This document shows positions 1 through 64,000 of a stretch of 64,000 bases of DNA, one piece after another; the first letter of the stretch is position 1, and every line of letters begins with the position of its first letter. The DNA comes from Bryoerythrophyllum caledonicum. Lineage: Eukaryota > Streptophyta > Bryopsida > Pottiales > Pottiaceae. The stretch covers positions 13,904,291 through 13,968,290 of the forward strand of contig OZ020515.1 of the NCBI GenBank assembly GCA_963971425.1, given 5' to 3'. The notes under the pieces are model-generated. The model ran no database searches. It was not told where the DNA came from and worked only from the letters and a program-made list of their open reading frames with translations. Both the position numbers and the translations under genes were made by a program.

Positions 1-477
1 TCACAGAAATCACTACAAGAAAGTCTTCACACGGGTTATTTTTTTCTAGTGAACTCTATCTTGTAGTAAAGATCCCAACCTTCTTATTCCTAGTGAACAT
101 TGAAGACTTTCTTATAGTAAATATTCGGACCTGGATGAAAGTAGAGAATGCATCGTCGCCAGCAAGGGAGTCGTACACAACCGCCCACACATCGGTTTTC
201 TGCTTCAGCTTCTGCCTCTTCGCCTCCAGCTTCACAGCATTGTGGTAAGTGAAGCGCTGCCACATGCCTCTCACAGCTGACAACATGGAATCCACCTGCG
301 TTTCATTTATGCCCTGCCATCAAATAACCATGAGTTTAGACCTCTTTTTCTCAAATTTTCAGAAATATCATGACCTCTCCTTTTTCATTCTGCTAACACT
401 AGTTCTAACCTAAGGTAAAAGACCACCAAACTCTTCCATACATAGTTGAGACACCACCAAGCTCTCCCTCATAGCTA

Positions 478-602
478 TTAAGAGTGTAGTAATACAATGA
501 AAAGAGGGGGTTGGCTACATTACAGAAACTATGGGTGACTTTAGAATGACTCATAATGTGTTACTCATATTTGAGCCAACCTCTTTTATCAACTCTCAAG
601 CA
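478..602. repeat. Short imperfect inverted repeat (MITE-like) in an intron of the GT47 gene
   Basis: The intron between exons 12 and 13 holds AGAGGGGGTTGGCT near 504 and its near-complement AGCCAACCTCTTTT near 573. The similarity continues outwards to AGAGT-type ends. It resembles a very small Tourist/Stowaway-like MITE. The target duplication is unclear. Confidence 0.4.
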
Positions 603-3184
603 CACATGAAACATACCCTTAATATAGAGACAAGGTTGTGGATGTTATCTTCTGCGACGCGCACAGTGAAGCTCTCATGCTCAAGCACATTCTCAAATGG
701 TAGATGAATACCATCCTGCGCCAAACAAAGCCATGTTCAATATTCACAAACCACTTTCCCACTCGAGAACAAAGGTGACGATTTTCACCTTTATCATTAC
801 AATTGTTTCTTCTCAATTATTATTAGATAAGGAATACTATAATTTCTTCAGTTTTCTCACTACAGATTGTGCTATCTGTTTCACCATTTGCATGTGACAA
901 ATGCCCTGGATGAATATGCGGCATCATGTGGAGGGTGAGGTACCTGGATGATGACAGGAATGCAACCGCTGAGAATGCTGTCTTCCATGCGCACACTCCA
1001 TCCGTCTCCTGGAAAAACTCCACAAAACCTGGACTTGGCGAGCTCCAGTTTGTACTCTGGACTGCGGTGGAACTTCACCACCACATCTTGGGATGCTTGC
1101 CGCCCTAGAAGCCCCTTTTTATCATGTTGGGACCCGAATTCTGCCGCCACTTTCTACCTGATGCCCATGCTGTACCTGTTGGCAATCTCAAACTCAAATC
1201 TTAGCTACAATCTTCCCAAAAAAACTCAGTTACAATCAAGCGTTGGTACGTAATGTAAGGTAGAGGACAGTGTTAAGACTTGTAAGATCAAACATGTTGG
1301 ATATGACTTACAATGTAGGGAGTCTTATTGTCAGACGGTTGGTTCACCTCTGAAAAGATGGGAAATGTGTATTAGTTTCAGGTTACCTGGATTCCGGCCG
1401 ACCATTTTCGTACTCACTCCCCAAGTGGCCATTGAAGTAGAGTAAAGTGGGTCGCTCATGACGAGATCTGCATCGATCAACGTGCATGCTAGCAACTTAC
1501 TGACAAGAGGTTCATGAAATAATACTCTCCTTCATCAGGTTTAGAAGCATATAGTACCTGGATGAGAACTTTTCTAGGGTAGGATACGGATCCGGAGCCT
1601 TCCAAGCTGGCATGACGAGGTCTTTTCCGGGGTCATAACAAGGGTGATCACCGCGCCACTCTCGTGGAATGGGGTCCCAATTGTCGAAAGGATATGCAGA
1701 GGTGGAACCCTTGTGCTTCGCATTTGTGTTGCCCCAATGAGCTAATATCATGCTCCTCCATATCTCCTTCGGCGCCGCGCACGCTCCCTCGTCCCATGGA
1801 AAAAACTAACCATTTCAAGGATAAGGCACCAACATTTTATAACCAGACTCGAGATGATTTTTTCTTACATACCCAGATGTGGTCACGTCCTCCGGAGCGG
1901 TTCCAGTAAGGATAAGTCTGCTGAATGTGAAAGTAAACCTTCTTGCTGTAGTCTCCAGCGTAGTATTGCCTCAGATCCATGTGCTTCTCCTGCAAAATGG
2001 TATCATGACGTGAAAAAACACTGGCGTAATTGCCAATTGTGCGATCTCCTTTTTATCACTATCTATTCTATTTTCCCTCCACTCATGTGACAAATTGAAG
2101 GATGTAGCCTTCATCTATCATGCGTACAATGAACGAAAGAGTTTTGATAAACAAAACCTGTGTACTTAAATGTGGAGCTGCATCTGCTTGTTCCACAATG
2201 CACGCGTATAAGAGAGGCACGTAATAGAAATCAGCTTCATCTCCGTTTGTAGTCCGGTGCTCACTTGCAAGCAGGCTCTAATACAATGCCATCTGTAGGA
2301 ATATGAAATCAGGAACAAAGTTGAAGAACTTCACTTTCATCTTTCTCTCAAATCACAATTGCTACGGTAGATAATACGACCGCCAACAACCTGGGTACAC
2401 AAATTTAATAGAACCTCTGCGGTTTAAGGGCTCAGGGTTGAAGGTTTAACAATATGACGTATTGTTGTAAAAATGAACGCAGTTTCTACCGTGCCTCAGT
2501 TTTTACATACTTAGCTGTTGAAGGAAAAATCATACCTCTGCACCGTAAAGATTCTCAGTCCACCGGGTGACATTCAGATCAGTGTAGAGCCGGTTCACAC
2601 ACTGATATTTGAAGTGTCTTTCCTACGAGGCAAAAGCTTTTTCCATCAAATATTCAAATATTCCTACAAGGCCATTTGCAACTGATAATAAGGGTCACTA
2701 CATGAAGCTAACCCAGAATCTACCAATGGATTATTATAATCACCAAGCATGTGAGGCCTACTCTTCACCCCCTCTGCTCTCTTTTAACCACTTGCCAATA
2801 GAGCCTAATACACAGAAGAGGTACCAAAAAACTCAACATTTAGCACAGAAGTGGCAATTGTAGCGAAAACCGCCTATACAACATATGTAGGATATGTACA
2901 AACCTGAAGCAATTGTGAGCTGAACTCTGCAGGAAGATCATACACGTAAACCAGGGGACGTTTCTTCAATGTGGTTGCGTTTCTTTCATTTGAAGCATTG
3001 ACGTTTGGGAGCCATAATGGTCGTCCCTTTGGGCGAGGCCCAAAAGATGGCACACTGCAATCAATGCCATACCAGCCTTCTCTGCACTGCAACCACAACG
3101 ATCTACATGCAAAATCTCCAGCAGAACGTTTAAAATGGCAATAAATACTAGGAAGGGCTGTAATTCATGCAAAACCTTTATTAA

Positions 3185-3483
3185 TGCATGAACTCTAACG
3201 TTTCAAGTTTGTTGGTGCCCTTCCTGTGTTCTGGTAAAAGGCCATGTTGTGTGGACGCAGTGGGGCATGTTAGATTCGTCACATGAGCAGAGAAAAACAA
3301 CCGAAAGCGGTCAACAGAGAGACAGCACAATTGGCAGCGTGCCAGTTGTGCTTAATCTTCCTCTTCCCACATTCTATTGTCTTTCCTCTACTCATGTGAT
3401 GAATCTAACATGCCCACACAACAGGGCCTTATACTAGAACACAGAAAGGGCACCAACAAACTTGAAACGTTAGAGTTCATGCA
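3185..3483. mobile_element. Foldback MITE in intron 4 of the GT47 gene
   Basis: A 299-bp near-perfect inverted repeat. The outer 48 bases (from TGCATGAACTCTAACGTTTC) reappear reverse-complemented at 3436-3483 with one visible mismatch. Pairing continues inwards through GGCATGTTAGATTC (about 3264) and its complement (about 3400), so each arm is about 130 bp. It lies between exon 4 (ends 3539) and exon 5 (starts 3086) and leaves both splice sites intact. No coding capacity. The exact target duplication could not be assigned. Confidence 0.75.
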
Positions 3484-4702
3484 TCTAGAAAGGATTGCAC
3501 AAAAACTGCAAAATCAATGACAAAACACTGTTACTAACCTTACAGTAACCCTGGTGACAAACGCCGTTGTCACTACACTGATTCACACAAAAGCTCTCCG
3601 AGGCGCTCTCACAAAGCGCGCCCCACCGCCCATCATACTTACAGTCGCACTGCGGATCCTTGGCACGAAACGTGCCCTCACTGATGTCTCTTGCACCCGC
3701 GTTGCACCAGCCCTTGTGGCTCTTGTTGCCATAAATGTAGTCCGTATCCGCCCTCGTCCAGTCCACAGTAAACCCATCCTCCCTGCAAAGAATAACATCA
3801 TAGTTAGAATCTGCTTCTAGAAAGCCTTAAAATACTCAGCAGATGAGGAAACTGTGGGTTGTTTACTTGAGATGGAATCCACAGGCTTCGGCGACTGGTC
3901 GATCAGGGAACTTGGTGTTGTTGCCGCACAGACAGAAGGATGTGTGCTTCTCACAGAGTGCGGGGCACATGGACACGCCCCAGGAACCGAAGGGCTGCGC
4001 TTCCGTGACGTCTCTGTTGCACGCGCGGTGGACCTCTTGTTCGCAGCTTGGTCCTGTTCAATTGATTGGTGAGTTTCTTTCTTTGCCAGTTGTGGTGTCT
4101 CTCTCAATGACCAATGTATAGTTTGTTTTTCTCGACTCAAGTGATATATATGACACGCATCTCCGCGTCTACATAACATAGCATGTTTAGAACACGAAAA
4201 ACGGTATCGAAAAACTCACAATTCGCATCTAGACAGTAGTAGCACCAACCAATTGAATAGGTCATTATCCCACACGCACCTGAGAACCCCAGTTCGCACC
4301 GGCATTGCGCAACCTCCCTGTTGCACATACCGCGCCCGTTGCACCCCATAACACAGTCCTTCTCCCAAAACTCCTGCCCCATCATAAAACATGAAAAACC
4401 TGCAATATGGTGGAAGAACCTAAGAAAGCGAGAGAAAGAGAGTGAATACTTACTTCGACAACAGAGACTGGAACTGCGATGTTGCCACATTGTGAGAACC
4501 AGCGACCGACTTCGGTTTTCCAGGTGGCATTCCGGTACACAATTGCGCCATCCTCGCTCTCACGATCAAAATTTCCGATGGGGTGAAAGACGAGTGCGCC
4601 TGGCTCCGCAAAGAAAGTGGGCGTCACGAAGAAGTGCGTCGCCACAAGGAGAGCAACCAGAGATACTCCCACTTGCCATGGTGACGCCCGAATCGAACCC
4701 AT

Positions 4703-5570
4703 TATTTCATGTTCTCCATCGCCTCAGCAACCAGCGATTGAAAGCTAATTCATGCCCTCAACTCAAATCTGTTGAGAAGAAGGCAAAAATTTGGGAGCAG
4801 AACATCCGAACGTGACACGCACGTCTTACGATCCATGACAAACGCAACAAGTGTCGAAATCCGAAGTTCTACAAAATGAGGAGGGCGTGGTTACTAATCT
4901 GAAACTAGTAGTTACTCCATATGCAAGGTACATGATTACGCAGCAAATGCTTCAAACGCGAGTGAACCCACGAGATGAAACCGCCATTCGTCTACGAAAT
5001 TGGAAGCTTCGAGAGCGAGCGATTTTGGAGGTTCTGTTGCGCAGCTGATGTTAAAGGTCAATTGTAGATCCCCCTTCGTGCAGCCCCTTCTTACTATTTC
5101 AAGCAGTTTAGATGCATCCTTTTCCACAGTCTGCTTAAGAGAAGGGCGACACTTTTCGAGTGAGCAGCGACATGGTTGCTTGGAGTCTGAGGCTGGTGAG
5201 GTGCAGGCGTTACTGCAAAGTGGGGCCATCATTTTCTATAACTGGTCCTCTCACAGAGTTCGACAGAAGTCTGCAGCCATGACGCCGAAGCGGAAGAACC
5301 GTCGCTCACCAGCTGAAGATCACCTGCATTGGCACCGACAAGAGACTGACGAATTTGAAGAGGTTACTGAGTATTCGTCATGAGAGATAGAGAGGTTCCT
5401 GGTCATTTGGCCGGGTAATTTGTATATTTTATCATCAATGTGGAGGATTGCCAGGTTTTTCATGATTTGGGAACGGAACGTCAGCATTGTGTGGTCGTTG
5501 TGGTTGCTCGCTGATCTCGGAGAGCTTCTTGAGGTGTCGCAGCTCATGTTGCATGACCAGCTCGTATTAA
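4703..5570. other. Upstream region of the GT47 gene, no confident gene
   Basis: This stretch follows the GT47 start codon on the minus strand and should hold its 5' UTR and promoter. Short ORFs on both strands match nothing I recognise, and I saw no clear TATA box. Confidence 0.4.
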
Positions 5571-5920
5571 GGTAAGCCCCCCTAAAACCGACAAGTTAAG
5601 GAATGTGCATATATGGAGAGAGGAGATAATTATACTATTATCTTTAAGTGATAGCCAATAGAATTACAATTCCAACCCAAGTGATTTCATATTTTTTCGA
5701 TGAAAACTGAATTAGTTATGAATTTTCAAATTGTGCAGCAATGTTTAGTGGGTGGCCAACAATAGGTACCCCATAACCAATGACGAAAAGTAAGGGTCTT
5801 GACTAATAGCAAACCTCCATTTGGAGCTCAGTTGGTGGAAATGGGATGGAAGAGGGTTGGATATACCCCAATTTATTAGGCGTTGGCTATGGGTTCTTGT
5901 TGGTTATGGGGAGGCTTATC
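5571..5920. mobile_element. MITE with about 25-bp terminal inverted repeats
   Basis: The left end GGTAAGCCCCCCTAAAACCG continues to GACAAG (5571-5595). The right end read in reverse complement is GATAAGCCTCCCCATAACCA followed by ACAAG (5920-5896). Together they make a 350-bp non-coding element with roughly 20 of 25 terminal bases matching. The family and target duplication are not clear. Confidence 0.5.
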
Positions 5921-6585
5921 ATATTGATGTTGAAGTAGCTCGTTCTGCAATTGCACTAACATTAGCCTTATAATGGAGTTATTTAGAGATAGACTGTGAC
6001 TTTTGACCCCTTTTCTCATTTATCAGCCCTGAATAGTTCAAGAAAAAACCTTCCAAGATATTATACAAATGATTCTATTTTAGAGAAAAATTGCAGCACA
6101 TTTACATTTACAGGAGGGAATTGCAATGATTCCTATCTTTAACATGACTTATGCATTGTCCAACAAAATTATAAGTGATGAGACTCATAAAATTAGAAGT
6201 GATGTGATCACCGGCTATCCTCCCTGACATCTAGGAAGGGTATAGAAGGGAGGGGCATTGGGTTACGGGATTGATTTAGAATTATCCAACGTAAGCAACG
6301 GGAAAAGTTTCGAACTTGGCTGTTCATCCAATGGTTCACAAGAGAGTACTGTTTGAATCCCATCCAGAAAGCGAGAGCGCTAGTGAAATAGAGTGGTTCA
6401 AGGAACAAAATTCCATGACCATATATGTATTCAGAGAAGCCTTTCAAACCGGAAGAGTCATTGCGAGGAATGCCATTTGATCATTCCAAAGCAAACTCTC
6501 TAATCTACGCTTTTGATTAAGAATACACCTCCTAAGAACACTCGGTTTTGGACCAGCAAGCTAGCTGACCTACGACGCTGTGCAA
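5921..6585. other. Intergenic DNA, nothing recognised
   Basis: AT-rich sequence between the MITE and the first copia element. Short ORFs have no recognisable features. Confidence 0.4.
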
Positions 6586-6590
6586 ACTGT

Positions 6591-6775
6591 TGTTGACATT
6601 CATCTGCTCTCGACATCTGCCACGTGTCAGCACTTGGCTCATTCATCCTACATTGTTCTCATTCGTCATGCACGTCAACATTGACAGCTTCTGTATATAT
6701 TGACACCTTCGTGTCCTTGTAAGCAGTGTGCACTTGCACAGCTCCAGAGCTTAGTTTTTAGTCTTAGTTTCTACA
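6591..6775 (+). repeat. copia-1 5' LTR
   Basis: 185-bp LTR with a TATATAT box at 6694-6700, which would place transcription start near 6725. Bounded by TG and CA, and matches 11578-11762 over its full length. Confidence 0.93.
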
Positions 6776-6792
6776 TGGTATCAAAGCGCTTA
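6776..6792 (+). other. copia-1 primer-binding site
   Basis: TGGTATCAAAGC directly abuts the 5' LTR. It differs by one base from the usual complement of the plant initiator-Met tRNA 3' end (TGGTATCAGAGC). Confidence 0.8.
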
Positions 6793-6827
6793 GGTTTTCA
6801 GATCTAACCTAGAGATTGGGAGAGAGG

Positions 6828-6951
6828 GGAACGGACGGCAATGCCACCGAAACTGAGTGAGGTGTAACTTGGAGAGATTGAGACAGAGGGGAACGGACGG
6901 CAATGCCACCGAAACTAAGTGAGGTACAACTTGGAGAGGGCAAGGAGATTA
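6828..6951 (+). repeat. 62-bp tandem duplication in the copia-1 leader spanning the start codon
   Basis: The block beginning GGGAACGGACGGCAATGCCA occurs at 6828 and again at 6890. The first copy has an ATG followed after seven codons by TAA, giving a short upstream ORF. The second copy carries the start used for the polyprotein (6903), because point changes removed the stop. Confidence 0.75.
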
Positions 6952-9900
6952 TAGTGCAGCTTGAGCTGCAAGCAGATCCAGAGGAACTGAGAGAAGTATC
7001 GCAATTGGTATTCCCAGAGAGAAGGATGGCAGAAACATTTGTTATGAAGGAAGGAGACAAGTTACTAGGCGATGAGAACTACTACATCTGGAGTCGCAAG
7101 ATGCAGATCATTCTCAGAGGCGAGAGGATGTGGACCATCACCAAAGAAGAGACAAATCCAGCAAGCTTCCCTGTCACGATTGATCGTGAAGATCTGACTG
7201 AAGTACAGTTCTGGAGAAGGAAAGATCTAGCTTGTAGAGTAATTTCGATGTCTGTTGCTGACAATCTTGTTGACACCATTGTAGAACTCACAGATCCAGC
7301 GAAGGTGTGGGCAGCGTTGAAGGAGCAATATTCAGCAGGTGACAAGACCCAGGTGCTAAACCTGATGGGCCAGATTGCAACACTCAAGATGACAGAAGGC
7401 GGATCCGTAGACGAGTACATAAAGAAAGCCAGAGAACTACGCAACCGCTTGATCAACATGGGCCAGACAATGGACGACGCGCATCTGAATCAGATCATAC
7501 TTAACGGATTGCCGCGCTCGTATGATAGCACAGTACAGAACTTGTCGAACACAGAAACGACACTCACTTTTGAGAGGCTGTGCACTAAACTCAGGGCGGA
7601 GCAAACACGACGGAGCCACCGAGATCAACTTCATGGCGACGATGAAGCACTCGCCGCCACCTACTGGCGAAGACAACCAGGACGAGCCCGCGGCAGATGG
7701 AGTCAAGGAAGGGCGTCGTTAGGTCTTCGACCACCACTGTGGATACGAGGGTATCACCCAGGAACACGAGGGTATCACCCAGGGGCACACGGTTATCAAC
7801 CAGCAGGACGTGGACATCAATTCGAACAAGCAGGACGTGGACATCAATTCGAACCAGCAGGACGTGGAAATCAGTTCGGACCAAGAACACACGGACACCA
7901 GTTCAGACCTCCATTCATGTCAACACCGACAGGTGCTCATTTAAATCAACAACCACTGCCAACTTGTTATGGCTGCGGCCAACCAGGACACATCATGCGC
8001 AACTGCCGACACTCACCACACAACCAACAAGGTACTGATTATGCTAATTCTGCAGAAATGCTTGACGAGTATGATTCCAGTTTCTATGATCCAAGCTACT
8101 ACTATGATCCCTATTATCAGATGGATCACAATCCATGGTATGTTGATAGTGGCGCAACTGCGCACGTAGCATCAGATATTGACAAACTTGATCATCCACC
8201 TAGCTCTTCTAGTTACAACCATGTGGTAAAAACAAGAGGAGGTGAATCTCATTCAGTTGAGGGAACCGGCACCTCCACTATTCACACCAACGCAGGTGAA
8301 ATAAAATTGAACAATGTTCGTTACGTCCCGAGTATGAAGAAAAATCTTCTATCAGTTGGTTCAATTGCAGACTCCGGATATATCGTCACCTTTGATAGTG
8401 CTCATTGTTGGATTTTCAAGAACCATCAAGTCATTGCAAAAGGCAACAGAGATAAAAGCAACGGCTTATATTGCTTCCAAAACACCACCTCTATGGCATT
8501 AACAGTAGAAGACATTGACGTTGCTGACTTATGGCACCGGCGCCTCGGACATCTAAGTTATTCAGGTTTGAGCTTCCTCTCAAAATCACAACATGTTGAA
8601 GGCATTCCTTTGATAGATGTCAATTACCGAGTATGTGCTTGTTGTCTTGCCGGAAAACAACATAGAGAGAGGTTTCCTAAGAAGTCTGAAACGCGTGCAT
8701 CAAAGCCCGGTGAACGCATCCATACAGACATTATTGGACCTCTTCAAAGACCATCACTAAGTGGATCACGCTTTATCTTAGTTTTTACTGACGACTATTC
8801 GCGTAAGAGCTGGACCTTCTTTTTAAAGCACAAGAGTGAGACATTTGACAGGTTTCGAACCTTCAGACAGAAGCTCGCATCTGAAACAGGCAACCAGTTA
8901 AAAGTATTGCGCTCGGACCGCGGCGGTGAATACATGTCTTCCCTGTTCCAACAATATTGTTTGCTACATGGCATCCATCGAGAGCTAACCCAAGCTCGCA
9001 CTCCTCAACAAAACGGAGTTGCAGAACGTCGTAATCGTACACTTATGGAGAGGGCAAGAAGCATCGCAGCCGAAAGCAATCTTCCAACATATCTATGGTC
9101 AGAAGCTATATCGATGGCCAACTTTCTCATCAACAGAAGTCCAACTAGAAGCAACTTTGGCGTTCCTCCCGAGACAACCTTCACAGGTAAACCTCTTGAT
9201 CTTAGCAAACTCAAAATATTTGGGTGTATAGCATATATCCATGTTCCAGATGAGGATCGGAAGAAAATGGATTCAAAGACTATCAAAGGCATGTTTGTGG
9301 GCTATGATATGGAATCTAAAGCATATCGAATTTATGACCCTCTGCGGCGAAAAGTGATCATCTCGCGTGATGTTGTATTTGATGAAAGCAAGGTTGGCTT
9401 TCACCATATGACAACGCCTCAACCAAACAATTCGCCAAACCTCGCAACAATTATCTCTTTAAACAACTGCAACTCCGCACCAAACCCAACAACTTCAGTA
9501 AATCTAGACTTTCTTGACTCACCAACCCGATCCGGAACTCCTTCAAGTAGTGACGGCATCACTGGTGATCACACCAATGATGACATTCATCAAACACTCA
9601 CAAGAAGTGCAACTTCTGCTCCGACATCCCCTTCTCATGACCGCAGTCACACATGGGATCAAGGGAGGGCTCCTCAAATCTCTCCGACTCGACTACCGCA
9701 TATACCAAATCCTGACAGGGCCGTATCAATACCTTGCGACCTAGGTGTCAACCACGATACATTACAGCCAACGTCTACATCAATGCCTGTGACAGACATC
9801 GATGCTTCAACAAGCACCACCGAACAATCATCCCACTCAGGTAAACGCTATCCAACTCGCACTAGAGCACCATCTAGTAGGCTCAAGAATTTTTGGACCT

Positions 9901-11474
9901 TAGCAGTTTCAGAAGAAAGCGAACCAAGCTCATATCAAGAAGCCATAGCCAATCCTGGATGGCAAGCAGCGATACAAAGTGAAGTGAATTCTATTCTGAA
10001 GAACGAAACTTGGGAGGTGATTGACAGACCAGCAAATAGATCTCCCATCACTTCCAAATGGTTGTTCAAAATCAAGAAATGTGGGGACAACATCAAACAA
10101 AAGGCACGTATTGTTGCAAGGGGATTCCAACAGCGCGAGGGAGTGGATTACCAGGACATATTTGCTCCTGTAGTACGCTGGTCCACTATCAGGACCATCG
10201 TCGCATTGGCAGCAAAAAATAGTTGGCCCATACATCAACTAGATGTATGCACTGCCTTCTTGAATGGTACACTCAATGAAGACGTTGTTATGGAAATACC
10301 AGAAGGTTTTCCCTATGCAGGAAACCCACTTAAAGCATGTAGAGTCAAACGTGCATTATATGGCTTGAAACAAGCACCAAAAGCTTGGTACTCACGAATT
10401 GACGCTTGGCTCATTTCACAGGGATTAACCCGTAGTGAATATGATCCAAATCTTTATTTTTCTACAAGAAATGGCAAACGAACATTCATTTTACTCTATG
10501 TTGACGACCTCTTGATTACCGGAGATGACTCTGAGAGAATTGCAAATCTAAAAGCTGCGCTTAAACGCGAGTTTGAGATGACCGACCTTGGTGCAGCTAA
10601 TGTCTATCTAGGAGCTGAGATACGAAGATGTGCACGAGGTATTCTCCTAACTCAAACCAGCTACATACACAAGCTTTTGGCTAAGTATGGTCTCACAAAT
10701 TGCAATCCTAGTCAGCTTCCTATGGATCCAAACCTCACATTGCAACGACAAATGAATGCGGAAGCTGTAGACACCGAATTATACAGATCACTAGTAGGCA
10801 GCCTCATATATGTGACCAACACGTGACCCGACATATGCTATGCAGTAAGCACTGTCGCTCGCTTCATGGACTCTCCACAAATGCCGCATCTTCAAGCCGC
10901 AAAACGTATTCTCCGTTATTTACAAGGCACATCTGAATTTGGCCTCTTCTTCTCATCGGATAACTCTGAGCAGTTCCACACTTATACAGATGCGGACTGG
11001 GGGCGCGATATTGATACCAGACGCTCTACTTCAGGTATCCTCCACAAACTAGGTACAGCATCTATTTTTTGGACAAGCAAACTTCAACCAACAGTATCTC
11101 TTTCAAGTACCGAGGCCGAATATCGTGTATTGACCGATGCCTCAAAAGACATCATTTACTTTCGCAAACTACTTGAAGAAATAGGCATTGACATTGATCA
11201 ACCAACCAACATCTTGACAGACAATCAGTCATCTATTAAGCTTGTTGACAATCCAGTCATGCACACAAGAACCAAGCATATCGGAATTCAGGCACATTTT
11301 ATTCGCGAAGCTGCTCAAGCTGGACACGTACAGGTCACGTTTACTCCTACTGTCTCTCAACAAGCCGATTTTCTTACCAAGCCACTGAACTTCAACAAAT
11401 TTTGCATCAACCGAGATAGTGTTGGTGTTCTATCACTTTCTACTCACCTCACCACTGACTACTCCTCACCTTGA
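6903..11474 (+). pseudogene. copia-1 Gag-Pol polyprotein, one in-frame nonsense codon
   Basis: Copia polyprotein of about 1523 codons. In order: UBN2-type Gag (from residue about 50); a Gly/His/Gln-rich repetitive stretch (RGYHPG, GRGHQFE units, about residues 280-340); CCHC zinc knuckle CYGCGQPGHIMRNC (about 354); aspartic protease WYVDSGATAH (about 411); GAG-pre-integrase LWHRRLGHL; integrase core with HTDIIGP, TDDYSR and TPQQNGVAERRNR; reverse transcriptase with YGLKQAPKAWY and YVDDLL (about 1198); RNase H with TDADWG and STEAEY. The frame is open except for TGA at 10824-10826, where the family has Arg (T-stop-PDICYAVS). That is a CGA-to-TGA change typical of methylated CpG decay. The downstream part, 10827-11474, remains in frame. 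The start at 6903 follows the leader duplication. The copy is essentially intact but cannot make RNase H unless the stop is read through. Confidence 0.92.
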
Positions 11475-11562
11475 TTCCTCCATCGGCTAGCAAACTTCAT
11501 CGACCTCCTCAGGTCCCTGGACTTCACGCGCTCCCTCCTATGTCTTACTTTCTCTCGCCGTC

Positions 11563-11577
11563 GAGAGCAAGGGAGGG
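11563..11577 (+). other. copia-1 polypurine tract
   Basis: GAGAGCAAGGGAGGG lies immediately before the 3' LTR, where plus-strand synthesis is primed. Confidence 0.75.
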
Positions 11578-11762
11578 TGTTGACATTCATCTGCTCTCGA
11601 CATCTGCCACGTGTCAGCACTTGGCTCATTCATCCTACATTGTTCTCATTCGTCATGCACGTCAACATTGACAGCTTCTGTATATATTGACACCTTCGTG
11701 TCCTTGTAAGCAGTGTGCACTTGCACAGCTCCAGAGCTTAGTTTTTAGTCTTAGTTTCTACA
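11578..11762 (+). repeat. copia-1 3' LTR
   Basis: 185 bp, identical to the 5' LTR by eye, followed by the ACTGT target duplication. Confidence 0.93.
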
Positions 11763-11809
11763 ACTGTCACTCTCAAAACAGCGAGGTCAAGCAGAAAAAA
11801 CAAGGGTGT

Positions 11810-11848
11810 CGATGACCGTGGGAGGGATTCCTCCCTGGATGGTCATCG
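11810..11848 (-). other. Strong hairpin downstream of the LRB gene
   Basis: CGATGACC pairs with GGTCATCG, and inside it GGGAGG pairs with CCTCCC around a GATT loop. It lies about 80 bp past the LRB stop codon, so it is probably in that gene's 3' UTR. It could affect 3'-end formation or stability. No function is shown. Confidence 0.5.
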
Positions 11849-11929
11849 CACAGTGAAAGCTTTTCATCTTTTGAGCTGTTTATTTTTACATCTGAAAATG
11901 TACAGTTCCTCCAGAGCGCTTGAAAATCA

Positions 11930-13334
11930 TCAGTTCGGTGGCTTCTTGATAGTAAGCTCTGCCCGCAGATGAACAATACCGTCACGGAAATAGGGGGAGT
12001 CCTCAGCAATGAATTCCTGCCACTGCATGCCAAACAAGTTCCGGTACCCTACTGCTTTGCCACCAGTAAATACATAACTCCCTTTGGACTTGGGCATGAA
12101 CTCCCAGTTGGGCTTCATTCTTGCTGCGAACTCGTAGTCGACAGCAAAGCTCACGGAACCTTTTTCCTGTCGAACCAGTGTTCAAGGATTAGAGTTCAGC
12201 ACCCCGGATCAATAGTTCACAGATAGAGACCGAGTCAATGAATATGCGAAGTGGCAGAAACACTAGTGCGCACCTCTCAAGTTTCAACAGAAGAAATTAT
12301 CCAATTGTCGGAGCAAATGAAATTATTACCTGCATCCCAAGGAAGAGTTCGAAGCATTTGCACTGGCCATGTTGATCCAGGTTGCACTGAGCGGACAAGA
12401 AGAACCCTTGAAAACCCAAATGAAAAGCCTGAGAATGGACGCGTCCTTGAGGATAGAGGGCACGACACTCGTCAATCTTCAAGTCTAAATAGACTAGGCA
12501 CTGACATGATGAGTCAAAATCCACCACTTTCACTGGCCTGTACTTGTACGCCCGCTCACAGAAGCGTTTATGCATTGTCTCCTCCATGGCTAGCTGCCGT
12601 TGTCGGTGTGAAGGCTCCGCCTTGAAGAATAGCGCCTCAAGGACCAATCTGGATGCTAGTTCGTGTTCAAAATCAAAACAGGTCAATACCTTGCGAAGTT
12701 TCCTGCTCGACATCATAGAGAACCTGATAAGCCACACAAGTCGGGATCCCAAGACTTCCCGGCGATCCTCAAGTTTATGGTAATGGTGACGCGACCATCG
12801 TAAGGCAAAATCATAAACTGCGTCCTCACTGGCAACTTGTAGATCGTCACTCGCAAGCACTGCTTTGACTCCGGCAAGTGGTAAGCCCATGACGTCGTCA
12901 ATGAATCTGTCAAAAGAAAACCAAATATTCATTCCAGAGTAGCATCTTTACCGAGAATTCAGAACTTCTAAGCTATAAAACAGGACTCACTATTACTATG
13001 AATCACTGGGCAGTGAAAGAGTAAATGTATTCGGTTAAACTTTACTGGAGAAAAGTTATTTAACTGTGCAGGAGGAATCGATATCTAATGAATGAAGTTT
13101 CAATAGGATCTGGGACACCAAAACAATGAAATCTAAGGTTCCTCATGAATCACTGATTCATAGAACAAGCAAACAACCAGTACAAGCATGAACACCCACC
13201 ACGTGATGTCTTTGTAGCGGTTCGCCAGGTAAGTTCGGGCAGCATCTGTCAGAGGCTGAACAGCTTCTGCAAGGAGAATGCTGAAAGGAAGATCAAGATA
13301 GAGTAAAGCAGACTCCGACGTCATGGACACATCG
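11930..13334 (-). CDS. LRB/POB1-type BTB-BACK protein, C-terminal half (three exons)
   Basis: LIGHT-RESPONSE BTB (LRB/POB1) proteins are substrate adaptors of CUL3 ubiquitin ligases in the nucleus and act on phytochrome and PIF signalling in Arabidopsis. Three exons are visible on the minus strand: about 13334-13203 ([20 protein letters not shown]), 12906-12330 (577 bp) and 12166-11930 with the stop at 11932-11930. The internal phases fit if exon 1 ends at AC with GTGG as the donor, a weak site. Diagnostic family blocks are [57 protein letters not shown] and [10 protein letters not shown]. These cover the BACK domain and the conserved C-terminus. The N-terminal BTB domain is not found between 13335 and the Tc1 terminus at 13679, nor recognisably beyond 32.1 kb. 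The gene is either 5'-truncated or has its first exons outside the window. No internal stop is seen. Confidence 0.85.
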
Positions 13335-13676
13335 CTTTTTATTGCGAAGCATAGATAAACAACAACACAGCTCAGGTGCCCGGCAACTACATAAGTACAC
13401 CACACGAGAGACGATTGGATATGTCATCTACGTGTGTTGTACACAAGCTGTACGTTCACGCTCTATGTGTCCCCACAGGTCATAAACAACTATCTAGGAC
13501 TACGGTACATGTGTACATCACATGGCAGGTGTCTACATCACAGACAGATTAAACTAGGATTGTGGTACATGAGCCCGACAAACTTACTAAATTATGATTC
13601 GAGATTACTGTACAGTCTGTAGGTGCTCACGTTGCTACATACTAATGGTGTACACCTATGCTGCGACACCAATAAG
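13335..13676. other. Region upstream of the LRB exons, nothing recognised
   Basis: Between the first visible LRB exon and the Tc1 terminus. Contains a loosely repeated phrase (CTACGGTACATG and ATTGTGGTACATG) but no BTB-domain coding that I can detect. Confidence 0.4.
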
Positions 13677-13883
13677 TACAAGTGTCTCACAAAAGTCCTT
13701 GGCTACTGTCTGGAAACTTAGAAATCTAACAATATCTTCTAAACTAGTGGCAATTAGTAGGCCAGATTTTTCATAGATACCATATTTGCTTTCAAGAATA
13801 TGTAATCAAACTTTCATACAATGAAAATTACATTGTGAGCAAAAAGTAAAACAAGTGTGGAGAAACCATGGCCAAGAACTTAT

Positions 13884-14238
13884 TGATGAATATACGTTCA
13901 TCCAATGATTAGTTTAGTTGAATCGTTCATCCATTAGTTAGTCTGAGTCCTTACGTAGTCAGTTGGGAGGCGAGTATATCTCTGATGTTGAGCATTCCCC
14001 CGATTATCTTGCATAGCTATTTTGTAGCATATTAGAAGTCGAGTTGTTTGCGCCAGGACTTTGCACCTAGAGTTGTTGTGAAGTAGCTGGCGGAATAGCT
14101 GTTTCTAGTTAGTGTTAATGGAATTTTATGTAGTGATCAGGATATTTGATATGTGCATGTTGCACTAAGTATGAATAAGAGTTATGACTCAGTGTCCATT
14201 CATAGATACATATGAGCCGTTGTAATTGAAGTCTATTA
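13884..14238 (+). repeat. copia-2 5' LTR
   Basis: 355 bp, matching 30345-30699 with nine substitutions. Most are transitions, as expected for an older, methylated insertion. Confidence 0.88.
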
Positions 14239-14329
14239 GGTTATAGGCCTGGTTCACGTTTTGGACATCTGATTCTATTTTTTCTTTTTTCTTTTCTCCA
14301 GCATCGTCTGATCTCATCACTCTTCCACC

Positions 14330-16884
14330 ATGGAGCGCCGTGAGGAAGCGATTAAGATTTTTGATGGAACAAAATTCGCCGTATGAAAATTTCATATGGA
14401 GATCTGCTTCGACGAGCGGGAGCTACTCGACGTTGTCAACAGCGTATCACTGCAACCGGCGCAAACCGCTCCTCTCACGGAACGTGAACCATGGACGAAG
14501 AAGAATGCTCTCGCCAGACGCATGATAAGTTCTTCTGTCACACTCCTTATCCTTGAACATCTTGTAAATTGTACTACTGTTCATAGTATGTGGAGTACAC
14601 TTTGTTCATTCTACCAGCAGAAGTCTCAAGAGAACATATACTCTGTTCAGGCGAGCTTCTTTGACTATGAGATGACCAAAGGAGATTCGATTCACACTCA
14701 TGTGAACAAAGTGATGTCGCTGGGAAACCTACTTAGAGACCTAGGTAAACTTGTCCCCGAAGAGATGTTGATCTCAAAGATTTTCTCAAGCTTACCTCCT
14801 AGTTATAACAGCATCATTCCTGCCTGGACCAACCTTGCCGAAGCTGAACGGACCGTTAAAAACCTGACTACTCGTTTTACTACAGATGGAAAATATCTTA
14901 ACCCTCCAGAACGGCGGCAACGATTTCCAAGCCGACGCAGCTTTCTACGCTCGTACTGGCCGGAACGATGATGCATCTCATTCAAAACACAGTCGACATC
15001 CCAACAAGGATCAAGAGAAGGATCGTCTAAGACAATTCAAGGAAAATTCCGTTTGCTGGAATTGTGGTAAATCCTCCCATTGGCGAGGAGAATGCCCCAA
15101 ACCTCTTCGCGTTGAATCCAAACGACCACAGACAACATCTCATCACAATTCTCGTCATAGACACAGTAATGCGCATGCTGTTACATCCCACTCTACATCG
15201 AAGTATGACTATTCTGAAAGTGACTCAAGCAATTCAGATGATAGTACCTCCTATGCTTTCATGACTGTGAATCGCTCCTCACAGGCATATAGCGTCAGCA
15301 TGGATTCAACTGTATGGTTCGCTGACAGCGGTGCTAGTGAGCACATGACAGAGCGTCGAGAGTGGTTTACAGATTTCACTCCGATAGCTCAAGGAACCTG
15401 GTCAGTTGCTGTCGCTGATGACCGCGCACTTTGGGTTTTAGGCACAGGAAATATCCAGATCATACTGACGATAAACAATAGGCAACAACGGGGCATCCTC
15501 AAGAAGGTCTTATACGTCCCTGATCTTAAGCGTAACCTATTCTCTATCGGCACCGCCTCAACTTTGGGAATTTCTTTTGTAACCCTAGGCGACACTTGTG
15601 AGCTATACCAGAATTTCGGGAAAGGGCCAAAGATCATGGAGGGTATTCGGTCAGGCAACCTATATAAACTAAGTTTTCAGCCGATCACTCATGATTCTCA
15701 GGCGATGACCACTCATTCCTCTCAGCCTTCACACGACCTTATTTTCTGGCACAATAGAATGGCTCATGTCAACTTCACAACACTGGAGGAAATGCGTACT
15801 CATAATAGCCTGATTGGTTTTACTCTCAGCAAGAGTACCCCTGTTTCTACAGTTTGCCCTGGATGTATATTTGGCAAGCAACACAAGGCAACATACCGTG
15901 TCAACCCTGAGAAACAGCGTTCACAAGTACCCGGTGAGCGCCTGCACGCTGACTTATGCTGCAGAATGACACAACCATCAATTGGAGGAGCTTCCTATTA
16001 CCTTCTAATCAAAGATGACTGCACATCTTTTCGCTTCATCTATTTCCTGAAGGCTATATCAGAGACTCAACAACTCTTCATTAAGACTATTCGTCTCACT
16101 GAACGCCTCACTGAAAACCTGGTAAAATACATCCGGACAGATTGGGGCATAGAGTTACTAAACCATACTCTCTCGGATTTTCTGGACACTTTGGGAATCA
16201 CTCGTGAAATGAGCGTTGCCTATACCCCTCAGTAGAATGGGTACGTAGAGCGAGATAACAGGACAATCATCGAATCGGCCTGTAGTATGCTTCATATGAC
16301 TAAATTGCCTCTCACTCTATGGGCTGAAGCCGTTCACACAGCTGTCCACGTTCTAAACAGAACCATCAATTCTCAGGTTGGATCTACAACACCTTACGAA
16401 TTGTGGCATAAACGAAAGCCAAGTGTTGAACACTATCGGATATTCGGGACTGTAGCCTACACTTTCATAGACAAAACTCATCGCACCAAGTTCCAACCTC
16501 ATGGACAACGAAACATTTTTGTTGGATATAGCGACACCAGCAAAGCTTGGCGTTTCTGGAGGCCTGGAACTTCAACAGTAATTGAGCGATCGGATGTTAT
16601 CTTCGACGAGAAAACCTTCTATTCCCCAAACCTGTTTTCTATCAAAGAAACCACATCACCTGAATCGCCCTATGCTTTTTTTCCAGATTATTCGTCAGTT
16701 CACACAGGAGACTCCAATTCTTTAAGTGACACAATTCCTATAGTCCCAGTAGGAGCTCCAATGAACTTTGACTTAACAACTACTAGGTCTGACTTTGACT
16801 CAAGTCCACTAGTGGGAGATCCTATCACAAGTTGTTCAGCTGACACTACCGAAGTTCAAACCTCTGCTACTGAATTTACAATGC
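14330..16884 (+). pseudogene. copia-2 Gag-PR-IN, 5' part of broken polyprotein
   Basis: Starts at ATG 14330 (MERREEAIKIFDGTKFAV). TGA at 14384 replaces a Trp in the conserved FAVWK-type Gag motif. A frameshift near 14886-14970 separates Gag from the zinc knuckle CWNCGKSSHWRGEC. Then follow protease WFADSGASEHM, pre-integrase FWHNRMAHVNF with CPGCIFGKQH, and the integrase core (RLHADLCC, KDDCTSFRF). TAG at 16233-16235 replaces Gln in the TPQQNG motif. The coding then runs to the nested element at 16885. Together with 28396-30248 it makes one dead copia polyprotein. Confidence 0.88.
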
Positions 16885-17255
16885 TGTCAGGTTCGACGCG
16901 TTGGAGGGTTTGTGGAGGTTGGTTTACGCGTTGTAAACCAACTAGGAGGTTAAATGGCCCAAGGAAACCCTGGATGCTAGCTTTAGTTGTTAATTAGAGT
17001 TAGTGTTAGTGTGCTTTGACTTTTAGGGCCTTGGTGGTGTCTTTTGACACCTCATTTGGAACTTGGAGTCCAAATGACCTCCACGTGTAGTGTGGGGAGA
17101 CTCATCTTTCTCAAGTTGAGTCTCCCACGTGATGGAGTGAGAGAGTGCGTGCTTGTGTGCACTTCTTAAACTTCATTGTTATTATGCGACCATTCTTTAA
17201 GAATGGCATTGGCTTGACTATGTGTAGTTTATGAGTATTTTCTACTTGTTTATTA
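16885..17255 (+). repeat. Terminal repeat segment A1 of the DNMT element
   Basis: 371 bp equal in length to A2 (27789-28159), with two visible substitutions. It is rich in hairpins: GTTGGTTTAC/GTAAACCAAC at 16918-16942, GGTGTC/GACACC at 17036-17051, an imperfect one at 17055-17074, GGGAGACTCA/TGAGTCTCCC at 17095-17126 and CCATTCTT/AAGAATGG at 17190-17206. Confidence 0.9.
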
Positions 17256-18180
17256 CTTGAGAAAGATCACCACTTTGATAATGAGTGTAGTCTTAGTGGA
17301 TTTTTAACACTTAAAACCTTCAAAATCTTGTGTTTGAGGTGTTTTTGAGCAATGTTTTAGTGCTGAAATTTTGATGCAAAACCTCAAGCATACTTAGAAA
17401 AGATGGATGAGGTTCATTAGATAAGGTTAGAGGAGGGGTGGTGGAGAGTGACTTTCCACTACACGCAGATGAAGATCCGTTGACTTGTCGTCATCCGAGG
17501 ATGAAAAAGTAGATCCACTTTGTTAGGAGCCAGTTGACGTTGAGAGGCTCTGCGGGGAAGCGGACGAGCTGGTGCTTGCGGAACTTGGTGCTGGCGAAGG
17601 CGGCGTTCGGTGGTTGCAGGTGCGGCTGGTGGTGCGCGCGTTGTATGGGCTTGGATCTGGAGCAGCCGGTGAGCGCGTCCGCGGCGACGTCGTTACAGGG
17701 TACTGGCTGTCTTCCGCGCCACTAGTCTCCATCCGGCCTGGGTGACCTTGACAGTGCACCACATCAGGGAAGACACGTATCCCGCGATGATACCCGTGAG
17801 CAGCATTCCTCGAGACGCCGAGGACGTGAACCCCAACACTGCGAACAGGATGGCCAGAATCTGGACTCCGTCGCCCACCACTACGCAGAGCAGCAGAGGG
17901 TTCTGCGGAACACGGAAGACGTCACCAACTACCAGTTCCATCCTGAGAGCTCCCGGTTCATGAGGGCGAGCTTGTGCGCGCTTGCATAGAGTGTCGGTTG
18001 AGTGAGTTTTGGGTGATAGGGTTTGGGGCGTTTGAGAGGGAAATGGGCTCCACGAAGCGCACCGAGGTGCGCTGCTGCGGGAGACAGTAGGTGCGCTATG
18101 GCAATGGAGGGTGTCGGTAGGGACCTGCTTGGGAGTCCGATCAACGGGGTGCCACGGCCGACACACGTTTGAGCGAGGTG
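17256..18180 (+). other. DNMT element leader, first part, with antisense host-gene fragment
   Basis: Non-coding on the plus strand. The position after A1 should hold the primer-binding site, but CTTGAGAAAGATCACC there matches no plant tRNA 3' end that I recognise. The antisense TM9SF-like fragment occupies 17705-17941. Confidence 0.6.
17705..17941 (-). pseudogene. Captured fragment of a TM9SF (nonaspanin/EMP70) gene, antisense to the element
   Basis: Translation from 17941 on the minus strand gives GDVFRVPQNPLLLCVVVGDG, then ILFAVLGFTSSASRG, then IIAGYVSS. This follows the TM9SF block GDVFRPPRNP..LLSV..G.GVQ and FA.LGFLSP.NRG, ending in the next membrane helix with GYVS/ARLY. TM9SF proteins are nine-span endomembrane proteins with a large lumenal domain. 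Only about 80 residues are present, with small internal losses and no continuation in the neighbouring frames. It is GC-rich compared with the flanking LTR. I infer a host sequence picked up by the retrotransposon, or inserted into its leader. Confidence 0.62.
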
Positions 18181-18559
18181 CTTCATTTTAAGTTTGGAGC
18201 GCTCCTGGGGCGAGTGTGTGGGGACCGAGTGTGAGGACCGAATGTGAAGACCGAGTGTGTGAGGCAGCGAGGGAGAAGCACAGACATGGGAGGTGAGACG
18301 CGGTAAGTGACGGAGTGAGTGTGCTCTTGGAGTTGTTGCGAGATCGGCGGGTGTGTGTGGATTGAGAGGAGAGCCGGTGATTTTAGGAGTGGGATTTCGT
18401 AGTTCCTACGAGTGCAGATGTTCGGGATTTTTGCATCATCGTATCTGTGCGCACAGACAACCGTTGACAGGGCGGCACAGACAGAGTTCGTTCGACTGTA
18501 TCCTACCCGACACTTATTGCTACTTGGCACTAACCTATACCCAACCCCTCCAAGTACCC

Positions 18560-19280
18560 GGCATTGAGTTTGATAACCGGTAATATGTTTGAGACCCGGA
18601 CCTTGTTCTTGAGACCCGGACCTTGTTATTGAGACCCGGTTCCCATCTGATACCCGCCTTTTGGACTGATACCCGTACCCGTTGCTTATACCCGTATACG
18701 CGACTGATACCCGTTCGTCGGCTGATACCCGATCCACTCGATACCCGGTTTGTGCTACTGGTACCCGACTGATTATAATTATACCCGGTGTGGGGGTTCG
18801 ATAACCGGGCAAGTGTTTATACTCTGGGTAGAGTATATACCCGGGGCAGTGTTTATACTCGGGGTAGAGTGGATATCCGGGGCAGGGTTTGTACCCGGGT
18901 CTATGGGTTGATATCCGGGTTTGGGTTTATACCCAGACAAGCGAGAGATACTCGGCAAGAAGAGCCGGTACCCGCGTGTGGTACGATACTCAATTTGAGC
19001 TTATACCTGGTTGTGATTGATACCTTTATCCGCATTTACACTTGGTACCCTGATATTGGTGTAGAAACCCGGTGTTGTGATGATACCCACCTGGATTAGT
19101 GACACTCGTATATGTGACTGATATCCGGTGCTTGGTTTAAACTTGGTCCCTTGGTTGTTGACCGGCTGTGGGATTGATGACCTGCAGTCGTGTTGATAAC
19201 CAGCAGTCGGGTTGATGACCGGCTGTGGGGGTTGGTAACCGAGACTGGGACCATATTAAGTGGTAGCCATACCCGCATGA
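18560..19280 (+). repeat. Degenerate 16-21-bp tandem array, core GATACCCGG, in the DNMT element leader
   Basis: About 35 successive units begin with variants of GATACCCGG or GAGACCCGG (TTATACCCGGGG, GATAACCGGGC, GATATCCGGG), spaced 16-21 bp apart. Spacers vary while the core is retained. Many units contain CCGG or CCCGG, so CpG is strongly enriched. It lies upstream of ORF0 and spans no long ORF in sense. Just upstream (18200-18280) a shorter phrase, GACCGAGTGTG, also repeats. Confidence 0.8.
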
Positions 19281-19460
19281 GGTTTAGGTAGGGTTTGCGT
19301 ATGAGATTACCCGAGTACCAACATTGACTACCAGGAGATTGAAGCTGATTTCATATTCATAGCACCTGGTGGAGGGAAAAGTGGATTCGTGGAAGCTTGC
19401 AGGAACACTATTACCATGGTTTGAGGGTTTCAAGGTTAGTTGGCACTCTAATTATGGACC

Positions 19461-19958
19461 ATGGACGGAAGAGGTAAGTCCAAGAAACCCGAGAAGGCTA
19501 GTGGGCCGAAGGTGGAAATTGATGGTGAGGTGTTGGACACCTTGATCGATTGTTTGCAGAGCCTACGAGTGAAAGGTTCCCCAGCCACAGCAAGTGGTAG
19601 CCACGGGAACTTTGAACTTTCTCCCATAGCAAAATCTCGCTCGGGGCCTCAGAGTTTGCACAAACCAGGCACGAAGGTGTTGAGTGCGGAATCCGTAAAG
19701 TACTGGACTTCCTTAGGTGGGGTCGAGAAAATCCGCTCACTTCGGGTGAAGGAGGGAATTTCAGCACCGTTGTGCCGTGCTCGTGGGCAAGTGGGCGTCG
19801 AAGATTTGGTAACTGGAGGTAAGGCCGTGGTTCTTCGAAATTCTGGATCCAGATATGGTGTAGAGGTCGAGGATTTTTCTTCAGGCATCCAGTTACCCAC
19901 CTTCTCACTCATTTTCACGGAGTTCGAGAGCGAAGGATTTTTATTCCACACTACCTAG
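19461..19958 (+). CDS. ORF0 of the DNMT element (Gag leader or separate small protein)
   Basis: 165 codons from ATG 19461, ending at TAG 19956-19958. The same frame stays open for a further 47 codons to a second TAG at 20100-20102. The product is basic at the start (MDGRGKSKKPEK) with no recognised domain. The Gag frame begins after TGA 20078-20080 in the -1 frame relative to ORF0, with a 20-odd base overlap and no own ATG near its start. A consensus 5' splice site GAG|GTAAGT lies at 19473/19474, just after the fourth codon. ORF0 may be an N-terminal part of Gag reached by frameshift and readthrough, or an intron that splicing removes. The function is unknown. Confidence 0.5.
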   Translation: MDGRGKSKKPEKASGPKVEIDGEVLDTLIDCLQSLRVKGSPATASGSHGNFELSPIAKSRSGPQSLHKPGTKVLSAESVKYWTSLGGVEKIRSLRVKEGISAPLCRARGQVGVEDLVTGGKAVVLRNSGSRYGVEVEDFSSGIQLPTFSLIFTEFESEGFLFHTT

Positions 19959-20083
19959 CAGTGGGAGATTAACACGTGGCAGGAGCGTGCCTCGAGTGTG
20001 TGGGATACTCTTACCTTAGAGTTATTGGACTGGGAAGTCACACCTACGATTTATGCTCCAGAGATGAGAGGAACCCATGAGGC

Positions 20084-23000
20084 TTGGCATTTGTTCGAGT
20101 AGATCACGAAACTAGCAATCTGGAGAACTGGAAGGGTCCCGGGTTTACACGTAGAAACACCCCCTTCTCAGTAGATGCTAGTGAGAGAGTGTTGTCTGAA
20201 ATTCGTGGTCAATCGGAAGAGGTAGAGGAGAGTGCTTTGCCACTGGTGGAAGAGGAGGAATTTTTAGAAAGCCTGCAAGTGAGTGTTCAGGTTCCAGTCT
20301 TACCCATAAAGCCTTACCAATCATATTTTGATTGGGAGGAAATGGCTTCACCATATGGAGGTGGAGAAAGAGGGGTGCAAAGATTTTCAGGTGCCACGGG
20401 CACCATCGAAGTCGATGACTTCAAGAGGGAGTTCACCATGTGGTGTGAACTCCAGAAGTCACGTAACCCCAACTTTAATCCGTATATGGTGTGGAGGGCC
20501 TTGTTTGGGTGTCTAGAGGGAGCGCCACTGGCGGACTACGGAGAGTTCGAGGCATCTCATTTCACCGAAATCATGGCCTGGAGGGACTTCTATGCACCGA
20601 ACTACGTGGACGTGTTCGGTGGAGCACCGAAGGTGACACCCCCACTGTTGTCTAAGGGGAAGATGGAGGAAGGCACGAGCTCAACGGAGGATGTGGAGCA
20701 GCCAGAGGTACTGGTAAATCATCCACCTCCATTCAATCCCACCTTGGGATTCTTCGTGCAACTCTATAGAGATTACCAAGGACAGAGGGCAGATAAGATG
20801 AAGGCCCTTCGTTCCTTCACACGTGGAGGTGACGAGTCTCTGAGAGAGGCTCATGCGAGATTAAGGAGACTAATTTCAGCCACTCACGGAGTTACAGAAC
20901 AACAGGCAGTGCAACATTGGTACAGTATCCTGGATAAGGAGTTGAAGACCTTGGTTTGCAATGAGGCGTTGCGATTGGGTGTACCCACGACACTACGGTT
21001 TGTTTTTGAGACCTCGGAGCGGATTGAGATAAACTTACTGGAAGAGAAGGCAGCCATGGGTTTTTTCAAACGTGAGAAGAAGGTCCCAGAGAAGGTTAAG
21101 GTGGCCAAGGTGGCCATTCCTTCGTATACTGCGGAGTCTGGTGCCTTGTGCTTCAAATGTGGGAAGCCAGGACATCAGAGGAAGGATTGCAAGGAAGGCA
21201 AGACCTCCACACCTCAGACTGGAGGTTTTTGCTCGGGTTGTGGTGCCAAGGGGCATGCAGAGGCCAGCTGTTGGAAGCTCCATCCAGAGTTGAAGCCCAC
21301 GGGGAGTAAGGGAGCTAAAGGAGGCAAGGACAAGGAGTCCAAGACTACTGGAGGGGAGAAGAAGAGTTGGAAGGCCAAATTTGCCGAGTTGGAGGCCAAG
21401 ATGGAAGCTATGAGTGCCAATACCAATGTGGTAGGTAGCATGCCTCAGGTTACTCCCAGTTTTCATGCTGGGGGCGGGTTTAGCTCCGTAGATGATGAAT
21501 TTGGAGACTTTATGTTAAGTGGTATGGCACTTGCCATCAGGGATGGCACACAGGAGGCCTATGCCCTCACACGGAGTCATACTTCAAGTTCTAAGGATGT
21601 TCCACGTGGAGCTAGTCCAACTCTGGATCCTCACCATGGAAAGGATAATCGACAAGCCAGGTTGCCTCAATCCTTCACGTTAGAAGAGATGGTACCAACG
21701 TCATCTATGGTACCTCCACCACGACCAGTGGCAACCTCCACACAAGCCTTACCACGAGCTGGAGGACTCAGAGGAGGTTCTGGAGCACTTATGGAGGCAA
21801 CTACTTCCGTGTGGGAAGCCTCGTTATTTTCTACTAAGATGTTGTCACAGGATGGCTTCAGTGTGGCAGAGGTCTTCAAAAGTGTGGCCTCAATGTGTGA
21901 GTTAGACAACTCCCCGGGCGTTAATGTGTTGAAGACAGAGATAATCCAGGCAGAGAAGAGCCAGAGTGACAACGTGGAGGGGCTGCTTTCAGCAGCCATG
22001 CGTGTGAAGACAATGGCCGCTAGACCTGCGATTGAGAGATCATCCATTACCCCTGGTGTGGTAGTGGTTGATAATTCCCAATGTATTTTCCAACTCGTTG
22101 GGCCTAAGGGGAAGATATTTGTACCTCGACGTGTGCTTCTGGATTCGGGAGCTCAACCTTTGATGTTGGGAGCGTCAGCTATGGAAGGGTTGGGATTAAC
22201 TGGGGATACTTTGGAGAAGTGTCCCTGGACCATTAGCACATCCATGGGGGGTACTGAGCAAGCTACAGGGATCACAAGGGCTGAGTTGGTGTTACAACTC
22301 AACCAAAGTGATGTGGCATATGCCAGTTCTATGAAGGTGAAGGCAATCGTTACGGAGGCCAAGTCGTATGATGTCTTGGTGGGCTCGGCGGTGCTATACC
22401 CTATGGGATTCACCTTGGATTTTTGGGAGGAGTCAGCAAGCTATAGACCAGGATGGCAAGCAGGAGATGGGCGGAAGGCTCAGCTGCCAGCTCGATTTGT
22501 TCGAGTTCTTACTGGTAACTTCGCTGATCTGTTTGCCTTCTCTGGATGTATGAACATGAAACCTTCATGGTTTCAGACAGGTTTTGAGGATCCGTCTATG
22601 GGTGACCACATTTCAACGAAGGTGGATGTCTATATGGGCAACACAAGTGGTGGAGAGGAAGAAGGATACAAACCTGGGATTGAGGCGGCGTGGAGTAACA
22701 CCATCCAGTTGAGGGAGGCCGCAGAGTTAGCAGTGGAAGAGGCATGGCAACAATCTATGCTACCACAGATGCAACATGAGACTGGAGTTGACCAAGACAT
22801 GAGACCTCCGTTAGACATTGCTACTATCCATTGGAAGGCACCAATGGATGGTATCGTATTATTGGAGCTCTTCGGAGGAATTGGCACAGGCTTGGCAACT
22901 GTTTTACAAGCTGGGATCAAGGTTAAGCGCTACATTTACGTGGATGTGGATGAAACAGCAAGGCATGTGGCCAAACGTCACACACGGAGGCTGAGGACCC

Positions 23001-24196
23001 AATTCCCAGAATTGTTGGCCACTAGTGCCATCAAAACCTCCTTCTCTACACTTGTGAGTGATATTTCCTTGTTGTCAGACGATGACATTCATCGAGTGGG
23101 TCATGTGGACCTTGTAATTGCAGGATGGCCTTGCCAAGGCATGTCTATGGCAGGCAATCAGAATGGGTTAAAGGATTCACGTTCTTCCAGGTTCTTTGAC
23201 ATGATTCGAGTGATTCGAGTGCTTCAGACTTCCCAGAGGCAACCGCCTGGTTATATTGTGGAGAACGTGCCCGTGGTGAGCAGTTCGAGGTCCAGGACAC
23301 TCGAGAGTATGCATAGGATCCATCAGACTCTGGGATTGCCAGTATTAATTGATGCGGCTGCAGTAGGGTCCAGGGCACATAGACCCCGCTTGTGGTGGAC
23401 AAACCTGGCCCCAGCAGAGTTGCTACAGTCCGCGGTGGGTCGTATTAAACGCCCAGATGTGTATGTGAGTGACATTTTGGATCCTCACAGGACACCACGG
23501 CGCGTGTATCACGATGACCAGGCCCCATTAGCGTTGGTTAACCGCAAGGGAGAACCACGTAGGGCCTTGCCCACGTTGGTTAGTTTTGCAAGGTCTTATG
23601 CTTTCAAGGATAATGGACCTGGACTTGTATGGGATTCAGTGTCCCAGGAGATGGTGGAGCCAAATGCAAATGAGCAAGAGAGAGCCATGGGATTTCCCAC
23701 TGGCACCACCGATGTGCCCGGGATTTCAGAACCACAGAGACGATTTTTACTTGGTCAGGCCATGGATTTAAATTGCTTGACTTGGATTGTTTCATTAGTG
23801 GTTGCAGAACAGAAGCGGTTAGCTTCTAGTTTGACTAGTTACATGGGTTATTATGAGTTGCGGGCGGCAGGAGAACCACTTGCCTCTGTCAGGGTGACAA
23901 GCAAGGTGGTTGGGGGCGAGAGGGCCCTTGCACCTCATCCATGGAACATGTGGGATAACGCAAATATTTTTGCGACCACCAAGGCAACAGATCTTCACTA
24001 TGGAGGGGAGAACTGGAGTGAAGGCAACAGATTGGCTCACCAGAGGATGGATTTGGAGGATGTTGTGGAGAAGATCTTCTTGGAAGAACACACAGCTCTT
24101 CACATGGAAGAAATTGATAAATTGGGTCAATTGGAAGGACTTGGGAGTGTTATTGAGGAAGAAGGAGGGGAGTCTCCTTCACTGGGGATTCAATAG
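20084..24196 (+). CDS. Gag-protease-DNA (cytosine-5) methyltransferase polyprotein of the DNMT element
   Basis: An open frame of 1370 codons; the first in-frame near-start codon is TTG at 20084, so the true start is probably upstream by frameshift or splicing. Gag (about residues 80-330) is followed by zinc knuckles CFKCGKPGHQRKDC (about 355) and CSGCGAKGHAEASC (about 382), then a retropepsin with LLDSGAQ (about 686). At about 920-1250 lies a full C5-MTase: motif I LLELFGGIGTGLATVL, motif IV DLVIAGWPCQGMSMAG with the catalytic Pro-Cys (about 1014), motif VI IVENVP, motif VIII GSRAHRPRLWW, motif IX ERAMGFPTGTTD and motif X LGQAMDLNCL. The order I to X is not permuted, unlike plant DRM enzymes, so it is DNMT3-like. 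No PWWP or ADD domain is visible. All key residues are kept, so the enzyme may be active on DNA in the nucleus or in virus-like particles. The frame ends at TAG 24194-24196. Confidence 0.9.
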   Translation: MAFVRVDHETSNLENWKGPGFTRRNTPFSVDASERVLSEIRGQSEEVEESALPLVEEEEFLESLQVSVQVPVLPIKPYQSYFDWEEMASPYGGGERGVQRFSGATGTIEVDDFKREFTMWCELQKSRNPNFNPYMVWRALFGCLEGAPLADYGEFEASHFTEIMAWRDFYAPNYVDVFGGAPKVTPPLLSKGKMEEGTSSTEDVEQPEVLVNHPPPFNPTLGFFVQLYRDYQGQRADKMKALRSFTRGGDESLREAHARLRRLISATHGVTEQQAVQHWYSILDKELKTLVCNEALRLGVPTTLRFVFETSERIEINLLEEKAAMGFFKREKKVPEKVKVAKVAIPSYTAESGALCFKCGKPGHQRKDCKEGKTSTPQTGGFCSGCGAKGHAEASCWKLHPELKPTGSKGAKGGKDKESKTTGGEKKSWKAKFAELEAKMEAMSANTNVVGSMPQVTPSFHAGGGFSSVDDEFGDFMLSGMALAIRDGTQEAYALTRSHTSSSKDVPRGASPTLDPHHGKDNRQARLPQSFTLEEMVPTSSMVPPPRPVATSTQALPRAGGLRGGSGALMEATTSVWEASLFSTKMLSQDGFSVAEVFKSVASMCELDNSPGVNVLKTEIIQAEKSQSDNVEGLLSAAMRVKTMAARPAIERSSITPGVVVVDNSQCIFQLVGPKGKIFVPRRVLLDSGAQPLMLGASAMEGLGLTGDTLEKCPWTISTSMGGTEQATGITRAELVLQLNQSDVAYASSMKVKAIVTEAKSYDVLVGSAVLYPMGFTLDFWEESASYRPGWQAGDGRKAQLPARFVRVLTGNFADLFAFSGCMNMKPSWFQTGFEDPSMGDHISTKVDVYMGNTSGGEEEGYKPGIEAAWSNTIQLREAAELAVEEAWQQSMLPQMQHETGVDQDMRPPLDIATIHWKAPMDGIVLLELFGGIGTGLATVLQAGIKVKRYIYVDVDETARHVAKRHTRRLRTQFPELLATSAIKTSFSTLVSDISLLSDDDIHRVGHVDLVIAGWPCQGMSMAGNQNGLKDSRSSRFFDMIRVIRVLQTSQRQPPGYIVENVPVVSSSRSRTLESMHRIHQTLGLPVLIDAAAVGSRAHRPRLWWTNLAPAELLQSAVGRIKRPDVYVSDILDPHRTPRRVYHDDQAPLALVNRKGEPRRALPTLVSFARSYAFKDNGPGLVWDSVSQEMVEPNANEQERAMGFPTGTTDVPGISEPQRRFLLGQAMDLNCLTWIVSLVVAEQKRLASSLTSYMGYYELRAAGEPLASVRVTSKVVGGERALAPHPWNMWDNANIFATTKATDLHYGGENWSEGNRLAHQRMDLEDVVEKIFLEEHTALHMEEIDKLGQLEGLGSVIEEEGGESPSLGIQ

Positions 24197-24202
24197 CAAC
24201 CA
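24191..24202 (+). promoter_or_regulatory. Predicted UAG readthrough site between the Gag-PR-DNMT and Pol frames
   Basis: The junction reads CAA TAG CAA CCA. This fits the known tobamovirus-type readthrough rule UAG-CAR-YYA, including the CAA codon before the stop. Pol follows in the same frame with no other stop. The first in-frame Pol ATG comes only about 80 codons later, inside the RT region, so suppression of this UAG is the simplest way to make Pol. Confidence 0.75.
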
Positions 24203-27200
24203 AGGGTGGAAAACCCTGCTTCAAAGGAACCGAAGGAGGTGGTGACCAAGGACACTTGGAAACCAAGAGTAGGCCTGGCAGATGGAGCAGTGGAGGTGGA
24301 GGAACATGAGTTCCTGAAGGAGTATTTAGATTGTTTTGCTTTCAGTTTACATGATTTGGGAGTGTCGAAGGGGCAAGAAGTGCGTATTAACTTAACCGAC
24401 GAAGCACCAATTTATAGAAAGCCATACAAGTACAGCGACATGGAGCGGAAGATGATTCGTGCTCGCACTGAAGAATTGATGGCTGCAGGGTTGGTGGAGT
24501 TGGCTCCTCCAGATTGTGAGTATGCATCAGCAACGGTTATGCCATCCAAGAAGGACGTTTACGGTAATTGGACTGAGAAAAGGATGTGTGGTGACTATAG
24601 GAGAATTAATAAATTCACTAAATCAGACCGTTATGCAATGCCAACTCCTGAGGAGAACTTTGAGGCCATTGGCCATGCCAAGGTGTTTAGTACGTTGGAT
24701 TTACGCTCTGGATACCACCAGATTGGATTGAGAGAGGAAGACAAGGAGAAAACCGCGTTCTGGGGCATTGATAGGGATGGGAAGGACCGGTTGTTTCAAT
24801 GGAAGTTTCTACCGTTTGGATTGAAGAATGCTCCAGCAGAATTTCAAAGGGTCATGGACAGAGTATTCTCGGGGTTGGATTTCGTGAGATGCTATATTGA
24901 TGACATCATTGTCTTTAGCAAGAATCGAAAACAACATAGACTACACTTGATGGAGGTTTTTGCTAGATTGAGGCTTCATGGATTAAAGTTGCACCCTGGT
25001 AAGTGCAAATTCTACTTTGATCGCATTGAATATTTAGGCCACATGATTTATCCAAGTGGATTAGGTGTGGTAGCTAGCAAAGTGGAAGTAGTGATGTCTA
25101 TTCCTAGACCACGAGATGTTAGTAGGTTGAGAGCATTTCTGGGGTTGTGTAACTATTATAGAAAGTTTGTCAAAACTTTCAGTGCCATTGCCAAGCCATT
25201 AACCATGTTGACAAGGAATGATCAACCTTGGATCTGGGGAAATGAGCAAGAGGCGGCCTTTCAACAATTGAAAGATCGTTTGGCATCAGCACCAATACTT
25301 CGGAGGCCTATAGCAGGGAGGACATACCAGCTACACACAGATTGGAGCTCGTTGGGGATTGGTGCAGTCTTGACGCAAATGGATGATGATGGTAAGGAAT
25401 TTGTGATTGCGTATGCCAGCCGGTCCAACAACAATGCTGAGGCTCAGTATAGCTCGTATGAGGGAGAATGCTTGGCTGCGATATGGGCAATTGCTCATTT
25501 TCGATGTTATCTTTATGGTAACGAATTTCTGTTAGTTACAGATCACCAGCCGTTGAAATGGTTGATGGAGTCTGATAAATTAACAGGAAAATTGGCACGA
25601 TGGGCCTTGATGTTGATGGAGTATGATTTCAAGGTGGTTCATAGGGCAGGTTTGGTTAATTTGGATGTAGATGGCCTTAGCCGCAATCCAATTCCAAACC
25701 AAGAGGATGATACAGGTGCCAGGTGGCATACTGAAGGTGAAACCGATCCGTTGCCAAGTTGGCATTGTTCGGGTTTTCTGGGAATATTGGCATTGAATGG
25801 AGACACCACCGGGGAAGCTACTGTGGCCACAGTAGATGAGGATGGAGGTGAGGAGTCAGGGGGCGCCAGAGATATTCATGAAGACACGAATGTGATGCAG
25901 TTCTTGCAAGATGGAGAAACGGTGGCTTCATGGTCTCATAAGGAGAAAGATAGGGTTCTACAACGAGCTAAGAGGTTTGTGTGGGAGAGGACTCATCTTG
26001 TGAGAGTGTGGCCAGATGGTACTAAGAAGGTAGTACCAACTCCAATAGAAAGAGTGAAACTGATTAAAGACACACATGAGGACCTTGGACACTTTGGAGT
26101 GCGGAGGACTTATAGTCTACTTCAGATTCACTACTGGTGGCGTCGAATGCAATCCCAAGTGCAAGCTCTAGTGGCTCGGTGTATGGTGTGTGACCGGGTA
26201 CGAGCGTCTTTCAACGCTCCAATGCCTCAGTTACAACCTTTGCCAATTATGGGCTTAGGATATAGATGGAGCTTGGATTTTGCAGGTCCATTGCCAGTGA
26301 CACCTCGACACAACAAGTATGTGTTGGTAATCATCGAGCATTTCTCGAAATGGATAGAGTTAGTGGCATTACCTGATAAGTTTAGTGAGGGAGCTGCATA
26401 TTCATTTCTTGACCGTGTTCTGAGTCGCTTTGGAGCTCCAGCAGAGGTACTTACAGACCAAGGAAGAGAATTCTTGGGTGAGTTTCAGACGTTGTGTGAG
26501 CAAGCGATGATAGATCATCGCACTACTTCGAGGGATCACCCCGAAGCAGATGGATTGGCGGAGCGTATGGTGCAAACCGTCAAGAGGGGGCTCCGGAAGT
26601 ACAGCTTGAAGAAAGGACATCACCAGGATTGGGATTTACAGCTACCATGGATAGCAATGGGCTATCGGTTCAGCAAACAGGCATCCTTGGCGTCTTTTTC
26701 ACCTTACTATCTATTGTTTGGAAGGCACCCGGTTTTACCGAAGGCCATTCAAGCAGATGCTGACACCGTGTTGGCTAACATGGACAATCCAGACACGTGG
26801 GCTCAAGTGTGTGAGCAACGTGCAGAGTTGTTCAAAAGGGTGATGCCTATGGCATTGGAGAACCTCTCCATTGCTCAACATCGAGATACGTTGCGCTATG
26901 CTACAATTCGGGGAGGTGGTTATCGACCGCAGGTGCGGCGTTTCACACCTGGAGACTATGTGTATTTGCAGCAAGCAGCGCCCACCACCTTGGATGTGAC
27001 AGCAGGAAGGGTAATCTTGAGAGTTCGTGAGGTGAAGGACTCAGGAGTGTTAGTGTTGGAGGGTCGTGATGGCAAGAAGTGGAAGGATCACACACGTAAT
27101 TGTGCACCTTGTCACTTGCCACACATTGATGGGACAATACACCCTGGTCTCTCTCACATCTCTGCTGGATTACGTTGTCGGTTGTGTGGTAGTGCCAAAA

Positions 27201-27322
27201 GGGCAGCCACTATGGTTATTTGTGACTTATGTTCTACGGGGTGGCATTTAGAATGCTTAACTCCACCTCTGTTGGAAGTACGAGTGGATCAATGGTCTTG
27301 TCCTGAATGTTTAGCACGTTGA
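24197..27322 (+). CDS. Pol of the DNMT element: RT, RNase H, integrase, PHD finger
   Basis: In frame with the upstream polyprotein across TAG 24194-24196. RT: FSTLDLRSGYHQI, LPFGLKNAPAEFQ and the catalytic YIDD (about residue 229 counted from 24206). RNase H: HTDWSSLGIGAVL (about 377), YEGECLAAIWA and TDHQPL. Integrase: HHCC zinc domain (HEDLGHFG to CMVCDRVR, about 625-663), catalytic blocks SLDFAGPLPVT (about 689), LTDQGREF (about 750) and DHPEADGLAERM (about 786). After a GPY/F-like basic domain the protein ends with a PHD finger (about 990-1038): CRLC, ICDLC, GWHLEC and WSCPEC supply the C4-H-C3 zinc ligands. PHD fingers usually read histone H3 tails. It stands where chromoviruses carry a chromodomain, so a role in choosing integration sites is likely but unproven. 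No internal stop or frameshift is seen. Confidence 0.92.
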   Translation, partial: QPRVENPASKEPKEVVTKDTWKPRVGLADGAVEVEEHEFLKEYLDCFAFSLHDLGVSKGQEVRINLTDEAPIYRKPYKYSDMERKMIRARTEELMAAGLVELAPPDCEYASATVMPSKKDVYGNWTEKRMCGDYRRINKFTKSDRYAMPTPEENFEAIGHAKVFSTLDLRSGYHQIGLREEDKEKTAFWGIDRDGKDRLFQWKFLPFGLKNAPAEFQRVMDRVFSGLDFVRCYIDDIIVFSKNRKQHRLHLMEVFARLRLHGLKLHPGKCKFYFDRIEYLGHMIYPSGLGVVASKVEVVMSIPRPRDVSRLRAFLGLCNYYRKFVKTFSAIAKPLTMLTRNDQPWIWGNEQEAAFQQLKDRLASAPILRRPIAGRTYQLHTDWSSLGIGAVLTQMDDDGKEFVIAYASRSNNNAEAQYSSYEGECLAAIWAIAHFRCYLYGNEFLLVTDHQPLKWLMESDKLTGKLARWALMLMEYDFKVVHRAGLVNLDVDGLSRNPIPNQEDDTGARWHTEGETDPLPSWHCSGFLGILALNGDTTGEATVATVDEDGGEESGGARDIHEDTNVMQFLQDGETVASWSHKEKDRVLQRAKRFVWERTHLVRVWPDGTKKVVPTPIERVKLIKDTHEDLGHFGVRRTYSLLQIHYWWRRMQSQVQALVARCMVCDRVRASFNAPMPQLQPLPIMGLGYRWSLDFAGPLPVTPRHNKYVLVIIEHFSKWIELVALPDKFSEGAAYSFLDRVLSRFGAPAEVLTDQGREFLGEFQTLCEQAMIDHRTTSRDHPEADGLAERMVQTVKRGLRKYSLKKGHHQDWDLQLPWIAMGYRFSKQASLASFSPYYLLFGRHPVLPKAIQADADTVLANMDNPDTWAQVCEQRAELFKRVMPMALENLSIAQHRDTLRYATIRGGGYRPQVRRFTPGDYVYLQQAAPTTLDVTAGRVILRVREVKDSGVLVLEGRDGKKWKDHTRNCAPCHLPHIDGTIHPGLSHISAGLRCRLCGSAKRAATMVICDLCSTGWHLECLTPPLLEVRVDQWSCPECLAR

Positions 27323-27554
27323 GGGTCTGAGTGGACAAGGTCTAGCATTAAAAATATGTTAGAGGCGATTAACGATGGGGCTCTACTTGCACCCGGCCTA
27401 CCCTTTGTTTGTTAAGTCTTTTAGCCCTTTTTCATGTGGATTACAGTGATTCTATGGTTTTGAGAGGTTTTCATTCGCGGTTATCATTCAGTTTACATGT
27501 AAACTGTGTGGTTCGCCGGTGTGAAAGGGGCTTCAGCACGGGCGAAGGGGGCGA
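27323..27554 (+). other. 3' untranslated segment of the DNMT element with polypurine tract
   Basis: 232 bp between the Pol stop and repeat B1. The last bases, GGGCGAAGGGGGCGA (27540-27554), are purine-rich and directly abut B1. This is where a polypurine tract is expected if B1 begins the 3' terminal repeat. Confidence 0.6.
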
Positions 27555-27786
27555 GTAAAGGGGTACTTGGAGACCGCTTACTACTTCTTGGTGTACGAGG
27601 TCATGGGTCATTTATTTCTTTTTTCCCAAGTCTGGATTGCTGAAAGTGTGTAAGTGTGCATTGTATTATTGTTTTATAGAGGTAACGGTGGTGGTTATGT
27701 CACCGTTACTCTCGAGTTGTCTCTGACTGTGCGTTCTCACCTGATTAGCACGATGTTATCTTGGCACGATGTGGTTGTGCACGACA
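27555..27786 (+). repeat. Terminal repeat segment B1 of the DNMT element
   Basis: 232 bp, by eye identical to B2 (28160-28391), ending GCACGACA. Contains the hairpin GTAACGGTG/CACCGTTAC (27682-27709). A1 stops at exactly the repeat coordinate where B1 starts, so A1 plus B1 equal one full 603-bp repeat. Confidence 0.9.
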
Positions 27787-27788
27787 GC

Positions 27789-28391
27789 TGTCAGGTTCGA
27801 CGCGTTGGAGGGTTTGTGGAGGTTGGTTTACGCGTTGTAAACCAACTAGGAGGTTAAATGGCCCAAGGAAACCCTGGATGCTAGCTTTAGTTGTTAATTA
27901 GAGTTAGTGTTAGTGTGCTTTGACTTTTAGGGCCTTGGTGGTGTCTTTTGACACCTCATTTGGGACTTGGAGTCCAAATGACCTCCACGTGTAGTGTGGG
28001 GAGACTCATCTTTCTCAAGTTGAGTCTCCCACGTGATGGAGTGAGAGAGTGCGTGCTTGCGTGCACTTCTTAAACTTCATTGTTATTATGCGACCATTCT
28101 TTAAGAATGGCATTGGCTTGACTATGTGTAGTTTATGAGTATTTTCTACTTGTTTATTAGTAAAGGGGTACTTGGAGACCGCTTACTACTTCTTGGTGTA
28201 CGAGGTCATGGGTCATTTATTTCTTTTTTCCCAAGTCTGGATTGCTGAAAGTGTGTAAGTGTGCATTGTATTATTGTTTTATAGAGGTAACGGTGGTGGT
28301 TATGTCACCGTTACTCTCGAGTTGTCTCTGACTGTGCGTTCTCACCTGATTAGCACGATGTTATCTTGGCACGATGTGGTTGTGCACGACA
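27789..28391 (+). repeat. Full 603-bp terminal repeat A2-B2 of the DNMT element
   Basis: Begins TGTCAGG and ends GCACGACA, followed by the ATGC duplication. It follows B1 directly, separated only by GC (27787-27788). Its first 371 bp match A1 and its last 232 bp match B1. Confidence 0.92.
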
Positions 28392-28395
28392 ATGC

Positions 28396-30248
28396 CTTCG
28401 ACGCAGCTCTGTGTTCCCAACACAATTTCTTCCCCAGTGTCTTCTGATATACGGACCTACACTCGTCGGCTTTAAGCCCCGCCTCGAACCTACTCTAGTT
28501 TTGATGTCAAACAAATTGATACACCCCTTACCTTTGAAGATCCGAAGACCTACCCTCTAATCACTGAACTATGTACCTCCGGGGATCTCTCTGACAACGA
28601 GGGCTCTCGTTTCCACAAGTCATCTACAGCACTGCTAGCTATTGCTAACTCCTACACAGAGCCGCAAACCTACAAAGCTACACTCAACTCCCCCGAAGCA
28701 CCTCAATGGGCTGAGGCTATGCAGAGAGAGTACACCTCTTTATTGGAAAACCACACCTGGAATCTGGTTCCTCTACCTCCGAATCGGAAAATCATCCAAA
28801 ACAAGTGGGTGTACAAATTGAAGTACAAAGCTACAGGGGAAGTGGACAAATATAAGGCAAGATTAGTAGCAAAAGGCTATAGTTAGGTAGTTGGTGTCGA
28901 TTACGACGAGACCTACAGTCTAGTCATCAAGCATGCATCCATTCGGACTATTTTTGCCATTGCCGCAGCCAGGCGGATGCATTTAATGCAATTCGATGTA
29001 GGCACGGCCTCTCTAAATGGCACTCTTGACGAGGAGATTTATATGCGTCAGCCTGAAGGCTACAAAGATCCTACCTGCCCAAATTTTGTCTGTAAGCTCG
29101 TCAAGAGCCTCTACGGACTCAAACAATCAGGTCACCAGTGGAACCTGAAATTTGATGATTTCCTCAAAACCCATCATCTAGTTCCGAGCGATTATGATCC
29201 CTGCGTTTACATCCATCTAAACTCAGCCAACGACATTGATACAATCTTGGATATTTTTGTGGACGATGGAATTGCCTGCTCTACTGATTAGGGTTTACTC
29301 GACCAAATAGTTCAACACCTTGAGGTAGTTTTCAAGGTTTTACGCAGCAAACGCAGATTACTATGTTGGTTTCCAAATCAAACGGGACCCCATCACAGGC
29401 TCCATTTTCATACACCAAACAAGGTATATTCAAGATCTGCTCAAGCGATTTCATATGGAGGATTCTCAACTTGTTTCTACTCCAGCAGACGTTCATACTC
29501 CTATATGGGATGATCCCGATGACTCTTTCCTTCGCTTGGAGGTTCCTTTCAAAGCCATCATTGGTTCAATCATGTATGCCATGATCTTAACCCGCTTTGA
29601 TATTTGCTACGTTGTGACTAAGGTAGCTGCTTACACAGACAGACCTCATCTGAAGCACTGGACGGCTACAAAACGTATCCTACGGCACTTAAAGGGTACT
29701 CTGAATTTCGGTATTCTTTTCTATGGCTCTCCCAGCACCTCATCCTCCATGGATTTTGCGATGCTGATTTTTCCAGTGATCTGGATGACCGTAAATCTCG
29801 AACAGGATACGTCCTGCTACTCAGCCATGGCGCCGTTGATTGGCACAGCAAACGTCAGGGATGCACAGCAGAGTCAACTGTAGAAGCTGAGTTCATCGCC
29901 ATGGCCGAGACAGTAAAAGATCTACTCTGGGTCAGCAATCTTTTGCGCAGTCTCGGTGTTCCTCAGACCGCTCCGACTATTCTCTACTCGGATAACCAAG
30001 GCGCGATTCAATTGGTGAAGTGTCCTCGCTACTACAAGCGGACCAAACACATTGAACGCAAATATTACTTCATCAGGGAGAAGTACGCAAAGAAGCAGAT
30101 TGAACTTTCCTACGTCAACACCAAGAGTCAATTGGCCGACTTATTCACGAAAGCTCTACCCCGAGAAACTGTCGAAAAACTGCACTCTCTTCTCAGCCTC
30201 ACAGATTCCTCATCGTCTACATCGGGACTAACCCTAACCGACTCATGA
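28396..30248 (+). pseudogene. copia-2 RT-RNase H, 3' part of broken polyprotein
   Basis: Continues the copia-2 frame after the nested element. RT motifs include NKWVYKLKYK, KSLYGLKQSGHQW and the active site FVDD (YVDD in most relatives). TAG at 28884-28886 replaces Gln in the conserved KGYSQ motif, and TAG at 29289-29291 is a second Gln-type stop. Frameshifts occur near 29300-29460 and 29880. RNase H is recognisable from GAIQLVKCPRYYKRTKHIE and ends near 30248 (LADLFTKALP). The element cannot encode active enzyme. Confidence 0.88.
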
Positions 30249-30344
30249 GCTTCAACGATACAACCTAAACGAGTGGGAGAAGTGCTGATCAAGAAGAAGA
30301 TCAAGTGTGCGTTTAGTTTGAAATCATCGATGCCCGAGTGGGAG

Positions 30345-30699
30345 TGATGAATATACGTTCATCCAATGATTAGTTTAGTTGAATCATTCATCCATTAGTT
30401 AGTCTGAGTCCTTACGTAGTCAGTTGGGAGGCGAGTATATCACTGATGACGAGCATTCCCCCGATTATCTTGCATAGCTATTTTGTAGCATATTAGAAGT
30501 CGAGTTGTTTGCGCCAGGACTTTGCACCTAGAGTTGTTGTGAAGTAGCTGGCGGAATAGCTATTTCTAGTTAGTGTTAGCGGAATTTTATGTAGTGATCA
30601 GGATATTTGATATGTGCATGTTGCACTAAGTATGAATAAGAGTTATGACTCAGTGTCCATTCATAGATACATAAAAGCCGTTGTAATTGAAGTCTATTA
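30345..30699 (+). repeat. copia-2 3' LTR
   Basis: 355 bp, partner of 13884-14238 with nine differences. Preceded by GAGTGGGAG, a possible polypurine tract. Confidence 0.88.
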
Positions 30700-30803
30700 C
30701 TAATGTTGATCATAGGAAATCATTGGAATACAAACTAAATTTGGAACAAAAAGCTAGTATGTAGTAAATGATATTTTGTACATCCTATACAACTATCATA
30801 AAT

Positions 30804-31826
30804 CTACCAACTTGTGTATCCACCCTTAGCTACAAGAAGATAAACTACTCTTGTTGGCATTGTGCAAATGAGTTTCTGTACATATTCTATTTCAATGCTT
30901 TGCCAAACAGCCTGGATCTTCTCCCACAAGTCATCTCTGCTTGTTGGCAAATTACTAGACAACCTTAAGCGTCTATCTACTTCATTCCACAAGTGCTCGA
31001 TAGGATTTAGATTAGGAGATTGTGGTGGCTACTCTATCTCATAAAAATCTTGTCGACCTAGAGAGCATTGCACAAGAATAGATGTGTGCTATGGGTCATT
31101 ATCATGCTAGAAAATTATGTTTGCCTCATCAAGACCTTGTCTCTCAATAGTATCCAACAGCTGCAAATCCAAAATGTTGAGATAAACTTCCGAATTCATA
31201 ATGCCATCAATGCGGTACAAGTTTCCAACACCTGCCCAACTCATGCATCCCTATACCATGATGCTACCACCACCGTGTTTAACCATAGGTTGCACATGAC
31301 TATCACGTAGAGGCTCTGTATGACTTTTCCAACACCATTGATGGCCATCTAAACCAAAAAGATTGATTTTCGACTCATCTGATCAAATTACATGACTCCA
31401 ATTTTCTACAATACAATCCTGTGAAGCCTTTGCCCATCGTAATCTCTTTTGTCTATGCTTCTTTGTCAGCAACGGTCTTTTACTTTTCACTTTTGATCCA
31501 AGCCATTGCCTCCGGAAACATCTACAAATAGTCTCATCACTCAACTGAAGACCCAGAGTTCTCAATTGGCGACCTACAGCTACAGCAATTCCCAATTTGG
31601 GTTGGTTCAACATCCTTACAGCAAGCCTCTCATCCCAAATGCTCAGAAAACGTTGTCTTCCTGACCTTGGACCATCACGCACCTCTCCATCTTCTTTAAA
31701 TCGTACTTAAATGCTTCCCACTATGCTACGAGGAATGTGCAAACTATTTGCTATGAAACGATGTGAGAATCCTTGCTCACTCAATGCTATGACTTGAGAT
31801 CGTTCATGAAGACTAGTTTTCTTCAT
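30804..31826 (-). pseudogene. Tc1-type (DD34E) transposase relic
   Basis: From ATG 31826 to a stop at 30804 the frame spans 341 codons with no frameshift, the normal Tc1 transposase length. It is interrupted by five stops: TAA at 31709-31707, TGA just before SDESKINLFG, and three TAGs around the second catalytic block. An N-terminal helix-turn-helix region (ERSQVIALSEQGFSHRFIAN) and the Tc1 catalytic blocks are recognisable: SDES, the HDNDP...HTS block and SPNLNPIEHLWNEVDRRLR, with 34 positions between the second Asp and the Glu. This DD34E type is common in animals and fungi; plant mariners are normally DD39D. It lies inside the TIRs at 13679 and 32139. Confidence 0.88.
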
Positions 31827-32245
31827 CTTTACCACTCACAAATGTGAAGAGTCTCAGCATATGACTTATGGCAACTCTCAAAGATTTGTATCCACATACA
31901 AAAGACAAGTGACAAAAGGAGTCACTAAAATCCACATAAGTAGGTGGCCACCTTTAAGATTCATTTGGCCTTTTCCAAAAAAATGTGCCACTTGTATTTC
32001 CCAAACAAAGCCACCTAATTTTGCCTTAAATGAAGCTCATTAACTGTAATTAACTACAACGGCTAATTTTTGTAGTCTTTCGCTTGTGGCACGCCAAATG
32101 GATTTAGGGAAAGCGGCCAAGAACTTTTGTGAGTGACTGTACTGCCCTCAACCCTAAACCTTTACACTGGTTGCCTTAAACATCTTAGATCACCAATGCC
32201 AAGACTTCAAAGTTCCACTCATCACAATTTCCAGCTGATCGATGC

Positions 32246-32898
32246 CACAAGGGGCTGCAGGAGGCATTACCACATGGTAAACCAGCTGTTTTTCTCTCCT
32301 TATTTAGCAAAGAATAACACTAATGTGGTAAAGTCACCCCATGTGGGAAAAATGCGACAGTACCACATGATTTTCGTGAATCTTCAAGGAATTTTCACAT
32401 GGTAAATTGTTTTGTTTTCACATATGATAATTTCTTCAATATTCACATAGGGTTCCATTTCAATCTTCTAATTTCAACTAAACAATTTCAATATTTTCAG
32501 TCCATGACTTCAGAACTTAGCTAGCCATGCCCACAAAATACGAACTCGAATTAGTCCTAACTAGTGGATAGCTAGAATTAACCATGTCCACACAAGTAAC
32601 TCTCTTGAAGCCACCTCCACTACTTATACCCCTCCCTTCACTTGCCCGAGACAAACGATATGGGATAAAGAAGCAACCATGATTTCACACATGGAACATT
32701 GACACATGACTTTCTCACATGACTTTCACACATGATTTGCACTCATGGTAATGTGATATGTCAAAACACAAGCAATTACTTTCTTAGCCTTTTTTTTGCT
32801 CAAGGAATGCAAGTTACCACATGCTCATTAGGCATACCTAGGAAAAGTGTGGTGTTTACTATGTCTTCAAGTGGTAATGCCTCCTGCGGCCCCTTGTG
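32246..32898. mobile_element. Non-autonomous CACTA-like element 1
   Basis: 653 bp. The left end CACAAGGGGCTGCAGGAGGC then ATTACCAC reappears inverted at the right end (GTGGTAATGCCTCCTGCGGC then CCCTTGTG). It is flanked by a 3-bp duplication TGC (32243-32245 and 32899-32901). Ends starting CACA with 3-bp duplications fit CACTA/EnSpm. The inside has repeated ACATGGTAA phrases and no transposase. Confidence 0.75.
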
Positions 32899-33129
32899 TG
32901 CGGATGCGACTGAAAGATTTCATTTTCATGAACTCTGATTTCCAGCATACAGAATTCAATCCAACTTTCAAATCAAACTTGCACCAACTTTGTACTCTAA
33001 ACTGTGAGAAATTTCTCACTCAATCATGTATGTATGCATGTCTCTTGAGGTTATTCTCAGGATTATTCTCCAGACAACGTCGTGTTTTAAGGGGTAGTAG
33101 TGACTTCATTCAAGGAAACACCCAAAAGG

Positions 33130-34707
33130 CACAAGGGGCTCCAGGAGCCATTACCACATGGTAAAATGGTTGATTTTACCATGTTGATTTCATATATATT
33201 ACACTAAACGGATAATCTCACTTGATGTGGTAAAAATGCGACACTACCACATGGAAAATTACCATATGGTAATTTGACATGGTAAATTGCGGGGTTTTCT
33301 CACATGGTAAATTGCAGGGTTTTCTCACATGATAATTTTTTCTTTTGAATATTACTTGTCATTAACCAGGTCTTCAAATACATAATTAGACCAAAATAAT
33401 ATTAACATGCATTTTATATTTGAACACGGATGACCTACAAGCCTACAAGGTAGAGTATCCAACTCCAACTCTAAAATAGCATGTCCAGAGTAATTGGAAA
33501 GTCGAAAGTAATTGGAAGATATCTTTGCACCTTAATATACTTGTCCTTTCACTTTCCCAGGACAAACCTTATGGGATATACAAGAAACCATGGTTTACAA
33601 TCAAAGTATTAACCCCTAAAGGACCAAACGTCCCCCCTGGGTCATTTTGGATTTTGGGCATGTACCTACAATTTGAAAAAAAATCCTTTTTAATTGAATT
33701 TTTTTTTCAAGATAGGATCTGATAAGAGCTTCGTGGAGATTTTTTTTAATCTTTTTTTGGATTTGTGGTTTGAAAGTTAGTACCACTCAAAGCCAAAAGT
33801 GGGACTTCGGGCACCTCCAAAAATTTTGACAAAAGTTTCTTTTGACATTGAGATTTTTCACACATATAAAGAATATTTCCTTATTTAGAAAATTTCAAAA
33901 AAAATTCTTGTCTTTAGTGTAAAAAGGCATTTTATTCCAAGTCAAACATTTTCACACATTGTTGGGCAACGGGGAAAAAAACTTCATCTTTTCTACATAA
34001 AACCTAGAGATCTTCATATTTTTCACTTTTTTCTTTTTTCAACAACAATATATGGTGAAAACCTTCTTATTGACCGTTTGGATTATCATTTGAATACATA
34101 CGTAGTTCACAAAAAAATAAAACGTGAAATGGCAATTTTTGAACCTCCACTCCTTGCACACTTGATTTGAATATGCTACACCCCTTTTTTACCTCTAAAA
34201 ATTGGTGTGTTGGGAAATAGCATCATGCTTAAGACAATGGTAAAAGATTTAGACCCTGTACAATGCAAAAATTTGATACAAAATGAAGTCAAAGTCAGCT
34301 GATCTACTCAACGCAGGGATGAAAATGAACCATTGTTTGACTTTAAACACTAAAATCTATCAATCCATGCGGTGGATTGCAACCAAAATTTGATGGCATG
34401 TTTATATGGAAGTCTATTTTAAGATCTTACGGTTGAAAATCCAAAATTCACTTTAAAATGTGATTTTCATGTCTCTTTTTGACAGTGGCAGTTTTGGACT
34501 GGTTTTAGAGCGAATTAGGTCGTGGTCCTTTAGGGGTTAAAAGTGCAGCTTTTACCATATGCTTCAAATGGTAAAACCTTCTAGAAGTAGTAAAAATAGT
34601 GTTTTTGACTCAAGGAATGAAAATTACACATTGGCAGTGAGTAGACCTGTTAAAAGTGCAGCTTTTATCATGTCCTTCAAGTGGTAACACCTCCCGGGAC
34701 CCTTGTG
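33130..34707. mobile_element. Non-autonomous CACTA-like element 2, with nested TTAA element
   Basis: 1578 bp with the same termini as element 1 (CACAAGGGGCTCCAGGAGCC at the left; GGTAACACCTCCCGGGACCC then TTGTG at the right), flanked by AGG (33127-33129 and 34708-34710). It contains a 924-bp TTAA-flanked element at 33613-34536; without it the element is about 650 bp, close to element 1. Confidence 0.75.
33613..34536. mobile_element. TTAA-flanked (piggyBac-like) non-autonomous element a
   Basis: Ends CCCCTAAAGGACCA and its inverse TGGTCCTTTAGGGG, flanked on both sides by TTAA (33609-33612 and 34537-34540). 924 bp, no coding. A relative in the opposite orientation lies at 51785-52705. Confidence 0.72.
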
Positions 34708-34710
34708 AGG

Positions 34711-36003
34711 GTTAGGGGGTTCATATAATCGTATCATATGAATTATAAGAACTTCTTCGTACCATAGGCGGATATTCATGCAAGTATACTATTCCGTTAG
34801 CTGATCCATCGACATGCGAAGTCATCAGCTCTTAGGAAGTTTAGATGACCTTTCAGAAAACAGAAACAATGATTTGTATGCCGGCCATTCAGAGAAAAAG
34901 GCACTTGCCATGTACGCAATTTATGCTTATTCGCATAATAGATCCATAGAACTGACAGTAGTCCCATGCATAATATGGAGTGCAGACTAATCACAGAAGA
35001 TTATACAATCAGCCACACTCGATCTTCAAGAGTGGTGTTCTTGACCGTACCAAGATTTGCACGCATACTTTGTATATATTGATCTCGAAAAGTAGTATCA
35101 CTGTGTGTGAAGTAATGACCACTTTCCTTGATCTGAAAGCTGGACAGGCTAGTCAATTCTTCAGTCTGAGTCTGTGCACAATGTACATAAAACATTCTTC
35201 CGCGGTCACAGTACAAAGAAGTAGCCAGAAGTATAGATCCTGTGTTGACCTTCCAGCTTTAAGCAGCTCGCAGTACCCAACACTTGCTACGGATATAGTT
35301 TGAGATCGAGAGTCCCTTTCTTAATGAAATGTACTCTGATCAATATGACCGTGGTTGATGCATGGTAACAACCAGCGCGACAAAAATGTGCTAACGGTCT
35401 GAATTTTATGGAAAATGATCAAGTGAAAACAACTGAAAACGTCTGAGTCTCTGAGACTGAATTGTAACGTAACCTGTTGCACACTGCATTGACGAGATGT
35501 AACCACAGTACACAATAACTTGAGCATTGACAGATTCACGGTATAAAGCCCATTAAATTCCAATGTGTTTTTATTACAATCAACTGCTGCATGATGAGCG
35601 AAGGGACCCACCCCTCCTCCAACACCGACATGCACCATAACAGGACGACATGGCTCCCCTTCTGCGGCAACGACAACAACAGCAGCCTCCACAGAAGCAG
35701 CTGACATGTCGTTGGAGAAAAACAAGAAGCTCAAATACATATGACCCAGGGTGCCTTCTCACTCACGCACAGACAGATACATGGCTCATACGTACCTGTA
35801 CTACATCTGGAATAGAGAATGGGATGACTCAAACACAACTGGAAACAGAAACGAGTAAGCGAACCGCTACCCACGTGCATGAATCGGCCTAGACCATGCG
35901 TCCGACTACGCACACATCGCACGGACGTGATCCTCCTGCCGATGTGGTGATTCGCCGGCTGCAACATCACGAGCTGTACATGCTGCGGACGGCAGGCCAA
36001 TTT
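34711..36003. other. Intergenic region, no gene recognised
   Basis: Mixed-composition DNA downstream of the small secreted-protein gene. Short ORFs on both strands show no domain. It should include the 3' UTR of the gene ending at 36004. Confidence 0.4.
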
Positions 36004-36456
36004 CTAGTAGCAGTCCGGAACGTGGGTTCCCAATAGGCCGCTGACGAGCACGAGGAGGTCGCCGACCAGCGCGAGCACGACGCCGACCACCCCGCCGACC
36101 ACCCCGCCCAGCACGCTGACCACCTCGACCACCACGCCGACCACCACGCCGAGCTGCACTTTCGCCTTCACCTTGACTTTGATCACGTTCGATGGTACCG
36201 TGTAAACGCCGTGAACGACGGTGTCCACATCGGTGATCACGCTGATGTTGAGCTTGAGGGCGACGTCGAGTTTCACCTGCGCAGTGACGCCGACTCCGAT
36301 CGTTATGCCATTCGCCTTGATTTCCTTGCACAAATCGTTGTGGACGTCCACATAGTCGTGGGCGTGCGCCGACACGACGGCCCCGAAGAGGAGCATGAGC
36401 ACCAGGCTCGCCTTCATGGCACTGTTGCCGCCGGAGGAGGAGCACTTGACCGCCAT
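36004..36456 (-). CDS. Small secreted Val/Gly-rich protein, unknown function
   Basis: 150 residues from ATG 36456; the frame is open to an upstream ATG at 36561, but that lies too close to the TATA box to be transcribed. An alternative start is ATG 36417. A signal peptide is clear: MKASLVLMLLFGAVVSAHA. The mature part has alternating Lys/Val segments (VIKVKVKAKVQLGV), then a long hydrophobic Val/Gly stretch (about 50 residues) and a C-terminal PDCY. Two Cys (NDLCKEI and PDCY) could pair. The coding sequence is strongly GC-rich with GC-ending codons, unlike the AT-rich DNA around it. The hydrophobic tail could be a membrane or cell-wall association segment. I recognise no family. Confidence 0.65.
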   Translation of the reverse strand: MAVKCSSSGGNSAMKASLVLMLLFGAVVSAHAHDYVDVHNDLCKEIKANGITIGVGVTAQVKLDVALKLNISVITDVDTVVHGVYTVPSNVIKVKVKAKVQLGVVVGVVVEVVSVLGGVVGGVVGVVLALVGDLLVLVSGLLGTHVPDCY

Positions 36457-36575
36457 TGCGAAGGGATCGATCGAAGGCGGAGTAAAACGCGAGAGATCAC
36501 GAGGAGGTGCAGGAGTAGCTAGCGGACTAGTGCAGGAGCAGTGGTGAGCGATGATTTGCATGGGAGCTGGAGGGC

Positions 36576-36583
36576 TTTATATA
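36576..36583 (-). promoter_or_regulatory. TATA box of the small secreted-protein gene
   Basis: TATATAAA on the minus strand, which predicts transcription start near 36546. That is downstream of ATG 36561 and about 90 bases upstream of ATG 36456, and so decides the start. Confidence 0.65.
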
Positions 36584-36599
36584 GGTCTGAGCGGAGATG

Positions 36600-38026
36600 C
36601 ACTAGTAACTAGTGCTGTGGCGAAACGATGACTAGATCGGGTGATGCAGCTTTATCGACGTGCGAAAGTTGTCTATGATTTTGTCTTCTTGTGACTACTG
36701 GTGCAGAAGAACGAGCAAGTCGAACTCTGAGGATTATCCACACTGGGCGGATTATCGTCATCATTTGCATGCAGTACGAGATGAGATCATGCATCATGCA
36801 GTTTGAAGGAGATCATGCATGTATGAACGTCGCTAAAAGCGGGTCACCACGTCGGTTTCCTCGAAAGTAATATCACTCGTCGAGTGTAGAGGCATCTTTT
36901 TTCTGAAGTCAATACCATCATCGTGCATTCTCTGAAACATCACTTGTAACTCTAGTCAGGTCTGACACAACTCTTTGAAGACCATAGACCAATTGACTTG
37001 GCGAATCCAAGACCATGATGGTACTGTTCCAAGTCCTCAAATCTTCTCACCACTGGTTTCGGGGTTAACTGGAACTGACGTAAGAACATAAAAATATTTC
37101 ATTGAACCTTGCACTTCATATGTAAGTCCAGATCATCAGGTTCGAGATCTTGATCATGGAATTAAGGCTCGTATCGAGAAACTGACAGCATCAACAAAAT
37201 TGGTACAAGTTTCTACAACTCATCCGTAATTTGGTAATATGAATGCCTCACGTTGCAGGAGGCCTTTTCTCTTATGCATCCTTCGGTGTCACCATAAACC
37301 AAGGGTTATTTGTGAAACAGATTGAGTAAGAAGCAGAACTTTCAAAACATCTTAAAAAGACGTCACGAGAACGTCATGCAATATGAATTCAACACTATGC
37401 TTACATCAGGGTTTTTCCCACAGACAGGATATGAACTCATACGAACGCTTCTGTTGGTGATACTAACATTTTGTTTGTCCTTGATCCAGCAAATGTCTGT
37501 ACTCTGGAGAAATGATCTGAACAGCCTAAGTTCCCTTTTCTGGGGTAGCACATGCAGTACAGTACTTGGGATTTTCATAGACCCGCTATTACAGAGCTGT
37601 GAGTCTGATTCTTTGTCTCGATCTCATAAAAGGCGCATGATGCTCATCCTTGAGTCACACATGTTTGAGGCTCAGAGAATACCGGTGGTACCTACTTCTG
37701 GCATTTTCCCAAACGGTTCTACCCGTTTCCTGCTTCATCGTGATGGCTGAGCAGGATCTGCCACGCGTGCAGACATCTGGAGTGCAGCCATGTTGGTCTT
37801 TATGCGGAGCGCTTGGCCTCTCATCAAGTATTTTATCTACTGTATTTAAGCTATTGCTACCTGTATTCTATCTAGGCTTTCGCTACCTGCTCTGATCTTG
37901 GAGTCTCTACAATGTGACTTCTGGAGTTGACCAGCTGACGACTGAAGCTCGTTGCAGTTGTCGGTACCCTGATATAGATTCTTGTTTGGTCTAGACCTGG
38001 GTAACGTGTGAAATTTATAGTATTCA
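36600..38026. other. Intergenic region, no gene recognised
   Basis: Contains an ORF at 37322-37750 (plus) with no recognisable domain. I see nothing that supports a gene. Confidence 0.35.
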
Positions 38027-38220
38027 ATTATTTTCAGACCTGCAAAGAAATCCGGTAGCCTATTGAGGCTACAACATGTGCTCAAATTCAGTATTTCCAA
38101 GATGCCAAGCTTTCCAAATGATTCTGGTGTCTGATGGATTCCAGAATTCGTAAGTTCTGAAGGCTTTGCAGACCCCAGATGAAGTTTGGCAGTGTGTTCG
38201 AGCTTCGCGACATCTACTAA
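38027..38220 (-). pseudogene. Leucine-rich-repeat fragment of an NBS-LRR-type gene
   Basis: Minus-strand translation reads TPESFGKLGILEILNLSTCC then SLNRLPDFFAGLKII, the LRR pattern of plant disease-resistance proteins (LPESFGKL..LEILNLS.C.SL..LP..). Only about two repeats remain and no NB-ARC domain is nearby, so this is a relic. Confidence 0.65.
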
Positions 38221-38549
38221 GGCTCGTCTTACACTAAGGTGGAGAAGTCTCGGCCAAGACATGGTGGAGAAGTCTTGGCCAAGACATGGTTATTTGAGGC
38301 GAGCCGTGGAGGTTGGACAAGACAAAAAAAGAATAAAGTAATGCATGAAGAAGTCTTGACGGGTTAGTAGTATAAACACCCAACGGTGAAGTCCACCGGC
38401 CAACTTCATAAGGTGAAGACCACGGGTGAACTTCACCAGTGACCAAGAAAGTTTATGCTAGCCAATGGAAACCGCAATTTCTAATGGTCCCCATGGACAT
38501 ATTATATACATAATGGGCTCTGTCAAACAACAAAATTTATATCTTTTGC

Positions 38550-39920
38550 ATCAAATGTCCAAATGTAGTAACAATTGTTGAGAAAAAAGCCCCTACTTGT
38601 CTAGTTTGTGTGTTAAGAACTTCACATGAATACAATATACATGATGTTAGCACACACAACCATGTTATAATTAATCCCTTTCAAACCTTTTAATTATTTG
38701 CTTGCCTTTTCTTCAATTATCACATAAAACTTGTTGATGCTGACATTAGTTTAAGTAACAACACATTTATGTGCTTACCGTGGGTTGTGCTTTATATTTT
38801 TTATACTACAAAAAAAAATCAATTCGGTTGTTCAAAGTCTATTTATCAAAAGTACATTAGGAAAATAGAAGGCACTTTTGTTCATATGTAGAATATATCA
38901 GAGATATTTGTTTCTTATAATCATATAGATTCCATATGGGTCATAATCGCATTCCATATCAATATTGACATAAAATTAATATTCTTTAAGTCCTTCTTGA
39001 GATCATATTGTAAAAAGACGGTATGAAGTTGGTATACAATATTTTCAATACAATAATTATAAAAATGAAATATGAAAAATAACACATAATTTGAAAACAA
39101 ATATTAGAATGAAATTTTAGGACGTTGTTTTTTTATGTGGACAATAATTGACCCAACTAATAGAAATGAAATGATTTTTGCACATTGGAAAAGTGTGAAA
39201 AAGAAATCTCAAAAGATTTCAACATAAAAATAAAAATAAAGATAAAGATAAGATATACCTTGACAACGATTGATGTCCAAATATAAGGTCAAACTTAAAA
39301 GAAACTATTCTAAATAAAACATGTACCATCAACATAAGCTGTCTTTTTTATTTCCTTACGGCTTTTTGCCAATGTCATCTTGTCTTTTCCTTTTAATTTC
39401 TTCAATGCGCCAACTCTTTATAGATGAAAAATCATTTTCCAAATTGGCTTTTGATTTCTTTGAACAAAGGATGGATATCTCCCATCTATTTAATGTTATA
39501 AGGTCCCTCATGCGTTTTTGGTCGCAATCACCTTTCAAAATCTATCCATTTTACATCAAGTGTAAAAATGTAGTTAAACTTGTTGGAAAAAATGGTTCTA
39601 CCTGTCTAGTTTGTGTGGTAAGAAGTTCACATGAATTCAACATACAATGTAATTTTGAGAGCCATTTATTACACCATGTTAACTCTACTTCCTGTATAGA
39701 AACATAATCTAGCATAGAGTTTTTGGGCTACAGTCAACTTTGAAAATCTATATCTAGACTTATATAAGGAGTTCAAATGTAGTAAGACTTGTTGGAAAAC
39801 GTGCGACTACTTGTCTACTTTTTGTGGTAAAAGTTCACATATATTCAATGTACAATGTAATTTGGAGGTCCATTCTAGTATACCGGATTTGATTTACTTC
39901 TTGTATAGAAAACATAGTCA
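38550..39920. repeat. Three diverged copies of a roughly 100-150-bp AT-rich repeat
   Basis: Blocks at about 38556-38650, 39565-39715 and 39775-39915 share the ordered phrases AAATGTAGT, TTGTTG(G)A(A)AA, CTTGTCTA and AAGTTCACAT, with a TGTATAGAAA end in two of them. They lie just upstream of the PIF transposase relic and may be part of that element. The rest of this stretch is AT-rich with no gene. Confidence 0.5.
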
Positions 39921-40032
39921 AAGATGGAAAAGAGATATCCCATATTCATTGTATGAAAAACTACTCTTCGTCACTACATAGTACATGTTTTTTTCTTGTT
40001 CCTCCTCTCCAATTTCTCATTCCTTTTATATC

Positions 40033-41411
40033 AATCTAGCATTATGGATGGTAAGAGAGAAAAGATTCTACTTGCTCTTGCAATTCTTATGGTTTTCAAG
40101 CATGTTATTGTTTCAACTATGGCGGTTCAAAAATTCATTATACATAAACACAATGCATCAATTATGACGATGGCATTTTTTATATTTGGGAGCAAGGAGT
40201 CTTAGAAAGTATGGGCATTCGATCGGCCAGGTGGATTTGTTTCACAATTTCTTCTTCGATCTTATAGTGCAAAAATGTTCAAGAATCATATCCGGGTGAA
40301 TAAACCTACATTTTTATACTTGTGCAATTTGCTTTCACCCATTTTAAGCAAGAAAGATACACGTTGGAGACATTGCATTCCAATTGAAGATAGAATTTCT
40401 TTAACTTTGCATTGATTGGTTATGGTGATGTTTTGCAAACACTTGCCGATTTATATGGAATGTCAACACCAAGTGCTTCAAACATTGTTAGAGAAACTTG
40501 TGAAGGAATTAGAATTCTTTTAAAACCTTTGGTTTTCCAAAGACCTACTTTGCCTCGAATGAAGCAAATTTGTGCAGAGTTTGAAAGTTTGCATGGAATT
40601 CCTTATATTCTTGGAGCAGTAGTTGGTAGTCACATTCTGATTATTGCTCCTGTAGATCCGACTTCCTATTATTGTAGAAATGGATTTTACTCGGTATTAG
40701 TGCAAGGTGTTGTGGATTATCAGTGCAAGTTTTGGGATTATGACTTCGGGTGGGCTGGAAGTATACTTGATTGGACTTTATTCCAAAAATGAGGTATTGG
40801 AAAAAAAACGATATCGGGAGCATTTTTACCTTATAAATTAATTGGAGATGTTGCATATCCAAATTCCAATGCGTCCATGGTTCTATTCACCTTTCAAGGG
40901 AGAAAACGCAAGTTTATCAAGAGAGAAGGCACATTGGAATTTTATTTAGCCTAGTACTAGAATGGCTGTTGAGCGTGCTTTTGGCATTTTAAAGGGGAGA
41001 TGGAGGATATTATTAAAGAGGATTGATATGCCGTTTAGAAATATTCTTGATATTGTTACAGCTTGCTTGTGTCTTCACAATTTATGCATTATCCATGGAG
41101 AAGAATTTGATTTGGATTAGACAAAGACTACAGAAGAAGATATGAAAAAGGCTAGAACAGTGGCATTTGGTGTATTGAACAATGGAGATATGTTCCATGC
41201 ACTTCAAGCCAGCATACTTAAAATGAAGAGCATCCAAGAAGAAGTAGTGCAAGTAGAAGAAGAAGAAGAACGCCGGTATCCGAAGGGAACCGGCGTGAAT
41301 AAAGTGTCTGTTCGTTCCACTACCAAGACCATGCCCACCGGACAAGGAATAAGTGAGTTGGAACTACCATTACAGAAAATGTCGGGCCTGTGGAGGGCTG
41401 CTAGGGAGTGA
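40033..41411 (+). pseudogene. PIF/Harbinger transposase relic (DDE_Tnp_4)
   Basis: Frames in succession carry MDGKREKILLAL, an N-terminal region broken near 40205, then LADLYGMSTPSASNIVRETC, HGIPYILGAVVGSHI, SYYCRNGFYSVLVQGVVDYQ and KFWDYDFGWAGSILDW. After a frameshift follow MAVERAFGILKGRWRILLKR and IVTACLCLHNLCIIHG, ending at 41409-41411. These are the standard PIF/Harbinger blocks. The first catalytic Asp (GAIDGSHI in active enzymes) is Val here, and there are stops at about 40205, 40790 and 41120. It is inactive, and the terminal repeats were not identified. Confidence 0.82.
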
Positions 41412-42227
41412 CACACTGCGTTATTTCGATGGGCTTGGGAAACTAGGCCAAGTACCAAATTTTTGCCAGATTTATGTCCCCATCTTGTGTGAACTTTGTG
41501 TTGGACATCAAGAAAATGCCAAAGTATACAACATTTTCTGTGTATATTTAACAGTCGTTGTGTCAGTGGGAAGTGCTCCAACCCCGTTCGGCCTTGTATA
41601 AAAATATTTGATTTAGGGAATATTTCATTTTTTCACGTTGGGTACGCCAATGATGACTTCCATTGCTACTAACAGATCTCAATGGACAGAGTATGAAAAC
41701 AATATCATTCATTCAGTCATGCTGAGGTGCCTTGGTCTATTTCTGTGCGTACCCCGTCTATGGAAGCTTAGGTTGAGAATAAGAAAGTAAATATAATGTT
41801 TTGGACATCCATTGCTTGGCATCAACTACTGCAAGAAAATATTTAGTGCAAGGGTATCATCATGCATATGTGCTTTAAGGGAATCAATTGTTGGTCATGT
41901 TGGTAAGAGTTCAGCCTCTTAGTTGACTATGAAAATAATCTCGTGAAACTAGTAAAGCTGCCAAGCACAAAGCCAAAGGTGATGTTATATCACATCTAAC
42001 TAAAAGCTCATCAAATTCAATGGTGTATGTAGATGATAACAACATAACAAAAATCAAAATTAAAACAGATCCCTTGTAAATCAGTTCATGAGGTTGCACT
42101 GGTTATGCTCAAGTTCATGCATCTATTAAAAACAAAAGTCCTGCAAAATTCCTACAATCAGTTCATGCAGTTGCAAATCAATTCATGAGGTTATGCTCAA
42201 GCTCAGCATCTCATGCTCATGCGGTTC
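41412..42227. other. Intergenic region, no gene recognised
   Basis: AT-rich DNA with short unremarkable ORFs. Confidence 0.35.
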
Positions 42228-42410
42228 GAAGGAGAAAAACATCTTATGTTCATGCCCTTCGGAAAAGGAGAAAAACGCAGATCAGCTAGTCTCAAACTAG
42301 TTGTCTCCAACTAGATCATGTTGTTCGAAGAAGGTGAAAAACACAGATCAGCTGGTCGAAGGTGAAAAACACAATTCTGCTATTCGAAGAACTTATTTAC
42401 AAGGGATACA

Positions 42411-42510
42411 GATGAAAAACACAGATCGCAGGTGAAAAACACAGATCGCAGGTGAAAAACACGGATCGCAAGCGGAAAACATAGATCAGCAGGTGAAAAA
42501 CACAGATCAG
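42411..42510 (+). repeat. 20-bp minisatellite, about five units
   Basis: The unit GGTGAAAAACACAGATCGCA is repeated five times with small changes. Isolated copies of GTGAAAAACACAGATCAGCT lie upstream from about 42230. Confidence 0.75.
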
Positions 42511-42761
42511 CTGTTCGAAGAAGGTCGAAAGGAATACACAATATCCCCTACAGCCCCTAAACCCCCGTACAGCTACGACCCTACATCCTAAAGCAAACAA
42601 AAATGTTGCATGAAATTAATACTTTGCAAAGGTGCTGTAAAACTCACCATGGCTACGAAAACCCTGAACGGCTGAGTCCTTCAAACTAGATGTGTCAAAC
42701 TAGATGAGCTGGTCATAGACCCTCATCTTCAGGGAGCGTGGAGCTCGAACATCATGAACAG

Positions 42762-43613
42762 TCAGTGACTTCTCCTGGCGCCGATTGATCTTGCGGTCCT
42801 CTCGTTCACCATCATCGACAAGGAAATCAAAATCTGTAGGTGCAGTGTCCCCCAATGCATGGTGATCTGGACTTTGTGTCGAAGATGAGAGATAGGCCAA
42901 TCAGTGCCTACGTTAAAGGTGAGGGAAAGTGAGGGATTAGAGCCCAGCACTGCACAAGAAAGAACGACGAGTTGTGCGCTTGTCTCATGCTCCATTAGCT
43001 CCCATCGGCTTCCCACTGCCCGCTCACGAGTGAAGAAAAAATTCACATACAAAGTCTGGCGTCCAATGTGATATCTAAAGATCACACTCGCCAGAGAGAC
43101 CGTGCACCTTATGATTTCTTCGGCAACAGTGGTCTTGGACGACCAGCCTGCATCCATCAAGTCTCTGAAGGTACGGTCATCTAGATCCCTGAAAGTGAAC
43201 AGGGTTGGTGAACGGATTCGGTTCTGAGCGGAGGCAAAGAGGTCTACAAAGACCAAGAACGGTATAAACCACTTAATGTGGGATCGCCTAGAACCAGTAT
43301 TGGGCTTCAGAGATGATCTAAAGTCACAACGCATTTTGCATTGATAGGCCTCTGATGTCAGCATGTCGGGAAGCGGCCACGTGAGAGAAGAAAGTCCAGG
43401 CAAAGGTATCTCTTCAAGTTCTCCGAAGAGGCGATGGCTAGCAGGTGGAACGTATATCCACTTGTAGAAGAAGATGGAGGCGTCACGGAGCTCCTTGTGG
43501 GTCCGATCATGGTGAATGAACTCGCTAATGTCGGCGTGCATACCCACAACAAGCCCAACCACTGATAAGGGATCGATCCAATCATCGAAATAGGACGGAA
43601 ACAAATCTGACAC
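42762..43613 (-). CDS. Hypothetical protein exon, unknown
   Basis: An open frame of up to 283 codons preceded by a good acceptor (TTTTGTGTCAG) at about 43613. The product has conserved-looking stretches (FDDWIDPLSVVGLVVG, FRDLDDRTFRDLMDAGW, RYHIGRQTLYVNFFF) but no domain I recognise. The GC content is higher than the flanks. It could be one exon of a host gene whose upstream exons are the fragments at 43680-44270. The 3' end of the exon is not fixed. Confidence 0.4.
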   Translation of the reverse strand: MSDLFPSYFDDWIDPLSVVGLVVGMHADISEFIHHDRTHKELRDASIFFYKWIYVPPASHRLFGELEEIPLPGLSSLTWPLPDMLTSEAYQCKMRCDFRSSLKPNTGSRRSHIKWFIPFLVFVDLFASAQNRIRSPTLFTFRDLDDRTFRDLMDAGWSSKTTVAEEIIRCTVSLASVIFRYHIGRQTLYVNFFFTRERAVGSRWELMEHETSAQLVVLSCAVLGSNPSLSLTFNVGTDWPISHLRHKVQITMHWGTLHLQILISLSMMVNERTARSIGARRSH

Positions 43614-43679
43614 AAAAGCATTGCAAGATGGTCAGGTAACAAAACAGTCAAGTTGAGAAAGTTACTGTAGCATGTATAC

Positions 43680-43828
43680 TTGCTTGCATGTTCAACACAA
43701 AATATTACAAGACAGATATTGTCAAGAAAGAATCGCGAAAACAAATCTTGGAGGTCCACCACCGCGCGGCGCTTGCACGCCTGGTGCAGGAACGGTAGCA
43801 GCTGGTCCGAGAGCTCCCGCTCCGCACA
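43680..43828 (-). pseudogene. Cytochrome P450 exon fragment (CYP86-clan-like)
   Basis: The frame reads CAERELSDQLLPFLHQACKR then RAVVDLQDLFSRFFLDNICL then VIFCVE. This matches the P450 stretch with VVDLQDLF.RF.FDNICKV.FGVD found in CYP86/94/704. An acceptor (GGATTCCAG) at 43829 and a possible donor (AGCAA|GTATAC) at 43680 bound it. The preceding exon (about 44270-43886, ending AACT|GTAAGT) joins it in phase but does not look like a P450. No haem-binding region is present. Likely a gene scrap or chimaera. Confidence 0.55.
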
Positions 43829-43885
43829 CTGGAATCCCAACAAAGAAACATGAGTTGAGAAATGAAGGGTTCGCCGAAAACTTAC

Positions 43886-44267
43886 AGTTGTAAGGGAGGC
43901 GAGGATGATTCATTGACGGGTCGAGCACGAGCTGGCAAGGCTCGTAAGCATGACGAACACGTATACGGTTGATTGGCCTACCCTGACCAGGCCCTGGCTC
44001 GAATCCAACGATGCGAACTTTCCAGTGATACTGGGAGGAGGAAACAGCGTAACGCGCGGAGTCACGACCCCAGGCAGAATTGAGGTCTGGTTCCAGGAGA
44101 TTCCATGAATCCAGTGAGTATTGAACGGGGATGTAGCGCATCGAAGGATCTTCTTGGGTGTTGTGAAGAGTAACAGACTGGATGCGGTTACAAAAAGCGG
44201 GGGTGTTAAAATGGGTGTGGATAGGATTAGAGACAAGATGCGTGGAAACGGGATCGTGGAAACGGTA
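43886..44267 (-). CDS. Hypothetical exon upstream of the P450 fragment
   Basis: An open minus-strand frame including PVQYSLDSWNLLEPDLNSAW and VRIVGFEPGPGQGRPINRIR, ending at a consensus donor (GTAAGT) at 43885. No domain recognised. The upstream side enters the MITE at 44268-44652, so a start is not assigned. Confidence 0.35.
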
Positions 44268-44652
44268 AGAGCATCTCCACTCGGTGGCCTGAGAACCGGG
44301 GAAATCTGGCCGAGTGGAGACGCTGGAATCGGGGCCCGAGGTGATGCAGTTGTTGCATTCCTCCACCGCAAAAGTGGAATTTTTTTTAATAACCCTGTAG
44401 AAAGCCACGAAGGCGCCGGGGACTGATGGATTGTCGTGTGCGGCCCACGTGGAAGATCCTTATTCAAGATCAAACCCGGTGAACTTTTCCAGGAGGCCGC
44501 CATATATGCCAATTATCCCGTCGCTTTTTAAAAAACGTCAAAAAAATGTGGCAGCCTACAGTGCCCCGGGCCCACGGTGGAGGAGCCATGCCCCTCGGAC
44601 CTCCCAAACCGGAGAGGTCTGCCGGGATGGGGGCCCGCGGTGGAGCTGCTCT
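44268..44652. mobile_element. GC-rich MITE with AGAGCATCTCCAC-type ends
   Basis: The left end AGAGCATCTCCACTCGGTGG and right end (reverse complement) AGAGCAGCTCCACCGCGGGC match at about 15 of 20 bases. GC-rich interior, no transposase. The target duplication is not clear. Confidence 0.55.
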
Positions 44653-44840
44653 GAGTGCTATAATTGTTGCAAGTTGCAATAGTGAGAGTGACTCAGAGTG
44701 GCCGGGATTAGCTTTTTCAAAATAAATTTGGAACGGAGACAACGGCAGAAAACTTTTTGCAGTATGCATCGGGTAGTACCACTCGCATCACATGCATCAC
44801 ATTCAATTGCTATTTTATATTCTTTGAAAGATGGAGCCAC

Positions 44841-45174
44841 ACCTCGCGACCAGCCAGCCTCGAAAATCGAGGACTGGCTGGGAGAAGATCTAGCCGTCGA
44901 TCTGGCTGGAGATCGACGGCCATCGATGGCTGCCAGAAGAAGATCCTATCTCTTGGCCAGTAGGCCAAGTAGCCACCTGCGCCTGAAGGGCACATAGGGT
45001 TGATGAATTAATTGTTTAATGGTCTCCTACCTTAATATGGGTTCACTCATTTCCTTGGGGTATATTGCGTATATCTTAGTGTTTGAATTCAAGGGCGAGG
45101 ATCATCTCAAATGAGATCGACGGCGATGATTGGCCACAGCCAATCCTTGATTTCGAGGTTGGCTAGTGACGAGG
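44841..45174. mobile_element. hAT-like MITE with 8-bp target duplication
   Basis: 334 bp. The left end CCTCGCGACCAGCCAGCCTC (44842 on) and the reverse-complemented right end CCTCGTCACTAGCCAACCTC match and continue to GACTGGCTG/GATTGGCTG. It is flanked by GGAGCCAC at 44833-44840 and 45175-45182. An 8-bp duplication fits hAT. Confidence 0.68.
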
Positions 45175-45472
45175 GGAGCCACATGCTTGAGGTTGTTCTG
45201 CTTATAGTAACATAGCCTGAAATCTTGCAAATGCTTCAAATGACTCTCACAATCTGTTTGTGGACCTGGAGTACTTTACGCTTTGAGGATTTTTATCAAT
45301 TAAAAAAAATCGGTTTCGAGTCGCAATTTGATTGGTTCTTTTCAACTTGGTGATTTCCATTTGGTGTTGAATTTTATTACAAGTCAAACCACATTAATCA
45401 GTAGATGTTCAAACCACTCTAGTTAGTGGATAATCAAACCACATTGATTAGTAGATGTTTAAACCACGTTAA

Positions 45473-46783
45473 CCCCTAAGGTACCCGGACAGTTTCACAT
45501 CAAAAGCACTTCAAAATTGTTCGATTCTAGTGCAATGTATAAAGAAGGAAACACAAACTGTTATCTCTAGTTTTGACCGTAGGATCTAAATTAAGACTTG
45601 TTAAGTAACATACTCACAAAATTTCATAAACTTTGACCACACGGATCAAAATATAATAGTGTTTGAAGTCAAGCAAATGGTTCATTTCCTAGCTTGCGTT
45701 GACCCGGATTAGCAGACTTTGACTTCACTTGGTCTCAAATTTTGGCGCTACACAAGATCTAAATCCAATACCATTGTGTTAAGCATGGAGTTAGTTCCTT
45801 ATGCACCAATTTTAAGATATAGAAGAGGGGTGTAGGATATTTAAAACAACTACGCAAGGAGTGGGGGTTTGAAATTGCCAATTCATGTTTTATTTTTCTT
45901 TTAAACTTAACATTTTTTATAATGATAATTTGAATGGTGAATAGGAAGGTTCACACCACATATTGTTGTGGAAAAAATATAAGCACCACGGCGTTGGTGT
46001 AGTGGTTTGGGTCATGGCACACCGGTGAGGTGGTTGTGAGTTCAAATCCTAATGCCGGCGTGGTGCCTACCACCATAGTCCATCCAATTATGGTGGGGGG
46101 TCCCAAGGCCTCGTTGTATGGGGACCCACAAAGCCCTTGAGGGAGATGACATGTCGGTTGTCTCTAAGGCAATTAGTGTAGGGAAGCACTTAGTGTAGAA
46201 AACCCATTATCCTCAAGAGGGGGGAGTAGTTCTATGACACTAGCCTATGTCCCATGGCCATATGCTTAGTGAAGAAAATGAACAAACACTATATTTACGT
46301 TGGTCTCGTTCGGAGACTGGAGTTCTTCTTCTTCAGGGAAAAATAAAAAGATAAAAATATGAAGATCTCTAAGTTTTTAGAGCAAAGGAAAGAGTTTTTT
46401 TGGAACCCTATCCGACAATGTGTTACAATGTGTGAAAATGTTTGACTTGGGCTAATATGATGTTTTTCACTAAAGACAAGAATTTTTTTTTACAATATGA
46501 AAGGAAACAATATTACTTGCTAGTATTGAAAATCTCACATTTAATAGAGTACCCTAACAAAAGTTTTTGGAGGTGCCTGACGTGCCCGGTCTCGCCAAAT
46601 AAAATTCAACACCCTAATACTTTTTCATGAAATGTTGGATTTGGAGGAAAAAATGTTATCCTACTGAGGTATTAGTAATGCCCATCTATAATAAACTTTT
46701 GAAAGAAAAATACTATAAATTGACACCATAGGAGCGTGACCAAACCTCCAAATTGCCATTCTTGACACTTGGTCCTTTAGGGG
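45473..46783. mobile_element. TTAA-flanked element b, carrying a SINE
   Basis: Ends CCCCTAAGGTACC and GGTCCTTTAGGGG, flanked by TTAA (45469-45472 and 46784-46787). 1311 bp; about 944 bp without the SINE and its duplication, the usual size of the family. Confidence 0.6.
45980..46336 (+). mobile_element. tRNA-derived SINE
   Basis: A 357-bp element in the TTAA element, flanked by GGAAAAAATA (45970-45979) and GGAAAAATA (46337-46345). The head (45989-46057) has an A box (TGGTGTAGTGG), a B box (AGTTCAAATCC), and ends CGGCGTT/AATGCCG able to pair as a 7-bp acceptor stem. The body has no ORF. Polymerase III transcription is expected from the internal boxes. Confidence 0.7.
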
Positions 46784-46787
46784 TTAA

Positions 46788-48080
46788 CCCTTAAATTTCC
46801 AAGTTTTGTCTTATGGGATTCTTAAAGGTTAGGGCAGATTTATATGGTGTCAATTTTTAATATTCATCCATGGAATTTTAACTGAAGAAATACATTACTG
46901 TAAGCTATTTGTCATACAAATTTTTCCTCAATCCAACATTTAATAAAAAAATTACAGGGTTTTGAATTTTTCAACGAGGAGAGGAGGCACGTGGGGCAAC
47001 TCCAAAAACTTTTGTTAGGAGACTCTATTGAACATGAGATTTTAATACTACCAAGTAATGATATTTCCTTTCCTTTCATTGTCTAAAACAAAATTCTTGT
47101 CTTTAGTGAAAAAAAGCATATTCACCGAAGTCAAACATTTTTACATGTTGTGACACATTGGCAGGCAAGGTAAAAAAAAACTTCTTCTTTTCCACATAAA
47201 ACTAAGATATCCTTATATTTGTTACTTTTTATTGTGTACACCAAAATGTAGTGTACATTTTCTTATTGACCATTCGGACTTATTATGCCATGAGCTTTCA
47301 ATCGTAATTTGTCTTAAAACATAATTCTATTTAAAGTCACCATAGTTTTTGGGTTGCAATCCACCCCATGGATTAATAGATTATAGTGTTTGAAGTCAAG
47401 AAAATGGTTCATTTGCTTCCCTGTGTTGAGTGGATTTGCAGATTTTCAATTGGTATTAAGTTTTTGCACCATATGATATATAGTTCACGGTTTGAAAGTT
47501 AGTAAACATAGTACCATTCAAGTAAAAAATGAGGACTTTTGGCAACTCTAGTTTTTTTGCCAAAAGTTCCTATTGACATTGAGATTTTTCATGGATATTG
47601 GAAATAAAACCTTCCTTAATGTCAAAACACAACTCTTGTATTTAGTGTAGAAATACACTGAACGCAAGTCAAATATTTTCACACATTTCAAGCAACGGGG
47701 GAAAAACTTTATATTTTCAACAGAGTACCTAGATGTCTTTGTATTTTCACTTTTTAATTGTTTGACAACAATATGTGGTTAATACCTTCTTATCAACCTT
47801 TTGGATTATTATTCTAAAGCACGATGAGTTCACGGAAAAATAAGACGTAAAATGACAAATTTTGATCCTCCACACCTTGCACAATTTTTTTGAATATGCT
47901 ACACCCCTTTTCTACCCCTAAAAATTGGTATATAGGCAACCAAAATCATGTCTAACCCCTAAAGGACCACGACCACTTTTGCTCTAAAACCAGTCCAAAA
48001 TTATATTTTTTTGCCACTTATTTGGAGTAGTAGTTTTGGAGTATTCATTAGGGAAAATGTCTTGGGCTCTTAGGGGTGAA
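46788..48080. other. Mosaic of TTAA-element fragments
   Basis: AT-rich, no gene. Starts with a CCCTTAAATTTCC end sharing the TTAA of element b. Another end (CTAACCCCTAAAGGACC) starts at 47953, and a short 120-bp derivative runs to about 48076. Confidence 0.5.
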
Positions 48081-49017
48081 TCCCTAAATTTCTTTGACAA
48101 TTTCACACCAAAAACACTTAGAAAGTGCTCGTTTTAGTGCAATGAGTAAGGAAGAAAATAATAAAATTTAGTTCCAATTTTGATAGTAGGATCTCAATTA
48201 AGACTTATTAAGTAACATGCTCACAAAATTTCATAAACTTTGACAGCATAAATTGAATGATCATAGTGTTTGAACTGGAAAAAAAAATTCATTTTATTCC
48301 CTACATTTGATGGATCAGCAGACTTTGACTTTACTAGGTGGTAGATTTTTGCATTACACAAGGTCTAAATACATTACCACTACGTTATACATGATATTAG
48401 TTCCTTGTACATCAATTTGTAGAGGTAGACTAGGGGTGTAGCATATTCTAAAAAATTGTGCAAGAAGTGGAGGTTCATAAATTGCTAATTCACGTTTTAT
48501 TTTTTGGTGAACACAATATGTTTTTGAATGACAATCCGAATGGTCAATAAGAAGGCCCTACACCACATATTGTTGTAGGAAAAAGAAAAAGTAAACAAAT
48601 GAAGATCTCTATGTTTTATGTGGAAAAGAATATTTTTTCTTGTACCTTGCCCACAATGTGTGACACAATGTGTGAAAATGTTTGACTTGAGTTAATATGC
48701 TATTTTTTACTAAAGACAATTTTTTTGACAATATGAAAGGAAATAATATTAGTTGCCATGATTGACAATCTCATATTGATTAGAGTCTCCTAGTAAAAGT
48801 TTTTGGAGTTTCCCGACATGCCCGCTCTCCTCATTTAAAATGAAAAAACCTATTACTTTCTCATCAAATGTTGAATATAGGAAAAAAATGTACGACACAA
48901 AGCTTTTAGTAGTGTCCATCTACAATCAAATTTTATGGAAAAATGTTATAAAATGACTCAATAGGAACTTGCCCAAATCTTCAAGAGTCCCCGAGGAGAC
49001 TCTAGGAAATTTAGGGG
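48081..49017. mobile_element. TTAA-flanked element i
   Basis: Ends TCCCTAAATTT and AAATTTAGGGG, flanked by TGAA (a mutated TTAA, 48077-48080) and TTAA (49018-49021). 937 bp, no coding. Shares its right TTAA with element d. Confidence 0.6.
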
Positions 49018-49021
49018 TTAA

Positions 49022-49862
49022 CCCCTAAAGTCGAAATCGACCAAAATGTGATCGATCTGACTCTGGTCAGGCTCTCAGTTACTAAATTTAGATCGTATGA
49101 AGTTCAACTTTTGGAAGATTGTAGAGTTTTCCCATACCTTTAAAATGACACCATTCATGCTTCAAAATTCCTCATACTTTAGGAGATATTCACGGTCAAA
49201 GTTTGAAAACACTGTTAGGGCATGCTGAAATCTGCCCAAAACTGCGGTATATGCTCATTTATTCTCAAAATCTGCCCAAAATCAATTAGATCGCAGGAAC
49301 TTCAAAAATTCACCAAAAATTGAGATTTTATTTTTTTACGAATTTTGTTTTTCGTACATGTAAAAGAGGTAGTAAAGCATGACCTCACCGTTTGGATTTT
49401 CAATCCAATAATTTTTTACATGCCTTTTTAATTGTTGAAAATGGGCATTTGTATTTGTATTTCAGCATACCTCCATGTGAAAAATTAAGCATTTCTTTAG
49501 GTTTTATAGGTCCTATGAGGGTAAAAATTATATGGACATATTCCTTACTCACATAGGAACAAGAATTTGAAGAGCCTCATGTCAAATTTCCTTTCAAAAT
49601 TGGTTTTTTTGGCCCCCAAAACATTAGTTTTCCATTCTACAACAAGGAAAAAATCTTTTTTTTCAACTTTGAACATTACGATCTCACAAATGGTGAGGAA
49701 TTTGAATCTAAGATTCGGTATGCATGTACATGTACAAGTTAGGTACTAGATCTTACACTTACTTACTCGAAAATTTGTCAAAAGTTAAAAATTTTCACCT
49801 TGCATTGAAAGAGGGGAGTTTTGAGGGTTTTTGGCAGTTTTGAGGGCTTTCGACTTTAGGGG
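49022..49862. mobile_element. TTAA-flanked element d
   Basis: 841 bp with perfect 15-bp inverted ends CCCCTAAAGTCGAAA, flanked by TTAA (49018-49021 and 49863-49866). No coding. Confidence 0.72.
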
Positions 49863-49866
49863 TTAA

Positions 49867-51221
49867 TTAGAGGATGTTCGAATATTGTGGGAATAAGAAT
49901 TAGCGTGGACCTCCCAAACCTGGAATAATCAGTGTAGTGCCTTCATGTACAACCAAGAACCAAAGCAGAGCATCGTCTTCAGTGTACAACAAGTGCCAAA
50001 TAATAGTGAATGCCAGCCGCACAAGAACTTTTTATTTTATCGGCACAAGGAAACAACACTACACAAGGTGGAGCAATCAGTCAACGTTGTGTAAGGCATA
50101 CAACTCGTCACATGTGTTGTCCAAAGAGCAAGCAAATCGGGCGTTTAATATATCTCACATGTTTGTAAGGTGTCACTCATGATGAGAAGAAGTGTGACAT
50201 GACCCCGATTGCTGCATTCTGCAGAGATTTGCAGAGAGTGCACAGAGTGCAGAGAGTGCAGTGGCTATAAAAATATATGTATACTGGCAAGGACTAAGGA
50301 AGATAAGCCAATAGGCATCACTCCCGCCATGAGTTTGGGCGGGAACCAACTCACCTAAGAATGTCCTCCTGCCACTTCACCTCCGTTAATGAATAATTTG
50401 AGACCAGGGGGTCTTCTGATAATTACACGTGGTTCATTCAGTTGACCCCACTCCTTATTGTACGTGTACATATTTATTGGAGCATCCTTTGTGGGAACGT
50501 GCTCTAATCCGAAGCAACCGCCAAACGCTTGGTCCCAAAGTTCCCAGGAAACACAATGGCGTTGGCAACTTGGTACCACGTAGTCAACCACGTTCTCCAT
50601 GATCACTACAACGGTTCTAGTAGTCCGTTTCAGCTAAATGTTGGTTGGTATTACCATTTTAACATTTTAACATTTTCATATTTTTAGTACAAGATGAGGT
50701 ATATCCCCCTTTTTGACCGTTGGAATTCGCATTCTATTACAAATTGAATTCACAAAATATGAAAATGTGTATTGACACATATTAAACCCATTTCCCTTTC
50801 ACAATTGTTTCGAATATGCTACACCAGTCCTTTCCTTATGAAAATTAGTGTACTAGGAGCTAACATCATTTACTACATGGTGCTATAAAATTTAGACCTA
50901 GTGTAGCGCACAAATTTGGCATTAATTTAGAAGAAATCTAATTTTGATAATCCTCATAATGCAAGGAAGAAAATAACATTGATTTTCACTTCAAACACTA
51001 TTTTCTTCCAATCCATGCAGTCAAATGTCATGAAATTTGGAGAGCCTATATTTTTGATAGTCTCAATAAAGATTATACGGTTGGAAATAATATTGAACTT
51101 CTATTTTTCATTTCTTCTATCCTCATCGGAATAAGTTGTTTTTGAGGTGTCTTTGGTGAGAAATCATGAAGGAAATTCCAGGGAGTGGGAGAGGGAGTTG
51201 GGACAAGGACCTGGGAGAGGG
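49867..51221. other. Intergenic region with one short unassigned ORF and a 9-bp repeat
   Basis: 50355-50606 (minus) is an open frame of 83 codons (VVDYVVPSCQRHCVSWELWD) with higher GC than the flanks; it may be a gene scrap, but I do not recognise it. 50220-50262 has short tandem GCAGAGAGT/GCACAGAGT units. Nothing else is recognised. Confidence 0.4.
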
Positions 51222-51230
51222 AGTCGGAAC

Positions 51231-51511
51231 CGATTTGACAGGACATCCCCCACGCTTGGACTTACCGGGTGGGGGATGAGGTGGTGGGGCCAAAACCTGG
51301 CCCCTATTTTGTTTTTGAATGGGGGCCTAAATTTAGCCAAAGGGGGACCTACAGACTAAATTGGGGCCATAGGCCCCATTTTCTTAAAAAAAAAGCCAAA
51401 AAAAGCCTCTGACCCCCCCAAAAATGGGAGGGCCAGAAAAATGAACCCATGCAATTAAGACGGGGGCCCACCTCGGGTAAGTCCGAGCGTGGGGGACGTC
51501 CTGTCCGCGCC
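51231..51511. mobile_element. Mutator-like MITE with 9-bp target duplication
   Basis: 281 bp. The left terminus contains GACAGGACATCCCCCACGCT then TGGACTTACC. The right terminus, inverted, contains GACAGGACGTCCCCCACGCT then CGGACTTACC. It is flanked by AGTCGGAAC (51222-51230 and 51512-51520). A 9-bp duplication is typical of MULEs. It sits in a GGAGT/GGACAAGG-rich tract (51175-51600). Confidence 0.75.
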
Positions 51512-51784
51512 AGTCGGAACAAGGACATGGATAGGGAGTCAGGACAAGGAGTGGGACAAGGAGAGAGAATCGAGACAGAGAGTCGGACATGGGGTGGGAG
51601 AGTTAAGGCATCCAAAATTCTTTTTCAGTTTCCAATCCGGGTACTTCATACAAATATCTACTATATGGGGACATCTAATAGTGGATTCCTTCAGTTGTGA
51701 GCTAATAGAGTTTTCCTGAAAGTCTGAGTTTTAAAGGGTGGCTACCTTGTGTCAGACAAAAAGACCCGGTGGAGCATCCTTTAA

Positions 51785-52705
51785 CCCCCAAAGGACCACG
51801 ACCACTTTCGCTCTAAAACCAGTCCAAAACTGCCACTGCCAAAACGAGACATGAACATCACATTTTAAAGTGAATCTCGGATTTTCAACCGTAAGATCTT
51901 GAAATAGACTTCTATATAAACACGCCGTAAAATTTTGGTTGCAATCCACCACACAAATTGATAGATTTTAGTGTATAAAGTCAAAACAATGGTTCATTTT
52001 CTTCCCTGCGTTGAGTAGATCAGCAGACTTTGACTTCACTTTGTATCAAATTTTTGTATTGTACAAGGTCTAAATCTTTTACCATTGTCTTAAGCATGAT
52101 GTTGTTACCCAAATAAAAAAAATTAGAGGTAAAAAAGGGGGGTAGCATATTCAAAACAAGTGTGCAAGGAGTTTAGGTTCAAAAATTGTCATTTCATGTT
52201 TTATTTTTTTGTGAACTACGTATGTATTCAAATGATAATCCAAACGGTCAATAACAAGGTTTTCACCACGTATTGTTGTTGAAAAAAAAAAGTGAAAATA
52301 ATGAAGATCTCTAGGTTTTATGTAGAAAAGATGAATTTTTTTTCCCCCATTGCCCGAAAATGTGTGAAAATGTTTGACTTGGAGTAAAATGCCTTTTTAC
52401 ACTAACGACAAGATTTTTTTTTGAAAATTTCCAAAAAAGGAAATATTTTTTATATGTGTGAAAAATCTCAATGTCAATAGAAACTTTTGTCAAAAATTTT
52501 GGAGGTGCCCGGAGTCCCCACTTTTGGCTTTAAGTGGTACTAACTTTCAAACCACAAATCCAAAAAAAAAAAAAAAATCTCCACGAAGCTCCTATCAGAT
52601 CCTATCTTGAAAAAAAAATTCAATTAAAAAGGATTTTTTTTTCAAATTATAGGTACATGCCCAAAATCCAAGATGACCCCGGGGGGACATTTGGTCCTTT
52701 TGGGG
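51785..52705. mobile_element. TTAA-flanked element e
   Basis: Ends CCCCCAAAGGACCA and TGGTCCTTTTGGGG, flanked by TTAA (51781-51784 and 52706-52709). 921 bp. Its sequence matches element a (33613-34536) in reverse orientation, including the poly-A/T-rich stretch next to the CCGGGGGGA block. Confidence 0.72.
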
Positions 52706-52709
52706 TTAA

Positions 52710-53112
52710 GGACCTTGTGTCTTTCACTATTCACCAGAGCAGGGTGAGATTTAAATACGGCAATATTTGCAGGGTGAAAATTCTGACCCTCCATATTTTA
52801 TGGGCCACGTGCATGGAACAAGCTAATCTAACCAAATTAGTAAGTTGGAGTCACCAATGCCACTTTGCATCTATGTTTGGACGGTGACTATGCCTAGATG
52901 ATTAACCCTGTACCATGTTGGTTGGCTGACAAATGACCATAACTTATGGAATAAACCCCAAAGTTAACCAAACCACCGTGTTTCTCAAAAACAAGTGGAC
53001 TTTTAGGTGTACAACCCCTATCAGCGTTTTGGGGTGACAGACAGGGTTTAAACCTTGAGTACTTTCAGGAAAACTCTAATGATACTAATGAAATTGCAAA
53101 ATGTAAAGAAGT
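52710..53112. other. AT-rich intergenic DNA, nothing recognised
   Basis: Between two TTAA elements. No ORF with recognisable features. Confidence 0.4.
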
Positions 53113-53116
53113 TTAA

Positions 53117-53923
53117 TCCCTAAATTTCTCAGAGTCCCCTTGGGGGGCTCTTGAAGGTTTGGGCAGGCTCCTATGGTGTCAGTTTATAACATTCTTCCAT
53201 TAAATTTTAACTGTAGATGGACATCACTATAAACTTTGTATGGTACAAATTTTTCCTCAATCTGACATTTAATGAAAAAGTTATAGGATTATTAATTTTA
53301 TGTGGGGAGAGCGGGCACATCCGGCAATGCCAATTTTTTTTGTTACGAGCCTCTAATCAATGTGAGATTCAAACATGGACACACATTAGCTTACAAGGTA
53401 CCAATAAAATGTCTTATTTTCCACATAAAACTAAGAGATCTTCATATTTTTACTTTTTATTTTTCCTACAACAACATGTAGTATACATCTTCTTATTGAA
53501 CATTCAGATTCTCATTCTAAAACATATTGAGTTCACCAAAAAACATAATGTGAAGTTGCACATTTTGAACCTCCATCCCTTGCACAGTTTTAAAAAATAT
53601 GCTACAATCCTTCAATACCTCTAAAAATTGGTGTACAAAGAACTAATATCATGTTAAACATGATGGTAATGCATTTAGACCTTGTGTAGTGCGAAAAATT
53701 GATACCAAGTGAAGTCAAAGTTTGCTGATCCACTAAACGCAAGTTACAAAATGAACCCTTTTCTCTACTTCAAACACTATAATCTTTCAATCTGTACAGT
53801 CAAAGTTTATGAAATTTTGTGAGAATGTTACTTACTAAGTCTAAATTTGGTTCCTTACTCATTGCACTAAAACAAGCAATTCTTAAGTGTTTTTGGTGTG
53901 AAATTGTCACAAAAATTTAGGGG
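53117..53923. mobile_element. TTAA-flanked element j
   Basis: Ends TCCCTAAATTT and AAATTTAGGGG, flanked by TTAA (53113-53116 and 53924-53927). 807 bp. The left edge of the tandem duplication (53602) cuts through it, so two more right-hand halves exist in copies 2 and 3. Confidence 0.6.
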
Positions 53924-56900
53924 TTAAAGGCTTGGTCCAACTTGTATTGGATTGTGATCTCAAAAAGGTGCCTCAATCCAAATCAAGCTTGACATTAACT
54001 CCTAAAGGATTGGGCCTTGTGATTCACCAAAACCACCCGAAAACTGCCACTTTCACATGAGATATTATTAGACTTATTCAACCAATTTTGTACTATTTTC
54101 AACCGTTGGATCTTCAAGCGAACTACTATGAGAAGACACCCTGAAATTTTCGTGAACTTTGACCGTACGGATTGAAAGATATATGCATTTGAAGAGTGCC
54201 AAATTATTTTTTTCTATTGTGCCCGGACAGGTTCAGCTTACTTTGACTTAAGATAATGGAATTTTTTTCCATTACACATCGCATAAGCTCAATGAATCTA
54301 TGTTTTACCTTGTGTTAGGTCTGTACACACCAAAAATTACAAGTAATGGAGTTGGTCTCAATAAGAAAAATGGGTCTGCAACGATTAGGGGCATAGAAAG
54401 TGGCACTTTACTTAGGAAACCGATTTTATTTTTAAATAAAAAAATATTTTTTGGATCTAGAGTCCTATTTTTGGATATAGAATCATTATGGCTTATTCTA
54501 ACAATAAAAAAAATATTTTGACAAGAAAAGTAAAATCCTTAATTTCTATGCATTTTAAAGTGAAAACAATGAAGGTTGCCAAAAACTTTCCTTCACTACT
54601 ACCCGCCTCAAAAAGTGCAATTATCAACTCTACAGTAGCACTATTCATTTCTATAGTACCCTGCCCAATTGCCAAAAGAGTCAAGCTTTTTATGTTTGAA
54701 GCACCATAACTTTTTCCATGTAAGTCCAAAAAAAGAAAGAAAAAATTCCCACTAAGATAACCAATATTTATATTTGCAGTAAAAATTTAAAGAAGTCATC
54801 TTCAAAAATGGATTTTTAGGAATGTGTCCAAAATCGATTTGTCCCCCGAGGAGACAAATTGTCCTTTACAATTTAAAGGGTGACAACAGACGTCGTGTTC
54901 CCTTTAGCGCCCAAGAAGCCGAAATGGGACTCCGGAGGTGCTAAAACTCAATTTGCACGAAATCCATGAGGAACTAGGCTTTGAGATATGAGGTTTAGAT
55001 TTGCGCACTCAATTTACAAACACTCTCCAACAATTAGATCATGATTTGGATTCATAGAACTCTTCGAAAAGCTAGGAATACAACACAAAATACACCAAAT
55101 ACACACAAATACAGTGAATACAATGAATACCATGCCACATACTATGTTGTATTTCACACACATGCACATTGATTTTGGTCTTAAATTTTGATTGAACTTT
55201 GTCTTTGAGACATTCTTCATTGTTTTGTGATTGTTGATCTCTCTCTTCACATACCAAACTACCGTTTTGATTCGTATAAGGTTGGAACATTTTTGTACAC
55301 AATCAAGTAGAAAAAAGAAAAATAATCACCAATAATTGAGTATAAATATTTTCCTCGCATATGATATGTCGATGCGAAACTATCAACCTTATGCACATGT
55401 GACCACTCTAATTCAAAGGAAAAAAAATTCTTGCAAGAATCTATTGATGGTTAAAGTAGTGCACCCTCCAAAATCCACAGTTCTCACTTCCAATATACGG
55501 TAACTTTAAACACTATAATCTATTCCATCAACCCTTGGATGTTGTGCAAAATTTCCCCAAAGTTCAGGTCATGGGTTAAGTTCAATTTTGTAAGGTTAGT
55601 TATCAATGTTAAGCATTGTATTTCCGTCAAATCCGGTGCAAAGAAAAAAATCAGCCAGAAATCTTGGTTTTCCCAGAAACATCCCTGGGCGGTTAAGGGT
55701 TAACAGTTTAACCCTTAAGCGTCGGGGCGACCATAATCTGGTCGATGAAGAATGTAAAATGCTCCCACATGATGAAAAATCCTCATTTTCATCCAATTTT
55801 TTGTGAAGATGCTGTCAAGGTGCATGTGTACCACATGTAGTTTAAAAATGCTTCATTGAGGTGTGCAATTTGAGTGTACAGCTAAGATTGCAATAAAAAC
55901 GGGTGCGGCGGCTCTAGAAGCTAGATGCCCAAGGACAATATTTCATGTAGGGGCAGCACTTTTTTTAGTACACCGGTTGTTGGAAGGAGGAATGGGTTGA
56001 CTTCGAAAACAGTGTATTTGGGTCTTGGGAATACTGCCTTGTCAGAGTAGGGCAAGGCCCCATGGTGGGAAAGCTTGGTGGTTGGCCATTCAAAAAAAAC
56101 ACTCTTACTTCCATACTCTACCTCCAAATAAACACTCTTACCATAAATTCAAGTGGCGGCCACACGACATTCTAAAAGGAATAATGCACAACAACACTCT
56201 ACAATCCTTCAATACCTCTAAAAATTGGTGTACAAAGAACTAATATCATGTTAAACATGATGGTAATGCATTTAGACCTTGTGTAGTGCGAAAAATTGAT
56301 ACCAAGTGAAGTCAAAGTTTGCTGATCCACTAAACGCAAGTTACAAAATGAACCCTTTTCTCTACTTCAAACACTATAATCTTTCAATCTGTACAGTCAA
56401 AGTTTATGAAATTTTGTGAGAATGTTACTTACTAAGTCTAAATTTGGTTCCTTACTCATTGCACTAAAACAAGCAATTCTTAAGTGTTTTTGGTGTGAAA
56501 TTGTCACAAAAATTTAGGGGTTAAAGGCTTGGTCCAACTTGTATTGGATTGTGATCTCAAAAAGGTGCCTCAATCCAAATCAAGCTTGACATTAACTCCT
56601 AAAGGATTGGGCCTTGTGATTCACCAAAACCACCCGAAAACTGCCACTTTCACATGAGATATTATTAGACTTATTCAACCAATTTTGTACTATTTTCAAC
56701 CGTTGGATCTTCAAGCGAACTACTATGAGAAGACACCCTGAAATTTTCGTGAACTTTGACCGTACGGATTGAAAGATATATGCATTTGAAGAGTGCCAAA
56801 TTATTTTTTTCTATTGTGCCCGGACAGGTTCAGCTTACTTTGACTTAAGATAATGGAATTTTTTTCCATTACACATCGCATAAGCTCAATGAATCTATGT

Positions 56901-59900
56901 TTTACCTTGTGTTAGGTCTGTACACACCAAAAATTACAAGTAATGGAGTTGGTCTCAATAAGAAAAATGGGTCTGCAACGATTAGGGGCATAGAAAGTGG
57001 CACTTTACTTAGGAAACCGATTTTATTTTTAAATAAAAAAATATTTTTTGGATCTAGAGTCCTATTTTTGGATATAGAATCATTATGGCTTATTCTAACA
57101 ATAAAAAAAATATTTTGACAAGAAAAGTAAAATCCTTAATTTCTATGCATTTTAAAGTGAAAACAATGAAGGTTGCCAAAAACTTTCCTTCACTACTACC
57201 CGCCTCAAAAAGTGCAATTATCAACTCTACAGTAGCACTATTCATTTCTATAGTACCCTGCCCAATTGCCAAAAGAGTCAAGCTTTTTATGTTTGAAGCA
57301 CCATAACTTTTTCCATGTAAGTCCAAAAAAAGAAAGAAAAAATTCCCACTAAGATAACCAGTATTTATATTTGCAGTAAAAATTTAAAGAAGTCATCTTC
57401 AAAAATGGATTTTTAGGAATGTGTCCAAAATCGATTTGTCCCCCGAGGAGACAAATTGTCCTTTACAATTTAAAGGGTGACAACAGACGTCGTGTTCCCT
57501 TTAGCGCCCAAGAAGCCGAAATGGGACTCCGGAGGTGCTAAAACTCAATTTGCACGAAATCCATGAGGAACTAGGCTTTGAGATATGAGGTTTAGATTTG
57601 CGCACTCAATTTACAAACACTCTCCAACAATTAGATCATGATTTGGATTCATAGAACTCTTCGAAAAGCTAGGAATACAACACAAAATACACCAAATACA
57701 CACAAATACAGTGAATACAATGAATACCATGCCACATACTATGTTGTATTTCACACACATGCACATTGATTTTGGTCTTAAATTTTGATTGAACTTTGTC
57801 TTTGAGACATTCTTCATTGTTTTGTGATTGTTGATCTCTCTCTTCACATACCAAACTACCGTTTTGATTCGTATAAGGTTGGAACATTTTTGTACACAAT
57901 CAAGTAGAAAAAAGAAAAATAATCACCAATAATTGAGTATAAATATTTTCCTCGCATATGATATGTCGATGCGAAACTATCAACCTTATGCACATGTGAC
58001 CACTCTAATTCAAAGGAAAAAAAATTCTTGCAAGAATCTATTGATGGTTAAAGTAGTGCACCCTCCAAAATCCACAGTTCTCACTTCCAATATACGGTAA
58101 CTTTAAACACTATAATCTATTCCATCAACCCTTGGATGTTGTGCAAAATTTCCCCAAAGTTCAGGTCATGGGTTAAGTTCAATTTTGTAAGGTTAGTTAT
58201 CAATGTTAAGCATTGTATTTCCGTCAAATCCGGTGCAAAGAAAAAAATCAGCCAGAAATCTTGGTTTTCCCAGAAACATCCCTGGGCGGTTAAGGGTTAA
58301 CAGTTTAACCCTTAAGCGTCGGGGCGACCATAATCTGGTCGATGAAGAATGTAAAATGCTCCCACATGATGAAAAATCCTCATTTTCATCCAATTTTTTG
58401 TGAAGATGCTGTCAAGGTGCATGTGTACCACATGTAGTTTAAAAATGCTTCATTGAGGTGTGCAATTTGAGTGTACAGCTAAGATTGCAATAAAAACGGG
58501 TGCGGCGGCTCTAGAAGCTAGATGCCCAAGGACAATATTTCATGTAGGGGCAGCACTTTTTTTAGTACACCGGTTGTTGGAAGGAGGAATGGGTTGACTT
58601 CGAAAACAGTGTATTTGGGTCTTGGGAATACTGCCTTGTCAGAGTAGGGCAAGGCCCCATGGTGGGAAAGCTTGGTGGTTGGCCATTCAAAAAAAACACT
58701 CTTACTTCCATACTCTACCTCCAAATAAACACTCTTACCATAAATTCAAGTGGCGGCCACACGACATTCTAAAAGGAATAATGCACAACAACACTCTACA
58801 ATCCTTCAATACCTCTAAAAATTGGTGTACAAAGAACTAATATCATGTTAAACATGATGGTAATGCATTTAGACCTTGTGTAGTGCGAAAAATTGATACC
58901 AAGTGAAGTCAAAGTTTGCTGATCCACTAAACGCAAGTTACAAAATGAACCCTTTTCTCTACTTCAAACACTATAATCTTTCAATCTGTACAGTCAAAGT
59001 TTATGAAATTTTGTGAGAATGTTACTTACTAAGTCTAAATTTGGTTCCTTACTCATTGCACTAAAACAAGCAATTCTTAAGTGTTTTTGGTGTGAAATTG
59101 TCACAAAAATTTAGGGGTTAAAGGCTTGGTCCAACTTGTATTGGATTGTGATCTCAAAAAGGTGCCTCAATCCAAATCAAGCTTGACATTAACTCCTAAA
59201 GGATTGGGCCTTGTGATTCACCAAAACCACCCGAAAACTGCCACTTTCACATGAGATATTATTAGACTTATTCAACCAATTTTGTACTATTTTCAACCGT
59301 TGGATCTTCAAGCGAACTACTATGAGAAGACACCCTGAAATTTTCGTGAACTTTGACCGTACGGATTGAAAGATATATGCATTTGAAGAGTGCCAAATTA
59401 TTTTTTTCTATTGTGCCCGGACAGGTTCAGCTTACTTTGACTTAAGATAATGGAATTTTTTTCCATTACACATCGCATAAGCTCAATGAATCTATGTTTT
59501 ACCTTGTGTTAGGTCTGTACACACCAAAAATTACAAGTAATGGAGTTGGTCTCAATAAGAAAAATGGGTCTGCAACGATTAGGGGCATAGAAAGTGGCAC
59601 TTTACTTAGGAAACCGATTTTATTTTTAAATAAAAAAATATTTTTTGGATCTAGAGTCCTATTTTTGGATATAGAATCATTATGGCTTATTCTAACAATA
59701 AAAAAAATATTTTGACAAGAAAAGTAAAATCCTTAATTTCTATGCATTTTAAAGTGAAAACAATGAAGGTTGCCAAAAACTTTCCTTCACTACTACCCGC
59801 CTCAAAAAGTGCAATTATCAACTCTACAGTAGCACTATTCATTTCTATAGTACCCTGCCCAATTGCCAAAAGAGTCAAGCTTTTTATGTTTGAAGCACCA

Positions 59901-61396
59901 TAACTTTTTCCATGTAAGTCCAAAAAAAGAAAGAAAAAATTCCCACTAAGATAACCAGTATTTATATTTGCAGTAAAAATTTAAAGAAGTCATCTTCAAA
60001 AATGGATTTTTAGGAATGTGTCCAAAATCGATTTGTCCCCCGAGGAGACAAATTGTCCTTTACAATTTAAAGGGTGACAACAGACGTCGTGTTCCCTTTA
60101 GCGCCCAAGAAGCCGAAATGGGACTCCGGAGGTGCTAAAACTCAATTTGCACGAAATCCATGAGGAACTAGGCTTTGAGATATGAGGTTTAGATTTGCGC
60201 ACTCAATTTACAAACACTCTCCAACAATTAGATCATGATTTGGATTCATAGAACTCTTCGAAAAGCTAGGAATACAACACAAAATACACCAAATACACAC
60301 AAATACAGTGAATACAATGAATACCATGCCACATACTATGTTGTATTTCACACACATGCACATTGATTTTGGTCTTAAATTTTGATTGAACTTTGTCTTT
60401 GAGACATTCTTCATTGTTTTGTGATTGTTGATCTCTCTCTTCACATACCAAACTACCGTTTTGATTCGTATAAGGTTGGAACATTTTTGTACACAATCAA
60501 GTAGAAAAAAGAAAAATAATCACCAATAATTGAGTATAAATATTTTCCTCGCATATGATATGTCGATGCGAAACTATCAACCTTATGCACATGTGACCAC
60601 TCTAATTCAAAGGAAAAAAAATTCTTGCAAGAATCTATTGATGGTTAAAGTAGTGCACCCTCCAAAATCCACAGTTCTCACTTCCAATATACGGTAACTT
60701 TAAACACTATAATCTATTCCATCAACCCTTGGATGTTGTGCAAAATTTCCCCAAAGTTCAGGTCATGGGTTAAGTTCAATTTTGTAAGGTTAGTTATCAA
60801 TGTTAAGCATTGTATTTCCGTCAAATCCGGTGCAAAGAAAAAAATCAGCCAGAAATCTTGGTTTTCCCAGAAACATCCCTGGGCGGTTAAGGGTTAACAG
60901 TTTAACCCTTAAGCGTCGGGGCGACCATAATCTGGTCGATGAAGAATGTAAAATGCTCCCACATGATGAAAAATCCTCATTTTCATCCAATTTTTTGTGA
61001 AGATGCTGTCAAGGTGCATGTGTACCACATGTAGTTTAAAAATGCTTCATTGAGGTGTGCAATTTGAGTGTACAGCTAAGATTGCAATAAAAACGGGTGC
61101 GGCGGCTCTAGAAGCTAGATGCCCAAGGACAATATTTCATGTAGGGGCAGCACTTTTTTTAGTACACCGGTTGTTGGAAGGAGGAATGGGTTGACTTCGA
61201 AAACAGTGTATTTGGGTCTTGGGAATACTGCCTTGTCAGAGTAGGGCAAGGCCCCATGGTGGGAAAGCTTGGTGGTTGGCCATTCAAAAAAAACACTCTT
61301 ACTTCCATACTCTACCTCCAAATAAACACTCTTACCATAAATTCAAGTGGCGGCCACACGACATTCTAAAAGGAATAATGCACAACAACACTCTAC
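53602..61396. repeat. Three tandem near-identical copies of a 2597-bp unit
   Basis: Units 53602-56198, 56199-58795 and 58796-61392. All short ORFs recur at exactly +2597. The only difference I noticed is A in copy 1 and G in copies 2 and 3 (AACCAATATT near 54758 against AACCAGTATT near 57355 and 59952). Both edges and both internal junctions contain CTAC (53602-53605, 56199, 58796, 61393-61396), so the duplication used 4-bp microhomology. The unit has no gene; it contains TTAA-family remnants. Sequence right of 61396 carries on naturally and repeats a phrase (TCAAGTGGC..CCACAC) also found at the unit end. Confidence 0.93.
55693..55718. repeat. 11-bp palindrome inside the 2597-bp unit
   Basis: TTAAGGGTTAA and TTAACCCTTAA separated by a short CAGT loop. 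Repeated at +2597 and +5194. It looks like two TTAA-family ends back to back. Confidence 0.6.
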
Positions 61397-62619
61397 CTCA
61401 CATAAAAAAACCACATCATAAAATCAAGTGGCAACCACACAACATTCAAGACAAAGGCCATCCTTATATCACAACCAACAAAGATAAGACCACATTCTCA
61501 AGAGGGAGAGCAATGGAAATGACTATGAGAGGAAGGTGACTACAAGTGAATGTGAGAGGTAGAGGAATTATTTGCAGTGGTTTACCATGAAGAAGAGGCT
61601 TAGATCACAGTACTGGGATCTTCCATCTCCACCCCCTGCTCCACAATGGTGTTCTACTGAAGCAAGCACCATTGCCATCCATTTACACACACACCATAGA
61701 GCTAGGAAATGGCAAGTCCAATATATATTAGGCATGCTCACTGCGAGTTATATACTAAGTCTTCCTAGATTGAAAAAAGACACATATCTAACTAGTGATC
61801 ACTCACCGGATCACCTTCGCTGGTTGTGGTTTACGTGGGCAGCTAAATTCTTAGGCTGGTCTCAACACCGCCCGGAAGGCCATCCATCCGGTTTCTCCAC
61901 AACGGTACATGTTGCTCTCCGTACCGTCATCTTTCCTTTTCCAAAGCTAGAACGCAACGACAACACTGCACGACCACGATTGCAACCACGGAGGTCAGAT
62001 TTTCCACTCGACTAAAGTGCACCAAGTGGAAGAAACCAAGCACCAACGTAACAAGCACCACAAACAATGACGGACCAAGAGGATCAGAGACCACTAACTC
62101 ATCCACACGTAGTTCAATGTAATGCATCTAGTGATGATCCATCAACAGAGTCTAGTTCTAGTAGTGACGGATATACTTCTAGTTTTGATGGATCGGCAAA
62201 TAGTAGTAGAAGATCAAACATAGACTCTGAGGACATTAAAACAGATGTAGAAACTTACTTAGTGAAAAATGCAGAACCGTCATCAGCTGAAGGCATGAGC
62301 ACTTCTCCACAGCTCCATTTCCTTGCCATTAGCACTTCTCCACAACTCCATTTCCCTGCCATCAGCAACCCACCACACGGTACATTACTATCTCTACTTA
62401 TTAAGTTTTAGTAGAAAAGATTGTACAACTCATATTTCGTATACGTTGGTTCAAATGGTTCTAGTACTGTAATTGTTTTAAGCTCTCTACAGTATAATAG
62501 AAAATTGAACACACTTATCATACATTTGCTTAGTCTATGATTTTTAAAAGACGTGGAAGGTCACGCACATGTTCTGAAAGGGTCGATACTCCTGACATAG
62601 GTCCACATGCACCTCAAGC
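61397..62619. other. Region with two unassigned ORFs
   Basis: 61572-62015 (147 codons, plus) and 62067-62411 (114 codons, plus; Ser-rich, with SSSSDGYTSSFDGSANSS) lack any domain I recognise. 62067-62411 ends in a duplicated STSPQLHF phrase. They could be exons of an unknown gene, but nothing else supports it. Confidence 0.3.
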
Positions 62620-62624
62620 ACCAG

Positions 62625-62829
62625 CACCATGAGACTCGTTGAATTGTGATGTCGCTAAATGTACAAGTCATCAGCACTGAGCACCTTGAGACTCGCAGAA
62701 TGGTGCTGATGGACATCACAATTCGCTGAATGGTGCTGAGTGCTGATGGATTTAGCGAGTCTCATGGTGCTGAGTGCTGAGTTCTCACGGTGCTGAGTGC
62801 TGAGTTCTCACGGTGCTGAGTGCTGAGTA
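62625..62829. repeat. Inverted-repeat cluster with 23-bp minisatellite
   Basis: The 13-bp arms GAATTGTGATGTC (about 62641) and GACATCACAATTC (about 62713) are perfect inverses. AGCACCATGAGACTCG (about 62624) is the inverse of CGAGTCTCATGGTGCT (62756 on). Three 23-bp units (CTCACGGTGCTGAGTGCTGA then GTT) follow at 62761-62829. Confidence 0.75.
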
Positions 62830-63088
62830 CTGATGAATGTGATGTCGGTGATGTACTCTCGTACTCTGAATGTGAAGTCAGTGGTGTACATGTCGCTGGT
62901 GTACTCTTGGTTGACTCTTAGGATCGCCGATGTCATAAGTCGTCGACTCTTGTCACGCCGACTCTTGTGATCTGGGTTGATGACGTCGTCATCAATGCAT
63001 CAGTCGGCATCTCGTCGATGAGTCGACGTTGTTGACAGGAGTTGTCATAAGCCGATGTTATGACAACCCGGTGTCATAAGAGTTGTCA
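62830..63088. other. Short-repeat-rich spacer
   Basis: Contains repeated GTCATAAGCCGATG and GTCGACTCTTGTC phrases in both orientations. It should include the 3' flank of the membrane-protein ORF. Confidence 0.4.
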
Positions 63089-63535
63089 TAAGCCGATGAT
63101 CTTATCAAGGGTCCAGATATACGAGAACTTCTGATAGACGCCGACGAATGTGACCAGCGACGCCAACACGGACAGAGTGAAGGGGCTCCCCTAGTTGTTG
63201 CAGTGCAGCAAGTTAGACTGCGACACGGCCGTGAGCAAGACACTGAAGAAACCGACCAGATTATATATCTCGTTTTGCTGGTAATTCCACCCCAGCTTGC
63301 GCTTGCGCTCCACGCCCGCTGTGAGCAGGTTCGACTCCCGCTCCCACTCCTCCAGGGCCTTTCTGTGCAGCGCGCTGTTCTCACTCCACATGAGCGTCTT
63401 CACCTCCTGGTAACACTGGGGCAGGTCGGGGAATCGCTCCCTCGAGGGAAGCTTTCTCACTCTCTGCCGCTCCAGGTCATCCAGCTCTTGGTCACGCGCC
63501 TCATCCTCCAACGACGACCCCACCCACGTAGCCAT
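63089..63535 (-). pseudogene. Small two-span membrane protein, plant-type hypothetical, one amber codon
   Basis: From ATG 63535 (MATWVGSSLEDEARDQELDD) to TGA 63091-63089. TAG at 63193-63191 follows LLHCNN, where a Trp codon would fit the frame; reading continues in frame for 34 codons to DKIIGL. The N-terminal half is charged and soluble (ERESNLLTAGVERKRKLGWN). Two hydrophobic segments follow (IYNLVGFFSVLLTAVSQSNL and FTLSVLASLVTFVGVYQ). I believe this is a family of uncharacterised plant proteins, from pattern memory only, and that relatives have a few more residues within the first segment. GC-rich relative to its surroundings. A recently broken gene or a sequence error. Confidence 0.6.
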
Positions 63536-64000
63536 GAACTCCTCGAATCTGACCTGGAGCTTCGCGTCGACAACTATTGGTCTCCATACCGACGATGTTC
63601 GAGCTGCAGGAGGGGCGAGGAGGTGGCCAAAAGTGGCAACATGGCAACTAGCATATGTCTTGTTATGATAACCTCGCGACGCCGGATAACATATAACACC
63701 ATATTTGTTATATTGGGAGATTTAGCGACTCCCAAATTAACACATGTAGATCATAAGACCTAAAATGCACATCTAAACTCTACAATATAGAGGGATATGA
63801 GTTTCCATTAAATTGGGAGGTAATGTTCACTACAAAAATCCCTAAAAACATGAGTACTACGGATAACATTACAAATCTAACTATAATATTGAAAAGAAGA
63901 ACACATTGGTCGACACTTCTTTCATACCACTTGTGCATTGTGCTCATTGAATATGAATATCTAAATATTCACACACGATCCTATTAACCTGGATAACCCC
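63536..64000. other. Window end, no gene recognised
   Basis: Upstream of the membrane-protein ORF. No TATA box is obvious. AT-rich from 63640 on. Confidence 0.35.

What the first reader, a model, noticed from the sequence alone, without database searches (positions are those of the whole stretch)
20084..27322. Retrotransposon encoding both a DNA methyltransferase and a PHD finger
Gag-PR is followed by a full DNMT3-like C5-methyltransferase (PCQ, ENV, motif I and X blocks intact), and Pol ends in a C4HC3 PHD finger after the integrase. One element thus carries a methylation writer and a probable histone reader, both in open frames. Retrotransposon-borne DNMTs are known from charophytes and dinoflagellates; the writer-reader pairing and the DNMT position between PR and RT deserve attention. 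A self-methylating, chromatin-guided lifestyle is inference.
Basis: partly seen in the sequence, partly recalled or inferred. Interest (0 to 1): 0.95.

Follow-up and report, generated by a model that had tools for sequence, protein, structure and literature searches.

The report
Retrotransposon with DNA-methylating and histone-reading parts
A young, repeated jumping gene in a green-plant genome carries its own DNA-methylating enzyme and a probable histone-reading finger on its integrase; relatives with the same pair occur in other green algae and bryophytes, so this is a richer version of something already known rather than a one-off.

The parts
16881..16884 (.). left copy of target-site duplication ATGC
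   Evidence: read; matches 28392-28395
16885..17255 (+). repeat A1 (371 bp, starts TGTCAGG), 5' end of the element
   Evidence: 2 mismatches to A2 over 371 bp
17256..19450 (+). long leader with short degenerate tandem repeats (GATACCCGG-like)
19458..19958 (+). ORF0, 166 aa, no Pfam match; 70% identical homologue in one subfamily II copy, none found in one III copy
20081..24196 (+). ORF1: Gag-CCHC-PR-DNMT, ends in TAG; first ATG at 20342
21149..21196 (+). CCHC zinc knuckle (ORF1 residues 356-371)
   Evidence: E 3.5e-5
22124..22384 (+). retroviral-type aspartyl protease (ORF1 residues 681-767), weak match
   Evidence: E 0.011, below cut-off; the same segment matches PR of relatives such as P0031
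22859..23812 (+). DNMT3-like C5-cytosine methyltransferase domain, motifs I, IV (PCQ), VI (ENV), VIII (HRPR), IX, X present
   Evidence: motif names recalled
24194..24202 (+). TAG-CAA-CCA: in-frame stop in type I readthrough context (UAG-CARYYA)
24197..27322 (+). ORF2: RT-RNaseH-integrase-PHD, same frame as ORF1; first Met only at residue 82
24572..25048 (+). reverse transcriptase
   Evidence: 1.7e-32
25235..25624 (+). RNase H
   Evidence: 8.5e-35
26048..26542 (+). integrase: H2C2 zinc domain and rve (DDE) core
   Evidence: 7e-15 and 3.5e-13
27176..27310 (+). C-terminal PHD finger, C4HC3
   Evidence: (5.7e-9)
27540..27553 (+). purine-rich tract directly 5' of B1 (candidate polypurine tract), conserved in subfamilies I and II; G-rich in III
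27554..27786 (+). repeat B1 (233 bp)
   Evidence: 100% identical to B2
27787..27788 (+). GC dinucleotide between CACGACA (B1 end) and TGTCAGG (A2 start)
27789..28158 (+). repeat A2
28159..28391 (+). repeat B2 (ends CACGACA), 3' end of the element
28392..28395 (.). right copy of target-site duplication ATGC

Best explanation
This is a young member of a Ty3/Gypsy lineage of green algae and bryophytes, of the KnitGypsy-Dnmt3 kind, that carries a DNMT3-type methyltransferase and a C-terminal PHD finger. Shown here: anatomy, conservation, repetition in the genome, integrase-type insertion, conserved stop context. Inferred: ribosomes make mainly Gag-PR-DNMT and only sometimes read through the UAG to make Gag-PR-DNMT-Pol, so the methyltransferase would be packaged at Gag level inside the virus-like particle, where it methylates the newly made cDNA de novo (probably at CG), so that the copy enters the chromosome already marked; the PHD finger, last domain of the integrase, binds the histone H3 tail and steers where the copy is inserted. 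Writer and reader then act in one pre-integration complex but on different polypeptides.
For: DNMT3 fold and complete catalytic motifs. Purifying selection on DNMT (Ka/Ks 0.04, pN/pS 0.10) and PHD (0.08, 0.12) between subfamilies I and II, near RT (0.02) and IN (0.02) and unlike the linkers (0.27, 0.39). UAG-CAA-YCA in 26 of 28 held copies of three subfamilies whose flanking protein no longer aligns between I/II and III; 93 of the first 100 of 217 genome sites with the middle codon left free are TAG; no Met in the first 81 codons of ORF2. A PHD in 16 of 18 proteins that were found by their DNMT and run at least 225 residues past the integrase. PHD kept where DNMT is lost (P0104, P0118, P0124). 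SymbioDIRS DNMTs methylate CG de novo in yeast (PMC5890265 section 10).
Against: The K. nitens relative did not methylate DNA in yeast; the authors call it inconclusive. No expression, readthrough, methylation or binding was measured here. Copies carry excess transitions at CpG and at other C/G, which host methylation could cause alone. Some lineages do without DNMT, and four Closterium proteins (P0138-P0141) and P0049 show no PHD, P0030 only a degenerate zinc-like end, so neither domain is indispensable. The PHD ligand is unknown; residue -2 from the ligand His is Gly in 84 of 90 PHDs, where H3K4me3 cages have Trp (recalled). Within subfamilies the PHD ratio is weaker (0.26, 0.65, 0.44). The PHD structure job failed and could not be repeated.
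Confidence: 0.5

Rival explanations
1. The DNMT restrains the element: it methylates new insertions so that they are silenced quickly, lowering damage to the host; the PHD is a plain targeting tether.
For: Copies show C-to-T excess at CpG (singleton transitions at 6.7% of CpG positions, 3.8% of other C/G, 1.2% of A/T), as methylated insertions do; raised as a possibility in PMC5890265 section 11.
Against: The same excess follows from host methylation. A self-silencing trait is not favoured within a cell where non-silencing copies outrun it (argument, not a result).
Confidence: 0.2
2. The DNMT-fold domain acts on RNA or as a structural or binding part of Gag, not on DNA.
For: KnitGypsy and SymbioLINE DNMTs gave no methylation of yeast DNA (inconclusive); the domain sits at the Gag side of a leaky-type stop.
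Against: Catalytic Cys, ENV Glu and RxR Arg are kept in all rows with a letter there; nearest fold is DNMT3 (a family not listed there is not excluded).
Confidence: 0.12
3. ORF2 is reached not by readthrough but by reinitiation, splicing around the stop, or only from rare copies with a sense codon.
For: 5 of the first 100 free-codon sites have a sense codon (2 CAG, 2 TCG, 1 TAC); some relatives have DNMT and RT in one ORF (P0031, P0072, P0115).
Against: 93 of 100 keep TAG, context UAG-CAA-YCA kept across subfamilies, no early Met in ORF2, same frame.
Confidence: 0.12
4. DNMT and PHD are passive cargo from a chance capture.
For: DNMT is lost in P0104/P0118/P0124; no PHD in the Closterium proteins.
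Against: Purifying selection and presence in relatives across green algae and bryophytes.
Confidence: 0.03

Closest known systems
KnitGypsy-Dnmt3, Klebsormidium nitens (de Mendoza et al. 2018, PMC5890265)
   Same: Gypsy Pol, unrearranged DNMT3-type domain, intronless copies, purifying selection on the DNMT, DIRS-like repeat layout (sections 9-11 read); K. nitens protein P0136 has the same PR-DNMT-RT-RH-IN order
   Different: PHD is not named in that paper's text (0 occurrences; figures not held), and P0136 is partial and ends before the PHD's place, so whether KnitGypsy has a PHD is open; the paper places DNMT in the Pol ORF, here it lies before a conserved UAG; another host. That P0136 is the published element is inferred from its make-up.
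SymbioDIRS-Dnmt3 and SymbioLINE-Dnmt (same paper)
   Same: retrotransposon-borne C5-MTases; the DIRS ones methylate CG in yeast
   Different: other retrotransposon orders; the paper treats them as independent captures
Chromoviruses (Gypsy with a chromodomain after the integrase)
   Same: histone-reader-type module at the integrase C-terminus
   Different: PHD finger in place of a chromodomain; no chromodomain match in ORF2 at E 0.1
Ginger1 DDE transposons of Hydra (PMC2836005, passages)
   Same: Gypsy-integrase-like transposase with a PHD in one listed family (Ginger1-9_HM)
   Different: DNA transposon with terminal inverted repeats and Ulp1; described as transposase, not as a retroelement
PAT-like DIRS elements (layout recalled)
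   Same: split direct repeats A1...B1-A2-B2
   Different: DDE integrase and 4-bp target duplications here, no tyrosine recombinase match

Membership tests
Ty3/Gypsy LTR retrotransposons | Pol order RT-RNaseH-IN with H2C2 and rve integrase | tested here: met
Ty3/Gypsy LTR retrotransposons | full LTR at both ends | tested here: not met
   5' end carries A only; layout is A1-internal-B1-GC-A2-B2; filed as a variant, as KnitGypsy was
KnitGypsy-Dnmt3 kind | DNMT3-type, unrearranged MTase inside the Gypsy polyprotein | tested here: met
KnitGypsy-Dnmt3 kind | DIRS-like repeat layout | tested here: met
   paper's legend
KnitGypsy-Dnmt3 kind | sequence kinship with the K. nitens element | tested here: met
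   P0136: 56% identical over 62% of ORF2 800-1041; DNMT segment 37% in alignment A2; the DNMT tree puts it outside the window's 23-row clade
DNMT3 methyltransferases | DNMT3-like catalytic domain, motif order I to X | tested here: met
DNMT3 methyltransferases | de novo CG methylation | not testable with these tools
   needs an assay
DNMT3 methyltransferases | N-terminal ADD and PWWP domains next to the MTase (recalled for animal DNMT3) | tested here: not met
   no such Pfam match in ORF1 at E 0.1; a catalytic-domain homologue, not a full DNMT3
PHD fingers | C4HC3 zinc ligands | tested here: met
PHD fingers | histone H3 tail binding | not testable with these tools
   best sequence matches are PHF12, KMT2C, KDM5B and CHD4 PHDs, with UHRF1 and ATXR5 further down
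DIRS retrotransposons | tyrosine recombinase | tested here: not met
   none in the Pfam scan at E 0.1; rve integrase instead
Type I stop readthrough | UAG followed by CARYYA | tested here: met
   rule from PMC5382211 passages
Type I stop readthrough | measured readthrough | not testable with these tools
   needs a reporter or proteomics

The most novel reading that the evidence does not exclude
A lineage of Gypsy elements spread through green algae and bryophytes has long carried an integrase-linked PHD reader and, in many branches, a DNMT3 writer; in the branch seen here the writer is made at Gag level through a leaky stop. Each particle methylates its own cDNA before PHD-guided integration, so that the insert lands pre-marked in chosen chromatin. 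Its cDNA would in addition be reverse transcribed with B-GC-A as the true LTR (PPT 5' of B1), joined into a circle, and opened by the integrase at CACGACA-GC-TGTCAGG, giving the permuted split-repeat form.
Probability: 0.3. Interest if true: 0.9.

Novelty: new variant of a known kind. Interest (0 to 1): 0.72.

Why it matters
Why a transposon should carry the very enzyme used to silence transposons has been open since 2018 (PMC5890265 section 11). The spread, two DNMT positions, a branch that lost DNMT but kept PHD, and bryophyte hosts (Marchantia is a laboratory plant) make it testable by comparison and genetics. The readthrough-type stop gives a concrete prediction about dose (DNMT per particle). 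If the PHD guides the integrase, it is a second, chromodomain-independent way for Gypsy elements of plants to read chromatin. [quoted passage not shown]

Tried and rejected

A search of IMG/VR for relatives gave none. L001, the best PF00145 match in the genome, is a bacterial-type methyltransferase beside an IS-type transposase, not the element; the matches beyond L001-L028 and the window were not examined one by one. Host DNMT3 proteins were wanted as an outgroup: the named entries among the 120 listed (of 293) were Calypogeia, Sphagnum and one MAG protein, and whether an unnamed hit is a host DNMT3 was not checked, so the DNMT tree is rooted on a partial DNMT3A alone, a very long branch (3.75), and the rooting is weak. 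Host species: not identified. rbcL loci C590 and C894 read as streptophyte by eye, with an accD-like ORF beside one (recall, not a test); a third rbcL (C821) was not examined.

Primer-binding site: no tRNA match was computed. Nothing in print on the PHD, the stop or bryophyte copies was seen in the listings of searches (openly licensed papers only; Repbase and most subscription journals not covered; most listed papers not opened). PMC9033089 (passages), PMC5784723 (passages; it counts five Marchantia DNMTs) and PMC3350952 (passages) held nothing on it; PMC5741210 (passages) mentions very high-coverage Cymbomonas scaffolds, with a cytosine DNA methyltransferase among their products.
Full report
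WHAT IS THERE. The window lies at G000:C2:13904291-13968290 of a 437 Mb genome in 894 contigs. The element runs from 16885 to 28391 on the + strand and sits inside a copia-like element (copia-type coding sequence, judged by eye, left and right). ORF1 (20081-24196) has a CCHC knuckle, a weak aspartyl protease and a DNA_methylase match; ORF2 (24197-27322) has RT, RNase H, H2C2, rve and a C-terminal PHD. ORF1 ends in TAG and ORF2 follows at once in the same frame. ORF2 has no Met before residue 82, so an own start is unlikely.

THE PHD FINGER. Pfam PHD 5.7e-9. All eight ligands are invariant in a 12-row alignment of relatives, and the C4HC3 pattern is found in 88 of 90 database PHDs; the misses are P0126, whose last part differs, and P0077, whose cut segment lacks the first Cys (the Cys is seen). 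Nearest solved PHDs by sequence: PHF12, KMT2C, KDM5B, CHD4, further down UHRF1 and ATXR5. Several of these read unmodified H3K4 or H3R2 (recalled); that this PHD does so is inference. Control for the search bias: one search was seeded with the PHD tail itself, so only proteins found by their DNMT are a fair test. Of those 59, 35 have no integrase, 6 end less than 225 residues after it, and of the 18 left 16 have a PHD; P0030 ends in a degenerate zinc-like stretch and P0049 shows none. Against a universal PHD: the four Closterium proteins P0138-P0141 leave the common sequence just before the PHD's place and have none (tails 228, 194, 197 and 146 residues). K. nitens P0136 is partial and ends before that place. 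Among named species I saw a PHD in Marchantia P0062, Volvox P0109 and P0113, and Haematococcus P0129 and P0134; the DNMT stretch is weak in the Volvox proteins (27-28% identity) and only 80-90 residues in P0062 and P0134.

COPIES. PF00145 gave 123 scored matches of 1054 candidates; 20 lie in open frames of at least 1300 aa, one of these flagged with an internal TGA. Of the matches, L001 is not an element; L002-L028 and the window are. The PHD tail gave 150 scored of 1766 candidates (a cap), 21 in a 1041-aa frame, two of these flagged with TGA. Twenty loci were fetched for length. They form three subfamilies: I (L009-L013, L018, L021; ORF1 95-98%, ORF2 98-99% identical to the window), II (L014-L016, L019, L020, L022-L024; ORF1 76-77%, ORF2 92-93%, 89% over a part in L015) and III (L025-L028; ORF1 about 35%, in pieces of 27% and 42% in L028; ORF2 58-63%). 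L017 is an internally deleted type-I copy, L015 and L019 lack part of ORF2, and the short loci L002-L008 are 85-97% like the window. Copies of all three subfamilies carry DNMT and PHD.

SELECTION. Window plus 19 loci (L017 dropped; 16 to 20 usable per segment), Nei-Gojobori, mean over pairs, I against II: DNMT Ka 0.067, Ks 1.68, ratio 0.04 (pN/pS 0.10); PHD 0.08 (0.12); RT 0.02; RNase H 0.01; IN 0.02; protease 0.08; PR-DNMT linker 0.27; stretch after DNMT 0.39. Copies were chosen mostly for long frames, segments with stops were left out, and Ks is near or beyond saturation in places (infinite for Gag I-II). Within subfamilies I, II, III the ratios are noisier: PHD 0.26, 0.65, 0.44; DNMT 0.14, 0.15, 0.26. 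Copies decaying after insertion would give this.

THE STOP. Of 28 held copies (window, L002-L028), 26 show TAG followed by CAACCA (I, II) or CAATCA (III); in L002 the match to ORF1 ends at residue 1189 and no junction was found, and L017 has lost it. The codons around differ between I/II and III. Genome-wide, CARTAGCAAYCANNG occurs 345 times against 22 for the reversed control. With the stop codon left free, the I/II junction occurs 217 times (control 0); of the first 100 listed, 93 are TAG, 2 TAA, 2 CAG, 2 TCG, 1 TAC (my count). UAG-CARYYA is the type I readthrough signal of tobamo-, beny- and pomoviruses (PMC5382211, passages). Database relatives also come as separate Gag-PR-DNMT proteins (for example P0004-P0009) and Pol-PHD proteins (P0061, P0063, P0065-P0071), whereas P0031 is one ORF in the same order; their DNA was not seen. 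P0063 bears a Trinity transcript name, so a Pol-PHD ORF of some relative is transcribed.

REPEATS AND INSERTION. The layout is A1-internal-B1-GC-A2-B2 with A 371 bp and B 233 bp; A1/A2 differ at 2 positions and B1/B2 at none. Of 9 copies whose two ends were sought (window, L009-L014, L018, L026), 8 begin TGTCA, end CACGACA and have 4-bp target duplications (ATGC, CCTC, TAGT, AAAT, GGCA, CCTT, AGGA, GTGC; read by eye); for L011 A1 was not found in the 901 bp fetched. So the split form is the transposing unit, inserted in the manner of a DDE integrase. A purine-rich tract directly precedes B1 in I and II, almost unchanged between them, and a G-rich one in III (three of four III copies; L025 was mis-registered by the script). 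If that is the polypurine tract, conventional reverse transcription gives B-GC-A as the LTR; joining the two ends gives the A|B junction seen in A2-B2, and opening at GC gives the permuted form. This is inference.

SPREAD. Protein searches returned 59, 83 and 293 (120 listed) proteins. Named sources: Marchantia polymorpha, Sphagnum fallax, Sphagnum troendelagicum, Calypogeia fissa, Klebsormidium nitens, Closterium, Volvox, Haematococcus, Cymbomonas; most are unnamed contigs. DNMT and PHD were seen in one protein in 39 of 259 (4 with DNMT before RT, 26 with RNaseH-DNMT-IN, the rest incomplete); most others are too short to show both. Two DNMT positions exist: PR-DNMT-RT and RNaseH-DNMT-IN. In the DNMT tree (146 segments thinned to 70, plus three of this genome and DNMT3A; quick method) all 38 RNaseH-DNMT-IN rows and one row of unknown position form one clade (97), nested among PR-DNMT-RT rows, and subfamilies I-III fall in a starred clade of 23 rows. 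In the Pol tree (43 of 50 rows kept) the 18 RNaseH-DNMT-IN elements and P0104, P0118, P0124, which have a PHD but no DNMT in the ORF, form a clade (100), the latter three nested in it. A single retro-DNMT family that changed position once and was lost at least once fits best; two captures are not excluded because the outgroup is one partial, very long branch. Both trees are quick ones.

METHYLATION FOOTPRINT. Among seven type-I copies singleton transitions hit 6.7% of CpG positions, 3.8% of other C/G and 1.2% of A/T positions; CpG observed/expected is 0.47 in ORF1 and 0.57 in ORF2 against 0.72 and 0.63 left and right of the element. This fits methylated copies; it does not say which enzyme did it.

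READING. The pairing is real and not of this copy alone, but writer and reader are on different sides of a leaky-type stop, and the DNMT position is that of the K. nitens protein. The 2018 paper (abstract, sections 9-11 and passages read) reports the DNMT, the DIRS-like repeats and purifying selection, and does not use the word PHD in its text; its figures were not held. I therefore file this as a new variant of a known kind.

Noticed in passing
L001 (G000:C14:16016358-16017317): A complete bacterial-type C5 methyltransferase (364 aa) beside an IS-type transposase inside a 22 Mb contig: bacterial insertion, transfer or assembly contamination.
   Followed up: partly
window 19458-19958: ORF0, 166 aa, lies upstream of Gag, has no Pfam match, and is 70% identical in one subfamily II copy but was not found in one III copy: an extra gene of unknown role, possibly joined to Gag.
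   Followed up: partly
L023, 3' end: A 905-bp exact direct repeat, consistent with B-A-B-A-B instead of B-A-B: extra repeat units, perhaps from recombination or concatemeric cDNA.
   Followed up: no
P0058 (unnamed contig, 22.9 kb): A protein with RVT_1, a divergent DNMT domain and a Dam-type domain (PF05869) by precomputed Pfam: a retroelement with possibly two kinds of DNA methyltransferase.
   Followed up: no
P0145: A DNMT of this lineage is deposited as a DNA cytosine methyltransferase of a Candidatus Obscuribacterales MAG; most likely eukaryotic contamination of the MAG.
   Followed up: no
P0104, P0118, P0124: Pol-PHD elements without DNMT nested among DNMT carriers: natural comparison for what the DNMT does.
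   Followed up: partly
P0138-P0141 (Closterium): Related Closterium Pol proteins end without a PHD; P0140 still has a DNMT stretch: natural comparison for what the PHD does.
   Followed up: partly
window 18216-19220: Leader region with degenerate tandem repeats (periods 13-36) around a GATACCCGG-like core.
   Followed up: no
G000 contigs C821, C590, C894: Three rbcL genes; C590 and C894 streptophyte-like by eye with different C-terminal ends, C821 in a 516-aa frame not examined.
   Followed up: no
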